Shown: in pieces, positions 1 through 64,000 of the stretch | Numbering within the stretch: the first letter of the stretch is position 1 | Layout of the letters: each line of letters opens with the position of its first letter | Assembly: GCA_902590345.1 (NCBI GenBank) | Contig: CACIWK010000002.1 | Coordinates: 62,001-126,000, forward strand | DNA length: 64,000 nt | Source: an uncultured Pelagibacteraceae bacterium | GTDB taxonomy: Bacteria; Pseudomonadota; Alphaproteobacteria; Pelagibacterales; AG-422-B15 | Direction of reading: 5' to 3' | Program-made: the position numbers and the translations under genes | The notes under the pieces: generated by a model | What the model was told of the DNA's origin: nothing | The model's input: the letters and a program-made list of their open reading frames with translations, nothing else | Databases searched by the model: none

Positions 1-1
1 A

Positions 2-532
2 TATAAAAATTTAGACATCTTTGCATTTGAACCGATCCAAGAAAATTACTCTCAAATTGAAATAAGTAAAAATATTAATAACTTTAAAAAAATAAATATT
101 CAAAAATATGCTCTTTCTAACAAAAAAGATGCAGTTACAATGTGGGTAACAGACTTAAATAAAAAAGGTGGATTTTCGATTAAAGATGAGAAAGATTTTA
201 ACAATGAAATAAATGTCAATAATTACAATAAAGACAAAATACACAAACGCATTATTGAGTCAGAAATCTTTGATCAAAATTTTAGATTTGAAAATAAAAA
301 AATATTTATCAAAATTGATGTCGAAAGACACGAGTTTCAGTGCCTAAATGGAATGGTATCCTTACTGAATGAAAATAATAACAAAATTTTTATTCAAATT
401 GAAATCACAGACAGATATAAGGAGCTGGTACTAGGTTTCCTAGAAAAAATGCAATTTAAAGTAATTAAGACTTTAAAGGCCGATGGTAAGAACATTAGTT
501 ACGGTCACGATTATTATTTGAGTAACTTTTAA
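2..532 (+). CDS. FkbM family methyltransferase, 5' end outside window
   Basis: The reading frame is open from base 2 to the TAA at 530-532, so the ORF-track start at 140 is only an internal methionine and the true start lies upstream of the window. The visible part begins with FAFEPIQENY, the SAM-binding region typical of FkbM methyltransferases, and later carries FIKIDVERHEFQCLNG and IFIQIEI, which match the conserved KIDVEG...E core of the family. FkbM enzymes methylate hydroxyls, often on sugars of glycans or glycolipids; the substrate here is unknown. A second FkbM gene lies at 3082-3831, which suggests a surface-glycan or lipid-modification neighbourhood. Confidence 0.85.
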   Translation, partial: YKNLDIFAFEPIQENYSQIEISKNINNFKKINIQKYALSNKKDAVTMWVTDLNKKGGFSIKDEKDFNNEINVNNYNKDKIHKRIIESEIFDQNFRFENKKIFIKIDVERHEFQCLNGMVSLLNENNNKIFIQIEITDRYKELVLGFLEKMQFKVIKTLKADGKNISYGHDYYLSNF

Positions 533-586
533 AATATAAATTTATTTTCAAATCTAAAATTTTGATCAAAGATTCTCTAGAAACAA

Positions 587-1153
587 TTAAACTTTTTGTA
601 ATATTATTTGGTAATTAGATTCAAATTTTACTTCCCAAGCATTTTCAATAAAAAAAGTAAGAGATAATTCTGTTTTTTGCCCCTTATCATCTAACATTAT
701 CAAACCATTTGGATTCATTTTATTTATAGAAATTTGAGCTTCTTTCAGTTGGTGTTCATTTGCTCCTGGCATCTGACCATCTAACGAGTCAAGATATAAA
801 ATATCAATATTTTTCTCAAAAACGTCTAAAAATTCTATGCTGTCTGCAACTACAAGATTTGCTTCTAGATTATATTCTTTCAAAAATCTTGATGCGTTTT
901 TGATGTTCTTTTGATCAATATCACATGACCAAAACTCCCCTTTCATAACTTTTGAATAATGTGCAAACATGATTGTACTCATTCCATCATCCCAATTTAA
1001 TTTTGGTCTCAAGTAATAAAACTTTTCTTTACCTCTTGCTGTGCCAGTTTCAACTATATTTTTAAGTCCTCTTTCAGTAGCAGTTTTAAATAGTAATTCA
1101 AATGTATCTAATCTAACACCGAGTTTATCTCTATAAATATCAAACCACTTCAT
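587..1153 (-). CDS. Class I SAM-dependent methyltransferase-like protein
   Basis: This 188-residue protein has the Rossmann pattern of class I methyltransferases. IVETGTARG (about residues 33-41) resembles SAM-binding motif I, FWSCDID (74-80) fits motif II with its acidic ribose ligand, and DILYLDSLDG (117-126) fits the strand that holds the catalytic acidic residue. It has no signal peptide or membrane segment, so it should be cytoplasmic. It is convergent with the truncated FkbM gene and divergent from the UMF1 transporter. The acceptor cannot be told; small-molecule or sugar O-methylation is an inference from the neighbouring FkbM genes. Confidence 0.7.
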   Translation of the reverse strand: MKWFDIYRDKLGVRLDTFELLFKTATERGLKNIVETGTARGKEKFYYLRPKLNWDDGMSTIMFAHYSKVMKGEFWSCDIDQKNIKNASRFLKEYNLEANLVVADSIEFLDVFEKNIDILYLDSLDGQMPGANEHQLKEAQISINKMNPNGLIMLDDKGQKTELSLTFFIENAWEVKFESNYQIILQKV

Positions 1154-1240
1154 AAAATTATCTTTTCATCATTCGGATTATTGTCAAATAAATTTAAAAT
1201 GTATAATGCATGATTTAAATTTAAGTGTAAGCTTCATTAT

Positions 1241-2584
1241 ATGAGAGCTTCAAAACTAGGACGATATTCATGGACAATGTTTGATTGGGCTAATCAGCCT
1301 TTTTACACTTTGATTATGACTTTTGTATTTTCTGTCTACTTCACTGATGTTTTTATTGTTGGTGAAGATGGTGCTCAAAAATTAACGCTCACCCAGACAA
1401 TTTCAGGACTGGCCATTGCTCTTTTGAGTCCAATTCTTGGATCCATTACAGATATAAAAGGAAATCGAAAACTTTTAATGGGAATAACATCAGCCTTGTT
1501 TGTACTTGGCATGGCGTTACTTTGGTATTCACCTCCAGGCGCTCCTGATGGTATTTGGCTTGTCATGTTTGGATTAATACTTGCATCTGCAATGGTTGGA
1601 TTTTCCGAGGTCTTCAATAATTCAGTTCTAGCAACGATCGAAACTCCTGAGAACTCTGGTTGGTTAAGCGGCATGGGGTATGGTGTGGGATATATTGCTG
1701 GTCTCATTGCATTAATATTATTTTTAATAATATTAGTATGGCCCGGCGGTGAGACGGATAATTTGTATGGATTAAACACAAGTGAATATGAACATATCAG
1801 AATTGTCGGACCCCTTTGTGCAATTTGGTATGCGGTGTTTATTGTTCCATTGTTTCTATTTACACCTGATCTCAAAAAAAAAGAAGTTACAGTTATAAAT
1901 TCAATTAAAATTGGACTTACTAATTTCATCAACACTTTCAAAGAAGCTAGAAAATATAAAAATATATTTACTTTTTTGATTACGAGAATGTTTTATCAAG
2001 ATGCCCTTAATGCTTTATTTGTAGTTGGTGGTGTTTACGCAAGTCTTGTCGTTGGCATGTCACTCACACAGGTTTTAATACTTGGCATTATTTTAAATAT
2101 CTTGTCAGGGCCAAGTTCAATTTATGGCGGCTATTTAAATGATCTTATCGGTTCTAAAAATGTGATAAACTTATCTCTTTGGGGTTTGTTGGTTTCTGGA
2201 CTATTAGGGCTTTCAATTGACAAGGATACGATATTTTATTTTTTTACAGTTAACGAATATTCGGCTGGAGTAGAAGAATTTACATTAGGAATATTTAATT
2301 CTGTAAGTCAAGTAACATATATTTGTGTTGTTATTGGTATCTCAATTTTTTATGGTCCCGCTCAAACTGCTTCACGAGCATTAATGGTAAAGCTTTCACC
2401 TCAGGAAAAGATGACCGAATTTTTTGGTCTTTATGCTTTTGCTGGAAAATCAACTGCATGGCTAGTTCCTGGATTGATGTCAATAATTCTAGCTTTCACT
2501 GGAAGTCTTCAATATGCAATGATTTCAATAGTTCTATTTAATTTAATTGGTATCTTAGGAATGTATTTTGTTTCGGAACAATGA
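1241..2584 (+). CDS. UMF1 (Atg22-like) family MFS transporter
   Basis: A 447-residue integral membrane protein with about 11-12 hydrophobic segments. Its N-terminus, SWTMFDWANQPFYTLIMTF, is the hallmark of the UMF1 family of the major facilitator superfamily, related to the vacuolar amino-acid effluxer Atg22. The late stretch FYGPAQTASRALMVKLSP with FFGLYAFAGKSTAW is also family-typical. The substrate of the bacterial members is not established; efflux of amino acids or small metabolites is the usual guess. The next gene follows in the same frame only 18 bases after the stop, so the two are probably co-transcribed. Confidence 0.88.
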   Translation: MRASKLGRYSWTMFDWANQPFYTLIMTFVFSVYFTDVFIVGEDGAQKLTLTQTISGLAIALLSPILGSITDIKGNRKLLMGITSALFVLGMALLWYSPPGAPDGIWLVMFGLILASAMVGFSEVFNNSVLATIETPENSGWLSGMGYGVGYIAGLIALILFLIILVWPGGETDNLYGLNTSEYEHIRIVGPLCAIWYAVFIVPLFLFTPDLKKKEVTVINSIKIGLTNFINTFKEARKYKNIFTFLITRMFYQDALNALFVVGGVYASLVVGMSLTQVLILGIILNILSGPSSIYGGYLNDLIGSKNVINLSLWGLLVSGLLGLSIDKDTIFYFFTVNEYSAGVEEFTLGIFNSVSQVTYICVVIGISIFYGPAQTASRALMVKLSPQEKMTEFFGLYAFAGKSTAWLVPGLMSIILAFTGSLQYAMISIVLFNLIGILGMYFVSEQ

Positions 2585-2602
2585 TTAGCAAATATCTTCA
2601 GT

Positions 2603-3073
2603 TTGTATCTTCTACAAAATCTCAAATTTTCATTTTTATATTACTTAACATCTGTGGTCTTATTTTTTTTTCTACCACACAATATTTTCTCAAATATGCT
2701 TGATCTCAAGTTTTTTTACAATGAGGATATTGTTATCAAAAATTTCAATGCAATAGGTACTGACGGTCGAAGTGTTTATGTTCTTTCTTCACTTCTACTC
2801 GATACAATTTATCCCATTTTATATACATCATTATTTCTAGGAGCTTACGTAAAGCTATTTAAAAGTTATCAAATAATTTTATTTTTACCTTTAACAGCCT
2901 TCAGTTTTGATATTTTAGAGAATATTCAGATTTCAATGCTAAATTTAAACTTCCCTAATATTAATGAAAATCATGTTTATTTATCAAGTATGGCTACTTC
3001 CGCTAAATGGATTGCTATTTTAGTTGCAATTCTCGCGTTATTTTATGGAATAATAAAAAGGCAAAAAAAATAG
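2603..3073 (+). CDS. Small integral membrane protein, unknown function
   Basis: A 156-residue protein with about four hydrophobic segments, near residues 10-25, 60-83, 90-105 and 130-150 (read by eye). The start is TTG at 2603; the only in-frame stop upstream is that of the transporter at 2582-2584, and no in-frame ATG precedes the first membrane segment, so TTG is preferred. LLDTIYPILYTSLF followed by FDILENIQI resembles a widespread but unnamed class of four-helix membrane proteins. It has no catalytic motif I recognise. Position suggests co-expression with the UMF1 transporter. Confidence 0.65.
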   Translation: MYLLQNLKFSFLYYLTSVVLFFFLPHNIFSNMLDLKFFYNEDIVIKNFNAIGTDGRSVYVLSSLLLDTIYPILYTSLFLGAYVKLFKSYQIILFLPLTAFSFDILENIQISMLNLNFPNINENHVYLSSMATSAKWIAILVAILALFYGIIKRQKK

Positions 3074-3081
3074 ATTTTTAA

Positions 3082-3831
3082 ATGTTCAAAAAAAAAATTC
3101 AGAAATTAAAAAAAAGTTTTTTAAGACGGTTCTTATTCTTAATTAAAAGAGAAAAATTATTATTCAAACTGAATGATATTGAACTTAATCTTGATATAAG
3201 AGACTCGATTGACCGTGAAATTTTCTTTACGGGTTATTACGAGGAAAAACAGATTCAATACTTAATAGAAAATATAAATAAGCATAATATAAAACGCTTT
3301 ATCGATGTTGGTGCGAACATAGGAGTTTATGCTCTAACAATAGCAAACAGTATTCCAAATGTAACTATTGATGCTTTTGAACCGCATAAGGGAGCTTTTG
3401 AACGAATGGAAGTGAATGTTATGCGAAACAATTTTTCGAATATTATTAAATGCCATAACCTTGCTTTATCCAATGAGAATAAAGAGGGTTATCTTTTTGC
3501 AAGTTCGAGATTTGGAGAGTATCAATCTGGTGGTGCAAAATTAAGTTCTGAAGGAAAGATGAAAATAAAGCAAGTATGTGGAGACAATGTACTAAAGGAT
3601 GTAAATGAAACAATTGCAATAAAAGTAGATGTAGAGGGACTAGAATTATTGGTTCTAGAAGGACTTGTAAACTTAATTAAAAATAATCGTATTTTTTTAC
3701 AAATAGAAATTTTTGATCAAGAGTTTGTGAAAACCTCTAGTTTTCTTAAAGAACACAATTTTAAATTAATTGAAAAGGGAACATTCACTCACCAAGAAAC
3801 AGTTAAGGACTATTTTTATACTAATTTTTAG
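3082..3831 (+). CDS. FkbM family methyltransferase
   Basis: A complete 249-residue FkbM methyltransferase. FIDVGANIGVYALTIA (about 73-88) is the SAM-binding motif I, IDAFEPHKGAFERM (97-110) is motif II, and IAIKVDVEGLELLVLEGL is the conserved KVDVEG core. It likely O-methylates a sugar or lipid hydroxyl, with an unknown acceptor. The lysine-rich N-terminus precedes the catalytic domain and has no signal peptide. The last four bases overlap the convergent purH gene. It is a second family member near the truncated gene at the window start; the two are clearly different sequences rather than a recent duplication. Confidence 0.88.
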   Translation: MFKKKIQKLKKSFLRRFLFLIKREKLLFKLNDIELNLDIRDSIDREIFFTGYYEEKQIQYLIENINKHNIKRFIDVGANIGVYALTIANSIPNVTIDAFEPHKGAFERMEVNVMRNNFSNIIKCHNLALSNENKEGYLFASSRFGEYQSGGAKLSSEGKMKIKQVCGDNVLKDVNETIAIKVDVEGLELLVLEGLVNLIKNNRIFLQIEIFDQEFVKTSSFLKEHNFKLIEKGTFTHQETVKDYFYTNF

Positions 3832-5393
3832 TGTCTGAAGTGTCTTACCCCTGTAAATACCATTGAAATACCTGCTTTATTTGCAGCCTCAATAACCTCA
3901 TCATCTTTAACAGAGCCTCCAGGTTGAATGACTGCTTTTGCTCCAGATGAAATTGTAACAAGCAGTCCATCAGCAAATGGAAAAAATGCATCCGATGCAA
4001 CCACTGAATTTTCAAGCGAGTTTTCTTCAGACTTTTCCATTTCACTATTTTTTTGCGAGGCAATTTTAGCGCTATCAACTCTGCTCATCTGTCCAGCGCC
4101 AATACCAATTGTTTTTTTATTTTTGACATAAATTATAGCGTTTGATTTTACATGTTTACAAACTTTAAATGCAAACAACATATCTTCGACTTCATTTTCG
4201 CTTGGTTTTTTTTCTGTGACTACTTTTAGATCAGATTTAGTTGTATTTGCTTCGTCATTTGATTGAACTAAAATTCCTCCTTCAATACTTTTGTAGTTTT
4301 GAGAATTATTATTTTTTTGTATTGATGATAAAGTCAAAACTCGTAAATTATTTTTCGATTTAAAAACTTCCTTAGCTTCATCACTTACATCAGGCGCTAT
4401 AATAACTTCAGTAAATATTTTTATAATCTCAGAGGCTGTTTCTTTATCGATTGTTTGGTTAAGTGCGATGATACCTCCAAATGCACTAGTTGTATCACAG
4501 GATAGTGCTTTCATATACGCTTCACACAGTGACACCCCGCTAGCAACACCGCAAGGATTTGCATGTTTGATAATTGCAACACTAGGAGTGTCTTCATCAA
4601 ATTCTTTAATTAACTGTAAAGCTGCGTCAGCATCATTAATATTATTATAACTCAACTCTTTTCCTTGAAGTAGCTTTGTATGCGGTATCCCTGATTGTTG
4701 CATTGATGACTTATAGAGACTTGCTGACTGATGAGGATTTTCACCGTAGCGAAGTGTAGAAGATAATTCCGCAGAAGCTGAAAACATTTTAATTGATTCC
4801 TCTGTATTTCTGTGAAACCAATTACTGATTAAAGAGTCGTAATAAGCAGTGGTCGAAAATGTTTTTGCGGCAAGTTTCTTTCTTAATTTTAATGTGGTTG
4901 AACCATTGTTTTTATTGATCTCATTAATAAGCTCATCGTAATCGCTAATATCAGTAACTACGGTGACAAATTGATGATTTTTAGCCGCTGATCGCAGCAT
5001 TGCCGGGCCACCAATATCAATATTTTCTATACAAATTTCCTCATTTTTCTCTGATTTTATCGTTTCTTCGAAGGGGTAAAGATTTACAATTATTAAGTCA
5101 ATGTCTTCTATGTCATGATTCTTTTGAGACTGAACATGGTCTTTGTCATCTCTTTTTGAAAGTAAACCACCGTGCACATTTGGATGTAATGTTTTTACAC
5201 GTCCATCCATCATTTCTGGGAAATTGGTTAAAGAGGATACATCCGTTACGTCAATACCCATGTCAGCAATTGATTTTGCCGTACCACCCGTTGAAACTAT
5301 TTTAATATCATGTTCCTTGAGCGATCGAACAACTTTTTCTAAACCTGATTTATCTGAAACAGATATCAGTGCAGTTTTAATTTTTATATCCAA
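3828..5393 (-). CDS. purH: Bifunctional AICAR transformylase / IMP cyclohydrolase
   Basis: PurH catalyses the last two steps of purine synthesis: formylation of AICAR with 10-formyl-THF, then ring closure to IMP. The 521 residues match the usual length. The N-terminal MGS-like cyclohydrolase domain (about 1-150) carries ALISVSDKSGLEKVV, STGGTAKSI and MMDGRVKTLHPNVHGG. The transformylase domain has YGENPHQSASLY, IIKHANPCGVA and FPFADGLL, and the protein ends with the family tail FTGVRHFRH. One base separates it from rpe, which lies upstream on the same strand, so the two form an operon. Its stop overlaps the convergent FkbM gene by 4 bases. Confidence 0.97.
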   Translation of the reverse strand: MDIKIKTALISVSDKSGLEKVVRSLKEHDIKIVSTGGTAKSIADMGIDVTDVSSLTNFPEMMDGRVKTLHPNVHGGLLSKRDDKDHVQSQKNHDIEDIDLIIVNLYPFEETIKSEKNEEICIENIDIGGPAMLRSAAKNHQFVTVVTDISDYDELINEINKNNGSTTLKLRKKLAAKTFSTTAYYDSLISNWFHRNTEESIKMFSASAELSSTLRYGENPHQSASLYKSSMQQSGIPHTKLLQGKELSYNNINDADAALQLIKEFDEDTPSVAIIKHANPCGVASGVSLCEAYMKALSCDTTSAFGGIIALNQTIDKETASEIIKIFTEVIIAPDVSDEAKEVFKSKNNLRVLTLSSIQKNNNSQNYKSIEGGILVQSNDEANTTKSDLKVVTEKKPSENEVEDMLFAFKVCKHVKSNAIIYVKNKKTIGIGAGQMSRVDSAKIASQKNSEMEKSEENSLENSVVASDAFFPFADGLLVTISSGAKAVIQPGGSVKDDEVIEAANKAGISMVFTGVRHFRH

Positions 5394-5394
5394 C

Positions 5395-6051
5395 TCAATG
5401 GCCTCTTAGTTTTTCAATGTTATTTGCATACTCACTCGGGCCACCTTTAAAAGTTGTGGTACCTGCCACAATCATATTGGCTCCAGCATCAATTACAGAT
5501 TGCACGTTATCAAAGTTAATACCGCCATCGATTTCTAGATCAATTTCTCTACCAGACTTATTTATTTCTTCTCTAAGTTTTGATAATTTATCCAAAGCAG
5601 TTGGAATAAATTTCTGACCGCCAAAACCTGGATAAACACTCATGACTAAAATGAGATCAAGTTTGTCCATAAAAGGTCTAACAACTTCCCATTCTGTATC
5701 CGGATTAATGGCCATTCCCGCTTTCACATTTAAAGATTTAATTTTGCTTAAACATGCTTCTGTATCATCATTTGCCTCTGGGTGAACTGAAACAATGTCT
5801 GCTCCAGCTTCAACAAATTTTTCAATATAAGGTTGTACAGGATCGATCATTAAATGAACATCGAAAGGCAATGAAGATTTATCTCTTATAGACTTAACAA
5901 CATCTGGACCTATTGTGAGATTGGGTACAAAGTGTCCGTCCATTACGTCAACGTGTATATAGTCAGCTCCGGCTTGAGTGATATTAACGACTTCATCTCC
6001 TAATGATGAAAAGTCTGATGCTAGTATAGAAGGTGATATTTTAACCGACAT
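5395..6051 (-). CDS. rpe: Ribulose-phosphate 3-epimerase
   Basis: Rpe interconverts ribulose-5-phosphate and xylulose-5-phosphate in the pentose phosphate pathway, as a TIM barrel with a bound metal. The 218-residue protein shows ILASDFSSLGDEV (N-terminal strand), HVDVMDGHFVPNLTIGP (catalytic and metal-binding segment), FDVHLMI, VMSVYPGFGGQKF (phosphate-binding loop) and LEIDGGIN with the second catalytic aspartate. It is transcribed just upstream of purH with a one-base gap. The divergent side faces the small DUF1674 gene across about 97 bases that must hold promoters for both directions. Confidence 0.97.
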   Translation of the reverse strand: MSVKISPSILASDFSSLGDEVVNITQAGADYIHVDVMDGHFVPNLTIGPDVVKSIRDKSSLPFDVHLMIDPVQPYIEKFVEAGADIVSVHPEANDDTEACLSKIKSLNVKAGMAINPDTEWEVVRPFMDKLDLILVMSVYPGFGGQKFIPTALDKLSKLREEINKSGREIDLEIDGGINFDNVQSVIDAGANMIVAGTTTFKGGPSEYANNIEKLRGH

Positions 6052-6148
6052 TATTGTGAAGCATTATTTCCCTGTATAACAGAAAGGTTTCTCGTTTCCC
6101 ACTATTTTCATACTTTGATTAGCGATAAATAGAGATTACATTATATAT

Positions 6149-6304
6149 ATGAACGATAAAAAAACAGAAGCTGTCGAAAACAAACAAGTCAAGAAAACTG
6201 ACTCCAAATTACCTAAAAAGAAAAAAGAAATAGGCGGTGCAGATGGTCCAGAGCCGACCCGTTTTGGAGACTGGGAAAAAAAAGGAATTACATCAGATTT
6301 TTAG
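6149..6304 (+). CDS. DUF1674 / SDHAF4-like succinate dehydrogenase assembly factor
   Basis: This 51-residue gene is absent from the ORF track. It has a lysine-rich, disordered-looking N-terminal half and ends with GGADGPEPTRFGDWEKKG plus a short tail. The GPEPTR(F/Y)GDWE(K/R)KG block is the defining motif of DUF1674, the family that includes mitochondrial SDHAF4/Sdh8. In eukaryotes that protein binds the flavinylated SDHA subunit and helps it join SDHB. A role in assembling the SdhA/SdhB encoded at 54465-57016 is inferred from family only; the gene lies about 48 kb from sdh. The start is the only in-frame ATG before the motif. Confidence 0.85.
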   Translation: MNDKKTEAVENKQVKKTDSKLPKKKKEIGGADGPEPTRFGDWEKKGITSDF

Positions 6305-6382
6305 CTTTAATTGACTTATATTATTTTAGGGTTCCCTTATATTTAACATTGCAAAATAAATTAGTTGTTTTATGGATTAATT

Positions 6383-6602
6383 ATGGAAAATTCTGAAGTT
6401 ATAAAAATAATTGAAAATCTTAAAGGACGAAGGTCTTACGAAGAAAAGAGAGCGGCAAAATTAGGATTTGCTTCTCTTCATGAATATATCGAAGATAAGA
6501 TTCAAAAAAAAACAATTAGCTGAAAAAAATCTTGAAGAAACCAAGTGTGAAACTTCAAAAGTTGATAGTCAATCTAACAACAAAAGTTGTGGCTGCTGCT
6601 AA
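6383..6602 (+). CDS. Small cysteine-tailed protein, frameshifted at an A9 run
   Basis: From ATG 6383 the frame encodes 46 residues with GRRSYEEKRAAKLGFASLHEY and stops at TGA 6521-6523. Nine consecutive A's lie at 6504-6512. If one A is skipped, the frame continues without a stop for 26 more codons (KQLAEKNLEETKCETSK...) and ends in KSCGCC at TAA 6600-6602, giving a protein of about 72 residues. The KR-rich N-terminal part plus a SCGCC tail looks like one real small protein that may bind metal; I do not know its function. The break could be a sequencing or assembly error, a true mutation, or slippage on the A run. Confidence 0.55.
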
Positions 6603-6611
6603 ATTGGTACC

Positions 6612-6638
6612 CTTTGATTTGTAGATTTATAATCAAAG
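6612..6638. terminator. Hairpin between convergent genes, possible bidirectional terminator
   Basis: CTTTGATT (6612-6619) and AATCAAAG (6631-6638) form a perfect 8-base inverted repeat around an 11-base loop. It sits where the cysteine-tailed gene (plus strand) converges on the DUF985 gene (minus strand), and it overlaps the stop of the latter. The stem is AT-rich and no long T run follows on either side, so its strength as a terminator is doubtful. Confidence 0.4.
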
Positions 6639-7049
6639 TTTATGATTAAGTTTAGATGGCTTCCAATCTTTTGGTGCCAGTTCTAAATCTTCAAATTCAA
6701 AAGCGGGTGCGACTGTGCATCCAATTAAGCTATACGCTCCAGTTGATTTCAAAGCAAACCAAGTTCCTTTTTCTACAGTGTATATAAAATTATTATTAGA
6801 TCCTATCTCATTAATTTGGTATTCCTCACCGTCTTTTGATGTGTATACGTTTAAAGGACTGCCTGAATAAAAATGTAAAGTTTCAGTTTTTGTTATTCTG
6901 TGCCAGTGTGAGTTTTCGTGCGCTTCAAGTAAAAAATATATATGAGTGACATCATCATTTCTAAAAATCTCAACATAATGACCTCCCTCAGGATGTGGGG
7001 TCATTTTGTGTTCTTCAATTAAGGCTTTAACAATACTTCTATCACTCAC
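6633..7049 (-). CDS. DUF985 cupin-fold protein
   Basis: A 138-residue cytoplasmic protein of the DUF985 (Cupin_5) family. Typical features are HPEGGHYVEIFR near the start, HIYFLLEAHENSHWHRITKTETLHFYSGSPL (the barrel segment with conserved histidines and glutamate) and SLIGCTVAPAFEFEDLEL near the end. Members adopt a small beta-barrel cupin fold; a specific reaction is not established for most. It lies 6 bases downstream of acs on the same strand, so it is probably transcribed with it. Confidence 0.85.
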   Translation of the reverse strand: MSDRSIVKALIEEHKMTPHPEGGHYVEIFRNDDVTHIYFLLEAHENSHWHRITKTETLHFYSGSPLNVYTSKDGEEYQINEIGSNNNFIYTVEKGTWFALKSTGAYSLIGCTVAPAFEFEDLELAPKDWKPSKLNHKL

Positions 7050-7055
7050 AAGAAA

Positions 7056-8996
7056 CTACTTGTTCATTCGATTGTCGATCAAATCATCGACTACTGCTGG
7101 TTCGGCTAAAGTAGATGTATCGCCTAGATTGCTGTATTCATTTTCTGCAATTTTTCTTAAAATTCTTCTCATGATTTTTCCTGATCGAGTTTTTGGAAGA
7201 CCCGGTGCCCACTGTATTAGATCAGGTGATGCGATTGGACCAATTTCTTTTCGAACCCATGCAACAAGTTCTTTATATAATTCATCTGAAGTTTCTTCAC
7301 CTGCATTGAGCGTAACATATGCATAGATGCCTTGTCCTTTTATATCATGAGGATAACCAACTACCGCTGCTTCACTGACTTTAGGATGAGCAACAAGAGC
7401 TGACTCAACTTCTGCTGTTCCCATTCTGTGGCCAGATACATTTATCACATCATCCACTCTTCCAGTTATCCAGTAATAACCATCCTCATCTCTTCTACAG
7501 CCATCACCTGTAAAATATTTTCCATCGAATTGAGAAAAATATGTTTCAATGAATCTTTTATGATCTCCGTAAACTGTTCTCATTTGTCCAGGCCAAGAGT
7601 CTGCTAAACAAAGAGAACCTTCGCAAGCGCCTTCAAGAATTTTTCCCTCTGCATCTAAAATTTCAGGTTTGACACCAAAGAAAGGCTTAGTTGCTGAGCC
7701 TGGTTTTTGTGCAATTGCACCAGGAAGAGGAGTAATTAAAATACCGCCTGTTTCAGTTTGCCACCATGTATCAACAATTGGACATTTTTTGTCACCAACA
7801 ACATTATAATACCACATCCACGCTTCCGGATTTATTGGCTCTCCAACTGTCCCAAGTAATTTAAGTGACGACCTGCTTGTTTTTTTTACAGGATCTTCGC
7901 CTTCTCTCATTAGCGCCCTAATTGCAGTTGGTGCGGTATAGAAAATATTAATTTTGTGTTTATCGACCACTTCCCAAAATCTTGAGGCACTTGGATAGTT
8001 TGGAACACCTTCAAACATAACAGTGATAGCTCCATTTGCTAGCGGGCCATATACAATGTAGCTGTGTCCCGTAACCCAACCTACATCTGCTGTGCACCAA
8101 TAAACATCACCCTCTTTATAATCAAAGACATATTGATGTGTCATCGAGGCATAAACCATATAACCACCAGTTGTGTGCATAACCCCTTTTGGTTTCCCAG
8201 TTGATCCGGATGTATATAATATAAAGAGAGGATCTTCTGCTGACATTTCTTCTGGGGGACAATCATCAGATTCTTTTTCAGTCAATTCGTGATACCAAAC
8301 ATCTCTATCGTCGACCCAGCCAATATCTCCACCTGTTCTTTTAACAACAATGCAATGACGTACTCCTCCTGAAATCGAAATTGCTTCATCTGTATTTTTC
8401 TTTAATGGAATTGCTTTACCACCTCTTACTCCCTCATCTGCAGTGATCACTATATCTGATTTACAATCACTAATTCTTCCGGCGAGAGAGTCTGGAGAAA
8501 ACCCACCAAATACAACAGAGTGAATAGCACCAATCCTTGTACACGCCAGCATTGCATAAGCTGCTTCTGGAATCATTGGCATATAAATAGTTACACGGTC
8601 ACCTTTTTTAACTCCAAGAGATTTCATGCCGTTAGCAAGTTTTGATACTTCACTGTGTAATTCTTTATAAGTTATATGTTTTGAGTCTGCTGGATCATCG
8701 CCTTCCCAAATGATTGCAGTTTGATCTGCTTTATCTTTTAAATGTCGATCAATACAGTTGCTTGATGCGTTGAGTGTACCGTCGTAGTACCACTTGATTG
8801 AGAAATTATCCTTATTGTAAGAAACATCTTTTACTTTTGTATATGGTTTAATCCAATCAATTCTTTTGCCGTGTTCATTCCAAAATTCTTCATTGTTATC
8901 AAGAGAATTTTCATACCATTCATTATATTTGTCCTTATTAATTTGAGCTTCTGCAGACCATTCACTGCTCACTTCAAACTTTTCATTTTCACTCAT
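7056..8996 (-). CDS. acs: Acetyl-CoA synthetase
   Basis: Acs activates acetate to acetyl-CoA through an acetyl-AMP intermediate. The 646-residue length is standard. The adenylate-forming P-loop [14 protein letters not shown], the acetate pocket region [16 protein letters not shown], the hinge segment [30 protein letters not shown] and the C-terminal [14 protein letters not shown] are all present; the lysine of SGK is the catalytic residue usually controlled by acetylation. It is the middle gene of a minus-strand run (tsaD-gpsA-EVE-acs-DUF985). Acetate entry fits with the many citric acid cycle genes in the window. Confidence 0.97.
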
Positions 8997-9008
8997 AAGA
9001 AAATTATC

Positions 9009-9425
9009 TTATTTGATACCACCGAGATTGCAAATAATTGTCCATGACTTTTTATCAATCGGCATGACTGAGAGGCGTGACTGTTTAACTAAAGCTAGGT
9101 GATTAAGTTTTGGATGATCCTTTATCTGAGCAAGGTTAACTTTATTTTTAAGGGCTTTTACAGCCGCTACAGATACCATTCCAAAGCGTTTTGTTTTATC
9201 TGTAGGATCAGGATGATATTTCTTAACGACTTTTACTATGCCAACAATATCCCTTTCTTTTACGGAATGATAAAAAAAACAAAGATCCCCTGTCTCCATT
9301 TTTTTCATATTGTTGGATGCCTGGTAGTTCCTGACACCATCCCAGCCCTCACCTTTACTGCCAGCTTTTACTTGCTGTTCCCAAGACCATGTTTCAGGTT
9401 CTGATTTCATTAACCAGTAGTTCAT
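9009..9425 (-). CDS. EVE domain protein
   Basis: A 138-residue single-domain EVE protein. The family N-terminus NYWLMKSEPETWSW is followed by WDGVRNYQASNNMKKM, LCFFYHS and IVGIVKVVKKYHPDPTD, all typical. EVE domains are PUA-like folds that bind modified bases in nucleic acids; the free-standing bacterial form is common in alphaproteobacteria, often near gpsA and tsaD as here. A role in sensing modified nucleotides is known for related domains but is only an inference for this one. One base separates it from gpsA. Confidence 0.9.
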   Translation of the reverse strand: MNYWLMKSEPETWSWEQQVKAGSKGEGWDGVRNYQASNNMKKMETGDLCFFYHSVKERDIVGIVKVVKKYHPDPTDKTKRFGMVSVAAVKALKNKVNLAQIKDHPKLNHLALVKQSRLSVMPIDKKSWTIICNLGGIK

Positions 9426-9426
9426 T

Positions 9427-10425
9427 TTATTCCTTTGTGATTGGTCTATTTAAAAGTTCTTGAATTGTAACATCAATATTTTTCTTTCGGTACAAAACTT
9501 TATAAATGGCATCATTTATTGGTAAATCTAATTTTTTATTCATTGATAGTTTCTTCAGTGCCCTTACAGTAAATACTCCCTCAGCGACTGAGAATTTTTT
9601 TTCAATAATTTGATTTAGCGTTTTCCCTTTTGCAAGATCAATACCCAAAGAAAAATTTCTAGACTCTTTAGATGAACATGTCAGAAATAAATCTCCCATA
9701 CCTGAGAGACCGGCAAGTGTACTTTTTTTTGCGTTCATCGATTGGGCTACAATTTTTATTTCTGCAAAACTTCTTGATATAATCGAAGCAACAGCATTTT
9801 CGCCATATTTTTTTCCAAAAACAATTCCGCTAGCGATTGCGTATATATTTTTTAATGCCCCAGCTATTTGTGAACCAATAATGTCATCGGATAAATAGGG
9901 TCTCAATGTTGGAGACTTAATGAGCTGCGCAACTTTATTTGCAACGTTGTCACTTTTCGATGCAACGACGGTAGCAGCCGGTAAGCCTTTTGCAATCTCT
10001 GCCGCAAAATTTGGCCCAGAAATAATTGCAATTTTATTTTTTGGAAAGATAGAGGATACTATTTCACTTGGCAATTTTAAGCTATTCATTTCAATACCTT
10101 TAGAACAACAAACGAATATTGTTTTTGTCTCAATAATTTTTTTAATTTTTAGTAAGTTTGTTGATAAATATTGAACAGGCGAAACTAAAAACAATATATC
10201 GCATCCAGCCACATCAAGAATTGAAGTTGTGCATTTTATTTTTTTACTTAATTTAATCTTCGGCAAATACCTCTTATTCTCAGATAATTTATTAATATTA
10301 TCGCAAACACTTTTTTCTTTTGCCCATAAAATAACTTTCTCTTTTTTTGAAATGATATTTGACAGAGCAGTGCCCCACGCTCCAGCTCCAATTACACCTA
10401 CTTTATATTCGGTTTTATCCTTCAA
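9427..10425 (-). CDS. gpsA: NAD(P)-dependent glycerol-3-phosphate dehydrogenase
   Basis: GpsA reduces dihydroxyacetone phosphate to sn-glycerol-3-phosphate for phospholipid synthesis. The 332-residue protein has the nucleotide-binding GVIGAGAWGTALSNII (about 10-25), the segment IAIISGPNFAAEIAKGLPAA, the catalytic lysine region IAGALKNIYAIASGI, and the substrate-binding GLSGMGDLFLTCSSKESRNFSLG. It overlaps the 3' end of tsaD by 11 bases, so the two are translationally linked. Confidence 0.97.
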   Translation of the reverse strand: MKDKTEYKVGVIGAGAWGTALSNIISKKEKVILWAKEKSVCDNINKLSENKRYLPKIKLSKKIKCTTSILDVAGCDILFLVSPVQYLSTNLLKIKKIIETKTIFVCCSKGIEMNSLKLPSEIVSSIFPKNKIAIISGPNFAAEIAKGLPAATVVASKSDNVANKVAQLIKSPTLRPYLSDDIIGSQIAGALKNIYAIASGIVFGKKYGENAVASIISRSFAEIKIVAQSMNAKKSTLAGLSGMGDLFLTCSSKESRNFSLGIDLAKGKTLNQIIEKKFSVAEGVFTVRALKKLSMNKKLDLPINDAIYKVLYRKKNIDVTIQELLNRPITKE

Positions 10426-11497
10426 AAGCTCTTTTACCCTTCATGAAAACAGCATTTTTATCAAGGGGCCATCTTGGCCTCGGTTTAAAATTTAATTTAT
10501 TAAATTTTTTCCTTTCAAATCTCTCAATCCCTGCAAGCGCAATCATAGCTCCGTTATCAGTACAGTATTTAATTGATGGAAATAAAAACTCACAATTCTC
10601 GATAGCTTCAAGCGCTTTTAGAGATTGACGAATACTTTTATTTGCTGCGACTCCTCCAGCAACAACTATCTTTAAACTCTTCTTAGATTTAACCACTCGT
10701 TTGTATTCACGAACTGCATTCTGAGTTTTGGTGAAAATTATTTTATTAATGGTTGCTTGAAATGATGCTGACATGTCTTTTTTAAACTTTTCTGTACATC
10801 TGTTTTTAGCGACGATATTTGCAACTGCAGACTTTAATCCCGCAAATGAAAAATGTGCATTTTTTTCATGAATGAGTGGCATGGGCAGTTCAAACTTTTC
10901 TTCGTTGCCTAGTGCAGCATATTTTTCAATTTCGGGCCCTCCTGGATAACCCAGCTGAAGAAGTCGTGCAGTTTTATCAAAGGCCTCGCCCAAAGCATCA
11001 TCTATCGTTGTGCCAATACGCTTATAACTGTTGAAGTTTTTTATTATCGTGTATTCCGTATGCCCCCCTGAAACTAATAACAATAAATAAGGGTATTCAA
11101 TTTTCCTCTCAAGCTTGATTGAAAGAGCATGTCCCTCCAAATGGTTCACCGCAATGAAAGGCTTGTTCAAATAATGAGCAAGAGTTTTTCCAGCTACGAC
11201 ACCGACCAAAAGTCCCCCCAGCAATCCTGGCCCAGCAGTTGCTGATATTGCATCTATTTTTTTAAAACTTATTTTGGCGTCAGATAAAGCCTTGATTATA
11301 AGTTTATCAATGATATCCGAGTGCGCTCGAGCTGCTAATTCTGGAACGACGCCTCCATAAAACTTATGAATTTCTACTTGAGATTTTACCACGTTTGAAA
11401 GAACCTTGAATTTATTGTTCGTTTTCTCAACTATTGAAATAGAAGTTTCGTCACAACTCGACTCTATGCCTAATACTCGTATTATTTTTTTTGTCAT
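10415..11497 (-). CDS. tsaD: tRNA N6-adenosine threonylcarbamoyltransferase TsaD
   Basis: TsaD transfers the threonylcarbamoyl group to A37 of tRNAs that read ANN codons. The 360 residues include VLGIESSCDETSISIV at the N-terminus, the metal-binding HLEGHALSIKLE, LLLVSGGHTEY, and DDALGEAFDKTARLLQLGYPGGP. The C-terminal VVAGGVAANKSIR and CTDNGAMIALAG are also family signatures. It is the first gene of the minus-strand run and is divergent from hemC across 44 bases, an arrangement common in alphaproteobacteria. mtaB, at 41178-42434, further modifies the t6A base that TsaD makes. Confidence 0.97.
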   Translation of the reverse strand: MTKKIIRVLGIESSCDETSISIVEKTNNKFKVLSNVVKSQVEIHKFYGGVVPELAARAHSDIIDKLIIKALSDAKISFKKIDAISATAGPGLLGGLLVGVVAGKTLAHYLNKPFIAVNHLEGHALSIKLERKIEYPYLLLLVSGGHTEYTIIKNFNSYKRIGTTIDDALGEAFDKTARLLQLGYPGGPEIEKYAALGNEEKFELPMPLIHEKNAHFSFAGLKSAVANIVAKNRCTEKFKKDMSASFQATINKIIFTKTQNAVREYKRVVKSKKSLKIVVAGGVAANKSIRQSLKALEAIENCEFLFPSIKYCTDNGAMIALAGIERFERKKFNKLNFKPRPRWPLDKNAVFMKGKRAFEG

Positions 11498-11541
11498 ATA
11501 ATTTAATAATGTATCATATATACATTTAAGAATAATTATTT

Positions 11542-12504
11542 ATGTCAAATTTAAATAAAATTTTAGTTGGAATCAGAGACAGTGAACTATCAAGGACGCA
11601 AACTAATTTACTGCTTAATCAGTTAATAAGTGTTTCTGATAATATAGACATTGAGACATTTGATATAAAAACTATAAAAACAAAAGGGGATGTTCATAAC
11701 GAGCAGCGTCTTGATCAAATAGGTGGCAAAGGGTTATTTATAAAGGAAATTGAAGAACACATAAAAAGAAGTAAGGTTGATGTAGGTATTCATTCCATGA
11801 AAGATGTACCCGCCGAAGAGGACGGTAATGAACTTGAAATTATTTGTTGGTTTAAGCGTGAAAACCCATGCGAGGCCCTTCTATCTAATTCAGGTCAAAA
11901 TTTTTTTGATTTATCTCCTGGATCAGTTATCGGCACAAGCTCAATCAGAAGACGCGCCCAAATTCTCAATTTGAGAAAAGATCTAAAAATAAAATTACTT
12001 AGAGGAAATGTAGATACTCGTATCAGAAAACTAAAGGAAAATAATTATGACGCAATCATACTTAGTGTAGCGGGATTAAAACGGCTTGGACTGACCGAGC
12101 GCATAACAGAGGAACTAAGTGACGAACAATTTCTTCCTGCTGCATGTCAGGGCACAATTGGAGTGCAGTCAAAATGCAACAGTAATTTAAAAAAAGTATT
12201 TGAATTGATTAATCACGATGAAACAAAAATGGAATCAATAACCGAAAGACAAGTTTTAAAAAATATTAATGCTAATTGTAACAGCCCAGTATCTGTTTAT
12301 GCAAAAATTGTAAACAATATGATTTCAGTTCAATGTGATATTTTTGATCATGATGGTAATAAGTTATTTTCAAATAAAATTTCCAAGGAGAAAGAAAATT
12401 ATATCAAAATTGCAAACACACTTTCACAAGAAATTTTAAATGATCTTGGTCAAGAAAAAATAAATAAACTAAATGAACTAGATGATTTTAATTACACGCC
12501 TTAA
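11542..12504 (+). CDS. hemC: Porphobilinogen deaminase (hydroxymethylbilane synthase)
   Basis: HemC polymerises four porphobilinogens into hydroxymethylbilane for haem synthesis. The 320 residues contain VGIRDSELSRTQTNL, IGGKGLFIKEIEEHI, DVGIHSMKDVPAEE, IGTSSIRRRAQIL and LRGNVDTRIRKL, all conserved. The dipyrromethane cofactor cysteine lies in NANCNSPVSVYA, where most homologues have GGC. It overlaps hemD by 23 bases, so the two form an operon. Haem made here could feed the Ccm system encoded at 34133-39448. Confidence 0.96.
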   Translation: MSNLNKILVGIRDSELSRTQTNLLLNQLISVSDNIDIETFDIKTIKTKGDVHNEQRLDQIGGKGLFIKEIEEHIKRSKVDVGIHSMKDVPAEEDGNELEIICWFKRENPCEALLSNSGQNFFDLSPGSVIGTSSIRRRAQILNLRKDLKIKLLRGNVDTRIRKLKENNYDAIILSVAGLKRLGLTERITEELSDEQFLPAACQGTIGVQSKCNSNLKKVFELINHDETKMESITERQVLKNINANCNSPVSVYAKIVNNMISVQCDIFDHDGNKLFSNKISKEKENYIKIANTLSQEILNDLGQEKINKLNELDDFNYTP

Positions 12505-13192
12505 GGAAGATAATACAACGATCAAAAAAAAGTTAGATGCTTTTAAAATTAAAAGCTCAGCAGAACCACTTTATAAAATAGAATATCTGTCCAAGAAAAT
12601 AAATCATGAAGATGAAAAAACATTTATTGTAGCCAGTAAGCAGGCAGTTAAGGTTATTCACTCAAATGTTAAGAAAGGAAATTTAAAAAAGAGTATTTTT
12701 CTTGTCATTGGGAAACAATCTTCTCTTCAACTAAAAAAATTGGGATTAAAAGTTAAGATAGTTGCACAAAATAGCCATGAGCTAATAAAAATAATAAAAA
12801 AAAATAAATTGTACGAGAAGGGTAAATTTGAATACCTCTGTGCAAATGCTTTTAACAAAGATTTTTTTTCAAGACTGTGTGACATCAATAAGAGTACAAA
12901 AAAAAACGTTCTCTATAATTTAGTTCCTAATCAGAAATTTTCAGAAAAAACGCTTAAACTTCTTAGGCAACAAAATATTACGATCGTTTTATTTTTTTCA
13001 AAATTTTCTTGTAATACTTTTTTTCAATTATGCAGATCTCATAAATTAAACAGAAAAAATCTTAATGGAATTCAATACATCACCTTAAGTAAAGAGATTG
13101 CGGATTTGCAGTGTCTTAAGGCATACAAGGTCAGCTGGGCTAATCGTCCTAATTTAGCTTCAATGCTTCAAAAGGTGGCATCCATTTATTAA
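12482..13192 (+). CDS. hemD: Uroporphyrinogen-III synthase, divergent
   Basis: A 236-residue protein that overlaps the end of hemC by 23 bases. HemD closes hydroxymethylbilane to uroporphyrinogen III. Sequence conservation in this family is notoriously low; visible hints are MILITRLKEDNTTIKKKL at the start, FIVASKQAVKVI in the first lobe, a central FEYLCAN strand, and TIVLFFSKFSCNTFF with ITLSKEIADLQ in the second lobe. These fit the two-lobed HemD plan. The call leans on position after hemC as well as on these segments. The gene is very lysine- and AT-rich. Confidence 0.8.
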   Translation: MILITRLKEDNTTIKKKLDAFKIKSSAEPLYKIEYLSKKINHEDEKTFIVASKQAVKVIHSNVKKGNLKKSIFLVIGKQSSLQLKKLGLKVKIVAQNSHELIKIIKKNKLYEKGKFEYLCANAFNKDFFSRLCDINKSTKKNVLYNLVPNQKFSEKTLKLLRQQNITIVLFFSKFSCNTFFQLCRSHKLNRKNLNGIQYITLSKEIADLQCLKAYKVSWANRPNLASMLQKVASIY

Positions 13193-13368
13193 ATGTAGGT
13201 ATATTTACATTATGTATAAGCATATTTATCACAGCCTGCTTATTAATTTTCAGTACTTATAAGTCGTAATGAAAAAATTTTGAATTTTCCGCGGATTTGA
13301 TGGGGTTTTAGGAAAAACCACTGTATGCATTAGGAGTAAAAATTGAATATTATCGGTACTTTAATTGC

Positions 13369-13397
13369 TTGACTAAAGTCAATTTTTTAAGTTCAAT
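13369..13397 (+). promoter_or_regulatory. Candidate sigma-70 promoter with palindrome, upstream of DUF1302 gene
   Basis: TTGACT (13369-13374) matches a -35 element and TTCAAT (13392-13397) could be the -10 at a 17-base spacing. The -35 lies inside a perfect palindrome, TTGACT-AA-AGTCAA (13369-13382), which could be an operator that competes with polymerase. The rest of the 262-base gap between hemD and the DUF1302 gene holds no ORF I can support; it also contains a weak GGTTTT/AAAACC hairpin near 13300-13320. Confidence 0.4.
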
Positions 13398-13454
13398 AGT
13401 TCAAATTTAGCAATATTCTTATTGCTGACTATTAATATTTTAGGGGGAGACTAA

Positions 13455-16163
13455 ATGTTAAAAAAATCAATTATGTCACTTGTGTCTACACTTTTATTTG
13501 TAGTTGCGAGTTTTACTACTTCAAATGCGACTGAAGTTAACCTTGGAGGATTTACGGGTAACGTTTCAACAATTGTTACTCATGGATTTTCAATAAGAAC
13601 AGAAAAAAATAACTGCTTTCTAGTTTATGGTGCCGCAAACGATCAAACGGATGCACAAAAAGCCTTGATTGGTGGAGCACCATATAAGGGTAATGGTGGC
13701 TGTAACTACGAGCGTGATGATAACTTCGCTGCTACAACAACGGGTAGAGAGATTCATGTTGGTTCAGTTATGGGTGACGATGGTCGTCTTAACTTTGATA
13801 GAGGCGATGTAATTGATGCTGGTCAGTCTCTTGCATTGAGTTTTACAGGAAGCAATCCTGATGGCGTGAGATTAAACTTATCAGGTGTTGCATTAGTGAA
13901 CCCAGTATTAGATATTAACGATGTAGCTTTTAAAGCTCTAACTGGTGCTGCAAAAGATCATCTTGAAAGCAATATTAAATTAGGTAACGCATTTATCTCT
14001 GCTCCTGTTTCTCCCAATATAGATATTACCCTTGGTAATTATGTTCAAAGTCAGGGTGTAACTGCTTTGTTCCCAATTGGTGTTAATGTAGTAAATCCAG
14101 TTTCTCTCCCAATTCTACGATCACCTGGTGCACAATTAAAAGATGCATTACTTCCTCAAGCAATGTTAGGAGCTACCGCATATCTTGATGGCGGTGTTAC
14201 CATGGATGCTTATTATCAACTCGAGCAAAAAGAAATTGAGTTAGATGCTGCTGGATCTTTCTTTGGTAGTGAAGCTGTAGGTGTTGGAAGCAACACAGGT
14301 TTTATCAGTGCAGCAAATGTTAATGAAGGTACGGGGCCAGTAGATGGTAACTACTTTGATGTTGCTGAATGTGTTAAAGGAGTATCAAGAGTTAATTTGG
14401 CTGCCGTCGGTTCTGCTGGATTATGTGACTCATCTAATGCAGATCACCTATGGGGTGACAATGAGGATGGTTGGTCAGTCTTTATGGGCTTACAAGATGA
14501 TACCTTCGGAACTGGATACAATTCAACTGCTATAGGAATAGGACTTGCTAATCAAGTTACTGCCCTTGGCGACATAGAATCCATATTTGAGGGTGTTGCT
14601 GCTGGTGCAAGTCTTGAGTCAGCTTGGGATCTACTTCCAGGTCATGCATCAAGTGCAGACACTGATCATGATATGAGCGATACAAGAATTCGAAATGCTT
14701 TCACAAAACTATATACTCAATATCCTGGATTTGGGGATATGAGAGGTCTAGTGTACATTAGAAGAGCAAACGATGCGGAAGCCCCATCAACAGGTCAGTT
14801 CGGTTTAAATTTAACTGGCTACCTTGACAATGTAGGTACAGGACTTGAGTGGGGACTATATTATAACAACTCACACAGTAATGCTCCGAGACTGAGAATG
14901 CTCGCTATTGCTGATGGGTATGCAACAGATATGTTTGCAATGTTAAATAATTTAACCACTGCTACTCCAAATGGTTTAGGACAATACGATCCAACAAATG
15001 GCGCAGTGACTGTGACTGAACAAGCAATCATGTCGATTGCAGCTGGTCCGTCAGTTTGTGCACTAATAAATGATGCTACAGGTGCTTTCCAAGGTGGTGC
15101 TGCAGGTGGTACTGCTACTCACTTACACGATCCTTCACTTTGTTATAAGGCACAGGCTCAAGCTACTGCTGCAGGAGGTGAAATCGCTAATGCTGGTGGT
15201 CTCGATGCAATTTTAGGTGCAACCAACGGTGCGATTGCAACTTTAGCATTTGTAAATGGCGGAAGGTTCCAAGCATATTATCCTGAGGATATCCAGACTT
15301 TTGGTCTTTCATTATCTACAGGTCTCAATGGTTGGGCATCTAATTTAGAAATTGCTTTCAGACCTGACTATCCATTCCAGGTGGCTGGTGATGATTTAAT
15401 TAGAAACTTAATTGATAGTACATATGGTACTGCAGTACAAAGTACAGTTGCAGCTATTGCAGTGAATGATTTGTTGCCTTTAGTTGCGTCTACTAAGTGG
15501 TCTGCACAACCTAACTGTGATATCACTTCAACAGGAGGAAAAGCTGCTCCAAACGCGGCAGGCTATGTTGCTTGTGATGGAACAGCTGAATTTGATGCGT
15601 GGACACTTAATGCAAACTTTGCAAAATCATATACAGCATCTGAGCCATTTGTAGTGAATTCGGGTGCTGACTCAGCATTTGTATTAGTTGATATTGGTGC
15701 CGTCTCGGTTCCTGATTTAAACTATGCACAGGGTGTGGTTGCATCAGGTCAGTTCCAATCAGGATTTGACGTGCTTCAAAACGGTTGTAATAATGCGGCT
15801 GGAGCATACGCACTTTCTCAGCAATCAAACGGACTCTTTGGAGACGATTACTGTGAGGACGATGCTGGTCCTGATAAGAACGCAATCTCATATAAATTGC
15901 GTGGTGGATTAACTTATAATAACTTCAACAACACAAAATGGTCTTTTTCACCATCACTTGGTTTTAATCATGATGTAAAAGGAAATGCACCTTCTTCTCT
16001 TGGTGGATTTGTTGAGGGTAGAATGAGTGCTTCTGCTTCTGCAGCATTTACTTCTGGTGGCATGACTACAAGTGTTAGTTACCAAATGGAGCTAGGTGAT
16101 GAACTTAATAACTCGAGTGTTGACAAAGACTATGTCTCTGCCAACTTCTCATATGCATTTTAA
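13455..16163 (+). CDS. DUF1302 family outer-membrane protein
   Basis: A 902-residue secreted protein with a signal peptide (about 1-25, cleavage near SNA) and a terminal phenylalanine (FSYAF), as in beta-barrels inserted by the BAM complex. The segment NVVNPVSLPILRSPGAQLKDALLPQAML matches the DUF1302 core seen as GINVINP...LRSPGAE. Alternating hydrophobic strands and NNF/GLTYNN patterns fit a barrel. Related proteins, usually beside DUF1329 genes, occur in bacteria that use lipids or hydrocarbons, but no function is established. A strong ribosome site, AGGGGGAG, lies 5 bases before the ATG. At 902 residues it seems long for the family. Confidence 0.8.
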   Translation: MLKKSIMSLVSTLLFVVASFTTSNATEVNLGGFTGNVSTIVTHGFSIRTEKNNCFLVYGAANDQTDAQKALIGGAPYKGNGGCNYERDDNFAATTTGREIHVGSVMGDDGRLNFDRGDVIDAGQSLALSFTGSNPDGVRLNLSGVALVNPVLDINDVAFKALTGAAKDHLESNIKLGNAFISAPVSPNIDITLGNYVQSQGVTALFPIGVNVVNPVSLPILRSPGAQLKDALLPQAMLGATAYLDGGVTMDAYYQLEQKEIELDAAGSFFGSEAVGVGSNTGFISAANVNEGTGPVDGNYFDVAECVKGVSRVNLAAVGSAGLCDSSNADHLWGDNEDGWSVFMGLQDDTFGTGYNSTAIGIGLANQVTALGDIESIFEGVAAGASLESAWDLLPGHASSADTDHDMSDTRIRNAFTKLYTQYPGFGDMRGLVYIRRANDAEAPSTGQFGLNLTGYLDNVGTGLEWGLYYNNSHSNAPRLRMLAIADGYATDMFAMLNNLTTATPNGLGQYDPTNGAVTVTEQAIMSIAAGPSVCALINDATGAFQGGAAGGTATHLHDPSLCYKAQAQATAAGGEIANAGGLDAILGATNGAIATLAFVNGGRFQAYYPEDIQTFGLSLSTGLNGWASNLEIAFRPDYPFQVAGDDLIRNLIDSTYGTAVQSTVAAIAVNDLLPLVASTKWSAQPNCDITSTGGKAAPNAAGYVACDGTAEFDAWTLNANFAKSYTASEPFVVNSGADSAFVLVDIGAVSVPDLNYAQGVVASGQFQSGFDVLQNGCNNAAGAYALSQQSNGLFGDDYCEDDAGPDKNAISYKLRGGLTYNNFNNTKWSFSPSLGFNHDVKGNAPSSLGGFVEGRMSASASAAFTSGGMTTSVSYQMELGDELNNSSVDKDYVSANFSYAF

Positions 16164-16181
16164 TTTAGGGAGAGGAATAAA

Positions 16182-17399
16182 ATGAATAAATTAAATATAA
16201 GAAACTTAATTATCTCACTGGTAGCGGCTTTAGGTCTTTCGGTTACAACGGTTGTTGCTGATGGCCATAAGTACACCATTGATGGTTCTAACTACACATC
16301 TTACACAGATAAGTTGTCACCTGGACAAATTACAATGTTCGCAGCTTATCCTGAAACATATAAGATGAACGTTTATGAAACTGGTCCTGATTGTCAACTC
16401 GCTCCATCCATTGCAGCTATATCAACCACAAATGGTACTATGGTGAATGACAATGAGGGTATTGAAGTTCCAAACTTGGGTCAAGTTCCTTTCCCAAATC
16501 CTACTGACGCCCAACATTTTATTTGGAATATGAGAACTAATGCTGGTCATGACTCTTCAGTTTATCGTGTTGCAACCTCAACAAATGTTCAAGCTGATGG
16601 ATCAATTATAATTGGTCAGCAAGAAACAAACATTACATTCCCTGCTAATCCAAATACCGTTTCAAAATATGCAGATAAAAATATCTATGCAATGTTCATG
16701 CAAAAAAACTTAGGACCACCTAGGTCTGCAGGAGTTACAACTCTCGTGCATGACTTTTTTGACGGGTATCTTGCACCTCGTAAAGCATGGCAGTATAACC
16801 CTGCCACAAGACGTGTAAGAAGAGCACCTGACATTACATATGACACGGTTCTTCTTGCTGGTGGCGGTATCGTTGTTGTTGATCAATATAATGGGTTTAA
16901 TGGTGCGCAAGATAAATATGATTGGACATATGAGGGTAAGAAAACAATGGTTGTTCCATTTGACAACGATGCGCTGGCTGATAACGCTCTTGAGACAACA
17001 CACTCTCAATTCCACTTGAATCCTGACTATGTTAGATTTGAAGAAAGAGATGTTCATATTGTTCACGCGCAATTAAAACCAGGACAAAGACACCTATATG
17101 CTTCACGTACTTTCTATATTATGGATGATGATTTTTATCATTTATCAATCATGGATGCTTATGACGAAGCTGGTGAGTTAATGAGACACCAAATGGGAAC
17201 TGTCATCAGATCTGTTGAAGGTACAGATCCTACCACATGTAATGGTCAAGGTGAGTTTACTCATGACTTTGCTACAAGAACATATACTGGTAATAACCAA
17301 CTTGGTGCTGCCTTCAGTACACTTCCAACTATTTATAACGGTGAAGAAAAGCCAGCAAGCTTTTACACACCTGATGGTTTAAGAAGATACGCAAGATAA
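16182..17399 (+). CDS. DUF1329 family envelope protein
   Basis: A 405-residue protein with a signal peptide (about 1-26). The stretch APRKAWQYNPATRRVRRAPD (199-218) is the DUF1329 hallmark, and YLAPR just before it and RTFYIMDDDFYHLSIMDAYD later also fit. The family is periplasmic or outer-membrane associated and has been compared with lipoprotein-sorting folds; a role in carrying a lipid or an outer-membrane component is only a hypothesis. It starts 18 bases after the DUF1302 gene with a strong AGGGAGAGG ribosome site, and the two families are habitual partners. A clear terminator follows. Confidence 0.85.
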   Translation: MNKLNIRNLIISLVAALGLSVTTVVADGHKYTIDGSNYTSYTDKLSPGQITMFAAYPETYKMNVYETGPDCQLAPSIAAISTTNGTMVNDNEGIEVPNLGQVPFPNPTDAQHFIWNMRTNAGHDSSVYRVATSTNVQADGSIIIGQQETNITFPANPNTVSKYADKNIYAMFMQKNLGPPRSAGVTTLVHDFFDGYLAPRKAWQYNPATRRVRRAPDITYDTVLLAGGGIVVVDQYNGFNGAQDKYDWTYEGKKTMVVPFDNDALADNALETTHSQFHLNPDYVRFEERDVHIVHAQLKPGQRHLYASRTFYIMDDDFYHLSIMDAYDEAGELMRHQMGTVIRSVEGTDPTTCNGQGEFTHDFATRTYTGNNQLGAAFSTLPTIYNGEEKPASFYTPDGLRRYAR

Positions 17400-17426
17400 G
17401 TCAGTATCAATAGATCTTTAATTTAG

Positions 17427-17455
17427 AACCCGACTTGAAATTTCAGAGTCGGGTT
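17427..17455 (+). terminator. Rho-independent terminator after DUF1329 gene
   Basis: AACCCGACT (17427-17435) pairs perfectly with AGTCGGGTT (17447-17455) around an 11-base loop, followed by TTAGTTTT. It is the clearest intrinsic terminator in the window. It sits between the DUF1329 gene and the Ycf48-like gene, which start only 73 bases apart from stop to start. Confidence 0.8.
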
Positions 17456-17471
17456 TTAGTTTTAAGTTGTT

Positions 17472-18599
17472 ATGTATAAGATTTTCCTATTTGTACTGAG
17501 TGCAGTTTTTTTTATAAATGCTGCGATAGCTTCCCAATTTAACTACGGTTCGGAGTTTGCAGCAATTTCACCAAATGCACATAAGACAACCATTACAGCT
17601 CTTGAGAAATCTGGTGACAGAATATTTGCTGTTGGAGTGCATGGTATTATTTTATACTCTGATGATGAAGGTGAGACATGGACTCAATCAGAGAAAGTTC
17701 CATTTAAGAAAACACTGACAGATATTAGTTGTCCGAGCCAAAATAAATGCTGGGCAACTGGTCATGATGCAACAATATTGCACTCTTTTGATGCAGGAAA
17801 AACTTGGCAAATCCAATATCAAGATTTTGATTTTGATGCTCCTTTACTTTCAATTCACATGTACGATGATTACGAGGGAGTTGCTCTTGGAGCTTTTGCC
17901 TTGTCACTGAGAACAGCTAACGGCGGTATAAGTTGGGATTATCTTTTTGTTGATGACGATGAATACCAACCGCATATAAATTATACTTATGGAGATAATC
18001 AGGCTTGGAGAAAATCTGCTCGAGATGAAGGATTTGCTGTTGGTGAATTCGGAAAGTATTATGTTACTGATGATAGAGGTTTAAATTGGCTTGCAATTGA
18101 AACTGGATATATGGGATCCTATTGGTCAGGCATAAAAGTTGATGAGGGTCAGTCTCTTTTGCTTGGTATGTCGGGTAATATTACTTTAGCAACTCTTTAT
18201 GAGATCAATGATGAAGTACCATCTAATAAGCTTACATCTATTGCTTGTTACGAGGCTGGTTATTTTAGAGGTGACTGCAAAGTATATGCATTTGATGACT
18301 TATTCATTGGTACTAAAAATAGCTTAACAAATGCTGATCTTTTAGAAGATGGAAGAATTGTGATGAGCGGAAACGGTGGAGTGGTAACGGTGATAGATAT
18401 GGTAAGAGATAAAACAATCAAAACTTGTGTTCGATCAGATCGTTTAAGTAATACTTCAATTATTCCACTTGGTACTGATAATTTCTTAATTGCTGGTGAA
18501 CAGGGGATGCGTAAACATAGTATGGAAGAATGTTATCAAAACTTTGTTTCGGAAACTTCTACATCACAAGATACATTTTATGAAATTAATATAAATTAA
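17472..18599 (+). CDS. Ycf48-like / BNR-repeat secreted protein
   Basis: A 375-residue protein with a signal peptide (about 1-20) and a beta-propeller of Asp-box type repeats: SDDEGETWTQS (63-73), SFDAGKTWQIQ (105-115), TANGGISWDYL (148-158) and TDDRGLNWLAI (199-209). This resembles Ycf48/HCF136-like propellers, which in phototrophs assist photosystem II assembly; in heterotrophs such genes often sit beside DUF1302 and DUF1329 genes, as here, with unknown function. It lies just after a terminator, so it may depend on readthrough or its own start site. Its TAA shares a base with the ATG of the next gene. Confidence 0.8.
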   Translation: MYKIFLFVLSAVFFINAAIASQFNYGSEFAAISPNAHKTTITALEKSGDRIFAVGVHGIILYSDDEGETWTQSEKVPFKKTLTDISCPSQNKCWATGHDATILHSFDAGKTWQIQYQDFDFDAPLLSIHMYDDYEGVALGAFALSLRTANGGISWDYLFVDDDEYQPHINYTYGDNQAWRKSARDEGFAVGEFGKYYVTDDRGLNWLAIETGYMGSYWSGIKVDEGQSLLLGMSGNITLATLYEINDEVPSNKLTSIACYEAGYFRGDCKVYAFDDLFIGTKNSLTNADLLEDGRIVMSGNGGVVTVIDMVRDKTIKTCVRSDRLSNTSIIPLGTDNFLIAGEQGMRKHSMEECYQNFVSETSTSQDTFYEININ

Positions 18600-19369
18600 T
18601 GTCACGTGTAGCTGGTAAGGTAGCAATAATAACTGGAGCTGCTTCAGGATTAGGTTATGCGGCCGCGGTTAAACTTCTTTCAGAAGGAGCTAAAGTGGTA
18701 CTTTCAGATATTAATGAAGAAGTAATTAATACAATGCCTGATCGATTAAGTGATTTTAGTAAAACTCAGTTCAGTACATTTGTTCATGATGTAACTAATG
18801 AGCAATCTTGGGTTGATTTAATTGAAAAAACTGAAACAGAATTTAGTCATGTAAATATACTTGTAAATAGCGCCGGTATATCTCTTGGTGCAGATGTAGT
18901 TTCCACAGAGTTTGAAATTTGGAAAAAGGTACACCAAGTAAATCTAGATAGTGTCTTTCTTGGATGTAAATATGCCGTACCAAAAATGAGTAAAGCGGGA
19001 CAAGGCTCGATCATTAATATTTCTTCAATATCAGGAATTGTTGCTGGTTGGAATACGGCTGCTTATAATTCATCAAAAGCTGGAGTGCGTTTACTCAGTA
19101 AGTCAGTTGCACTATATTGTGCCAAAAAAGGCTATGATGTGAGATGTAATTCTGTTCACCCGGCATTTGTAGATACTCCTATTCTTGATCCAATTAAGCA
19201 GGCTTTTGGTGCTGAGGAAGCTGTAGCAAAGCTTGCGCGTCAAATTCCAATGAATAAGATTGGAGATACAGACGATGTATCGTATGCAATTTTGTATTTA
19301 GCATCTGATGAGAGTAAATTTATGACAGGGACAGAAATTGTTCTTGATGGTGGATTAAGCGCAATGTAG
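18599..19369 (+). CDS. Short-chain dehydrogenase/reductase (classical SDR)
   Basis: A 256-residue classical SDR. The cofactor motif TGAASGLG lies at about 12-19, NSAGIS at 90-95, and the catalytic Ser-Tyr-Lys set at Ser143, Tyr156 and Lys160 (YNSSK). The acidic LSDI after the second strand suggests NAD preference. The C-terminal GTEIVLDGG is typical. Classical SDRs of this sort oxidise secondary alcohols, including cyclic alcohols and hydroxysteroids; the true substrate is unknown. It overlaps the Ycf48-like gene by one base, linking it to that module. Confidence 0.88.
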   Translation: MSRVAGKVAIITGAASGLGYAAAVKLLSEGAKVVLSDINEEVINTMPDRLSDFSKTQFSTFVHDVTNEQSWVDLIEKTETEFSHVNILVNSAGISLGADVVSTEFEIWKKVHQVNLDSVFLGCKYAVPKMSKAGQGSIINISSISGIVAGWNTAAYNSSKAGVRLLSKSVALYCAKKGYDVRCNSVHPAFVDTPILDPIKQAFGAEEAVAKLARQIPMNKIGDTDDVSYAILYLASDESKFMTGTEIVLDGGLSAM

Positions 19370-19385
19370 TTTCATTCTTGAGACT

Positions 19386-20081
19386 ATGAAAATAAAAAAA
19401 GCATTAATGATTGTACACCAGCCTCGATCAAGTACTGGAGATGTGGGAATGAAATTACGTGAAAGAGGGTATGAACTTGACGTTCGAAGACCAGTCATAG
19501 GTGAAAAGCTACCTCAATCAATGAACGATCATGATGTTGCAGTAATTTACGGAGGACCTCCCAGTGCTAATGACGATATAGATTATATTAAGTATGAAAT
19601 TGAATGGATTTCAAAGGCATTATCTTCTAATAAGCCGTTTCTTGGTATTTGTCTGGGAGCACAAATGCTTGCAAAAAATTTGGGAGGTAGCGTTCAACGT
19701 GCAAAAGACAATCAATTTGAAATTGGTTTTTATGATATAAAGCCAACTGGAGATGGTCACAAAATATTTCAAAACCAAAAAACTTTTTTTCAATGGCATA
19801 AAGAGGGTTTCACAGTACCTAAATCCTGTGAAATTTTAGCGTTAGGTGAAACTTTCCCTCAACAAGCATTTAGTTATAAAAATGCAGTTGGTATACAATT
19901 TCACCCCGAGGTTAATCTTAAGATGCATTTAAGGTGGCTATATTTTGCAGGATACATGCTTCGAGAGAAGGGCGCACAAAAACGTCATTATCAAATGCAG
20001 CAACGACTTAGTCATGGAAAAAAAATCAATATGTGGTTAGACTCCTTTATAGATAATTACTTTCTCAGAGATAAATCATGA
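19386..20081 (+). CDS. Class I glutamine amidotransferase
   Basis: A 231-residue stand-alone class I amidotransferase. The catalytic triad is visible: Cys89 in GICLGAQML, and His173 and Glu175 in IQFHPEVN. The oxyanion segment YGGPPSA lies at 55-61. Such proteins (GMP-synthase-like, YfeJ/GuaA-N type) hydrolyse glutamine or gamma-glutamyl bonds; without a synthetase partner nearby the acceptor cannot be named. It lies 16 bases after the SDR and overlaps yggT by 4 bases (ATGA), so it belongs to the same transcript. Confidence 0.85.
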   Translation: MKIKKALMIVHQPRSSTGDVGMKLRERGYELDVRRPVIGEKLPQSMNDHDVAVIYGGPPSANDDIDYIKYEIEWISKALSSNKPFLGICLGAQMLAKNLGGSVQRAKDNQFEIGFYDIKPTGDGHKIFQNQKTFFQWHKEGFTVPKSCEILALGETFPQQAFSYKNAVGIQFHPEVNLKMHLRWLYFAGYMLREKGAQKRHYQMQQRLSHGKKINMWLDSFIDNYFLRDKS

Positions 20082-20371
20082 ACTCACTCATAATTCTTGT
20101 TGATCAAATTATAAATCTTTATACGTGGGTGTTGATTATTAATGTGATATTCAGTTGGTTAATTGCTATGAGCATATTTAATACTCAGAATAGAATTATT
20201 ATTGCTATATATTTTGGAACAAAAAGATTAACGGATCCACTTCTTAACCCAATAAGAAATTTTCTTCCAAATCTAGGAGGGATTGACATATCACCAGTTG
20301 TCTTAATTCTGATACTTTACTTTATAAGAAACTTACTTTACGAGTATTTTTATGCAGGAATTCCAATCTAA
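20078..20371 (+). CDS. YggT family membrane protein
   Basis: A 97-residue protein with two hydrophobic segments (about 5-30 and 68-88) and the family signature [30 protein letters not shown]. YggT proteins are small inner-membrane proteins with suggested links to ion homeostasis or to cell division; no reaction is known. The start codon overlaps the amidotransferase stop (ATGA). folD follows after two bases, an arrangement seen in other alphaproteobacteria. Confidence 0.88.
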
Positions 20372-20373
20372 AA

Positions 20374-21258
20374 ATGTCTGATACAAAAATTATTGATGGT
20401 AAAATAATTGCAGCTGATCTCAGGGCTGAAACAGCTGTAAAGGTTGAGGATTTTAAAAATAAATTTAATAAAACTCCTACCCTTGCCGTTGTACTTGTAG
20501 GTGAAGATCCAGCCAGTCAAGTTTACGTGAATACAAAGTCTAAAATGGCCAAAGAGATAGGAATGGATGTCGAGGATCATTTTCTAGACACTACTGTATC
20601 TGAGGAAAAACTTTTGGAATTAATTGATAAACTCAACAATGATCAAAAAGTAAATGGAATTCTTGTCCAATTACCACTTCCATCACACATTGACTCAAGG
20701 GCTATTATTGATGCAATTGATCCAGTAAAGGATGCCGACGGTTTTCATGCGATAAACGTTGGTAGAAATTCAATAGGAGGTGATTTGTTGAGTAAAACCT
20801 TTACACCTTGCACACCCCTTGGATGTTACCTAATGCTAAAAAAAAGTATTCCTGATTTGAAAGGGATGCACGCCGTTATTATTGGGCGATCTAATATTGT
20901 TGGTAAACCAATGGCACAACTACTACTTGAAGAGTCATGTACAGTTACAATTGTACACTCTAAAACCAAAAACATTGAGGGAATTACAAAACAAGCTGAT
21001 ATTGTTGTTGCTGCAGTTGGACGTCCTTTAATGGTTAAAAAAGATTGGATTAAAAAAGGAGCTGTTGTGATTGATGTTGGTATTAATCGAGTAGATCATC
21101 CAGACAAATCGGGTAAAACCAAACTTGTTGGAGACGTAGATTACGATGACGTATTCAGTCTAGTATCAGCAATTACTCCTGTTCCAGGTGGTGTAGGTCC
21201 AATGACAATCGCGTGCTTATTAAAAAATACCGTAGATGCTGCATTTAGACAGCAGTAG
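20374..21258 (+). CDS. folD: Methylenetetrahydrofolate dehydrogenase/cyclohydrolase
   Basis: FolD converts 5,10-methylene-THF to 10-formyl-THF, the one-carbon donor used by PurH. The 294-residue protein shows [22 protein letters not shown] with the catalytic lysine, [10 protein letters not shown], and [14 protein letters not shown]. The NADP-binding part has [17 protein letters not shown], and the end has [20 protein letters not shown]. All family motifs are intact. The stop is one base from that of the convergent argG. Confidence 0.97.
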
Positions 21259-21259
21259 C

Positions 21260-22453
21260 TTATTTTTTTTCTCTTAATCTTAGAGCGTTTAACTTTATAA
21301 AACCTTCAGCATCTTTTTGAGAATAAACTTGATCTGACTCAAATGTTGCAAGATTTGGATTGTACAGGCTTAACGACGACTCCCTTCCAGTGATTATAGT
21401 GTTACCTTTAAAAAGCTTAAGTCTTACTTTACCCTCCACTTTTTCTTGTGATTTATCTATCATCGATTGCATCATCTCTCTTTCAGGAGAGAACCAATAA
21501 CCGTTGTAGACAAGCTCGGCATATTTAGGCGCCAACTCATCTTTCATGTGAGCAGCCTCTTTATCGAGCGTGATACTCTCAATAGCTCTGTGTGCGTGAT
21601 ATAGAATGGTTCCACCAGGAGTTTCGTAAATTCCTCTAGATTTCATTCCGATATATCTATTTTCAACGAGATCAACTCGTCCAATCCCATGTTTTCCACC
21701 AAGCTCATTAAGAGATTTCAATATTTCAAATGGTGTTAAAGTCTTTCCGTTGATTTCACAGGCATCACCTTTCTTAAATTCAATTGTTATTTCTTCTGCT
21801 TCGTCAGGCGCTTCTTCAGGTGAAACACTTCTTGTGTAAACATAATCAGGAGCTTCAACCCATGGATCTTCAAGAACCTTTCCTTCAGCAGAAGAGTGCA
21901 AAATATTTTCATCAATGCTAAATGGCTGTTCCCCTCTTTTATCTTTTGCTATTTCAATGCCGTGCTTATCAGCATATTCAACAAGCGATGTTCTTGATGA
22001 TAAATCCCACTCTCTCCAAGGACTGATTATTTTTATATCAGGCTTATGATAATAATATCCGAGCTCAAATCTAATTTGATCATTTCCTTTTCCTGTTGCG
22101 CCATGGGATACTGCATCGGCGTTAATCTGATTTGCAATCTCTATTTGTTTTTTTGCAATCAATGGTCGAGCGATAGAAGTTCCAAGTAAATAGTAGCCTT
22201 CATAAAGAGGATTAGCTCTAAACATGGGAAAAACATAATCACTCACAAATTCGTCTTTTAAATCTTCAATAAATATTTCTGCGGTACCTTGTTTTTCTGC
22301 TTTGGCTTTCACTAGTTCATAGTCCTCATCTTGACCTAGGTTTGCTGTAAAAGTTGCCACTTCACATTTATATGTTTCTTTTAGCCACCTTAAAATGACT
22401 GACGTATCCAAACCACCTGAGTATGCGAGAACAACTTTATTTATTTTATCCAT
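21260..22453 (-). CDS. argG: Argininosuccinate synthase
   Basis: ArgG joins citrulline and aspartate, using ATP, to form argininosuccinate in arginine synthesis. The 397-residue protein starts with the ATP-loop [18 protein letters not shown] and contains [26 protein letters not shown] and [24 protein letters not shown], all diagnostic. It overlaps the 3' end of rlmN by 8 bases and is probably co-transcribed with it. The stop nearly touches that of folD, leaving no room for a separate terminator between the convergent genes. Confidence 0.97.
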
Positions 22454-23543
22454 TTGCTATGAGTTCACTTTTTCTAATTTTTATACTGGAGGACTTTAAT
22501 TGACCACATGCAGCCATAATATCCTGTCCTCTGGTTTTTCTAACTGGGCTTGCATAACCTGCATTTTTAATTATGTCACTAAATTTCTTGATTTCTTCCT
22601 TACTAGAACATTCGTAAGGCGAATTAGGCCAAGGATTGAAAGGTATAAGATTTATTTTTGCAGGAATTCCAGAAATTAGCTTAACAAGTTCACGGGCATC
22701 TTGCGCTGTATCATTTACTCCCTTTAACATGACATATTCAAAAGTTATTCGTTTAGAATTTTTTGATCGAGGATATTCTCTACACGCCTTTATAAGATCC
22801 TTAAGAGGAAATTTCTTATTTATAGGAACAATATCATTTCTCAACTCATCGTTTGTTGCGTGCAAAGAAATTGCTAATCTTGAGTCAACTTCATGACCCC
22901 ATTTAATTATTTCAGGAACGATGCCAGAAGTGCTCAGAGTAATTCTTTTTGTAGATAATTGAATGCCTTCTTTGTCTCCCATAATTTCAGCGGCATTTTT
23001 AACATTCTCATAATTATAGAGAGGCTCTCCCATACCCATAAATACAATGTTTGAAATTTTACGATCTTTTCCATTCGGCCAATCTGAAAGATTGTCCTTT
23101 GCTAGAAGAAGTTGGGAAATAATTTCACTTGAAGTTAAATTACGAACTAATTTTTGAGTTCCAGTGAAACAAAACTTACAATTAAGTGTGCAGCCTACTT
23201 GTGATGAAACACATAACGTTCCCCGATTTTCTTCAGGGATAAAAACTGTTTCAATAAGGTTGCTATCATTTAATTTCAAAAGCCATTTTTGTGTTCCATC
23301 TTTTGATATTTGATGTGATTTTACTTTTGGTCTTCTAATAATAAAATGATCTTTTAGTTTATTTCTAAGGTCTTTTGAAATCGTTGTCATTTTATCAAAA
23401 TCAGTTTCACCTCTATAATAAAGCCAATGCCAAAGTTGTTTGGATCTAAATTTTTCTTTAGCTTGTATTAAATCTTTATTAATTAAAGTTTCAGATATTT
23501 CTTTAAGACTTAATCCTATTAAGTCTAGTTTATCTTCTGTCAT
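22446..23543 (-). CDS. rlmN: Dual-specificity rRNA/tRNA A-C2 methyltransferase RlmN
   Basis: RlmN is a radical-SAM enzyme that methylates C2 of A2503 in 23S rRNA and A37 of some tRNAs. The 365-residue protein carries the [4Fe-4S] cysteines in [13 protein letters not shown], the SAM-binding [28 protein letters not shown] and [12 protein letters not shown]. The catalytic C-terminal cysteine lies in [12 protein letters not shown]. It lies 6 bases from the IalB-like gene upstream, so the three minus-strand genes form one run. Confidence 0.97.
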
Positions 23544-23549
23544 TGTATT

Positions 23550-24068
23550 TTAAGAGCAGGCTTTGTCGATTGCTGCTAATGCTTTTGTAAATCCGATTAA
23601 AGAATATGTATCTGTAATTTTTGTTCCACGGCTTGAGATACTTTTAACTTTCACGCGCGCTCCATTTTTCATATCCTTGATCAGTTGCTTGCCGTTCTCA
23701 CCATCTGCTAGCCAAGCTCTTGATTCAACTGTAAAAAATTTGTAATTACTGCTACCAATATTCACTTCGACCATACTCTTAGGTTTGAAAGTAAAACCTG
23801 TATCTACACTTGGCTCATGAAAAGTCTTATCATCTTTAAAATTCGTAATCATCAGAGCATGCTCGCCTCGATTAAGATCTGACGGGTTTGTTGCTATCGG
23901 CTCTGATATGATATAGCAAATCTTTGCTGTACCATCTTTAAACTCTTTAGCTTGCCATGCACCACTTTTGCCAAATGAACCAAGATGGACTACGTCGATA
24001 ACTGCGAAAGCACTTATTGAACTCATCAGTAAAATTGATAGAATAAGCTTGAAATTTATTAATTTCAT
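23550..24068 (-). CDS. Invasion-associated locus B (IalB) family periplasmic protein
   Basis: A 172-residue protein with an N-terminal signal peptide (about 1-22, ending SAFA). GAWQAKEF near the start, AKICYIIS, HALMITNF, a central FFTVESRAWLADGENGKQLIKDMKNGARVKV and RGTKITDTYSLIGFTKAL match the IalB family, which is widespread in free-living alphaproteobacteria despite the name. Its molecular role is not known. Only 30 bases separate it from the divergent quinone-reductase gene. Confidence 0.82.
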   Translation of the reverse strand: MKLINFKLILSILLMSSISAFAVIDVVHLGSFGKSGAWQAKEFKDGTAKICYIISEPIATNPSDLNRGEHALMITNFKDDKTFHEPSVDTGFTFKPKSMVEVNIGSSNYKFFTVESRAWLADGENGKQLIKDMKNGARVKVKSISSRGTKITDTYSLIGFTKALAAIDKACS

Positions 24069-24098
24069 AACCGCTAATTTATATCGAGATTCACAATT

Positions 24099-25118
24099 AT
24101 GAAAGCAATTGTTTGTAAAGAATTTGGCCCTCCAAGCTCACTTGTCTACGAGGATGTTGATTTACCTGAACTTAAAAAGAGTCAAATTATGATAGATGTT
24201 CACTCTGCAGGAGTTAATTTTCCAGATACTTTAATCATTCAAGATAAATACCAAGTTAAACCTCCTCTTCCTTTTTCGCCAGGAGGTGAGATTTCAGGTG
24301 TCATTAGTGCTGTTGGAGAAAGTGTTATTGATTGGAAAGTTGGTGATGAGGTAGTTGCTATGATAGGTTTTGGTGGTTTTAGGGAACAAGTAATAACAAG
24401 TCCATCCAACATATTTCGAAAACCAAGCAGTATGGATTTTACTACAGCTTCTTGTTTTACATTAACTTACGGTACATCACACTACGCTCTAAAAAACCGT
24501 GGTCAACTTAAGGAGGGTGAAAATTTACTTGTTCTAGGTGCTGCTGGTGGTGTTGGTATATCTGCTGTTGAAATTGGAAAAGCAATGGGTGCAAGAGTCA
24601 TAGCTGGTGCATCTTCTGATGAAAAATTAGAAGTATGCAAAGAGTATGGAGCTGATGAAGTCATTAATTATGGAAACTATGATTTAACCAATCGAGATCA
24701 TGTGAAAGAATTTAGAGCAGAAATTTCAAAAGCAACTGGTGGCAAAGGACCAGATGTGATTTACGACCCAGTTGGGGCTGATTTCACTGAGCCTGCTTTA
24801 AGAAGTATTGCATGGAATGGACGCTTCTTGGTTATAGGTTGGGCTGCGGGTTATATTCCAAAAATACCAATGAACTTGTACTTAATCAAAGGCTGTTCTG
24901 CTGTTGGTGTATTTTGGGGTCAATTTACAGCTTTAGAGCCACAGGAGCATTTAGCTAACATGAAACAACTTACCGGTTGGTATGAGGAGGGAAAATTAAA
25001 AGCTCCTGTCACAGAAATTCTTCCACTTGAAAGAGGACAAGAGGCACTTGAGACAATTCTTGCTAGAAAAGCTACTGGCAAGATTGCGCTAACAACTTCT
25101 TTTTATAAATCTCAGTAA
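24099..25118 (+). CDS. NADPH:quinone oxidoreductase-like MDR protein
   Basis: A 339-residue medium-chain dehydrogenase/reductase of the quinone oxidoreductase type. AIVCKEFGPPSSLVYEDV opens the catalytic domain, GVNFPDTLIIQDKY and FSPGGEISGVISAVG are family-typical, and LGAAGGVGISAVEIGKAMGARVIAGASS is the NADPH-binding motif. The catalytic-zinc ligands of alcohol dehydrogenases are absent, as expected for the quinone reductase branch. Likely it reduces quinones or activated alkenes in the cytoplasm; the physiological substrate is unknown. Confidence 0.88.
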   Translation: MKAIVCKEFGPPSSLVYEDVDLPELKKSQIMIDVHSAGVNFPDTLIIQDKYQVKPPLPFSPGGEISGVISAVGESVIDWKVGDEVVAMIGFGGFREQVITSPSNIFRKPSSMDFTTASCFTLTYGTSHYALKNRGQLKEGENLLVLGAAGGVGISAVEIGKAMGARVIAGASSDEKLEVCKEYGADEVINYGNYDLTNRDHVKEFRAEISKATGGKGPDVIYDPVGADFTEPALRSIAWNGRFLVIGWAAGYIPKIPMNLYLIKGCSAVGVFWGQFTALEPQEHLANMKQLTGWYEEGKLKAPVTEILPLERGQEALETILARKATGKIALTTSFYKSQ

Positions 25119-25119
25119 T

Positions 25120-25407
25120 TTACTTACTTTTCTTATTCATTTCACTGGCCATATCCAGGTCTAGACTTGTCACTCCACCAGCATCGTGAGTTGATAAAGT
25201 AACTTCCACAGTACTATAGACGTTAAACCATTCCGGATGATGGTCTTTTTTTTCTGCATAAATTGCCATTGCCGTCATCCACCCAAAAGCTTCTTGAAAG
25301 TTATCAAATTTAAATGTTTTTGTTATAGCACTTCGGCCTTTTACCATCTTCCATCCAGAAAATCTTTTTAATTTTTTAGTAAGTTCGGATTTAGAGATTC
25401 TTTTCAT
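25120..25407 (-). CDS. phhB: 4a-hydroxytetrahydrobiopterin dehydratase
   Basis: A 95-residue pterin-4a-carbinolamine dehydratase. The signature KDHHPEWFNVYSTVEVTLSTHDAGGVTSLD includes the catalytic histidines, and FGWMTAMAIYAEKKDH precedes it. The enzyme regenerates the pterin cofactor of aromatic amino acid hydroxylases, and in other bacteria also acts in molybdopterin or folate side reactions. No hydroxylase gene lies in this window. It shares one base with the aldo/keto reductase upstream, so translation is coupled. Confidence 0.93.
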   Translation of the reverse strand: MKRISKSELTKKLKRFSGWKMVKGRSAITKTFKFDNFQEAFGWMTAMAIYAEKKDHHPEWFNVYSTVEVTLSTHDAGGVTSLDLDMASEMNKKSK

Positions 25408-26462
25408 TATGGTGCAGGATTTGGAATTTCTTTATGAATACTTCTTATCTCATTTATAATTTCTTTTGTTATATCAAGGTCAACACTGTCTATACATGTT
25501 TTTAACTGTTCCATTGTAGTCGCTCCAATAATTGTAGACGTAACAAAGGGTTGAATATTACAAAATTGAATCGCAAGTTGAGCGGGATCAATTTCGTATT
25601 TTTTTGCAAGATTTACATACATTTCAATTGCTTGTTGTGTCTTATCTCCTTTGTATCTCATCATTAAAGGACCGTCACCAAATAGAGCGAGTCTTGAACC
25701 TTGAGGCATCTGTCCACCTAAATATTTTCCAGTTAATGTTCCTTGTGCTAAAGGCGAGTAAGCAAGTAAACCGACTTGTTCATGCATTGCAACTTCAGAT
25801 AAACCAATTTCAAAACCTCTATTAACAAGGTTATAAGCATTCTGTATTGATGCCACACGTGGAAGAGATTTAGTTTCAGCGAGCTCTAAATATTTCATCG
25901 TTCCCCACGGCGTTTCATTAGATAAGCCAATCTGCCTTACTTTTCCTTGCTTGACTAATTCACCAAGGGCTTCAAGAGTTTCCTCTAATGGAATTGAGTC
26001 AGATGTATCCATATGTTTGTATTCAAGTCTTCCTGAAAATGCACCAAATGGTCTGTCGGGCCAATGCACTTGGTAGAGATCAATGTAATCTGTTTGAAGT
26101 CTTTTGAGACTTTGCTCAACTGCATAGAAAACATGTTCTTTTGATAGTCGAGGTATTTCCTCATTTTCTCTTAACCATGACATCCCGGAACGACCAGCAA
26201 CTTTAGTTGCAAGTACAACTTTATCTCTGTTGCCTCTCGCTTTGAACCAAGTGCCAATATATTTTTCAGTTAAACCCTGAGTTTCAGCTTTTGTGGGAAC
26301 AGCATATATTTCAGCAGTATCAATAAAATTTACTTCGTGGTCTAAGGAGTAATCCAACTGATCGTGAGCATCAGCTTCAGTATTCTGTTCTCCCCAAGTC
26401 ATAGTGCCTAAGCATATCAAGCTTACATCAATATCTGATCTGCCTAGTTTTCTGTATTCCAT
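25407..26462 (-). CDS. Aldo/keto reductase, Tas-like
   Basis: A 351-residue NADPH-dependent aldo/keto reductase. MEYRKLGRSDIDVSLICLGTMTWGEQNTEADAHDQLDY closely follows the pattern of E. coli Tas, including TAEIYAVPTKAETQGLTEKYIG with the catalytic tyrosine, DLYQVHWPDRPFG, and the nucleotide-binding SPLAQGTLTGKY and TSTIIGATTMEQL near the C-terminus. The substrate is unknown. It shares single bases with its neighbours on both sides, so it is the middle gene of a compact three-gene operon with phhB and the epimerase-like gene. Confidence 0.9.
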   Translation of the reverse strand: MEYRKLGRSDIDVSLICLGTMTWGEQNTEADAHDQLDYSLDHEVNFIDTAEIYAVPTKAETQGLTEKYIGTWFKARGNRDKVVLATKVAGRSGMSWLRENEEIPRLSKEHVFYAVEQSLKRLQTDYIDLYQVHWPDRPFGAFSGRLEYKHMDTSDSIPLEETLEALGELVKQGKVRQIGLSNETPWGTMKYLELAETKSLPRVASIQNAYNLVNRGFEIGLSEVAMHEQVGLLAYSPLAQGTLTGKYLGGQMPQGSRLALFGDGPLMMRYKGDKTQQAIEMYVNLAKKYEIDPAQLAIQFCNIQPFVTSTIIGATTMEQLKTCIDSVDLDITKEIINEIRSIHKEIPNPAP

Positions 26463-27472
26463 TACTTTGTAATAAGTCCAAGTTCTTCAAATTGTTTTAC
26501 AGTTTGGATGATTGCCTCATCTGCACTTTCGAAATTAAATTTTAAAATATTTTTAGCGTTTTCGGAATTAGTAAATTTTGTTTTACCAACAAAGCCTGAT
26601 ATTGCCCCAGCTTCTTTACTAAATAACCCTAGAAATTTCATTAAAATATTTGGAGCCTCTATTGAAGGGGCTTTTTTATAACCATGTTCCCTTAAAAGTT
26701 TATTCATATCAGATAGCCACATACATTTTTCTGCAAGGATGAATCTTTTTCCACTCGCATCTGGATGTACCATTGCTTCAACATGTGCTCTTGCTGTATC
26801 TTTAACAGTAACCCAACCAAAATGAACTTTTGGTACAACAGGGTAGGAGCCATCCAACATTCTTTGAATAAATACATTTGAAGTCCCAACGTCATCAGAT
26901 AATGATGGACCTATTACTAAAGTAGGGTTTATTGCAACAGCTTCCATTTTTTTATCATCATCAAGACCATTCAAGTAAGACCACATCTCTTTTTCAGCAA
27001 TTGCCTTACTTTTGTTGTAGGCACCAATATTTTGACTTGGATCAGTCCAATGACTCTCGTCATATATTTTTTCTTCATTGCCATAGCCCACAGCTGAGAA
27101 TGATGAAGTCATGACAAATCTTTTAACCTTATTCTTTATTGAGCTTTTAAGTGCTCTTAAAAGACCTTCCTTGGCCGGCTTAATGATCTCATTGTCATCA
27201 TCTGGAGCCTTGTCGGTTAGTGGAGATGCAACGTGCAATACATATGTACAGCCAGCAACCGCCTCATCCCATCCTTCATCCTTTAGCAGGTCTAATTTAC
27301 AAAACTCTAAATTATTTTTTGCATCAACTTCATTAGCTATTGCTTGTCTTACTTCTGCTTCACGATTTTCAGAGCGTAAAGACGTTCTAACTGAATACCC
27401 TTTTTTGAGTAATTCAGCTATGCAATGCTGAGCAATGTAACCTGATCCTCCTGTGACTAAAACCTTCTCCAC
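26462..27472 (-). CDS. Extended SDR, dihydroflavonol-reductase-like
   Basis: A 336-residue extended short-chain dehydrogenase. VLVTGGSGYIAQHCIAELLKKG (4-25) binds the nucleotide, RFVMTSSFSAVGYG holds the catalytic serine region, and Tyr152-Lys156 (YNKSK) completes the active site. NPTLVIGPSLSD and HVEAMVHPDASGKRFILAE are typical of the branch that contains dihydroflavonol 4-reductases and cinnamoyl-CoA reductases; in bacteria the substrates are mostly unassigned carbonyl compounds. First gene of the operon with the Tas-like protein and phhB. Confidence 0.85.
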   Translation of the reverse strand: MEKVLVTGGSGYIAQHCIAELLKKGYSVRTSLRSENREAEVRQAIANEVDAKNNLEFCKLDLLKDEGWDEAVAGCTYVLHVASPLTDKAPDDDNEIIKPAKEGLLRALKSSIKNKVKRFVMTSSFSAVGYGNEEKIYDESHWTDPSQNIGAYNKSKAIAEKEMWSYLNGLDDDKKMEAVAINPTLVIGPSLSDDVGTSNVFIQRMLDGSYPVVPKVHFGWVTVKDTARAHVEAMVHPDASGKRFILAEKCMWLSDMNKLLREHGYKKAPSIEAPNILMKFLGLFSKEAGAISGFVGKTKFTNSENAKNILKFNFESADEAIIQTVKQFEELGLITK

Positions 27473-27529
27473 TTAAACCCCTAAGTATCTGTATTAACTT
27501 AATAAAATCTTAGTAAATAATTACTTGTA

Positions 27530-27563
27530 TTGATTACCTTTATGATTATGTATTAAAATACAT
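27530..27563 (+). promoter_or_regulatory. Candidate promoter with palindromic operator, upstream of Bax-inhibitor-1 gene
   Basis: TTGATT (27530-27535) and TAAAAT (27554-27559) are good matches to sigma-70 -35 and -10 elements at an 18-base spacing. The -10 sits in a perfect palindrome ATGTAT-TAAA-ATACAT (27548-27563) that could bind a dimeric regulator. The ribosome site AAGAGG follows at 27578-27583, before ATG 27593. Confidence 0.45.
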
Positions 27564-27592
27564 ATAACAATTTTTACAAGAGGTTTTTAAAT

Positions 27593-28327
27593 ATGGATTA
27601 TCAAACTAGAGCTCAATCAACGCCAGCAATCGACGAAGGTCTAAGGCAATATATGATGAGTGTTTATAATTACATGGCATCTGGTTTGGCCTTAACAGGT
27701 TTGGTTGCATATATGTTATTTCAAGCAACGGCGGTAATGGGTCCAACAGGAGAAATTGTTGGCCTCACAAACTTAGGCGTGACCCTTTATACTGGTCCAA
27801 TGATGTGGGTAGTCGCATTAGCGCCTCTTGGTATTGTTATGTACATGAGTTTTGGAATAAGAGGAATGTCTGCATCCCGAGCTCAGACAATGTTCTGGGT
27901 ATTTGCATTTTTAATGGGTTTATCACTCTCAACAATCTTTTTAACTTATACAGGCGCAAGTATAGCACGAGTGTTCTTTATAACTGCAAGTACATTTGGC
28001 GCAATGAGTATATATGGTTACACAACAAAAAGAGATTTAACTAATTTTGGATCTTTTTTATTTATGGGACTGATTGGAATCATAATTGCATCAATTGTAA
28101 ATATATTCATGCAATCACCAGCATTATATTATGGTATATCTATTTTAGGTGTTTTAATTTTTGTTGGCTTAACAGCTTATGATACTCAAAAGATTAAAAA
28201 TATGTATATGGCGTATGATAGCGGAGAAGTTGCTGCTAAAAAAGCTATCATGGGAGCATTAACACTTTATCTTGATTTTATAAATCTATTTATAATGTTA
28301 CTGAGACTTTTTGGTCAAAGAAGATAA
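27593..28327 (+). CDS. Bax inhibitor-1 / YccA family membrane protein
   Basis: A 244-residue inner-membrane protein with seven hydrophobic segments. RAQSTPAIDEGLRQYMMSVYNYMASGLALTG is the usual N-terminus, and the C-terminal ILGVLIFVGLTAYDTQKIKNMY plus GALTLYLDFINLFIMLLRLFG is the defining signature of the TMBIM family. Bacterial relatives include YccA (which modulates FtsH) and a calcium-leak channel; which role applies here is unknown. It has its own likely promoter and stands alone, convergent with the DUF2794 gene at a two-base gap. Confidence 0.92.
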   Translation: MDYQTRAQSTPAIDEGLRQYMMSVYNYMASGLALTGLVAYMLFQATAVMGPTGEIVGLTNLGVTLYTGPMMWVVALAPLGIVMYMSFGIRGMSASRAQTMFWVFAFLMGLSLSTIFLTYTGASIARVFFITASTFGAMSIYGYTTKRDLTNFGSFLFMGLIGIIIASIVNIFMQSPALYYGISILGVLIFVGLTAYDTQKIKNMYMAYDSGEVAAKKAIMGALTLYLDFINLFIMLLRLFGQRR

Positions 28328-28329
28328 AA

Positions 28330-28683
28330 TCAGGCTATACGTTTTACTGAAACTTTAAGATATTTTGTAATATCTGATAGGTGTTTACTTTCCTTGATTT
28401 TTTTATTATTAAAATCCATTAATGTGAATGATACATGCTTTCCTTTATTTTTATTTTTAATTATTCTTAAAAAAGCATTCTCGAAAGTACTCCGATAAAT
28501 TGAAAAAACAGCATTGTATTTTCCATGATCTATTGCATAGTCTTTCCAATGTCCTTGACTGACTTTTTGAGCGTAAACAGAAAGTATGAGATTAAGTTCA
28601 TTTTTATGAAAGCTAGTAAACTTATTTTTTGATCGATTAGAGCTTTTAAAGTTTAAATTTGGACTAATGTAATGTATTGTCAT
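28330..28683 (-). CDS. DUF2794 family protein
   Basis: A 117-residue cytoplasmic protein. FHKNELNLILSVYAQKVSQGHWKDYAIDHGKYNAVFSIYRSTFENAFLRI matches the DUF2794 pattern of an EL..IL..Y segment, then WRDYAID and AVFS(I/V)YR. The family is nearly confined to alphaproteobacteria and has no known function. This copy has more lysine than usual, in keeping with the AT-rich genome. It is divergent from htpG across 128 bases. Confidence 0.78.
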   Translation of the reverse strand: MTIHYISPNLNFKSSNRSKNKFTSFHKNELNLILSVYAQKVSQGHWKDYAIDHGKYNAVFSIYRSTFENAFLRIIKNKNKGKHVSFTLMDFNNKKIKESKHLSDITKYLKVSVKRIA

Positions 28684-28763
28684 TGTTATCCTATGTTACC
28701 TTGGAAAAAGTAAAAAAAACAATGAAAATAGGGAAAAATTCACGATAACATCACCTAAATCAC

Positions 28764-28792
28764 CTTGAATTTCGATGAATACTTCCAATATA
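28764..28792 (+). promoter_or_regulatory. Candidate heat-shock (RpoH) promoter of htpG
   Basis: CTTG (28764-28767, within CTTGAAT) and CCAATAT (28785-28791) are separated by 17 bases. The alphaproteobacterial sigma-32 consensus is CTTG-N17-CYTATNT, so six of seven -10 positions fit. The element ends about 20 bases before the htpG ATG at 28812. HtpG is a known heat-shock regulon member. Confidence 0.6.
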
Positions 28793-28811
28793 GTTTCTGA
28801 GAATAAAAATT

Positions 28812-30695
28812 ATGCCTAAATCAGAAAAATTAGAGTTTCAAACTGAGGTCAGTCAATTACTCAAATTGATGATAAATTCTGTCTACTCGGAAAAAGAAGT
28901 ATTTATTAGAGAGCTTATATCAAATGCTTCGGATGCATGTGATAAATTAAGATACCTATCAAATACTAAAGAAAAACTTATCAAAGATGATCCTAATTTC
29001 AAAATTCAGATAAATATTGATAAAAAAAACAATCTAATCACAATTTCCGATAACGGTATTGGAATGAATAAAAAGGATCTTGTTTCTAACCTTGGAACAA
29101 TTGCACGCTCTGGTACTGCACATTTTTTAAAAGAACTGTCTGAGTCTAAAACAAAAGACCTTTCACTCATTGGTCAATTTGGTGTCGGTTTTTACTCTGC
29201 TTTTATGGTTGCTTCACAAACTAAAGTTACTACACGCAAAGCTGGAGAAAATAAACTTTGGATCTGGAAGTCTGACGGAGAAAGCAGCTTTACTATTGAG
29301 GAGAGTGAAGACTCAAATCTTCTAGAGTCGAATAGAGGAACCTCAATAGAACTTACCTTAACGAAGGAGTCTAAAGAGTATTTAGACAAAGATAGAATTG
29401 AAAATATAATTAAAAGATATTCAGATCATATAAGTATTCCAATTTATGTGAGCGATGGCTCTGAAAAAAAAGATGAAAAAGTTGACTCTGTTAATTCTGC
29501 ATCAGCTATCTGGACGCGACCTAAAAATAAAATTACTGAGGAACAATATAAAGAGTTCTATAATCACGTAGGACAGATGTTCGATGATCCTTGGATGACA
29601 GCTCATTATAAGGCTGAAGGAAAAATTGAATATACTGTATTAAATTTTATTCCATCAACTAAACCTTTTGATCTTTATGATCCAGCAAGAGAAAACAGGC
29701 TTAAACTTTATGTTAAAAGAGTATTTATCACAGATAATTGTCCAGAATTGATTCCTCCTTATTTTCGATTTCTAAGAGGTATCATTGATTCAGAAGACCT
29801 TCCGTTAAACATAAGTCGTGAAATGCTTCAAAACAACCCAGTCGTTACGAAAATAAGATCATCTCTAGTTAAAAGAACAATTTCTGATCTCAAAAAAAAG
29901 ATTGATAAAGACAGGGAGTCGTATGAAAAATTCTGGGAAAATTTTGGTCCAGTACTAAAAGAGGGAATTTATGAGGATTTTGAGAGAAAAGACTCAATTC
30001 TAGAAATATCATTATTCAAGAATTCAAAATCAAAAAAACTCATTACATTAAATGAATACATAGAGTCGATGGGCAAAAAACAAAAGGATATTTATTTTAT
30101 GACCGGCGATAGTTATGAAAACATTATAAATAATCCGAGTTTAGAGGGTTATAGGTCAAGAGATATTAATGTACTTATATTGGATGACCCCGTAGATAGC
30201 TTTTGGACCTCATCAACCCCGTTATATCAGGAGAAGAGTTTTAAATCTGTTACAAGGGGAATGGATGATCTAAATAAAATTGATGGAGAAAAGAAAGATG
30301 ATAAAAATGAAAAATCTGTTGAGCCATTAATTAATCTACTAAAAGAAAAACTAAAGGAAAAAGTTAAAGACGTTAGAGTTTCCTCAAGACTTACGGATAG
30401 TCCTGTATGTCTTGTAAGCGATGAAGGGGCAATGGATCCCCAGCTTGAAAAAATACTTCAGCAGCACAATCAACTCAATCAGGGTCTTTCTCTTAAAGTT
30501 ATGGAAATTAACCCTCAACATAAACTTATCAAAAAACTTGCTAAAATGAGTAAAGATAAATCATCAATTAGTGAAGTAGAGAATATTTCAATTTTACTCT
30601 ACGAACAATCCAAGATTCTTGATGGTGAAAAGCCATCCGATCCTGTTGAATTTTCAAAAAAACTTATCGAAACTATTACTTCATCGATAAATTAA
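28812..30695 (+). CDS. htpG: Molecular chaperone HtpG (Hsp90)
   Basis: A 627-residue Hsp90 homologue of standard length. The N-terminal GHKL ATPase domain has LIRELISNASDACDKLRY (the catalytic Glu and ADP-binding Asn), ISDNGIGMNKKDL, GTIARSGTAHFL and IGQFGVGFYSAFMVA. The middle domain has YVKRVFITDNCPELIPPYFRFLRGIIDSEDLPLNISRE, and the C-terminal dimerisation domain ends near residue 625. It refolds or remodels client proteins under stress. A sigma-32-like promoter lies directly upstream. Confidence 0.97.
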   Translation: MPKSEKLEFQTEVSQLLKLMINSVYSEKEVFIRELISNASDACDKLRYLSNTKEKLIKDDPNFKIQINIDKKNNLITISDNGIGMNKKDLVSNLGTIARSGTAHFLKELSESKTKDLSLIGQFGVGFYSAFMVASQTKVTTRKAGENKLWIWKSDGESSFTIEESEDSNLLESNRGTSIELTLTKESKEYLDKDRIENIIKRYSDHISIPIYVSDGSEKKDEKVDSVNSASAIWTRPKNKITEEQYKEFYNHVGQMFDDPWMTAHYKAEGKIEYTVLNFIPSTKPFDLYDPARENRLKLYVKRVFITDNCPELIPPYFRFLRGIIDSEDLPLNISREMLQNNPVVTKIRSSLVKRTISDLKKKIDKDRESYEKFWENFGPVLKEGIYEDFERKDSILEISLFKNSKSKKLITLNEYIESMGKKQKDIYFMTGDSYENIINNPSLEGYRSRDINVLILDDPVDSFWTSSTPLYQEKSFKSVTRGMDDLNKIDGEKKDDKNEKSVEPLINLLKEKLKEKVKDVRVSSRLTDSPVCLVSDEGAMDPQLEKILQQHNQLNQGLSLKVMEINPQHKLIKKLAKMSKDKSSISEVENISILLYEQSKILDGEKPSDPVEFSKKLIETITSSIN

Positions 30696-30765
30696 ATCTA
30701 AAATTAAGACTCCAATACTTTAAAATAATGATTATAATCTTAAGAAAACTTTTGTGAGGTATATA

Positions 30766-31392
30766 ATGAAAACATTTATAAGGTCTTTATCTGTTGGTCT
30801 GCTAGCTGCATTTATAACTTTTAGCGCAAATTCTGTTGAGTTGAATGAAGTTGAAATTTATGAAGGTTCAATAAAAGGCGTATATAGTGTAACAAATTTA
30901 CCTCTACTTCCAGGAACTTGGAAAGTTGATGATATAGAAAAATCAGGAAGTATTAACTCTGGAAATTTTTATGTTTATGTAACAATGATACCATCTGACG
31001 CGGATGATGAAACGCGGAGATATAATGATATAATTTTCTATGCAATATTAGGATCGAAGTCTGAAGAAACAAGTTATAGGAAAACTTTTTACGGTTGTGA
31101 GGGTGGTCTTTATTCTTTAGAAGGTTCAATCATACAAATCGACTCACGTGGATCTGCAAATTTTGAAGAATATTGCAATACTTATCAAACTGAGTTTGAT
31201 TCATTTAACTTTTTCTATACTGACTGCTCCGATGTGTGCGTTGAAGTCGGTATTAATCTAGATAGTAATAATTACAAAAACGATCGTAAAAGTTTTGAAG
31301 AAATAACAGAATTACTATCCCAAAATGTAAGAAAAATTGTAAAGTCTGGGAACGGATCCCTTGATTTTCTAAACGGTTATAGAATAAATTAA
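30766..31392 (+). CDS. Secreted protein of unknown function
   Basis: I do not recognise this protein. The ORF track starts at GTG 30754, but ATG 30766 is preferred because GAGGT lies five bases before it and the protein then opens with a clean signal peptide (MKTFIRSLSVGLLAAFITF...). The mature part of about 185 residues is acidic and has four cysteines spaced as YGCEGG, EYCNTY and TDCSDVCVEVG, which could form two disulfides in the periplasm. It sits alone between htpG and the convergent acnA. Confidence 0.7.
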   Translation: MKTFIRSLSVGLLAAFITFSANSVELNEVEIYEGSIKGVYSVTNLPLLPGTWKVDDIEKSGSINSGNFYVYVTMIPSDADDETRRYNDIIFYAILGSKSEETSYRKTFYGCEGGLYSLEGSIIQIDSRGSANFEEYCNTYQTEFDSFNFFYTDCSDVCVEVGINLDSNNYKNDRKSFEEITELLSQNVRKIVKSGNGSLDFLNGYRIN

Positions 31393-31394
31393 TA

Positions 31395-34073
31395 TCAGCT
31401 ATTAGCTATATTCTTTAAAACATATTGAAGAATACCGCCATTTAAAAGGTATTCAACTTCTGTTGCGGTATTAACTAGTAGTTTCAGATCTATTGTAATG
31501 TTTTTACCATTTGCGTAAAAAATTTGAGCCTTATATTTTCCTTGTGGTTTTAGTTTGTTAGCTATGCTCGTGATACTTACCTTCTCTGAACCTAATAGTC
31601 TTAATGATTTACGATTGTCATTTCCTGTAAATTGAAATGGCAATACACCCATACCAACAAGATTAGACCTGTGAATACGCTCATAAGACTCTGCTATGAC
31701 AGCTTTTACACCCAACAGATTTGTACCTTTTGCTGCCCAATCTCTTGAAGACCCCATTCCATAATCTTTTCCAGCAAAAATAATTAATGGCGTTTTTGAT
31801 TTTTGGTACTTAACAGAGGCATCATAAATTGACATTTGTTTCTGTGAAGGATAGTGAATTGTATATCCACCTTCGATATTATCTAGCATTTCATTTTTAA
31901 TCCTAATATTAGCAAATGTTCCTCTCATCATTACTTCATGATTTCCACGCCTTGCTCCAAATGAATTAAAATCAACTTTTTTAATATTTTTTGAGATTAG
32001 ATAATCTCCTGCAGGACTGTCTTCTTTTATTGCTCCCGCAGGGCTGATATGATCTGTCGTAACAGAGTCACCGAATATTCCAAGTATATTTGCTTTATTA
32101 ATTTCACTTACACTATTGGTTTCTGAATTTTTAAAAAATGGGGGATGCTGTACGTAGGTTGATTTTTTATTCCATTTATATGTAAGACCACTTGATGATT
32201 TCACTGAATTCCATTTTTTGTCGCCTTTAAAAACATTTTTATACCGTTGCTTATATAAATTTGAGTTTATTATTTTATTTATTACAACTTTTATTTCTTT
32301 AGTCTTAGGCCAGATGTCTTTTAGATAAATTTTCTTATTATTGTGTCCAATACCAATCGGTTCATTTGATAAATTTATCTTTGTTGAGCCTGCTAAAGCA
32401 TAAGCTACAACAAGAGGTGGTGAGGCAAGGAAATTTGCTTTAACAAATGGATTTATTCTACCTTCAAAATTTCTATTTCCTGATAGAACGCCGCTAACAA
32501 TTAAGTCATGTTTAGAAATTGCATCGGAAATATTTTTATCAAGAGGCCCGGAGTTTCCTATACAAGTCGTACAACCAAAACCCACAAGATTAAAACCGAG
32601 TTTGTCTAATTGCTCTTGGAGTCCAGATTTTTCCAAGTAGTCCGTAACAACTTTAGATCCTGGAGCTAAAGAGGTTTTAACCCAGGGTTTAGTTTTTAAA
32701 CCCAGCTTATTTGCCTTTTGTGCAAGCAATCCCGCTCCAATCATTACGCTAGGATTTGAAGTGTTGGTACAACTCGTAATTGCCGCAATCGCAACATGCC
32801 CGTGATCAATTTCAAATTCATTATTTACAGAAATAGGATTTGATGTTTTCTTTTGGCCAAATTCGTCTTCAAATGAGTTCATAAATTGATCAGCAACATT
32901 TGACAGTAGTATTTTGTCCTGAGGTCTTTTTGGTCCAGCCAAGCTAGGCTCAATACTTGATAAATCTAATTCCATCGTATCAGTGTAAACTCTTTTATTT
33001 TTTTTATAATCTTCCCATAACCCTTGTGCCTTTGAATATCTCTCTACAAGTTTAATTTCATCAGCCGCTCTTCCGCTAACTTTCAAAAATTTTATAGTCT
33101 CCTCGTCTATTGGAAAAAATCCACAAGTTGCACCATACTCTGGAGCCATATTTGAAATTGTTGCTCGATCAGGAACGGATAACTCTTTCAGTCCTTTTCC
33201 ATAGAATTCTACAAATTTTCCAACTACACCCTTTTTTCTTAATTGTTCGGTAATTGTTAAAACCAAATCAGTAGCAGTTATTCCTTCTTTAATTTTTCCT
33301 TTAATTTCAAAGCCAATAACTTCAGGAACCACCATTGAAATTGGCTGACCTAACATTGCCGCTTCAGCCTCTATTCCACCAACACCCCAGCCAAGAACTG
33401 AAAGTCCATTGATCATTGTTGTGTGACTATCAGTTCCTACAACCGTATCTGGATAAGCTAAATTGAATTTTTTATTTTTAATTTTTTTCTTTTCTGACCA
33501 AACTGTTTTAGCGAGATATTCTAAATTAACTTGGTGACATATACCTGTTCCTGGAGGCACTACCCTAAAGTTATTAAAGGACTTTTGTCCCCATCTTAGA
33601 AATTCATATCTCTCAATATTTCTTTTGTATTCTAAATCAACATTTGCTTTATGAGCAGTTGCCGTTCCAAATTTGTCTACCATAACAGAGTGATCAATTA
33701 CTAAATCAACTGGCGATAATGGATTGACTTTTTTTGGATCACCTTTTTCATTTTTTATCGCAGATCTCATTGACGCAAGATCAACCACAGCTGGAACGCC
33801 TGTGAAATCCTGCATTAGAACTCGTGCAGGCCTAAAATTAATTTCTTTGTTAATTTTTTTATTAGACTTCCATTTCTCAAATTCTTTAATGTCATTTAAT
33901 TCAACTGTAGACCCATCTTCATTTCTTATTAGGTTTTCTAAAAGAACTTTTATAGAAAATGGTAACGCGGATATATTTTTAAGACCATTTTTTTCAGCCG
34001 CTTTGAAACTGTAATAGGTATAGGTTTTTTTTCCTATTTTTAGTGTTTTTTTTGTCTTAAAGCTGTCGTACAT
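31395..34073 (-). CDS. acnA: Aconitate hydratase A
   Basis: AcnA isomerises citrate to isocitrate with a [4Fe-4S] cluster. The 892-residue protein has DFTGVPAVVDLASMR, DLVIDHSVMVD, GTGICHQVNLEYL, VVGTDSHTTMINGL, the cluster cysteines in TSCTNTSNPSVMIGAGLL and GFGCTTCIGNSGPL, and SGNRNFEGRINP. The swivel domain carries FGARRGNHEVMMRGTFANIR and AGKDYGMGSSRDWAAKG. It fits the AcnA/IRP branch rather than AcnB. It is divergent from ccmA across 59 bases. Citric acid cycle partners sit elsewhere in the window (sdh, mdh, suc). Confidence 0.97.
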   Translation of the reverse strand: MYDSFKTKKTLKIGKKTYTYYSFKAAEKNGLKNISALPFSIKVLLENLIRNEDGSTVELNDIKEFEKWKSNKKINKEINFRPARVLMQDFTGVPAVVDLASMRSAIKNEKGDPKKVNPLSPVDLVIDHSVMVDKFGTATAHKANVDLEYKRNIERYEFLRWGQKSFNNFRVVPPGTGICHQVNLEYLAKTVWSEKKKIKNKKFNLAYPDTVVGTDSHTTMINGLSVLGWGVGGIEAEAAMLGQPISMVVPEVIGFEIKGKIKEGITATDLVLTITEQLRKKGVVGKFVEFYGKGLKELSVPDRATISNMAPEYGATCGFFPIDEETIKFLKVSGRAADEIKLVERYSKAQGLWEDYKKNKRVYTDTMELDLSSIEPSLAGPKRPQDKILLSNVADQFMNSFEDEFGQKKTSNPISVNNEFEIDHGHVAIAAITSCTNTSNPSVMIGAGLLAQKANKLGLKTKPWVKTSLAPGSKVVTDYLEKSGLQEQLDKLGFNLVGFGCTTCIGNSGPLDKNISDAISKHDLIVSGVLSGNRNFEGRINPFVKANFLASPPLVVAYALAGSTKINLSNEPIGIGHNNKKIYLKDIWPKTKEIKVVINKIINSNLYKQRYKNVFKGDKKWNSVKSSSGLTYKWNKKSTYVQHPPFFKNSETNSVSEINKANILGIFGDSVTTDHISPAGAIKEDSPAGDYLISKNIKKVDFNSFGARRGNHEVMMRGTFANIRIKNEMLDNIEGGYTIHYPSQKQMSIYDASVKYQKSKTPLIIFAGKDYGMGSSRDWAAKGTNLLGVKAVIAESYERIHRSNLVGMGVLPFQFTGNDNRKSLRLLGSEKVSITSIANKLKPQGKYKAQIFYANGKNITIDLKLLVNTATEVEYLLNGGILQYVLKNIANS

Positions 34074-34132
34074 AGAGGTTTACTGCTGCTATATTTAGAC
34101 TAATTTAACAAGCTATCAACATAAAGTTTATA

Positions 34133-34732
34133 ATGAATGAAATAAAAACAGAGAATTTGAGTTGTAAAAGAGGAGAAAACATAGTTCTCAATAATATTAA
34201 TTTTGCAATTAAGTCAGGTGAAACATTGGTTGTAAAAGGTCGAAATGGCTCTGGAAAAACTACCCTTTTAAGAATTCTATCCAATTTTATTACAACTTAT
34301 GAGGGCAAGGTATTGTTTAATGATGTCGGTATAAGTGAAGATAATCTATACAATAGTAAATTTAACTTAATTGGCCAAAAGAATTCTTTAAAAGAAAATC
34401 TCTCTATAAAAAAAAATTTAGAGTTATGGGATATTCTTTTTAATGAAGCTCTTGATCATGCAAAGCTCTTAGAACATAACAATTTGTATCATTTGATTAA
34501 TAATGATGTTAGCTCCTTAAGTGATGGTCAAAAAAAATGTATTTCTCTTCACAGACTGAATTACAATAAATATGATCTGTGGTTTTTAGATGAACCATTT
34601 GTATTTCTTGATGAGGTCAACACAAACTTACTTATAGAAAAAATTAACCAATTTAATGAAAATATGGGAACAGTTATACTTACTTCTAATATAAATTTAC
34701 CGAAAAAATTTCATAAGGAAATTAATATTTAA
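34133..34732 (+). CDS. ccmA: Cytochrome c maturation ABC transporter, ATPase CcmA
   Basis: CcmA is the ATPase of the CcmABCD complex that releases haem-loaded CcmE. The 199-residue protein has the Walker A VVKGRNGSGKTTLLRILSN, an ABC signature SSLSDGQKKCISLHRL that is somewhat degenerate, and Walker B LWFLDEPFVFLDE. It is first in an ordered ccmABCDEFGH cluster, starting one base before ccmB. The length matches the family. Confidence 0.95.
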   Translation: MNEIKTENLSCKRGENIVLNNINFAIKSGETLVVKGRNGSGKTTLLRILSNFITTYEGKVLFNDVGISEDNLYNSKFNLIGQKNSLKENLSIKKNLELWDILFNEALDHAKLLEHNNLYHLINNDVSSLSDGQKKCISLHRLNYNKYDLWFLDEPFVFLDEVNTNLLIEKINQFNENMGTVILTSNINLPKKFHKEINI

Positions 34733-34733
34733 T

Positions 34734-35357
34734 ATGTCTAACCTAATTAAAAGAGATTTATTGTTATCTTTTTATTCGAGTGCTAATTTCTTTTTTACGG
34801 TATCTTTTTTTATCCTTATTCTAATGTTAATTCCATTTGCATTTGGTACTCAAACTGAGCAGCTTAAAGTTTTATTTAGAGGTGTAGTTTGGATTGCGCT
34901 AGCTTTATCAATCATTATTACAGTTGATAGAATTTATAATGCTGATTATGAGGATGGTAATTTAGATATTATTATGCAGAAAAATAAGACGATTGAGTAT
35001 TTAATAATCAGTAAATATATAACACATTGGTTTATTTATTGCCTTCCACTTTTAGTAATTCTGCCAGTATTGAGTTTTCTATTTTATTTGGATTATCTAG
35101 AGACAGTGCAAATATTTATAAATTTACTTATAGGCTCATTTGGTATGGTTTTCATTGCAAATTTCGTGAGCGCGCTAACGCTTGGCGCCAGAAGAACAAT
35201 TTTCTTGAAAGCAATTATAATGATACCACTATTTGTACCTTTTATTATTTTTGGCTCTGATGCTGGTTCTTGGCCAATTTTGTTAGCATTATCAATGCTC
35301 TCTTTTGTTATCTCTATATATGTAACTGCATATGGTCTGCGTCTTTATGGAGAGTAG
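34734..35357 (+). CDS. ccmB: Haem exporter subunit CcmB
   Basis: A 207-residue inner-membrane protein with about six hydrophobic segments. The opening LIKRDLLLSFYSSANFFFTVSFFILILMLIPFAFG and the later FANFVSALTLGARR plus LKAIIMIPLFVPFIIFGSDA match CcmB. With CcmA and CcmC it forms the complex that passes haem to and from CcmE in the periplasm. It lies between ccmA and ccmC in the canonical order. Confidence 0.93.
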   Translation: MSNLIKRDLLLSFYSSANFFFTVSFFILILMLIPFAFGTQTEQLKVLFRGVVWIALALSIIITVDRIYNADYEDGNLDIIMQKNKTIEYLIISKYITHWFIYCLPLLVILPVLSFLFYLDYLETVQIFINLLIGSFGMVFIANFVSALTLGARRTIFLKAIIMIPLFVPFIIFGSDAGSWPILLALSMLSFVISIYVTAYGLRLYGE

Positions 35358-35389
35358 GCAATACTTAAAGTCAATATATATATTAGAAT

Positions 35390-36094
35390 ATGTATATTAA
35401 AATCAAAAATAACCATATTGAACTTATCAAGTCTGCTAATCCATATCTGATTTTTGCAACAATTTTTGCATTTGTTATAGGCTTATATTATTCACTTATT
35501 CAATCTCCTCCAGATTATATTCAAGGAGATTCGATGAGGATTATGTATATACATGTTCCCTCAGCATGGTTTGCACTCATGACTTATTCGATTTTAGCTG
35601 GTTCATGTGTTCTTTGGTTCATAACCCGAAACCCTCTTTTTAATGTTGTTGCAAGATCAATTGCTCAAGTAGGAATGGTATTTACTTTAATGTCATTGAT
35701 AACTGGAAGTATATGGGGCAAGCCTACATGGGGTGTATGGTGGGTTTGGGATGCGAGACTAACTTCCATGTTAATATTATTTTTTCTTTACATCGCTTAT
35801 ATCTTTCTTTGGCAGGCAATATCAAATAAGGAACTTGCTTCGAAAATATCAGCAGCACTAGCAATAATAGGTTTTATCAATATACCAATAATTAAATTTT
35901 CAGTTGATTGGTGGAATACTTTGCATCAACCTGCCTCAATTTCAAAACTTTCTGCACCAAGTATTGATGTAAGTATGCTAATTCCATTATTTATAATGAC
36001 AGCTGCCTGTTTTTTATTTCTAGTAACAGTATCGCTAATTAGATTCAGACTTGTTCTGATTGAAAATAAAATGTTAAGGACCAGCAGCTTATGA
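35390..36094 (+). CDS. ccmC: Haem-handling protein CcmC
   Basis: A 234-residue membrane protein with six hydrophobic segments. The haem-binding WWD signature is seen in WGKPTWGVWWVWDARLTSML, and conserved histidines lie on either side in IMYIHVPSAW and WWNTLHQPAS. CcmC loads haem covalently onto the CcmE histidine. The stop overlaps the ccmD start (ATGA). Confidence 0.96.
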   Translation: MYIKIKNNHIELIKSANPYLIFATIFAFVIGLYYSLIQSPPDYIQGDSMRIMYIHVPSAWFALMTYSILAGSCVLWFITRNPLFNVVARSIAQVGMVFTLMSLITGSIWGKPTWGVWWVWDARLTSMLILFFLYIAYIFLWQAISNKELASKISAALAIIGFINIPIIKFSVDWWNTLHQPASISKLSAPSIDVSMLIPLFIMTAACFLFLVTVSLIRFRLVLIENKMLRTSSL

Positions 36095-36246
36095 ATGAAT
36101 TATTAGATATGGGTGGATACGCAATCTTTGTTTGGTCTTCATATGGTATTTTTTTCTTTTCTTTAGTTATATTTTTTTTAATCAATATATTAAATTTAAG
36201 GAAATACGAAAAAATGTTTAATAAAACAAAAAAGAAAATTGACTAG
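36091..36246 (+). CDS. ccmD: Cytochrome c maturation protein CcmD
   Basis: A 51-residue gene missing from the ORF track. It begins MNELLDMGGYAIFVWSSYG, where GGYA.FVW..Y is the CcmD hallmark, then has one membrane helix (about 19-36) and a lysine-rich cytoplasmic tail. CcmD is a small subunit of the CcmABCD complex needed for release of holo-CcmE. It overlaps ccmC by 4 bases and ccmE by 8 bases, which fixes its limits. Confidence 0.92.
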   Translation: MNELLDMGGYAIFVWSSYGIFFFSLVIFFLINILNLRKYEKMFNKTKKKID

Positions 36247-36676
36247 TTTAGTAAAAAGCAGATTAATTAAATTCTTCTTAAGTTTAATTATTGTTTTAAT
36301 CGCAGTATTGATAATCATTTTTAATTTAAGGGAAAATATAATTTATTTTTACGGCCCCACTGAACTTATAAAAAATTCAGATAAACAAGGTCAAATAATG
36401 AGGTTGGGAGGACTTGTATCAGTAGACTCTTTTCAAAACGAAACTGATAGTATTTTTTATTTCAGTATTACTGATGGCGAAAACGAAATTGATGTGAAAT
36501 ATGAGGGTATTCTGCCAAATTTATTTGCTGAGGACAAGGGAGTTGTAGTTGAGGGGGTTTATATGAATGATGGTAGATTTATTGCAAACAAAGTCCTAGC
36601 TAAGCATGACGAAAACTACATGCCTCCTGAAGTCATAGAAACACTTAAAAAATCAGGCAAATGGCAGGGTGAATGA
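36239..36676 (+). CDS. ccmE: Haem chaperone CcmE
   Basis: A 145-residue protein with an N-terminal membrane anchor (about 9-28) and a periplasmic beta-barrel. The haem-attaching histidine is His123 in VLAKHDENYMPPEV, with Tyr127 as the likely haem-iron ligand. RLGGLV (55-60) is also conserved. The start is TTG at 36239, inside the end of ccmD; no in-frame ATG lies between it and the membrane segment, and family members start at a similar distance from the anchor. It overlaps ccmF by 4 bases. Confidence 0.93.
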   Translation: MTSLVKSRLIKFFLSLIIVLIAVLIIIFNLRENIIYFYGPTELIKNSDKQGQIMRLGGLVSVDSFQNETDSIFYFSITDGENEIDVKYEGILPNLFAEDKGVVVEGVYMNDGRFIANKVLAKHDENYMPPEVIETLKKSGKWQGE

Positions 36677-38574
36677 GTTTATATATTTTTTATATTTCAA
36701 ATTTTTTACTACTTCTTTGTCTAACTGCATCACTAATACAGTTTGGTAAAATTTTAAATAATAAAATATTCACTAGACCTGGTATTATTGTGCTGGCCTA
36801 CGTACAGTTAATTTCAATATTATTATCATTTTTAATTTTAATTTATCTTTTTCTCATTTCAGATTTTAATTTTGATTTAGTTTATTTCAATTCTCATTCT
36901 GAAAAACCACTTATATATAAATTCTCTGGCGTTTGGGGAAATCATGAAGGAAGTATGCTTTTATGGATATTAATTTTGGTCTTATTTAATTTTTTATTTG
37001 CCCTTTCGAGAAGAATTTCAGAACGGTTTAAAGAGATAACAGTTGCGGTACAGAGTATTATGATCTTTGGATTTGTCGCATTTTTAGTTTTTTTATCAAA
37101 TCCATTTGCATTAAATCAAAATAATTTTTTTGACGGGATTGGTTTAAATCCTATTTTACAGGATCCACTCCTAGCAATTCATCCACCTGTGTTGTATATA
37201 GGCTATGTTGGTTTTTCTCTTGTGTTTAGCTTAGCAATCGCAGGATTAATTACTAAAGAAGTTGATCAGCAATGGGCTTCAATTGTTAAACCTTGGGTTT
37301 TTTCTGCATGGGCTTTTCTTACAGCTGGGATAGCTCTAGGTTCATTTTGGGCTTATTACGAACTCGGTTGGGGTGGTTATTGGTTTTGGGACCCAGTTGA
37401 GAATGCATCGCTAATGCCGTGGATAGCCGCAACTGCATTAATTCATTGTGTGTTGATACTTCAGAAAAGAAATGTAATGCAATCTTGGACTATTATTTTA
37501 GCCATACTTACATTTTCATTAAGTTTAGTTGGAACATTTCTTGTACGATCTGGAATTCTAAATTCCGTTCATACCTTCGCTAGTGATCCCGGGAGAGGTC
37601 TATTTATTTTATTATTTATTTTTCTTATACTTGTCTTTTCTTTTAGTTTATTTGCATACAACTTTGAAAAAATTAATAAGACAAGTAGTATGGGTTTGAT
37701 CAGCAGGGGTACAGGTATACAGGTAAATAACTGGCTTTTGATAACCATTTTAACGATTGTTTTCTTAGGAACCATGTACCCTCTTGCAACTGATTTATTA
37801 CTTAATAAGAGCTTAACTGTTGGGCCAAAATATTACTCAACGACTATAGCCCCCATCATAATACTTTTTCTTTTTTTTATGTTTATATCTCCGCGTTTGG
37901 GATGGACTGACACAAAACTCTATAAAATAATAATTCAAATGCGATATCTCATTATTACATCATTAACTATAACATTGATAATTAGTCTATATTTTGAATT
38001 ATTTAATTTGACTGAAACCTTAATTATCTTTTTTAGTTTGCTTTTAATAATTTCTTCTATGACAGCTAGTATAAATTTTAATAAGCAAAATATCTTAGTA
38101 AAAACAAATTTAGGCCAAAATCTTGCACACGCTGGATTTGGTATCTTGATGATGGCAGTTGTAAGTAATGCCGTGTATTCTGAGGAGAGAATTTATAATG
38201 CTAAAGTTGGAGATAATTTACAATTGCAAAAATATATTTTTAGTTTTGATAAAATAGAACAAGTTGAGGAAAGCAATTATAATTCACTAAAAGCATATTT
38301 CCTTATGAAAAAAGACGGGAAGTTAATAGATACATTTACTCCTGAAATCAGATTTTATTCAAATCCACCTACAATTACTTCAGAAGCAAGTATTTTGCAC
38401 AAGTTTTTTTCAGATATTTACCTTGTCATGAATGTTCCTCAAGATCAGCAGTCAATAAGTGTCAGAATGCATATCAAACCTTTCATGACAATACTTTGGT
38501 TAGGTACGTTAATGATAATCATTGGGGGAATTATATCTGCTTCCATAAGAATCGGACGTTTGAATGAAAAGTAA
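36673..38574 (+). CDS. ccmF: Cytochrome c haem lyase subunit CcmF
   Basis: A 633-residue membrane protein with roughly 15 hydrophobic segments. Its periplasmic WWD domain reads WGGYWFWDPVENASLMPWIAATALIH, preceded by GVWGNHEGSMLLWI and PPVLYIGYVGFSLVFSLAIA, all diagnostic. CcmF attaches haem from CcmE to apocytochrome c together with CcmH. It overlaps ccmE by 4 and ccmG by 11 bases. The length agrees with the family (about 640-660). Confidence 0.97.
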   Translation: MSLYIFYISNFLLLLCLTASLIQFGKILNNKIFTRPGIIVLAYVQLISILLSFLILIYLFLISDFNFDLVYFNSHSEKPLIYKFSGVWGNHEGSMLLWILILVLFNFLFALSRRISERFKEITVAVQSIMIFGFVAFLVFLSNPFALNQNNFFDGIGLNPILQDPLLAIHPPVLYIGYVGFSLVFSLAIAGLITKEVDQQWASIVKPWVFSAWAFLTAGIALGSFWAYYELGWGGYWFWDPVENASLMPWIAATALIHCVLILQKRNVMQSWTIILAILTFSLSLVGTFLVRSGILNSVHTFASDPGRGLFILLFIFLILVFSFSLFAYNFEKINKTSSMGLISRGTGIQVNNWLLITILTIVFLGTMYPLATDLLLNKSLTVGPKYYSTTIAPIIILFLFFMFISPRLGWTDTKLYKIIIQMRYLIITSLTITLIISLYFELFNLTETLIIFFSLLLIISSMTASINFNKQNILVKTNLGQNLAHAGFGILMMAVVSNAVYSEERIYNAKVGDNLQLQKYIFSFDKIEQVEESNYNSLKAYFLMKKDGKLIDTFTPEIRFYSNPPTITSEASILHKFFSDIYLVMNVPQDQQSISVRMHIKPFMTILWLGTLMIIIGGIISASIRIGRLNEK

Positions 38575-39088
38575 TCGTTTAAAATTTTTACCTTTGATCC
38601 TAATAATATTGTTCAGTTTATTCTTATTTTTTTCTTTAAATAATGACACCTCAAAACTTTCAAGTCCTCTTGTTGGAAAAAAAGTACCAGAATTTTCATT
38701 ACCGAACCTTTTTGGACAGGAAGAACTTACAAATTTAGACTTAAATAGTGAAAACCCAATTTTATTAAATGTTTGGTCTTCTTGGTGTATACCATGTCGT
38801 GCAGAGCACGACATATTAATGGTTTTGTCAGAACTGTATGAATTGGAAATATTTGGTTTGAATTACAAAGATAATAATGAAGAAGCAAAAAATTTCATAA
38901 ATGATCTTGGAAATCCATTTGTCAAAATTGGCTCAGATAATTCAGGAAGAACCTCTATTGATTTGGGAGTTTACGGAGTTCCTGAGACTTATATTATTGC
39001 CAACGGTATAATTATTTATAAACATATTGGTCCAATTCATATGAATGAGATGGAAGAGAAAATTCTTCCAATAATTAGGGATAATTAA
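38564..39088 (+). CDS. ccmG: Thiol:disulfide interchange protein CcmG/DsbE
   Basis: A 174-residue thioredoxin-fold protein tethered by an N-terminal helix (about 7-24). The active site is WSSWCIPCRAEH with Cys75 and Cys78, followed by GVYGVPETYIIANG with the cis-proline segment. CcmG reduces the haem-binding cysteines of apocytochrome c, directly or through CcmH. It starts within ccmF and lies 3 bases before ccmH. Confidence 0.94.
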   Translation: MKSNRLKFLPLILIILFSLFLFFSLNNDTSKLSSPLVGKKVPEFSLPNLFGQEELTNLDLNSENPILLNVWSSWCIPCRAEHDILMVLSELYELEIFGLNYKDNNEEAKNFINDLGNPFVKIGSDNSGRTSIDLGVYGVPETYIIANGIIIYKHIGPIHMNEMEEKILPIIRDN

Positions 39089-39091
39089 AGG

Positions 39092-39448
39092 ATGACAAAG
39101 ATAATTAACATATTTTTACTCCTTTTTTTGCTACAAAATAATGCCATAGCTGAAGACCCTAGGGCAATTGAGCTTTTTAAAGAGGTAAGGTGTCTTGTGT
39201 GCCAGGGCCAAACAATACATGAGTCTAATGCTGAATTAGCAGAGGATATAAAAAAACTTATTCGTGAAAAAATTAGTCAAGGTGAGACCGATCAGCAAAT
39301 TAAAGAATATTTAGTAGAACGATATGGCGATTGGATTTTGATGACACCGCCATTTAACAGCCTAACTTATATATTATGGTCTCTTCCATTCCTTATAATG
39401 ATAATTGGAGCTATTGCAATTTATAGACAAAAAAGAAGCCATGCCTAA
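39092..39448 (+). CDS. ccmH: Cytochrome c maturation protein CcmH (CcmL)
   Basis: A 118-residue protein with a signal peptide (about 1-20), the redox motif VRCLVCQGQTIHESNAELA with Cys34 and Cys37, the helix LVERYGDWILMTPPF and a C-terminal membrane anchor (about 89-110). It is the short form that lacks the TPR domain. No ccmI/cycH gene follows, so the TPR chaperone is either absent or located elsewhere. It ends the ccm operon. Confidence 0.95.
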   Translation: MTKIINIFLLLFLLQNNAIAEDPRAIELFKEVRCLVCQGQTIHESNAELAEDIKKLIREKISQGETDQQIKEYLVERYGDWILMTPPFNSLTYILWSLPFLIMIIGAIAIYRQKRSHA

Positions 39449-39520
39449 TTTTTGACAATTTGTAGATATCTTTTAAACAATTTGAAATTTTATATTATAG
39501 TGCAATTAAAAGAGGTGTTT

Positions 39521-39820
39521 ATGAAATCAAAAATTTATGCGTTTTTATTATTTTTTTTCCTAGGTCTGAATTTCACTTTTGCAGGCGGCATCGAAGATGA
39601 GACAAAAGATTATGAGGATGTTGAACTTACAACAAGAGAAGATATTTCTGAATTTCAAGAATTACAAGAGCCATTATATAAGAAGCTAGAAGAAATAGTT
39701 GCTGATGGATGTGACAGTGAAGGTAACGTTGTTAAATGGTCAGGTGGATGTGTAACTTGGTCAGGTGGCTATTTAGAAGATGGTGAAGAAGCCGATACAT
39801 TTGTAAGATACGGATCATAA
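39521..39820 (+). CDS. Small secreted protein with a tandem V(K/T)WSGG motif, unknown
   Basis: I do not recognise this 99-residue protein. The ORF-track start (39452) is replaced by ATG 39521 because AGAGGT lies just before it and it opens a signal peptide (MKSKIYAFLLFFFLGLNFTFAG). The mature part is acidic, with a likely helix around 38-62, and ends with CDSEGNVVKWSGGCVTWSGG, in which VKWSGGC and VTWSGGY form a short tandem repeat with cysteines 64 and 77. It lies between ccmH and the PagL-like gene. Confidence 0.65.
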   Translation: MKSKIYAFLLFFFLGLNFTFAGGIEDETKDYEDVELTTREDISEFQELQEPLYKKLEEIVADGCDSEGNVVKWSGGCVTWSGGYLEDGEEADTFVRYGS

Positions 39821-39830
39821 AAATCTTTTT

Positions 39831-40316
39831 ATGAAAAAATTATTTTTTACAATTTTAATTTTAATATCCTATGCATTTAGTTCTCAAAGCAATGAAGAAA
39901 ACATGTGGTCTTTTTCATTAGGTCAATTTGATGTAAATGACACATTTGACTCATCAGAATTAAGATTTGAATATTTGTATGGGAATAACTTTTTAAAAAA
40001 TAATTATGATCTTAAACCTTTCTTGGGTGTTATGAGAAACGGAGATAACGGAAAATATATTTATTCAGGTTTAAGAAAAGATATTGGAATTTCAGAAAAA
40101 TGGTTTTTTACTCCAAGCTTTGCGTTGGGATATTATGATCGAGGAGATAGTAAAGATTTAGGATATAATCTTGAATTTAGAAGTCAGATTGAGTTTTCAT
40201 ATAAACTTAAATCAAGTCGAATAGGATTTAATTTAAATCACATATCCAATGCAAGCATTGGTGATACGAATCCTGGGACAGAAAGTGCAACGATCTCACT
40301 CATAAGACCGTTCTAA
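39831..40316 (+). CDS. pagL: PagL-like lipid A 3-O-deacylase
   Basis: A 161-residue outer-membrane protein with a signal peptide (about 1-20), alternating beta strands and a C-terminal phenylalanine. The catalytic set of PagL is His126, Ser128 and Glu140 in Pseudomonas; here NHISNASIGDTNPGTESATI supplies His137, Ser139 and Glu151 with identical spacing, including the SNA triplet. PagL removes the 3-O-linked acyl chain of lipid A. It starts 10 bases after the secreted-protein gene. Its stop codon overlaps that of convergent ftsY. Confidence 0.85.
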   Translation: MKKLFFTILILISYAFSSQSNEENMWSFSLGQFDVNDTFDSSELRFEYLYGNNFLKNNYDLKPFLGVMRNGDNGKYIYSGLRKDIGISEKWFFTPSFALGYYDRGDSKDLGYNLEFRSQIEFSYKLKSSRIGFNLNHISNASIGDTNPGTESATISLIRPF

Positions 40317-41185
40317 TTTTTAATAAAATTATTAGAAAATTGCTCAGGATCAAAATCAATAAGATCACTGATTTGCTCACCACTACCAATTGCTAAAATT
40401 GGTATTTTTGTTTTGTTGGAAATTGATACTAGTGTTCCTCCTGCTGCATTGGAATCAAATTTCGTCATAATAATGCCAGTAATTTTCGTAAATTTATTAA
40501 ATTCTTCCACTTGTTTTAAGGCATTTTGCCCTGTTGTGGCATCAATCGATATTATTGAATCATGAGGAAGTGTTTCATCGTGTTTTTTAAGCACTCGGTC
40601 AATTTTACCTAATTGATCCATTAAATCAGTTTTGTTCTGAAGTCTTCCAGCTGTATCGATTATAACTACGTCAATATTATTTTTATTTGCATATGCAATT
40701 GACTTATAAACTACACTTGCTGGGTCAGATTTGTAAGCATCTCTTACAAAGTCCGTTCCTATTTTATCAGCCCATTCATTCAATTGTTCTGCAGCCGCTG
40801 CTCTAAAGGTATCAGCAGCAACCAGCAGAACATTTTTTTTCTCTTTTTGAAATTGATTTGCCAGTTTTGCAATTGTTGTAGTTTTACCTGAACCATTTAC
40901 GCCTACCATTAATATAACGTAGGGTTTTACGTTATTTTTATAGTCAATTTTTTTTATATTTGTTGATACAATTTCATTTATAATTTTACTAAGAGATGAT
41001 TGGATTTCTTCCAGCGAAGGGGCATTAGAAAATTTTTCATTTGCTAATTTTGATGTAATGAGTTCTGATGTTTCAACATCAACGTCAGAAGTAATGAGAA
41101 GATCTTCAAAATCCTGTATTGTATTTTGATCAACTTTTTGATTTACAAATACTTTTGCTAGGCCGGATTTTAAACTCTTAAACAA
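40313..41185 (-). CDS. ftsY: Signal recognition particle receptor FtsY
   Basis: FtsY is the membrane-docking GTPase of the SRP pathway. The 290-residue protein is close to a bare NG core: the helical N part (about 1-80), then GVNGSGKTTTIAKLANQF (P-loop), ADTFRAAAAEQL, DTAGRLQNKTDLMDQL, TKFDSNAAGGT and the closing GSGEQISDLIDFDP. The long acidic A domain of E. coli FtsY is absent, as in many alphaproteobacteria. It overlaps mtaB by 8 bases on the same strand. Its partner Ffh is encoded at 43819. Confidence 0.96.
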   Translation of the reverse strand: MFKSLKSGLAKVFVNQKVDQNTIQDFEDLLITSDVDVETSELITSKLANEKFSNAPSLEEIQSSLSKIINEIVSTNIKKIDYKNNVKPYVILMVGVNGSGKTTTIAKLANQFQKEKKNVLLVAADTFRAAAAEQLNEWADKIGTDFVRDAYKSDPASVVYKSIAYANKNNIDVVIIDTAGRLQNKTDLMDQLGKIDRVLKKHDETLPHDSIISIDATTGQNALKQVEEFNKFTKITGIIMTKFDSNAAGGTLVSISNKTKIPILAIGSGEQISDLIDFDPEQFSNNFIKN

Positions 41186-42434
41186 TTATATTTCCAATTA
41201 AGCCTTCTTGACGCTTTCCAGTGACAAGCATTTTTATTATTTTACCCGCTTCAAAATTGTCATCGAGACAGACCTTTGCAAATGTATCTGATCTGCCTTG
41301 ATTTTGACTCTCAACAATAAGGTTAATCTCTTTATTTTTAAGCTTATCGTAGTGCTCGGTAATCTTTCGCTCGCCAATATTTCTGAGTATTTTTGCTCTT
41401 TTTTTTATAATTTCTCGATCTAATTGAGGCATTCTAGCGGCGGGCGTTCCATCTCTTGGTGAAAATGGAAATACGTGCAAAAAAGTAATATTACAATCAT
41501 CTATAAGACGCACTGAATTTAGAAACATTTCCTCCGTTTCTGTTGGAAATCCAGCAATTAAATCTGCACCAAATACAATATCAGGTCTAACAGCTCTGAT
41601 GCGCTCTATTGCATTAATTGCATCTTCTCTTGAATGTCTTCTTTTCATTCTTTTTAAAATCATATTATCGCCAGCCTGCAGAGATAAATGAATATGAGGA
41701 AGTAAACGTTTCTCGCTACCGTAAAGATTTATTAATTCATCATCTATTTCTGCGATATCAAGTGATGACAGTCTCAGTCTGTTAAGTTGAGGCAACCTAT
41801 TGAGAATAGTTTTTACTAACTTTGACAATGAAATTTTTTTCTCAAAATCACTACCGTAGCTTGTGAGATCAACGCCAGTTAGCACTATCTCCTTGTAGTT
41901 CTTCTTTAGAAGTAACTTTATTTGTTTTATAATATTTTTTGGATCCACACTTCTTGAATTTCCTCGTCCATATGGAATAATACAAAATGTACACCTATGA
42001 TCACATCCATTTTGTATTTGTACAAATCCTCTTATTCTGTTTTTAACTTTACTTATAATTGGTGAAATTGCCTGTTCATTTTCGAATATATCTCCTACTA
42101 AATTTACGGGCTTATTACTTTCTCTTATAGTTTTATAGGTTGAGGATTCTAATTTTTCTTTATTTCCAATGATGGAGTCAACTTCGCTCATTGCTTCAAA
42201 ATCTTTTTTATGTATCTGTGCAGCACAACCAGTAAGAACGACTTGACTTTGTTGATTTTCTTTTTTTACTTTTCTAATTTCATTTTTCAGATCAGCGATA
42301 GTTTTATTTGTAACAGCGCAACTATTAATAAAAATATGGTTCTGAAGATTGTTATCTTTTGCGTATTTTCTTATAACTTCAGACTCATAAAAATTCAGTC
42401 TACATCCGTAAGTTTTAATTTCTGGATCTTTCAT
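41178..42434 (-). CDS. mtaB: tRNA t6A37 methylthiotransferase MtaB
   Basis: MtaB converts t6A37 to ms2t6A37 in tRNA. The 418-residue protein has the UPF0004 domain with cysteines in TYGCRLNFYESEV, FINSCAVTN and VLTGCAAQ, the radical-SAM CDHRCTFCIIPYGRGNSRSV, then HIHLSLQAGDN and FGADLIAGFPTETEEMF. A C-terminal TRAM-like segment follows. TsaD, encoded at 10415-11497, makes its t6A substrate. It overlaps the DCC gene by 20 bases and ftsY by 8. Confidence 0.95.
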   Translation of the reverse strand: MKDPEIKTYGCRLNFYESEVIRKYAKDNNLQNHIFINSCAVTNKTIADLKNEIRKVKKENQQSQVVLTGCAAQIHKKDFEAMSEVDSIIGNKEKLESSTYKTIRESNKPVNLVGDIFENEQAISPIISKVKNRIRGFVQIQNGCDHRCTFCIIPYGRGNSRSVDPKNIIKQIKLLLKKNYKEIVLTGVDLTSYGSDFEKKISLSKLVKTILNRLPQLNRLRLSSLDIAEIDDELINLYGSEKRLLPHIHLSLQAGDNMILKRMKRRHSREDAINAIERIRAVRPDIVFGADLIAGFPTETEEMFLNSVRLIDDCNITFLHVFPFSPRDGTPAARMPQLDREIIKKRAKILRNIGERKITEHYDKLKNKEINLIVESQNQGRSDTFAKVCLDDNFEAGKIIKMLVTGKRQEGLIGNIIV

Positions 42435-42801
42435 TACTTATTTGATTTCGATTTTTTAAATATAGAGTAAATGCAAGAACTTCATACAATATATGACTCA
42501 TATGATAGATAAGAGGCAATTTAATAAAATTATAAAGCCATTTATACCTTGGAAGTTGAGACCATATCAGTAAAAAAGCATCGATTCCTTCTAATATCTT
42601 TCCATCATGTTTGGCATGAAGACGTCTTATCAATTGACTTGGTTCTTTTGAAGTTTCCTTTTCAGCAACTTTATTTTGAGTAACATCGACCCAATCAATA
42701 ACATTATTAAGTTTCTTATAGTGGTTTATTTCAAACCTACAGATACTGCATGAGTTATTGAAGTATATTTTAGTATTTTTTTTTGAATTTTTATTTCTCA
42801 C
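42415..42801 (-). CDS. DCC family (DUF393) thiol-disulfide oxidoreductase-like protein
   Basis: A 128-residue protein with a thioredoxin-like opening, KIYFNNSCSICRFEINHYKKL, which resembles the DxxCxxC motif of DUF393 but with N in place of D. Later LHAKHDGKILEGIDAFLLIWSQLPRYKWL is also family-typical. These proteins are presumed redox-active, but substrates are not known. It overlaps dapF by 4 bases and mtaB by 20, so the whole minus-strand run dapF-DCC-mtaB-ftsY is one operon. Confidence 0.8.
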   Translation of the reverse strand: MRNKNSKKNTKIYFNNSCSICRFEINHYKKLNNVIDWVDVTQNKVAEKETSKEPSQLIRRLHAKHDGKILEGIDAFLLIWSQLPRYKWLYNFIKLPLIYHMSHILYEVLAFTLYLKNRNQISNERSRN

Positions 42802-43622
42802 AGCTTATATTCATCAGTAAAATTTATCTCAGTTGGACCAGTCATAATAATATTATCACTACTTTCGTAATATATTTCTAAATCGCCCCCTGGCAATGTT
42901 ACTGTCACCTTATTTTTTATCACTCCCATTTCAACTCCTGCTACAGCTGTTGCGCAAGCAGCCGTACCACAAGCATTTGTTTTTCCTGCACCCCTCTCCC
43001 ATACGTTTAGTACAATGTGATTATCACTTTTTAACTTTGCAAAACTCACATTTATTTTTTCAGGAAATAAACTATCGTTTTCAATTAATGATCCAAAACT
43101 TTCAATATCATATTTTTCAATTTCATCATCAAAAAATATAATATGTGGATTACCAATATTAACCAAAAATGGTTTTTTTAGAGTAAGGTCTCTGATTGAA
43201 AAATTTATATCTTCTGGATCGACATCTTTAGTTAAAGGTATTTCATCCCATTTGAATTTTGGCTTGCCCATATTTACACTAACTGTGACATCATCAATCT
43301 TTTCACATGAAATTGTTCTTTCACGTGTTGTTAAGTTTATTTTCTCGCTCTTTGTTTCTTTCATTAAAAAGTTTGCAACACAACGCGAGCCATTTCCACA
43401 AGCATCTATTTCACTTCCATCTGAATTAAAAAATTTAATTAGTGGATCGCTGTTATCTTGTGACTTTCTAATCATGATTAATTGATCGCAGCCAACTCCG
43501 TCTGTTCTGTTACAAATTAATTTTATTTGTTTTTCTGATAAATCAAATTCAGATACTCTTTGATCAATAACAACAAAATCATTTCCAAGGCCATTCATCT
43601 TTACGAACTTAAACTCGTGCAT
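42798..43622 (-). CDS. dapF: Diaminopimelate epimerase
   Basis: DapF makes meso-diaminopimelate for lysine and peptidoglycan. The 274-residue form begins MHEFKFVKMNGLGNDFVVID; the ORF track extends to a TTG at 43643, but ATG 43622 matches the family start better. The catalytic cysteines lie in DACGNGSRCVANFL and WERGAGKTNACGTAACATAVA. VNIGNPHIIFF and VTLPGGDLEI are conserved. It heads the minus-strand operon and is divergent from ffh across about 196 bases that contain the structured leader. Confidence 0.95.
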   Translation of the reverse strand: MHEFKFVKMNGLGNDFVVIDQRVSEFDLSEKQIKLICNRTDGVGCDQLIMIRKSQDNSDPLIKFFNSDGSEIDACGNGSRCVANFLMKETKSEKINLTTRERTISCEKIDDVTVSVNMGKPKFKWDEIPLTKDVDPEDINFSIRDLTLKKPFLVNIGNPHIIFFDDEIEKYDIESFGSLIENDSLFPEKINVSFAKLKSDNHIVLNVWERGAGKTNACGTAACATAVAGVEMGVIKNKVTVTLPGGDLEIYYESSDNIIMTGPTEINFTDEYKL

Positions 43623-43705
43623 AAACACTTTATATTGAGCCAATTTTGATTTTTCCAGTAAATAAGAAATTAAATGAATCTTGACATTAACTTACTGAAG
43701 TAATA

Positions 43706-43815
43706 AAACTCAGGTTTTCCGTCAGAAATATTATTTCTGCGGTGCCATAAATAAAGGTATCGACACCAGTCAGCGAGTTTCGCCCATTGGTGCACTACCT
43801 GCTGAAGGAGAGTTT
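43706..43815 (+). promoter_or_regulatory. Structured RNA leader of ffh, candidate cis-regulatory element
   Basis: A dense set of pairings ends at the ffh ribosome site. AAACTC (43706-43711) pairs with GAGTTT (43810-43815) and AGGT (43712-43715) with ACCT (43797-43800), closing a domain whose 3' internal loop holds AAGGAG (43805-43810). Inside, CCG-T-CAGAAAT / ATTTCTG-CGG (43719-43742) is one hairpin, and CACCA..GCGA / TCGC..TGGTG (43764-43792) another. GGTG (43741-43744) could instead pair with CACC (43764-43767), giving mutually exclusive folds. I recall that a conserved RNA motif upstream of ffh has been reported in marine alphaproteobacteria, but I cannot verify a match here. It lacks the 4.5S RNA core, so it is not the SRP RNA. 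Confidence 0.65.
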
Positions 43816-43818
43816 ATT

Positions 43819-45201
43819 TTGTTTGAAAACCTTAGTAATCGGTTTGAGGAAATATTTAAGAGTTTAAAAAAGAAAGGTTCTATTGATGAGGCTTCTCTCG
43901 ATAGTGCAATGAGAGATATTCGAAGAGCTCTTCTTGAAGCTGATGTTGCATTGCCAATTGCAAAAAGATTTATAGAGGATGTCAAAAAAGAGGCGATCGG
44001 AAAAGAAATCATTCGATCAATAACGCCTGCGCAAATGATTACAAAAATTGTGAATGATCAATTAATTCAAATTTTAGGTTCAGCTTCACCCGAATTCCAA
44101 ATAAACGATAATCAAGTTTCATCCTATTTATTTGCAGGACTTCAAGGTTCTGGCAAGACAACGACTGTTGGTAAAATCGGTAATTATCTCAAAAGTAATT
44201 ACGATAAGAAGATTTTATTTGTTTCATTAGATACCACAAGACCAGCTGCTTTTGATCAGCTAAAAAAACTTTCTGAGTTAATTGATGTAACAATTTTACC
44301 CAAACTCGAAAATCAAATGCCTATTGATATTGTATCAAGAGCAAAACAATTTGCTGAATTACAGGAAATTGATTGTGTTTTATATGATACAGCGGGGAGA
44401 ATGAATGTTGAAGAAGGGCTAATGAGCGAATTGAGTTTGCTGGAAAAAGAAATTAGCCCTCTAGAAACGATACTTGTTTTAGACAGCCTAACTGGCCAGG
44501 AGGCAGTGAATGTTGCAAGAGATTTTGCAAAAGCAATCAATATTACAGGCTCTATTCTTACTAGGATTGATGGCGATGCTCGAGGTGGAGCCGCATTAAG
44601 CATGAAGTACATTACTGATTGTCCAATTAAATTTATGGGAGTTGGGGAGCAAGTCGATGACCTTGAAAAATTTCACCCAGAGCGAATTGCCAATCGTATT
44701 CTTGGAATGGGAGATATTGTAACCTTAGTTGAAAAAGCTGCTGAAACTGTTGATCAAGAAGATGCCGAAGAAATGGCTAAAAAATTACAAAAAGGAGAAT
44801 TTGACCTCGACGATTTGCTTAGTCAAATCAGACAGATGAAAAAAATGGGTGGCATTTCGGGTATGATGAAATTCATTCCTGGACTAAGTAATCTGAGTGA
44901 TAAGATCCCACAAAATACTAATCCTGACAACTCAATCGCTCAACAAGAAGCAATTATTCTATCAATGACAAAATACGAGCGAAGCAAGCCAAAGATAATT
45001 AATGGATCAAGAAAAAAAAGAATAGCGGCAGGGTCAGGGACTTCAGTATCCGAAATAAATAAAATTCTAAAACAACATAGAAAGATGTCAGACATGATGA
45101 AGAAGTTATCTAGAAAAGGGGGAGGATCAATTGATCCAAATATGTTAGCAGGCCAACTTGGAAGTGGCATGCCAAGTGATTTTTTTAAAAATAAATTTTA
45201 A
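43819..45201 (+). CDS. ffh: Signal recognition particle protein Ffh
   Basis: Ffh binds signal peptides of inner-membrane proteins and 4.5S RNA. The 460-residue protein has the N domain (MFENLSNRFEEIFKSLKKKG), the G domain with GLQGSGKTTTVGKIGNYL, DTTRPAAFDQLKKL, DTAGRMNVEEGL and TRIDGDARGGAALS, and the methionine-rich M domain with RKKRIAAGSGTSVSEINKIL. The start is TTG 43819, placed six to nine bases after a strong AAGGAGAG; the resulting MFENLS is the family start. The upstream leader may control translation. It heads ffh-rpsP-rimM-trmD-rplS. Confidence 0.96.
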   Translation: MFENLSNRFEEIFKSLKKKGSIDEASLDSAMRDIRRALLEADVALPIAKRFIEDVKKEAIGKEIIRSITPAQMITKIVNDQLIQILGSASPEFQINDNQVSSYLFAGLQGSGKTTTVGKIGNYLKSNYDKKILFVSLDTTRPAAFDQLKKLSELIDVTILPKLENQMPIDIVSRAKQFAELQEIDCVLYDTAGRMNVEEGLMSELSLLEKEISPLETILVLDSLTGQEAVNVARDFAKAINITGSILTRIDGDARGGAALSMKYITDCPIKFMGVGEQVDDLEKFHPERIANRILGMGDIVTLVEKAAETVDQEDAEEMAKKLQKGEFDLDDLLSQIRQMKKMGGISGMMKFIPGLSNLSDKIPQNTNPDNSIAQQEAIILSMTKYERSKPKIINGSRKKRIAAGSGTSVSEINKILKQHRKMSDMMKKLSRKGGGSIDPNMLAGQLGSGMPSDFFKNKF

Positions 45202-45227
45202 TTATTAACAAATAAAAGGAGAATAAA

Positions 45228-45701
45228 ATGGCGTTAAAAATAAGACTATCGAGAGCAGGTTCAAAAAAAAGGCCTGTATACAGAGTTGTAGTTGCAGATT
45301 CAAGAAGTCCGCGAGATGGTAAATTTATTGAAAAGGTAGGATTGTACAATCCTCTTTTACAAAAAGATAATAAGGATAGGATCCAACTAAACTTAGACTC
45401 AATAAAAGAGTGGATTTCTAAAGGAGCAAAACCAACAGATAAGGTTGCAAGATTTCTGGGAGAAGCCGGCGTAATACCAATCCCAGCACAAGGCAACAAT
45501 CCTAAAAAAGCTCAGCCAAAAAAGAAAGCACAAGAAAGATTAGCCGCAGCTGAGGAAGTAAAGAATCAGCCTACTCCTGAAGCTTCAGCAGAAGAGACTC
45601 CAGCAGAGGAAGCTCCAGCATCAGAAGCAAAAACTGATGAAGCTCCAGCAGAAGAGACTCCAGCAGAGGAAGCTCCAGCAGAAGAGGAGAAAAAAGACTA
45701 A
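45228..45701 (+). CDS. rpsP: 30S ribosomal protein S16 with acidic C-terminal tail
   Basis: The first 85 or so residues are canonical S16 ([38 protein letters not shown]...). Some 70 further residues form a low-complexity tail: a lysine-rich segment followed by [10 protein letters not shown]-type repeats. Alphaproteobacterial S16 proteins are often extended, but this Ala/Glu/Pro tail shows a recent internal duplication (see the repeat at 45578). S16 is a primary 16S rRNA binder. The ATG is preceded by AAGGAG. It lies 26 bases after ffh and 11 before rimM. Confidence 0.96.
45578..45680 (+). repeat. 60-base period duplication in the rpsP tail
   Basis: Two 43-base copies (45578-45620 and 45638-45680) differ at one base and are offset by exactly 60 bases, so they encode the same 14 residues in frame (EA(S/P)[11 protein letters not shown]). 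The near identity at DNA level indicates a recent duplication and a site liable to gain or lose 20-residue units. Confidence 0.85.
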
Positions 45702-45712
45702 GCTTATTAATT

Positions 45713-46219
45713 ATGTCCCAATTGATAGTTATTGGAGAAGTAAGAGCAGTTCACGGTTTAAAGGGTCATTTCAAGATTACATCATATACAGAAACGCCAG
45801 ACGATGTATTTAGATATGGCCCCTGTAGACTTGGGAAAAAATATTCAAATATTACTCTTAAAAAATTGAAAGAGTTAAAAACTGGTTATATTGCTAGTTG
45901 TGAACAAATTAAAACAAGGGGGTTGGCTGAAAAAATTGTAGGGCTTACAATAGAAATCGATCAATCGTGTTTACCAGCTATAAAAAAATTAAACCAATAC
46001 TATTACCATCAATTAATTAATTTAATTGTAAAAACTAATGATGGAAAAAATATTGGAAAAGTAATATCTGTTCAGAATTACGGTTCATCGGATTTACTAG
46101 AAATAAGAAAAAAAAATGCTAAAGACTACTTTATTCCAATAAGTGAAAACACAATAAAAAAAATTGATCTGATAAAAAAAATTATTATTACAAAAAATAT
46201 AAATGACTATATAGGCTAG
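45713..46219 (+). CDS. rimM: 16S rRNA processing protein RimM
   Basis: RimM helps mature the 30S subunit head by binding S19. The 168-residue protein has the N-terminal VIGEVRAVHGLKGHFKITSYTE, family-typical, and after a linker the PRC-barrel with YYHQLINLIVKTNDGKNIGKVISVQNYGSSDLLEI. It is lysine-rich but complete. It sits between rpsP and trmD in the conserved order, 2 bases before trmD. Confidence 0.94.
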   Translation: MSQLIVIGEVRAVHGLKGHFKITSYTETPDDVFRYGPCRLGKKYSNITLKKLKELKTGYIASCEQIKTRGLAEKIVGLTIEIDQSCLPAIKKLNQYYYHQLINLIVKTNDGKNIGKVISVQNYGSSDLLEIRKKNAKDYFIPISENTIKKIDLIKKIIITKNINDYIG

Positions 46220-46221
46220 TA

Positions 46222-46938
46222 ATGTATCGAGTAAAAATTATCACACTTTTCCCAAATAGTTTTCCTGGACTTTTAAATACAGGAGTCGTGGGTAAGGCAT
46301 TAAAGAAAAAAATATGGTCATTAAAAACAATTGATCCGAGAAAATATTCAAAAGGTAATTACAAAAAAGTAGATGATACCACAGCTGGTGGCGGTCCTGG
46401 TATGATTTTAAAAGCAGATGTAATCGGGAAGTCTATTGATGCTTGTTACAAAAATATAAAATCTAAAGATAGTTATCCAATGATATATTTAAGTCCTCGC
46501 GGTTCTCCTTTAACTCAAAGTAAAGTTATTAATTTTTCAAAGATGAAAGGAATTAATATTCTCTGTGGTAGATATGAAGGCATTGATCAACGTATACTCG
46601 ATTTCTATCCTATTGAGGAAATAAGTATTGGAGACTATATACTGGCGGGCGGTGAAATAGCTTCCCAGGTTTTAGTGGAGTCAATAGTGAGACTGTTGCC
46701 AGGAACACTTAGTGACATGAAGTCTGCTAGTTCAGAGACCTTCTCAAAAGACCTTCTTGAATACCCTCAGTATACAAGGCCTAAAAAATGGAAAAATTTG
46801 ACAATTCCAGACATATTGCTCTCTGGAAACCACAGAAATATTAGTGAGTGGCGCTTAAAACAATCTGAAAAACTCACACAGAAAGTTAGGCCAGATTTAT
46901 GGAAAAACTACAAAAAAAGCAAGACAAGGAAGAAATAA
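46222..46938 (+). CDS. trmD: tRNA (guanine-N1)-methyltransferase TrmD
   Basis: TrmD methylates G37 of tRNAs with G36, preventing frameshifts. The 238-residue protein has ITLFPNSFPGLLNTGVVGKAL, VDDTTAGGGPGMILKADV, MIYLSPRGSPLTQ, and the knotted SAM site LCGRYEGIDQRILDF with ISIGDYILAGGEIASQVLVES. The C-terminal YTRPKKWK and PDILLSGNH are also conserved. It belongs to the ffh-rpsP-rimM-trmD-rplS operon. Confidence 0.97.
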   Translation: MYRVKIITLFPNSFPGLLNTGVVGKALKKKIWSLKTIDPRKYSKGNYKKVDDTTAGGGPGMILKADVIGKSIDACYKNIKSKDSYPMIYLSPRGSPLTQSKVINFSKMKGINILCGRYEGIDQRILDFYPIEEISIGDYILAGGEIASQVLVESIVRLLPGTLSDMKSASSETFSKDLLEYPQYTRPKKWKNLTIPDILLSGNHRNISEWRLKQSEKLTQKVRPDLWKNYKKSKTRKK

Positions 46939-46965
46939 AGTATTAAAACACGGTGCGAGGCTACC

Positions 46966-47550
46966 ATGAACATCATAGAACAATTCGAAAAAGACCAGAT
47001 AAAGTCACTAGTCAAAGGTAAGAAAATACCACAATTCCATCCAGGAGATACAGTAAGAGTGAATGTTAAGGTACGTGAGGGTACACGTGAGAGAATACAG
47101 GCATTCGAGGGCGTTTGTATCAGAAAGAAAAATAGAGGTCTAAGTTCTTCATTTACAGTAAGAAAAATTTCTTTTGGTGAGGGCGTAGAAAGAGTGTTTC
47201 CAATCTTTAGTCCGTCTATTGACTCCATCTCGATTGTAAGAAGTGGACAGGTCAGAAGAGCTAAGCTTTACTATCTTAGAGATTTAACCGGTAAGAAAGC
47301 AAGGATCGTTGAGAGAATTCGAAAGAAGCAACCAGATCTTGCTAGTTTATATATTGATGAGAGTGAAGAAGTTGTAGAAGAAGAAATTATTGCTTCTGAT
47401 GAGCCCTCTCAAGATGAGAGTGTTGAAGTTGCAGCTGATGCTTCTCAAGCTGAGGAAAAAACAGAATCTGAAGTTGATGAGATTGCTCAAGAACAAGTTC
47501 CTGAAGATAATGCTGAAAGTTCAGAAGAATCAGAAACAACAAAAGAATAA
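46966..47550 (+). CDS. rplS: 50S ribosomal protein L19 with acidic C-terminal tail
   Basis: Residues 1 to about 120 are L19 ([46 protein letters not shown], then [19 protein letters not shown]). About 70 additional residues form an acidic, Glu/Ala/Ser-rich tail that is probably disordered. L19 sits at the 30S-50S interface. It is the second ribosomal protein of this operon with such a tail. A GCGAGG ribosome site precedes the ATG. Confidence 0.95.
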
Positions 47551-47589
47551 TTACTTCTTTCTCGTTTTTTTTGTTAATCAAAGTTATTT

Positions 47590-48993
47590 ATGAGTACTCC
47601 AAAGACATTATACGATAAAATATGGAATGATCATTTAGTTTCAGAAAATGAAGATGGAACATCAATCATTTATATTGACAGACATCTTGTTCATGAAGTT
47701 ACAAGTCCCCAAGCATTTGAAGGACTAAAAATTGCAAACAGATCAGTTAGAAAACCTAATTTTACATTAGCCACTGCTGATCACAATATTCCTACAACAA
47801 ATAGAGATGAGGGAATATCAGATCCAGAGTCTAAGTTACAGGTAGATACTCTTGAAGAGAATTGTAAAGAGCACGGAATTACTTTTCTTTCTATGTCTGA
47901 TAAAAGACAGGGTATAGTCCATATTATCGGACCGGAGCAAGGTTTTACACAACCAGGAATGACTATCGTTTGTGGTGATAGCCATACTTCAACACACGGT
48001 GCCTTCGGTGCTCTTGCATGGGGAATTGGAACTTCTGAAGTAGAACATGTTCTTGCAACTCAAACATTAGTACAAACTAAAGCTAAGAATATGCAAATTA
48101 ATATACAAGGTGAACTGCCACTGGGTGTCACAGCAAAAGATATTGTTTTAAAGATTATTCAAACAATTGGAACTGCTGGAGGTACTGGGTATGTTATTGA
48201 ATACACAGGTGATGCGATCAAATCCCTAACAATGGAGGGAAGAATGACTGTCTGTAACATGTCAATTGAAGCAGGAGCAAGAGCTGGTTTAATCAGTCCT
48301 GATGAAAAAACAATTGAATACTTAAAGGGTAGACCATTTTCTCCAGCAGAAAATGAATATCAATCAGCATCGGATTATTGGTTATCGCTAGCTTCTGATG
48401 AAGGTGCTGCTTATGACAAAACAGTAAATATTGATGCAAGCGACATCATTCCACAAGTCACTTGGGGCACAAGTCCTGAGGATGTAGTTTCGATTGATGG
48501 ATTGGTTCCAAACCCTGATGATGAAAGCGATGAGACAAAGAAGAAATCAATGATTAGAGCTTTGGAATACATGGGTCTTGTTCCGAATACACCACTTAAA
48601 GAGGTTAAAGTAGATAAGGTATTCATTGGTTCATGTACTAATGGACGGATTGAAGACCTGAGAGCTGCATCAAAAATTGCAAAAGATAGAAAAGTTGCGG
48701 ACCATGTAAATGCAATAGTCGTTCCTGGGTCTGGTTTAGTTAAACAGCAGGCAGAAGAGGAGGGTTTAGACAAAATATTTATTGAGTCAGGCTTTGAATG
48801 GAGAGAGCCTGGATGTTCAATGTGTCTTGCAATGAATGCCGATAAACTTAAACCTCAAGAAAGATGTGCTTCTACTTCAAATAGGAACTTTGAAGGTAGG
48901 CAAGGAAGAGGGGGTCGTACTCATTTAATGAGTCCAGCTATGGCTGCTGCTGCGGCTATCAATGGAAAACTATCAGACAGTAGAGAGATATAA
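47590..48993 (+). CDS. leuC: 3-isopropylmalate dehydratase large subunit
   Basis: LeuC with LeuD isomerises 2-isopropylmalate to 3-isopropylmalate in leucine synthesis. The 467-residue protein has [75 protein letters not shown] and the cluster cysteines in [13 protein letters not shown] and GCSMCLAMN. Its stop shares a base with the leuD start. It begins a leuC-leuD-leuB-asd run. Confidence 0.97.
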
Positions 48994-49619
48994 TGGAAAA
49001 ATTTAAAAAAATAGAAAGTAATGCAATTCCTTTACCAATGGTGAATGTTGATACTGATATGATTATTCCAAAACAATTTCTCAAAACAATTAAGCGAACA
49101 GGTTTAGGTAAAAATTTATTTTATGAATTAAGATATGATGAAAAAGATGCACCTATAGATTCGTTTGTCCTTAATCAAGATAAATATAAAGACTCTCAAA
49201 TTTTGATTACTGGTAAAAATTTTGGCTGCGGGTCATCTCGTGAACATGCACCCTGGTCAATCTTAGATTATGGCATTAAATGCATCATCGCTTCGAGTTT
49301 TGCGGATATCTTTTATAATAATTGTTTCAAGAATGGTATTCTTCCAATCAAATTAGATGAGTCTGAAGTAAATAAATTACAAAAAGCAGCCGAAAACAGT
49401 CTTAGTTTTACAATTGATTTAGAAAATCAGAAGATTTCTTATTTTGATAAAAATATAAATCATGAGGTAAGTTTTGAACTTGATAAAGCCAAAAAAACTA
49501 GCCTATTGGAGGGTTTAGACGATATTGGATTGACACTAGCTAAAGTTAATCATATTTCTGATTTTGAAAACAAGCAAAAGTCAAGAACACCCTGGTTGTA
49601 TAGCCAGCAAATAAAATGA
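48993..49619 (+). CDS. leuD: 3-isopropylmalate dehydratase small subunit
   Basis: A 208-residue swivel subunit that completes the isopropylmalate isomerase with Leu[81 protein letters not shown] is the conserved body. It overlaps leuC by one base and leuB by four (ATGA), giving coupled translation. Confidence 0.97.
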
Positions 49620-50725
49620 GCAATTCTTATAAATTATTAGTCTTACCTGGCGACGGTATAGGGCCTGAAGTAATGAAGGAGGTCATAAAGGTTGCTAAGA
49701 GTATTGGTGAACTTAGTAAAGTTAAATTTGAGATAGAAGAGGACGATATTGGTGGGTCTGCCTATGATCGCTATGGCACTCCTCTATCTAATGAGACTCT
49801 TGAAAAAGCTAAAAACTCTCACGCAGTTTTACTTGGTGCTGTGGGTGGAGAAAAATGGGATAATTTAGATTTTTCTCTTAAACCTGAACAAGGCCTTTTG
49901 AGAATTAGAAAAGAATTAGACCTGTTTGCAAACTTAAGGCCTGCTTTATGTTTTGAGTCAATGGTTGACGCTTCTTCTCTTAAACCAGACTTAGTATCGG
50001 GTCTCGATATATTAATTGTTAGAGAGCTTACCGGTGGTATTTATTTTGGTGAACCAAGAGGTATTGAAGATAAAGGTAACGGAAATCGTGTTGGAATTAA
50101 CACTCAATCTTATAGCACTGAAGAAGTTAGAAGAGTTGCACGTATAGCATTTGAACTTGCAAGCAAAAGAGGTAATAGGGTTACTTCTTGTGAAAAATCA
50201 AATGTAATGGAGTCTGGAATATTGTGGAGAGAAGAAGTCTCGCATGTGCATGAAAATGAATATTCAAATGTCGAGTTATCTCATATGTATGCAGATAATT
50301 GTGCGATGCAATTAGTTAGAAACCCTAAACAATTTGATGTTATTGTTACTGATAATTTATTTGGAGACATTCTTTCAGATGAGGCGGCCATGCTCACAGG
50401 TTCGCTTGGAATGTTGCCCTCTGCTTCTTTGGGTGCAGTCGATAGTAATAATTTTAGAAAGTCTTTATACGAGCCAGTTCATGGGTCTGCGCCAGACATA
50501 GCTGGTAAAGGAATAGCAAACCCAATTGCATCCATTCTTAGTTTTGCGATGTGTTTAAAGTACTCATTCAATATGGACAAGGAATCAGATCTTATAAATA
50601 AGGCTGTAAATAATGTACTTGCCAGTGGCTTTAAAACTGCGGATTTAATAGGAGATGATAACAAAAACCTATCAACAGTTGAAATGGGTGATCAAATATT
50701 AAATCAATTGAAAGAAAACTTTTAA
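49616..50725 (+). CDS. leuB: 3-isopropylmalate dehydrogenase
   Basis: LeuB oxidises and decarboxylates 3-isopropylmalate with NAD. The 369-residue protein has [55 protein letters not shown] with substrate-binding residues, [13 protein letters not shown] and [30 protein letters not shown] with the metal-binding aspartates. The C-terminal [23 protein letters not shown] fits. It overlaps leuD by 4 bases. Confidence 0.97.
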
Positions 50726-50728
50726 ATT

Positions 50729-51745
50729 ATGAATTTTAATATTGCTATAGTGGGTGCCACAGGAAATGTTGGAAGAGAAATGTTAAATATTCTCTCTGAA
50801 AAAAAATATGATGCGTCAAAAATATTTCCTGTGGCTTCTAGTAGAAGTGAAGGTATGGAAATTGAATTTGGGGAGGATAAACTAGTTGTAGAATCTATTG
50901 AAAAGTTTGATCCTTCAAAAGTAGAATTGGCACTCTTCTCAGCAGGAGCTAGTACCTCAAAGGAATGGGCACCAAAGTTCGCAGAAAAAAACTGTATTGT
51001 TATAGATAACTCTAGTCATTTTAGAATGGAAGAAGATATTCCTCTGGTTGTACCTGAGGTTAACCCAAGTGATCTAAATAATTATAAAAAAAGAAATATA
51101 ATTGCTAATCCAAACTGCTCAACAATTCAATTGGTGGTTGCCTTAAAACCATTGCACGAAATTTCAAAAATAAAAAAAGTTATTGTATCAACTTATCAAT
51201 CTGTTTCGGGTGCAGGTAAGGCTGGTATGGACGAGTTGTTTGAGCAAACAAAAAATATGTTCTCTGATGATATTAAAGATAATGTTAAGTTTACAAAACC
51301 AATTGCCTTTAATGTCATACCTCATATTGATAAATTCATGGATGATGGATACACAAAAGAAGAATTAAAAATGAGACAAGAAACTCATAAAATTTTAAGT
51401 AGTGAGATCAGCTTTAGCGCTACATGTGTTCGCGTTCCTGTATTTATTGGTCACTCTGAAGCTGTAAATATTGAGTTTGAAAACAAAATTTCAGTAGAAG
51501 AAGCACGTGAAGCTATTAAAAATGCTCCTGGGTGCACACTACTTGATGAAAGAGCTGATGGAGGTTATGTAACTCCAAAAGAGTGTGCTGGAAATGATGA
51601 CACGTATATATCGCGAATTCGAGAGGATACGTCTACAAAAAATGGATTATCTATCTGGGTAGTTTCTGATAATTTAAGGAAAGGTGCTGCTTTAAATACA
51701 ATCCAAATCGCTGAAATGCTAATTGAGGAACATTTATCTAAATGA
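50729..51745 (+). CDS. asd: Aspartate-semialdehyde dehydrogenase
   Basis: Asd reduces aspartyl phosphate to the semialdehyde, the branch point to lysine/diaminopimelate, methionine and threonine. The 338-residue protein has IAIVGATGNVGREMLNIL (NADP site), LFSAGASTSKEWAPKF, NPNCSTIQLVVALKPL with the catalytic cysteine and the VSTYQSVSGAGKAGMDEL loop. Its product feeds the pathway that contains DapF (42798). It follows leuB by 3 bases and overlaps the next gene by 4. Confidence 0.96.
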   Translation: MNFNIAIVGATGNVGREMLNILSEKKYDASKIFPVASSRSEGMEIEFGEDKLVVESIEKFDPSKVELALFSAGASTSKEWAPKFAEKNCIVIDNSSHFRMEEDIPLVVPEVNPSDLNNYKKRNIIANPNCSTIQLVVALKPLHEISKIKKVIVSTYQSVSGAGKAGMDELFEQTKNMFSDDIKDNVKFTKPIAFNVIPHIDKFMDDGYTKEELKMRQETHKILSSEISFSATCVRVPVFIGHSEAVNIEFENKISVEEAREAIKNAPGCTLLDERADGGYVTPKECAGNDDTYISRIREDTSTKNGLSIWVVSDNLRKGAALNTIQIAEMLIEEHLSK

Positions 51746-53700
51746 GACAAGATGTAAGAAAACCAAGAAGAAGCGTACTTTATGTTCCTGGATCTAATCC
51801 AAAAGCATTAAAAAAAAGTAGTACGCTTGATGTAGATGCAATTATTTACGACTTAGAAGACTCGGTAGCTGCAAATGCCAGAAATGATGCACGCACAGCA
51901 ATTATCGAAATTATAAACTCTGGTGTAAACAAAAATAAGGAACAGGTGATAAGAGTAAATGCTTTGGATACTGATGATGGTAAAATAGATATTAAGGTCT
52001 TGGACAAATGTAATCCCGATGCAATATTAATCCCTAAAGTAAATGAAGCTAAAGATGTTAAAGCTTTTGAAAAATATCTTAAAAATAAAGAAACTAAAAT
52101 TTGGGTTATGATGGAAACAGCTTTATCAATTGTAAACGCATATGATATTGCAAAATCATCAAAATACTTAAAATGTTTTGTAATGGGAACTAATGACTTG
52201 TCTGCAGAGTTGGGTATAGAGGAAGAACTAAAAAGAACTGCATTAGTCACAAGTTTTGAGAAATGTATGATGGCAACAAAAGCCTACAAATTATCACTAC
52301 TTGATGGAGTTTTTAATGACATCAGAGACGCTAATGGCTTTGAAGAAGAGTGCATCTATAGTCATGGCCTCGGATTTGACGGCAAAACCTTAATACACCC
52401 GGGACAAATACAAATATGTAATAAAATATTTACCCCTACGGCTGAACAACTAGACAAAGCAAAACGAATTGTTGCAGCCTTTGAGGATGCAAGAAAAAAG
52501 GATCCAAATATTGGGGTAATTACGTTTGAAGGCAGTCAGATAGAGGAATTGCACGTAAATCATGCAAAACGAATTATAGAAGCTGAATTGCTTGTTTCAA
52601 AAGTTACAGAACTAGATCAATCAGAAGTTATACAAACTTCTTCAAGTAAATATAAAATTGGTAACTTTTTTGAAAATTTTAAGTTAGGACAAAAAATAAT
52701 ACACGCAACTCCACGAACAATAACATATGGAGATTGTGCACTTTATACAGCTTTATACGGTTCAAGGTATGCCCTGCACTGCTCAGATGAGTTTGCAAAA
52801 AAACTCTCATTAGAAAAATCACCAATTGACGATTTTCTTTTATTTAACATAGCTTTTGGTAAAACTGTCCCAGATGTCTCTTTAAATGCAATTGCCAATT
52901 TAGGTTACGCAGAGTGTAAGTTTTTAAAGCCAGCTTATCCAGGAGATACAATTAGTTCAACTTCAGAAGTGATTGGCATTAAAGAGAATTCAAGCGGAGA
53001 AAATGGAGTAGTATATGTTCACTCTGTAGGCACTAACCAGCATGACGAACCAGTTATTGATTATAAAAGATGGGTTATGGTTAGAAAAAAAAATAGAAAT
53101 CTAAATAAAGTAGAACCGTCTATACCGAAATTAAATAAAGAGCTTACAAGTGAGGAGGTTGTAGAAATTGCAAAAAAATATGATTTTGATTGTACAGTAT
53201 ATGATTATAAAGCCTCAGGCTCTGATCTTTGTTATGAGGATTACTCTATTGACGAAAAAATAAATCATATTGATGGTATGACAGTTGAAGAGGCTGAACA
53301 TATGATGGCAACAAAATTATACCAGAACAATGCAAAAGTTCACTTTAACCATTTTGTTGAAAAAGGCGGCAGGTTTGGGAAAAGAATTGTTTACGGTGGT
53401 CACGTTATAAGTTTAACAAGAGCTTTATCGTTTAATGGACTTTCAAATGCTTTTAAAATTATTGCGATCAACGGTGGAACCCACGCATCACCGTGTTTTG
53501 CGGGAACAACTGTTTTTGCTTGGAGTCTGATTTTAGACAAAGTCGAAGTATCAGAGTCATTAGGGGCTATTCGAATCAGAACTAATGGAATTGGTGATGC
53601 GCAGGCTTATCAGTTTCAACACCAAGATAGTAACAAGCGCTTTGATCCGTCCGTTTTGTTAAGTCTTGATTATTGGGCTTTAATTCCAAGAAAAAAATAA
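51742..53700 (+). CDS. Fused CitE-like CoA lyase and MaoC-type mesaconyl-CoA hydratase
   Basis: One uninterrupted 652-residue ORF joins two enzymes. Residues 1 to about 295 are a CitE/malyl-CoA lyase barrel: RSVLYVPGSNPKAL, DLEDSVA, Arg71 in IRVNAL, and likely Mg ligands Glu125 (WVMMETALS) and Asp152 (GTNDLSAELG). Residues about 303-652 resemble mesaconyl-CoA hydratase with two hotdog folds, including GKRIVYGGHVISLTRALSFNGL and FAGTTVFAWSLILD. In Rhodobacter, mcl1 and mch are separate genes. The likely chemistry is beta-methylmalyl-CoA made from or cleaved to glyoxylate plus propionyl-CoA, and its hydration step to mesaconyl-CoA. It sits between asd and sdhCDAB. Confidence 0.88.
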   Translation: MRQDVRKPRRSVLYVPGSNPKALKKSSTLDVDAIIYDLEDSVAANARNDARTAIIEIINSGVNKNKEQVIRVNALDTDDGKIDIKVLDKCNPDAILIPKVNEAKDVKAFEKYLKNKETKIWVMMETALSIVNAYDIAKSSKYLKCFVMGTNDLSAELGIEEELKRTALVTSFEKCMMATKAYKLSLLDGVFNDIRDANGFEEECIYSHGLGFDGKTLIHPGQIQICNKIFTPTAEQLDKAKRIVAAFEDARKKDPNIGVITFEGSQIEELHVNHAKRIIEAELLVSKVTELDQSEVIQTSSSKYKIGNFFENFKLGQKIIHATPRTITYGDCALYTALYGSRYALHCSDEFAKKLSLEKSPIDDFLLFNIAFGKTVPDVSLNAIANLGYAECKFLKPAYPGDTISSTSEVIGIKENSSGENGVVYVHSVGTNQHDEPVIDYKRWVMVRKKNRNLNKVEPSIPKLNKELTSEEVVEIAKKYDFDCTVYDYKASGSDLCYEDYSIDEKINHIDGMTVEEAEHMMATKLYQNNAKVHFNHFVEKGGRFGKRIVYGGHVISLTRALSFNGLSNAFKIIAINGGTHASPCFAGTTVFAWSLILDKVEVSESLGAIRIRTNGIGDAQAYQFQHQDSNKRFDPSVLLSLDYWALIPRKK

Positions 53701-53748
53701 TTTACTGTCGTTTAATCACCAGCAATTTGGTATATATAAATATTACTA

Positions 53749-54126
53749 ATGAGCAGTCCCTTATCACCACATTTGCAAGTTTATAGATGGCAAATTACAT
53801 CGATTCTATCAATTCTTCATAGAATAACGGGTATAGTTTCATCATTAGGTGTAATTATATTAATAATATTTTTATATTCAATTAGCGCTGGCGAAGAAAC
53901 TTTTCAATTTATAATTTCCTTATCAGAAAATATTTTTATAAGAGCAATATTAATAGGTCTTACGTTTTCATATTTGTTTTATTTTTTAAACTGCTTAAGG
54001 CACTTATTCTGGGACGTTGGCATTGGGCTCGAATTAAATACTGCCAAATTGACAGGATGGATTACAATTTTGTTTACTGCTTTGCTTACTGTTCTATTTT
54101 GGGTTTTAATTATGATTGAATATTAA
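53749..54126 (+). CDS. sdhC: Succinate dehydrogenase cytochrome b556 subunit
   Basis: A 125-residue subunit with three membrane helices. SPHLQVYRWQITSILSILHRITGIVSSLGV contains the quinone-site SILHRITG motif, and the haem-ligand histidine is in NCLRHLFWDVGIGLEL. It anchors SdhAB and passes electrons to ubiquinone. It is the first of sdhCDAB, 48 bases after the lyase-hydratase fusion. Confidence 0.94.
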   Translation: MSSPLSPHLQVYRWQITSILSILHRITGIVSSLGVIILIIFLYSISAGEETFQFIISLSENIFIRAILIGLTFSYLFYFLNCLRHLFWDVGIGLELNTAKLTGWITILFTALLTVLFWVLIMIEY

Positions 54127-54130
54127 CTCT

Positions 54131-54460
54131 ATGTCTGCCAAAAATACTTGGAAACTTCATCGATGGAGCACGGTTTTACTGCTACCACTCATTGTTTATT
54201 TATTTATAAAAATAATACACCTTTCCACTCTGTCATATCAATTAATTTTGAGTGAATTAAGCAACTTATGGGGTGTAGGGTTTATATTGATTTTCACGGT
54301 CTTAGGATTAATTCATATGAATACTGGTGTGCATGAAATCCTTGATGATTACATTCACTCTGATGTGGTTAAAAGGATATTAAATTTAATAATTTCATTA
54401 TTCTTTTTACTAATACTAATTTTTGTTTGTTTGTCTCTATTACTAATTTTTATAGGTTAA
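54131..54460 (+). CDS. sdhD: Succinate dehydrogenase membrane anchor subunit
   Basis: A 110-residue anchor with three hydrophobic segments. The ORF track starts at TTG 54116, within sdhC; ATG 54131 is preferred, though neither has a clear ribosome site. [20 protein letters not shown] is the first helix, and [25 protein letters not shown] holds the conserved histidine and aspartate-tyrosine of the haem and quinone site. It pairs with SdhC. Confidence 0.9.
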
Positions 54461-54464
54461 TTTA

Positions 54465-56240
54465 ATGAATTACGAAATTGAATATCACGATTACGATGTA
54501 GTTGTTGTTGGTGCTGGTGGATCTGGTTTGAGAGCAACAGTAGGCGCTGTTGAGAATGGTTACAAGACTGCTTGTATTTCAAAAGTATTCCCAACCAGAA
54601 GTCATACGGTTGCAGCACAGGGAGGCATCTCTGCTGCACTTGGAAATATGGGTGATGATGATTGGAGATGGCACATGTATGATACTGTGAAAGGCTCTGA
54701 TTGGCTTGGGGATCAGGATGCAATTGAGTATTTGTGCAAAAATGCACCAAAAGCTGTTTTAGAATTAGAGAACTATGGAGTTCCATTTAGTCGAACAGAG
54801 GATGGAAAAATTTATCAAAGAGCTTTTGGAGGGATGACCAAAAATTATGGCGAAGGTACTGCACAAAGAACATGTGCTGCTGCTGATCGAACTGGCCATG
54901 CAATAATTCATACTTTATACGGGCAATCATTAAAACATGACGTTGACTATTATATTGAATATTTTGTTTTGGACTTATTAATGGTTGAGGGTGAATGCAG
55001 GGGTGTTGTTGCATGGTGTTTAGAGGACGGTAAATTACATGTATTTAATTCTAAACAAACAATACTAGCGTCTGGCGGATATGGCCGTGTTTATTTTTCT
55101 GCAACTTCAGCTCACACCTGCACAGGTGATGGTAACGCAATGGTTTTAAGAGCTGGATTACCTCTACAAGATATGGAATTTGTTCAATTTCACCCAACAG
55201 GTATTTATGGCGTTGGTTGTCTTATAACAGAGGGCGCAAGAGGAGAAGGTGGTTATTTAGTAAACAGTGAAGGCGAACGTTTCATGGAGAGATATGCACC
55301 ATCAGCGAAAGACTTAGCTTCAAGAGATGTTGTGTCTCGTTCTATAACAAAAGAAATTTTAGAGGGTAGAGGCGTTGGCAAAGATAAGGATCATGCTTAT
55401 CTACATCTTGATCACATAGACTCAGATATATTGGAAGAAAGATTGCCAGGAATTTCAGAGTCCGCAAAAGTTTTCGCAGGAGTTGATGTAACTAAAGAGC
55501 CAATTCCAATTATACCTACAGTTCATTATAATATGGGTGGAATTCCGACAAATTTTCATGGAGAAGTAATGAACCTCGAAAAAGGAAATGAAACAATCGT
55601 ACAGGGTTTGATGGCAGTTGGTGAAGCTGCTTGTGTGAGTGTTCATGGTGCAAATAGACTCGGATCAAATTCTCTAATTGATTTAGTGGTTTTTGGCAAA
55701 GCAGCAGCAGATAGAATAAATGACACGGTAAATAAAGATGAACCCAATAAGGAAATTCCAAGCCATGTAATCGATGAAGTCATTGCAAGGTTTGATAGTA
55801 CACGATCTTCTGATGGGGATATTTCAACTTCAGAATTAAGGTCTCAAATGCAGAGAGTTATGCAGAAACACTGCGCTGTTTTTAGAGATGATGAGATTAT
55901 GTCTGAAGGAAAAAAACTCATCGAAGAAACCTGGTTAAACTCAGAAAATATTAAAATTAAAGACAAATCACTTATATGGAATACTGATTTGTTAGAAACA
56001 CTTGAATATAAAAACCTAATTGCACAAGCTGTAGTTACAATGAACTCCGCACTAAACAGAAAAGAAAGTAGAGGGGCTCACGCTCGAGAAGATTATAAGG
56101 AAAGAGATGATAAAAATTGGATGAAGCATACAATGTCATGGCTGAACGATAAGAGTTGTGAACTGGATTATAGATCAGTTCACGAATACACATTATCAAA
56201 TGAAGTTAAATATATTGCGCCAAAGGCCAGAGTTTATTAA
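54465..56240 (+). CDS. sdhA: Succinate dehydrogenase flavoprotein subunit
   Basis: SdhA oxidises succinate to fumarate with covalently bound FAD. The 591-residue protein has [20 protein letters not shown] (dinucleotide site), [21 protein letters not shown] with the flavin-linked histidine, [25 protein letters not shown] and [22 protein letters not shown]. The C-terminal [12 protein letters not shown]... region reads [17 protein letters not shown]. It overlaps sdhB by one base. The DUF1674 protein at 6149 may assist its assembly. Confidence 0.98.
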
Positions 56241-57016
56241 TGGTTCAGTTTAATCTTCCCGACAATTCTAAATTAACAGACGGTGATTATTACAAGTCTG
56301 AAAAAAGCAATGGGAATACTAAAAAATTCAAAATCTACCGCTGGTCTCCCGACGATGAAAAAAACCCAAGGATGGACACTTATGAAGTTGATCTAGACGA
56401 TTGTGGTCCGATGGTATTAGACGCAGTTATGAAAATCAAAAGTGAAATTGATACTTCATTAACCTTTAGACGATCATGTCGCGAGGGAATATGTGGTTCT
56501 TGTGCAATGAATATTGATGGGACAAATACACTCGCTTGTACTAAAGCGATTAGTGATGTGAAAGGTGACATAAAAATTTATCCTCTGCCTCACATGCCAG
56601 TTATAAAAGACTTGGTTACAAATTTAAAAACACTCTATAAGCAATTAAAGTCCATCAAGCCATGGCTTATGAATAAGAAACAAAACGCAAACGATACTGA
56701 AAATATTCAATCAAGAAATGACCGTGAAAAATTAGATGGCTTGTATGAATGCATCTTGTGTGCGTGTTGTTCAACTTCATGCCCAAGTTATTGGTGGAAC
56801 AGTGACAAATATTTGGGCCCTGCAGTCCTGCTTCAGTCATATCGCTGGTTACAAGATAGCCGTGATGAGGAAAGAAAAGAGAGATTAAAAGAATTAGATG
56901 ATACGTTTAAAGTTTATAGATGCCACACAATAATGAACTGCACTCAAGCATGTCCAAAAGGTCTCAACCCCGCAAAGGCTATTGCTGGTATCAAACAAAT
57001 GATAGCACAGCAGTGA
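56240..57016 (+). CDS. sdhB: Succinate dehydrogenase iron-sulfur subunit
   Basis: A 258-residue protein with the three clusters expected: [2Fe-2S] in [23 protein letters not shown], [4Fe-4S] in [16 protein letters not shown], and [3Fe-4S] in [17 protein letters not shown]. It transfers electrons from SdhA to the quinone site. The last gene of sdhCDAB, followed by a non-coding stretch with a hairpin. Confidence 0.98.
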
Positions 57017-57104
57017 TTAAATTATTGTAAAATCCAAAAATATACTTACCAACAGGACTGAAATAATAATTGTAACTACGATAAAATAATTGATCACTAT
57101 AAAT

Positions 57105-57163
57105 CTCAATGGCGGGCAGTTGATTAGGGGATTTTATGAAAATATTACGTACCCACCATTGAG
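57105..57163. other. Long hairpin element downstream of sdhB
   Basis: CTCAATGG (57105-57112) pairs perfectly with CCATTGAG (57156-57163), and GGG (57114-57116) with CCC (57152-57154) after one mismatch. Inside the loop, ATTTT-ATG-AAAAT (57131-57143) is a second small stem preceded by GGGG that could compete for the CCC. A tiny ORF, ATG 57136 to TGA 57160-57162 (MKILRTHH), lies in the loop after AGGGG. There is no T run, so it is not an ordinary terminator. The remaining bases of the 215-base gap (57017-57231) show nothing I can support. Confidence 0.5.
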
Positions 57164-57231
57164 TAATACATATAAGTGTAAAACTTTCTAATTAAACTCT
57201 AATAAGTTTGCCAAAATGACAGAGCTTGATT

Positions 57232-57465
57232 TCAATATTTCCTCTGGATTTTGACAACAAAACTGCCTTCATGCCAACTCTGTTCAATGTACTGTATTTG
57301 GTGACTGCTTTCTGCCCAATGAGGAAATTCTTTTCTGATTTGTCCACTTTTACCTGTTATGACCTCTACTTTGGGTATACTTCCTTGGTAAGCTTCGTAA
57401 ATAAAGTCAGTGAATTCTTGATAAGCATCCTCAAGTGTAAATCCATGAAGGTCAAGTTTTCTCAT
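57232..57465 (-). CDS. Small Smr domain protein
   Basis: A 77-residue stand-alone Smr domain, counted from ATG 57465; the ORF track uses a TTG nine bases upstream. RKLDLHGFTLEDAY opens the domain, and EVITGKSGQIRKEFPHW contains the TGxxGxIR motif, both diagnostic. Smr domains bind and sometimes cleave nucleic acids (MutS2-type or ribosome-rescue SmrB-type). With no partner domain, its substrate is unknown. It is divergent from the SDR gene. Confidence 0.85.
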   Translation of the reverse strand: MRKLDLHGFTLEDAYQEFTDFIYEAYQGSIPKVEVITGKSGQIRKEFPHWAESSHQIQYIEQSWHEGSFVVKIQRKY

Positions 57466-57515
57466 AATTTTCAAACATTGCCATTAGTTGTATTTAATCT
57501 AGAATATTTCATTAT

Positions 57516-58523
57516 ATGAAAAATTCTTATACTAAACCTAATCTCGATACTAAGTATTTTGATGATTTATTCAACTCACTACCTTCAATGGAGAATAAAA
57601 CAGTCGCTATAACAGGCACAACTTCTGGGCTTGGATTTTATGCTGCTGAGTCAGTAGCTAAGCTTGGTGCTAAAGTCCTATTATTGAATCGTCCTTCAAC
57701 TAGAGCCGAGTCATCTTTAAATTTACTTAGACAAAATTGCGCAAATGGAAATTTTCACAGAGTGGATTGTGATCTACAAAGTTTTGATTCGGTAAAAACT
57801 GCATTTCCAAAAATTAATGAAATATGTAGCGATGGCCTTGATGTATTATGCAATAATGCTGGCGTAATGGCTCTTAAAGATAAAGCCACAATCGACGGCT
57901 TTGATGTACAAATGCAAACTAATCACTTGTCCCATTTTCTTCTAACTAAATTATGTATGCCCTTACTAGAAAAAGCATCAAAATTAAGGGATGAAGCAAG
58001 AATAGTTAATCATTCTAGTATTGCACGCTTTCAAACAAAAAGACTTAAAGAAAAGTTTCTTGAAAAAAAAGGTGGCAACTTAGGTGGAGATGGAGGTAAC
58101 TTGATGTTTGGTGGTGGCCGATGGGAGCGTTATGCCCAGACAAAGCTTGCTAATGCTGCATTCACTGCATGTTTGCATGAAAAGTTGCAAAAAAATAATT
58201 CAAAAATTAGAGCGATGGTTGCTCATCCAGGTCTTGCAGAAAGTGATTTACAATCTACAACAGTAGAGGATGGCGGAATGGGCAGTTTTTTTACAAAATA
58301 TTTAATGAAGTTTGGGCAGTCTGAAAAAGATGGAACGTTGGGTCTCCTAAGATGTATTGCAGATCCTAATATTAATTCAGGCTCAATGGTAGGGCCTGGT
58401 TTAAAAGGAATGAAAGGTAAAGCAAAATCTTTTTCACTTGAGCCTTTTTATGATAATCCTGAAGTCAAGAGCATGCTGTGGGTCAAAAGTTGTGAGGCTA
58501 TAGGCGAAAGTTTTGAAATCTAG
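57516..58523 (+). CDS. Short-chain dehydrogenase, retinol-dehydrogenase-like
   Basis: A 335-residue SDR with TVAITGTTSGLGFYAAESVAKLGAKVLLLNR (NADP-type motif, with an asparagine-arginine after the second strand), VLCNNAGVMALKD, QTNHLSHFLLTKL, VNHSSIARF and the active-site YAQTK. AMVAHPGLAESDL is typical of the branch that includes plant protochlorophyllide reductase-like and WW-domain oxidoreductase-like enzymes. It has a longer C-terminus than classical SDRs. Its substrate is unknown; mmsA follows 9 bases later. Confidence 0.85.
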   Translation: MKNSYTKPNLDTKYFDDLFNSLPSMENKTVAITGTTSGLGFYAAESVAKLGAKVLLLNRPSTRAESSLNLLRQNCANGNFHRVDCDLQSFDSVKTAFPKINEICSDGLDVLCNNAGVMALKDKATIDGFDVQMQTNHLSHFLLTKLCMPLLEKASKLRDEARIVNHSSIARFQTKRLKEKFLEKKGGNLGGDGGNLMFGGGRWERYAQTKLANAAFTACLHEKLQKNNSKIRAMVAHPGLAESDLQSTTVEDGGMGSFFTKYLMKFGQSEKDGTLGLLRCIADPNINSGSMVGPGLKGMKGKAKSFSLEPFYDNPEVKSMLWVKSCEAIGESFEI

Positions 58524-58532
58524 GTAATTTAG

Positions 58533-60026
58533 ATGAATATAGTTAATCATTTTATTAATGGTAAAGAGTACGTGAGTAAGTCAGATAGATTTGGTGACGT
58601 ATATAACCCTGCAAATGGAGAAAAAATAAGAGAAGTTAACTTTGCTAACAAAGAAGATGTATCCGTGGCAATAAGTTGTGCAGTCAAAGCAGGTAAAGAA
58701 TGGGCTGCTACTCCATCACTGACTAGATCTCGAGTTTTATTTAAATTCAAAGATTTAATTCTCAGAGATATGGACAAATTGGCTCTAGAACTAACAACAG
58801 AGCATGGAAAAATTTTATCAGACTCAGTTGGCTCAATAACAAGAGGCATGGAAGTAGTTGAGTTTGCTTGTGGTATTCCTCATTTGCTTAAAGGAGAATA
58901 TTCTGAAAACGTTGGATCAAATATCGACAGCTGGAGCATGCGACAGCCTCTTGGGGTTTGTGTGGGAATTTCACCTTTCAATTTTCCTGCTATGGTTCCA
59001 ATGTGGATGTTTGTTATGTCTATTGCATGCGGTAATTCATTTATTTTAAAACCGAGTGAAAAAGATCCAACGGTTCCATACATGATGGGAGATTTACTTA
59101 GAGAAGCAGGGTTGCCAGATGGTGTTTTCAATGTGGTTAACGGCGATAAAGAAGCAGTAGATCTTCTGATCACCGATCCTGAAGTTGCATCAGTTAGTTT
59201 TGTTGGCTCGACTCCAGTTGCTGAGTACATTTATCATACATCTTCTAAACACAATAAGCGCGTCCAGTCATTAGGCGGTGCAAAAAATCATATGGTTGTA
59301 ATGCCTGATGCAGATTTAGACCAAGTTGTTGATGGTCTGATCGGCGCAGGGTATGGATCTGCAGGAGAGCGATGCATGGCTCTCTCTGTTGCTGTAGCTG
59401 TTGGTGATGTGGGTGATAAATTAATTGAAAAGCTTACCCCTCGCGTTCAGGGACTTAAAGTTGGCCCCGGAACAGATCCAGAAGTTGAAATGGGTCCACT
59501 CATCAGTGATGTACATTTATCAAAAGTAAAAAGCTACGTTGATTCTGGAGTTGCTGAAGGAGCTGATCTTATAGTGGATGGAAGATCAATATCTCTTCAA
59601 GGTTATGAAAATGGATACTTCATCGGAGGCTGTTTATTTGATCATGTTAAGGAAGATATGAAGATATATAGAGAAGAAATATTTGGACCTGTATTATCTG
59701 TTGTACGTCAACCTACTTTTGACGATGCTTTAAAAATGGTTAACAATCATGAATTCGGAAACGGCACCACTATTTATACTCGTGATGGCGACACAGCTAG
59801 AGCTTTTGCTAATCAATGCAAAATTGGAATGGTTGGAGTGAATGTTCCCATACCAGTACCCATGGCTTTTCATAGCTTTGGTGGTTGGAAAAGATCCTTA
59901 TTTGGGGATCATGCAATGCATGGCATGGATGGAGTAAGGTTCTTTACGCGTCTCAAAACTGTTACTTCGAGATGGCCAACTGGTATTAGAAAAGGTGCTG
60001 AATTTACCATTCCAACAATGAAGTAA
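58533..60026 (+). CDS. mmsA: CoA-acylating methylmalonate-semialdehyde dehydrogenase
   Basis: MmsA converts methylmalonate semialdehyde to propionyl-CoA, in valine, thymine or inositol breakdown. The 497-residue protein has the family start [74 protein letters not shown], and Cys281 in [12 protein letters not shown]. The ALDH glutamate that normally acts as base is replaced by the asparagine of AKNH, as expected for the CoA-dependent type. Propionyl-CoA could then enter the lyase-hydratase fusion encoded at 51742. Confidence 0.95.
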
Positions 60027-60087
60027 ATATTTAATTTATCTTGATTTTAATCGCTATCTAGTTAGTTTACCGAGCTATAAACTCATC

Positions 60088-61050
60088 ATGACAAATAAAA
60101 AAATATCACTTATAGGAGCTGGACAAATTGGAGGTACACTTGCTCATTTAGCTGCTATGAAAGAGCTTGGAGATGTAGTTCTTTTTGATCTGATGTCTGG
60201 ACTGGCAAAAGGTAAAGCTCTTGATATAGCGCAGTCCTCAGCCATAGATGGTTTTAATGTTTCCTTGTCTGGTACTGATAATTATGAGGATACAAGTGAC
60301 TCTGATGTTATAATTATAACAGCTGGAGTTCCTCGAAAACCAGGAATGACTAGAGATGACCTTTTGGGAACAAACTTAAAAATTATCAAGCAAGTAGCTG
60401 AAGGTATAAAATCAACTTCTCCTAATGCCTTCGTTATTTGTATTACAAATCCATTGGATGTAATCGTTATGGCTCTTCAAAAATATTCAGGACTTCCAAA
60501 AAATAAAGTTATTGGTATGGCTGGAGTTTTAGATACCTCACGTTTTAAATATTTCTTATCACAAGAATTGAATGTTCCAATTAGCGAAGTAGACTCATTT
60601 GTTCTTGGTGGCCATGGTGATACAATGGTACCAGTTCCAAATAGAACTATGGTTAGTGGTGAAAACCTGACTGATTTAGTGAATAAAGGAAAAATTTCAA
60701 AGGCTAGGCTTGACGAGATTATTGATAGGACGAGAAAAGGTGGAGCCGAAGTTGTAAAATTATTGGAAACCGGGTCCGCTTTTTATGGGCCAGCAGCCTC
60801 AGGAATTGAAATGGCCGACTCATATCTAAATGATAAGAAAAAAACGTTACCATGCGCAGCATATTTAAATGGTGAATACGGTGTTTCAGATTTATATGTT
60901 GGAGTTCCTGTTGTTATTGGCTCAGCTGGAATTGAAAAAGTTGTTGAACTTGATTTAGACGAAGAAGAAAAAAAATATTTTAAAACTTCAATCGAAGCAG
61001 TCAGTGAGCTATTTGAGGCTGCAAAAAATATTGATCCCTCACTTAAATAA
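60088..61050 (+). CDS. mdh: Malate dehydrogenase (NAD, LDH-like type)
   Basis: A 320-residue malate dehydrogenase of the LDH-like group usual in alphaproteobacteria. [32 protein letters not shown] binds [22 protein letters not shown] is the mobile loop with substrate arginine, [29 protein letters not shown] and [12 protein letters not shown] with the catalytic histidine follow. It is directly followed by sucC with no gap, the alphaproteobacterial order. Confidence 0.97.
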
Positions 61051-62208
61051 ATGAATATACACGAACATCAAGCAAAGGAATTATTTGACGGTTATGATAT
61101 ACCTGTGTCCAAAGGAAGCGTTGCATATGAAAAATGTCAGATAAATGAAGCAGTAGGAAAAGTTAAGGGTCCAATTTGGGTTGTTAAAGCGCAAATTCAT
61201 GCAGGTGGCAGAGGTAAAGGTGGAGGCGTTAAAGTAGTTTCTTCAAAAGAAGAAGCTGTAAATGAGGCTGAAAAAATGTTTGGTATGAATTTAATAACGC
61301 CTCAAACAGGCCCAGCAGGAAAAGAAGTAAAACGTATCTACATTGAAAATGGGTCGGATATTAAAAAAGAATTATACCTTTCTTGTTTATTAGACAGAGC
61401 GACAAGCAAAGTTGCCTTTATTGTATCTAAGATGGGAGGTATGGACATTGAAGCAGTTGCAAAAGATACCCCAGAAAATATAACAACAGTTCAAATAGAG
61501 CCTTCAATAGGTGTTACTGAAAATGATATAAATACAATTAGTAAAGCTTTTGAACTCAAAAAAGATCTTGAGGGCCAACTTTCTGATCTTATAAAAAATA
61601 TGTATAAATTTTTTTTAGAAAAAGATGCTAGTCTTGTTGAAGTTAACCCTTTGATTATAACTGAGACTGACAAACTATTGTGTCTCGATGCTAAAGTTAA
61701 TTTTGATGATAATGCTTTATACCGCCATCCAGAAATTGAGGACTTAAGGGATGAGAATGAAGAGGATGAATACGAAAGAGAGGCATCAAAATATGATCTC
61801 GCATATATAAAATTGGATGGGAATATAGGCTGTATGGTCAATGGCGCAGGCTTGGCAATGGCTAGCTTAGATATAATTAAAATGTATGGTGGTGAGCCCG
61901 CCAACTTTCTTGATGTTGGTGGTGGAGCTTCTAAAGAAAAGGTTTCGAGTGCATTTAAAATTATTCTTTCTGATAAAGGTGTAAAAGGCATCTTAGTTAA
62001 TATCTTTGGTGGAATCATGAGATGTGACATCATTGCTGAAGGAATTGTTGCTGCTGCAAAAGAATTAGAAATCTCTGTACCGCTTGTAGTTAGACTTGAA
62101 GGCACAAATGTTGATGAAGGTAAAAAAATTCTTGATAATTCAAGTATCGAAATTGTTTCTGCCAATGATTTAGATGATGCAGCAAAAAAAATAGTCAAGC
62201 TAGTTTAA
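61051..62208 (+). CDS. sucC: Succinyl-CoA synthetase, beta subunit
   Basis: A 385-residue ATP-grasp subunit. [22 protein letters not shown] opens the family, [19 protein letters not shown] is the nucleotide-binding loop, [34 protein letters not shown] supplies the metal ligands, and [14 protein letters not shown] and [18 protein letters not shown] form the CoA-ligase part. It forms succinate and ATP/GTP from succinyl-CoA with SucD. It overlaps sucD by one base. Confidence 0.97.
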
Positions 62209-63089
62209 TGTCAGTAATAGTTAACAAAGATACAAAAGTTATTTGTCAGGGTTTCACCGGATCACAAGGTACCTTTCATTCAGAACAGGCAATTAAATAT
62301 GGCACTAACATGGTTGGTGGAGTTACTCCAAAAAAAGGAGGAACTGAGCACTTAGGGTTACCAGTATTTGATACAGTAAAAGAAGCTAAAGATAAAACGG
62401 AAGCAAATGCCACTGTAATTTATGTTCCTCCCCCATTTGCTGCAAAAGCAATTTTAGAAGCAATAGATAGTGAGATGGAGCTAATAGTTTGTATAACAGA
62501 GGGAATTCCTGTTATGGATATGCTAGAGGTCAAAGATAAATTAAGATCTTCCAAATCACGCCTCATTGGCCCCAATTGTCCGGGAGTCATAACTCCTGAT
62601 GAGTGCAAGATTGGTATAATGCCAGCGCATATTCATCAAAAGGGAAACGTAGGAATTGTATCTAGGTCTGGAACACTAACTTATGAAGCAGTTTATCAAA
62701 CAACAGTGGAAGGTCTTGGACAATCCACCTGTATAGGAATAGGGGGTGATCCAGTGAATGGAACAAACTTTATTGATTGTTTGGAACTTTTCTTATCTGA
62801 TCCGGAAACTGAGTCGATTATCATGATTGGTGAAATTGGTGGTTCAGCTGAGGAAGAAGCAGCTGAATTTTTGAGAAAAGAAAAGGTAAAAAAGCCAACC
62901 GTTGGATTTATTGCAGGAACGTCAGCCCCTCCAGGAAGAAGAATGGGACACGCTGGAGCAATTGTATCTGGAGGGAAAGGTGGAGCAGAAGATAAAATTG
63001 AAGCCATGAAGAGTGCTGGGATTCAAATTTCAAATTCTCCAGCAGCTTTAGGATCAACTTTACTTGAGGTATTACAGAATCAAAACTAA
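62208..63089 (+). CDS. sucD: Succinyl-CoA synthetase, alpha subunit
   Basis: A 293-residue CoA-binding subunit. [35 protein letters not shown] binds Co[16 protein letters not shown] and [10 protein letters not shown] follow, [11 protein letters not shown] and [18 protein letters not shown] are conserved, and the phosphorylated histidine is in [11 protein letters not shown]. The partner sucC is directly upstream. sucA begins 13 bases downstream, in the usual order. Confidence 0.97.
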
Positions 63090-63102
63090 AATTAAGCTGC
63101 TT

Positions 63103-64000
63103 AATGACAAAGTCATCCATAAACGACATTTTTGATAAAACATCTTTCCTGCACGGTGCAAACGCAGTTTATATCGAACAAATGTTCGAAAGATTTCAAA
63201 ATAATCCCGCTGACATTCCAGATGATTGGAGAACTTTTTTTTCTGGCATTACAGATAACTTAAATCAACAAAATATTCTTCGTGCCAGTTGGGCATCTCA
63301 AAATGTAGAAACCAATAATGAAGAAGATACTTTAGAAAATATTAATGAGAGTGAAATCAAAATAGAGTCCCAAATATTAAATAAAGATAACATTGTTACG
63401 AGTGAAGTATTTAAAGAACAGGTTTTTGACTCAATAAGGGCAATAAGACTTATCAGAGCTTATAGAGTTAATGGTCATCTTGCATCAAATCTGGATCCAC
63501 TAAATTTAAAAGAAATTAAAACATATTCTGAACTTGATTATAGAAATTATGGTTTCAAAGAAAATGACCTTGACAAAGAAATTTTTATTGACGGAAGTCT
63601 TGGTCTAAACTTTGCTAAACTCAGAAATATAATTGACATACTTAAGGAAACTTATTGCGGATCTATAGGTGTTGAATTTGTTCATATTCAAGATGCTGAT
63701 CAAAAGCAATGGGTTCAAGAAAGAATAGAGGAAGTTAGAAATAAAACACAGTTTACCTCAAACGGTAAGAAAGCAATATTCAAACGTTTGCTTGAAGCTG
63801 AAATGTTCGAGCAATTCCTTGATAAAAAATTTATAGGCACCAAAAGGTTTGGGCTCGTTGGCAGTGAGTCGACTGTCCCAGGCATTGAGCAAATAATTAA
63901 ACAAAGCTGCTTAGCAGGAGTCGAGGACATATATATAGGAACCGCACATCGTGGGAGATTAACTCTTCTTTCATCTGTTATGGAAGTTCCCTTGCGATCA
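63103..64000 (+). CDS. sucA: 2-oxoglutarate dehydrogenase E1, 3' end outside window
   Basis: The frame from ATG 63103 is open to the window edge (299 codons) and is absent from the ORF track. It begins MTKSSINDIFDKTSFLHGANAVYIEQMFERF, the SucA E1 start that binds E2, then DDWRTFF. Later AIRLIRAYRVNGHLASNLDPL, GTKRFGLVGSESTVPGIEQII and IGTAHRGRLTLLSSVM match the thiamine-dependent catalytic domain, with HRGRL as a hallmark. Only about one third of the usual 900-residue protein is visible. It decarboxylates 2-oxoglutarate as part of the complex that yields succinyl-CoA for SucCD. Confidence 0.95.

Follow-up and report, generated by a model that had tools for sequence, protein, structure and literature searches.

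What does the structured RNA that precedes ffh in an uncultured Pelagibacteraceae bacterium serve to regulate? The locus lies in a 64,000-nt stretch of DNA that was analyzed as a whole (the window). An earlier note, made from the letters alone, had described a structured leader that enclosed the ffh ribosome-binding site and suited translational control of ffh. The motifs on which that description was built are correctly read and placed: AAACTC at 43706-43711, GAGTTT at 43810-43815, AAGGAG at 43805-43810, and the TTG start of ffh at 43819. The motif near ffh that the note mentioned for marine alphaproteobacteria is the ffh motif, Rfam family RF01793, reported from Pelagibacter as one bulged hairpin found mostly before ffh (Meyer et al. 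2009, PMC2704228).

Results

The ffh leader in the window

The Rfam search that had been proposed as a check was run on the whole window and returned one match, to RF01793 ("ffh"), covering part of the leader and scoring 44.6 bits against a gathering score of 35 bits. The matched RNA has the bulged hairpin, the loop cytosines, the covarying stem, and the place before ffh of this family; there is a single copy in the window and no second one elsewhere in the genome. The gene for the other SRP GTPase, ftsY, is without such a leader, as had been noted. Folding of the 131-nt leader segment gave -36.1 kcal/mol (z = -3.4), a value equalled by 0 of 200 shuffled sequences. The encoded Ffh is 96-99% identical to the Ffh of many Pelagibacteraceae single-cell genomes. 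The features of the locus are collected in Table 1.

The TTGACA element and an A/T-rich -10 region upstream of the leader are kept in relatives at similar spacing, and a generic consensus promoter scan called no promoter. From these elements we infer a promoter from which transcription would be expected to start near 43713-43717. No transcription start site for ffh of other alphaproteobacteria was found in the literature searched.

The rpsP gene of the window carries at 45480-45701 a long repetitive Ala/Glu-rich C-terminal extension. Many Pelagibacterales contigs start approximately 1.66-1.75 kb 3' of the RNA, that is, near rpsP (for example in G477, G516, and G467), which suggests that assemblies break at this repeat.

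Table 1. Features of the ffh leader and of neighboring genes in the window.
Feature	Position	Strand	Description
Presumed promoter	43681..43709	+	-35 TTGACA 43681-43686, 17-nt spacer, -10 TAAAAC 43704-43709
R1 three-hairpin model match	43708..43806	+	83.3 bits, a match by construction because the window sequence is a training member (L001); sole R1 match in the window, so that the informative part is the absence of others
Hairpin H1	43719..43742	+	CCG 43719-43721/CGG 43740-43742, then CAGAAAT 43723-43729/ATTTCTG 43733-43739
Hairpin H2	43743..43759	+	TGCC 43743-43746/GGTA 43756-43759
RF01793 (ffh) match	43749..43800	+	44.6 bits vs 35
Hairpin H3	43764..43792	+	Outer stem of 7 pairs and inner stem of 4 pairs, separated by a 2x2 internal loop with C.C and A.C
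Conserved tail after H3	43793..43806	+	CACTACCTGCTGAA in the window; class-wide sequence conservation
ffh ribosome-binding site	43805..43810	+	AAGGAG, from sequence; outside any conserved helix
ffh	43819..45201	+	TTG start, 460 aa; ORF and relatives
rpsP (bS16)	45228..45701	+	ORF; gene tracked by the RNA in adjacency tests
rimM	45713-46219	+	ORF; used as search query
trmD	46222-46938	+	ORF; used as search query
rplS	46966-47550	+	ORF; used as search query
ftsY	40313-41185	minus	Without ffh-type leader

Three hairpins and a tail make up the conserved RNA

Two sets of leaders were examined for covariation, one of 30 aligned Pelagibacterales leaders (A1) and one of 85 leaders from the class (A3). 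In A1, 94.6% of cells were paired, and covariation was 0.266 compared with 0.139 for shuffled and at most 0.119 for slid alignments. In A3, both-side changes were seen in 24 of 26 pairs, with covariation of 0.476 compared with 0.151 shuffled; because these leaders were aligned by fitting them to the model, the figure leans towards it and A1 is the cleaner test.

Each of the three hairpins covaries. Both sides of H1 had changed in 3 of 7 pairs in A1 and in all 7 in A3, and in Pelagibacterales this hairpin takes the form CCGCA..TGCGG with G-C to A-U changes. The corresponding counts for H2 were 6 of 8 and 8 of 8, its variants in Pelagibacterales including UGCC..GGUA, CCUC..GAGG, CCAAA..UUUGG, and many others; in the window itself H2 is short, and its predicted probability in an ensemble from the single sequence is 0.07. 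The hairpin that forms the paired core of RF01793, H3, has predicted pairing probabilities mostly above 0.95 in the window and was paired at 100% in A1 and 99.8% in A3, with covariation. H1 lies outside the Rfam model, which marks the stretch of H2 as unpaired. In the tail that follows H3, T occupies positions 10 and 11 in 127 and 128 of 143 loci, and G occupies position 13 in 95, a pattern that suggests a pause site. The conserved RNA is thus composed of H1, H2, H3, and the tail, and is larger than the single hairpin of Rfam.

Two leaders (L085 and L092, from G169 and G265) have a long, nearly perfect inverted repeat (CCCACTCCCCCTTCCCAACCACCC...) inserted 3' of the RNA and ahead of the ffh start codon, which is thereby displaced to approximately +121.

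Pairings outside the three hairpins

The AAACTC/GAGTTT pairing, which had been thought to close a domain of about 110 nt, is present in the unconstrained minimum-energy fold of the window leader. Among 13 related leaders, however, 70.5% of its cells were paired compared with 66.8% after shuffling (58 of 500 shuffles were as high), its covariation was 0.124 compared with 0.134 shuffled, and it is missing in more divergent relatives. Its 5' arm shares bases with the presumed -10 box and is therefore probably untranscribed. A more general closing helix between the 5' flank and the tail, which would give a four-way junction, appealed when leaders were viewed singly and was rejected upon permutation: the mean duplex of the 5' flank with its own tail in 85 leaders was -4.34 kcal/mol, compared with -4.41 +/- 0.17 kcal/mol for permuted tails. 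With both tests negative, the ribosome-binding site is not inside a conserved helix.

What survives of the earlier description is therefore a conserved, structured leader before ffh; the closed domain and the enclosure of AAGGAG do not. Lack of covariation and loss in relatives, either of which had been named as grounds for abandoning the structure, apply to the closing helix and not to the covarying core hairpin. Nor did the alternative GGTG/CACC fold (43741-43744 with 43765-43768) hold up among relatives, many of which read GGTA and CATC. A competing fold with modest support pairs the 3' arm of H2 with the bases after H3, thereby extending H3; co-variation was seen at columns 62-102 (UA/GU) and 60-104 (GC/GU), and several of the pairs break in a third to half of leaders.

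Range across Alphaproteobacteria

The RNA occurs across the Alphaproteobacteria. A three-hairpin model trained on Pelagibacterales leaders only (R1) matched GC-rich alphaproteobacterial leaders of other orders end to end, with scores of up to 66.8 bits. With an extended model (R2), built partly on loci from the 386 sampled genomes of the class, the RNA was detected in 242 of these genomes compared with 113 using RF01793, roughly doubling the number. Because R2 was partly trained on the sampled genomes and is blind to genes, the position of each locus serves as an independent check; 39 of the 40 R2 loci outside model building sit 4-76 nt before the start of ffh, and the remaining one sits 62 nt before rpsP.

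The RNA stays with rpsP

In most genomes ffh is the gene immediately downstream of the RNA. Wherever the RNA preceded ffh and enough sequence was available, rpsP followed ffh in the same operon. The sole RNA-bearing exception, L147 (G268), was rejected as a case of RNA and ffh without rpsP, the contig being chimeric or misassembled, with the ffh N-terminus running into a dnaA-dnaN-recF region. In seven genomes of four families (f48, f16, f85, and f151), the RNA lies directly before rpsP. The f16 genome G433 has the order ffh-[RNA]-rpsP. In f85 (G135), rpsP lies 56 nt 3' of the RNA, and ffh is on a different contig without the RNA; in f151 (G318) the distance to rpsP is 292 nt, and ffh is again on a different contig, its upstream sequence cut off. 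Among ffh loci without a nearby rpsP, no such RNA was found where upstream sequence was visible. The RNA thus stays with rpsP where ffh has been lost, has moved, or lies upstream.

The other genes of the operon are less constant companions. The rplS gene is 0.6 Mb from the RNA in G178 and 2.0 Mb in G319, and lies on a different contig in G433 and G154; trmD was absent from the 6-8 kb around the RNA in G178, G433, and G154. In G154, where rimM was not found, the operon headed by the RNA is ffh-rpsP alone. Among the RNA-headed operons examined, rpsP was the only gene common to all.

Two further arrangements were observed. In G071 and G104 (L280, L302, L288, and L305), rpsP is unlinked from ffh, and neither gene was found to carry the RNA. 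At L212, L217, L232, and L236, the start of rpsP is approximately 300-400 nt farther from the RNA than is typical, as though ffh and rpsP were separated by an additional stretch or gene.

A family apparently without SRP retains the RNA

Family f48 is represented by four draft genomes of 1.3-1.4 Mb that are 93-97% complete (G098, G216, G306, and G380, with loci L158, L151, L134, and L139). Neither Ffh nor FtsY was found in any of the four by tblastn or with Pfam SRP54, which gave matches in 14 of 14 control genomes. The 4.5S RNA was likewise not found in the four genomes, and SecY was found in each. The four drafts thus agree on an apparent loss of the whole SRP pathway. To our knowledge, the SRP is widely viewed as conserved across all domains of life, which makes this family noteworthy in its own right.

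All four f48 genomes carry the RNA above the Rfam cut-off (38.5-48.7 bits), with H2 and H3 intact. Directly after it comes rpsP; in L158, the locus with a complete region, rimM, trmD, and rplS come next. The dapF gene lies divergently upstream, as in the window, giving dapF<-[RNA]->rpsP; from this synteny, ffh appears to have been removed from an ancestral dapF<-[RNA]->ffh-rpsP arrangement while the RNA stayed. A leader responsive to Ffh should be found only together with Ffh, and in these four genomes the RNA is found without it.

In another genome (G068, f18, 0.6 Mb, 88% complete), Ffh and 4.5S RNA were not found, with an SRP54 match below threshold; rpsP is present and the leader RNA was not detected. 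This is probably a reduced symbiont.

Discussion

An RNA that tracks a single ribosomal protein gene is most naturally read as serving autogenous control, here by bS16. We lean towards the RNA being a three-hairpin, cis-acting, autogenous leader of the ffh-rpsP-rimM-trmD-rplS operon, with bS16 as its putative ligand. The RNA resembles a ribosomal protein leader of an S16 type in being a covarying structured RNA 5' of a ribosomal protein operon whose association follows rpsP. Its name would then be a misnomer owed to the usual position of ffh as first gene of the operon, and a switch that controls S16 is likelier than one that controls Ffh. As to the earlier suggestion of translational control of ffh, the leader does precede ffh, but control centered on ffh is doubtful since the RNA is kept at rpsP in genomes that lack ffh or have it upstream or in another part of the genome.

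Under autogenous control, bS16 in excess over 16S rRNA would bind the folded leader and lower expression of its own operon. In many lineages outside the Pelagibacterales, H3 and a U-rich tail might act as an intrinsic terminator or as a hairpin-stabilised pause site. Among genomes above 60% GC, a terminator-like tail directly follows H3 at 35 of 71 loci, compared with 2.0 +/- 1.4 expected from random offsets. Pelagibacterales tails are mostly not terminator-like, nor is that of the window, in which no terminator was found; no single output mechanism consequently suits every lineage. Between H3 and the first start codon there are 17-232 nt in the class, with a median of 52.5 nt outside the Pelagibacterales, and 21-42 nt within them (median 26, the value also seen for ffh in the window). 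At this distance, protein bound at H3 in Pelagibacterales would sit within the ribosome loading zone and could hinder loading of the 30S subunit.

Several observations count against a three-hairpin bS16 leader. Genomes including G071, G104, and G068 have rpsP without a detected RNA, though weak matches can be missed, and H2 is weak in the window itself. The RNA could also be kept for transcription of rpsP or for mRNA processing, with bS16 not being the ligand. Another possibility, which we consider unlikely, is a constitutive element at the head of the rpsP operon, with RNA polymerase pausing, partial termination, or RNase cleavage determined by H3 and its tail and no specific protein ligand. 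The excess of terminator-like tails in GC-rich genomes favors such an element, and the TT and then G at 10-13 nt after H3 resemble what we take to be the geometry of a hairpin-stabilised pause. The strong covariation of H1 and H2 and the conserved internal loop of H3 instead suggest a specific partner, and the tail in the window is not terminator-like. It is less probable still that the leader acts in trans, being set free as an sRNA of approximately 95 nt with functions elsewhere. Rfam gives the type of RF01793 as sRNA, the ffh motif was, according to Meyer et al. (PMC2704228), detected in small-RNA metatranscriptomes, a transcript annotated as RF01793 is listed in Mesorhizobium, and the distance to the start codon is variable. 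Yet the RNA keeps its place at the head of the operon, even after the loss of ffh with dapF synteny, which action in trans does not require.

Control by Ffh, with the leader binding Ffh and repressing ffh, or sensing free Ffh or 4.5S RNA, is quite improbable. It would account for the position of ffh directly 3' of the RNA in most genomes, and the 5' strand of H3, GUCAG with an A.C mismatch, presumably resembles part of the symmetric loop of 4.5S RNA. That mismatch is nonetheless replaced by C-G in many lineages, and the RNA persists without any SRP in f48 and before rpsP, not ffh, in three further families. Regulation of ffh was likewise brought up by Meyer et al., who found the motif unlike the Ffh site of 4.5S RNA (PMC2704228). 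That bL19, RimM, or TrmD is bound in place of bS16 we judge to be very improbable. All three are encoded in the operon of the window, and an L19 leader is known in Firmicutes, but neither rplS nor trmD is near the RNA in G178, G433, and G154, all of which have rpsP there, and G154 yielded no rimM.

Among known systems, RF01793 as published (PMC2704228) is the same RNA, corresponding to H3 and its flanks, with a shared site before ffh and a shared bulged hairpin with conserved loop cytosines. It was described as one hairpin linked to ffh, to which the present analysis adds two covarying hairpins on the 5' side, a wider range, and rpsP as the constant gene. For Flavobacteria, Eckert and Weinberg (2020, PMC7247131) proposed an S16-responsive leader directly 5' of rpsP, which is usually accompanied by rimM; this leader compares with the present RNA in gene position and belongs to another phylum. 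The L19 leader (RF00556), known from Firmicutes and extended to Flavobacteria, serves another ribosomal protein gene of the window operon. It precedes rplS, which can be unlinked from the present RNA, and the Rfam search gave no match to RF00556 in the window. The rpsB and rpsL motifs of Pelagibacter (PMC2704228) are, like the present RNA, structured leaders of ribosomal protein operons in the same organisms, but they serve other genes, and the ffh motif was not grouped with them in 2009.

The ffh motif has been without an assigned ligand since 2009, under a name that points at the SRP, and its genomic context now redirects attention to rpsP. Judged from comparative sequence, there is about an even chance that RF01793 is not SRP-related and is instead a class-wide, three-hairpin autogenous bS16 leader, retained under selection in a lineage lacking the SRP. 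The trmD operon was singled out in a 2024 review as a rare ribosomal protein operon without information on its regulation (PMC10931766). If the bS16 reading is true, this leader would explain how the ffh-rpsP-rimM-trmD-rplS operon is controlled in Alphaproteobacteria.
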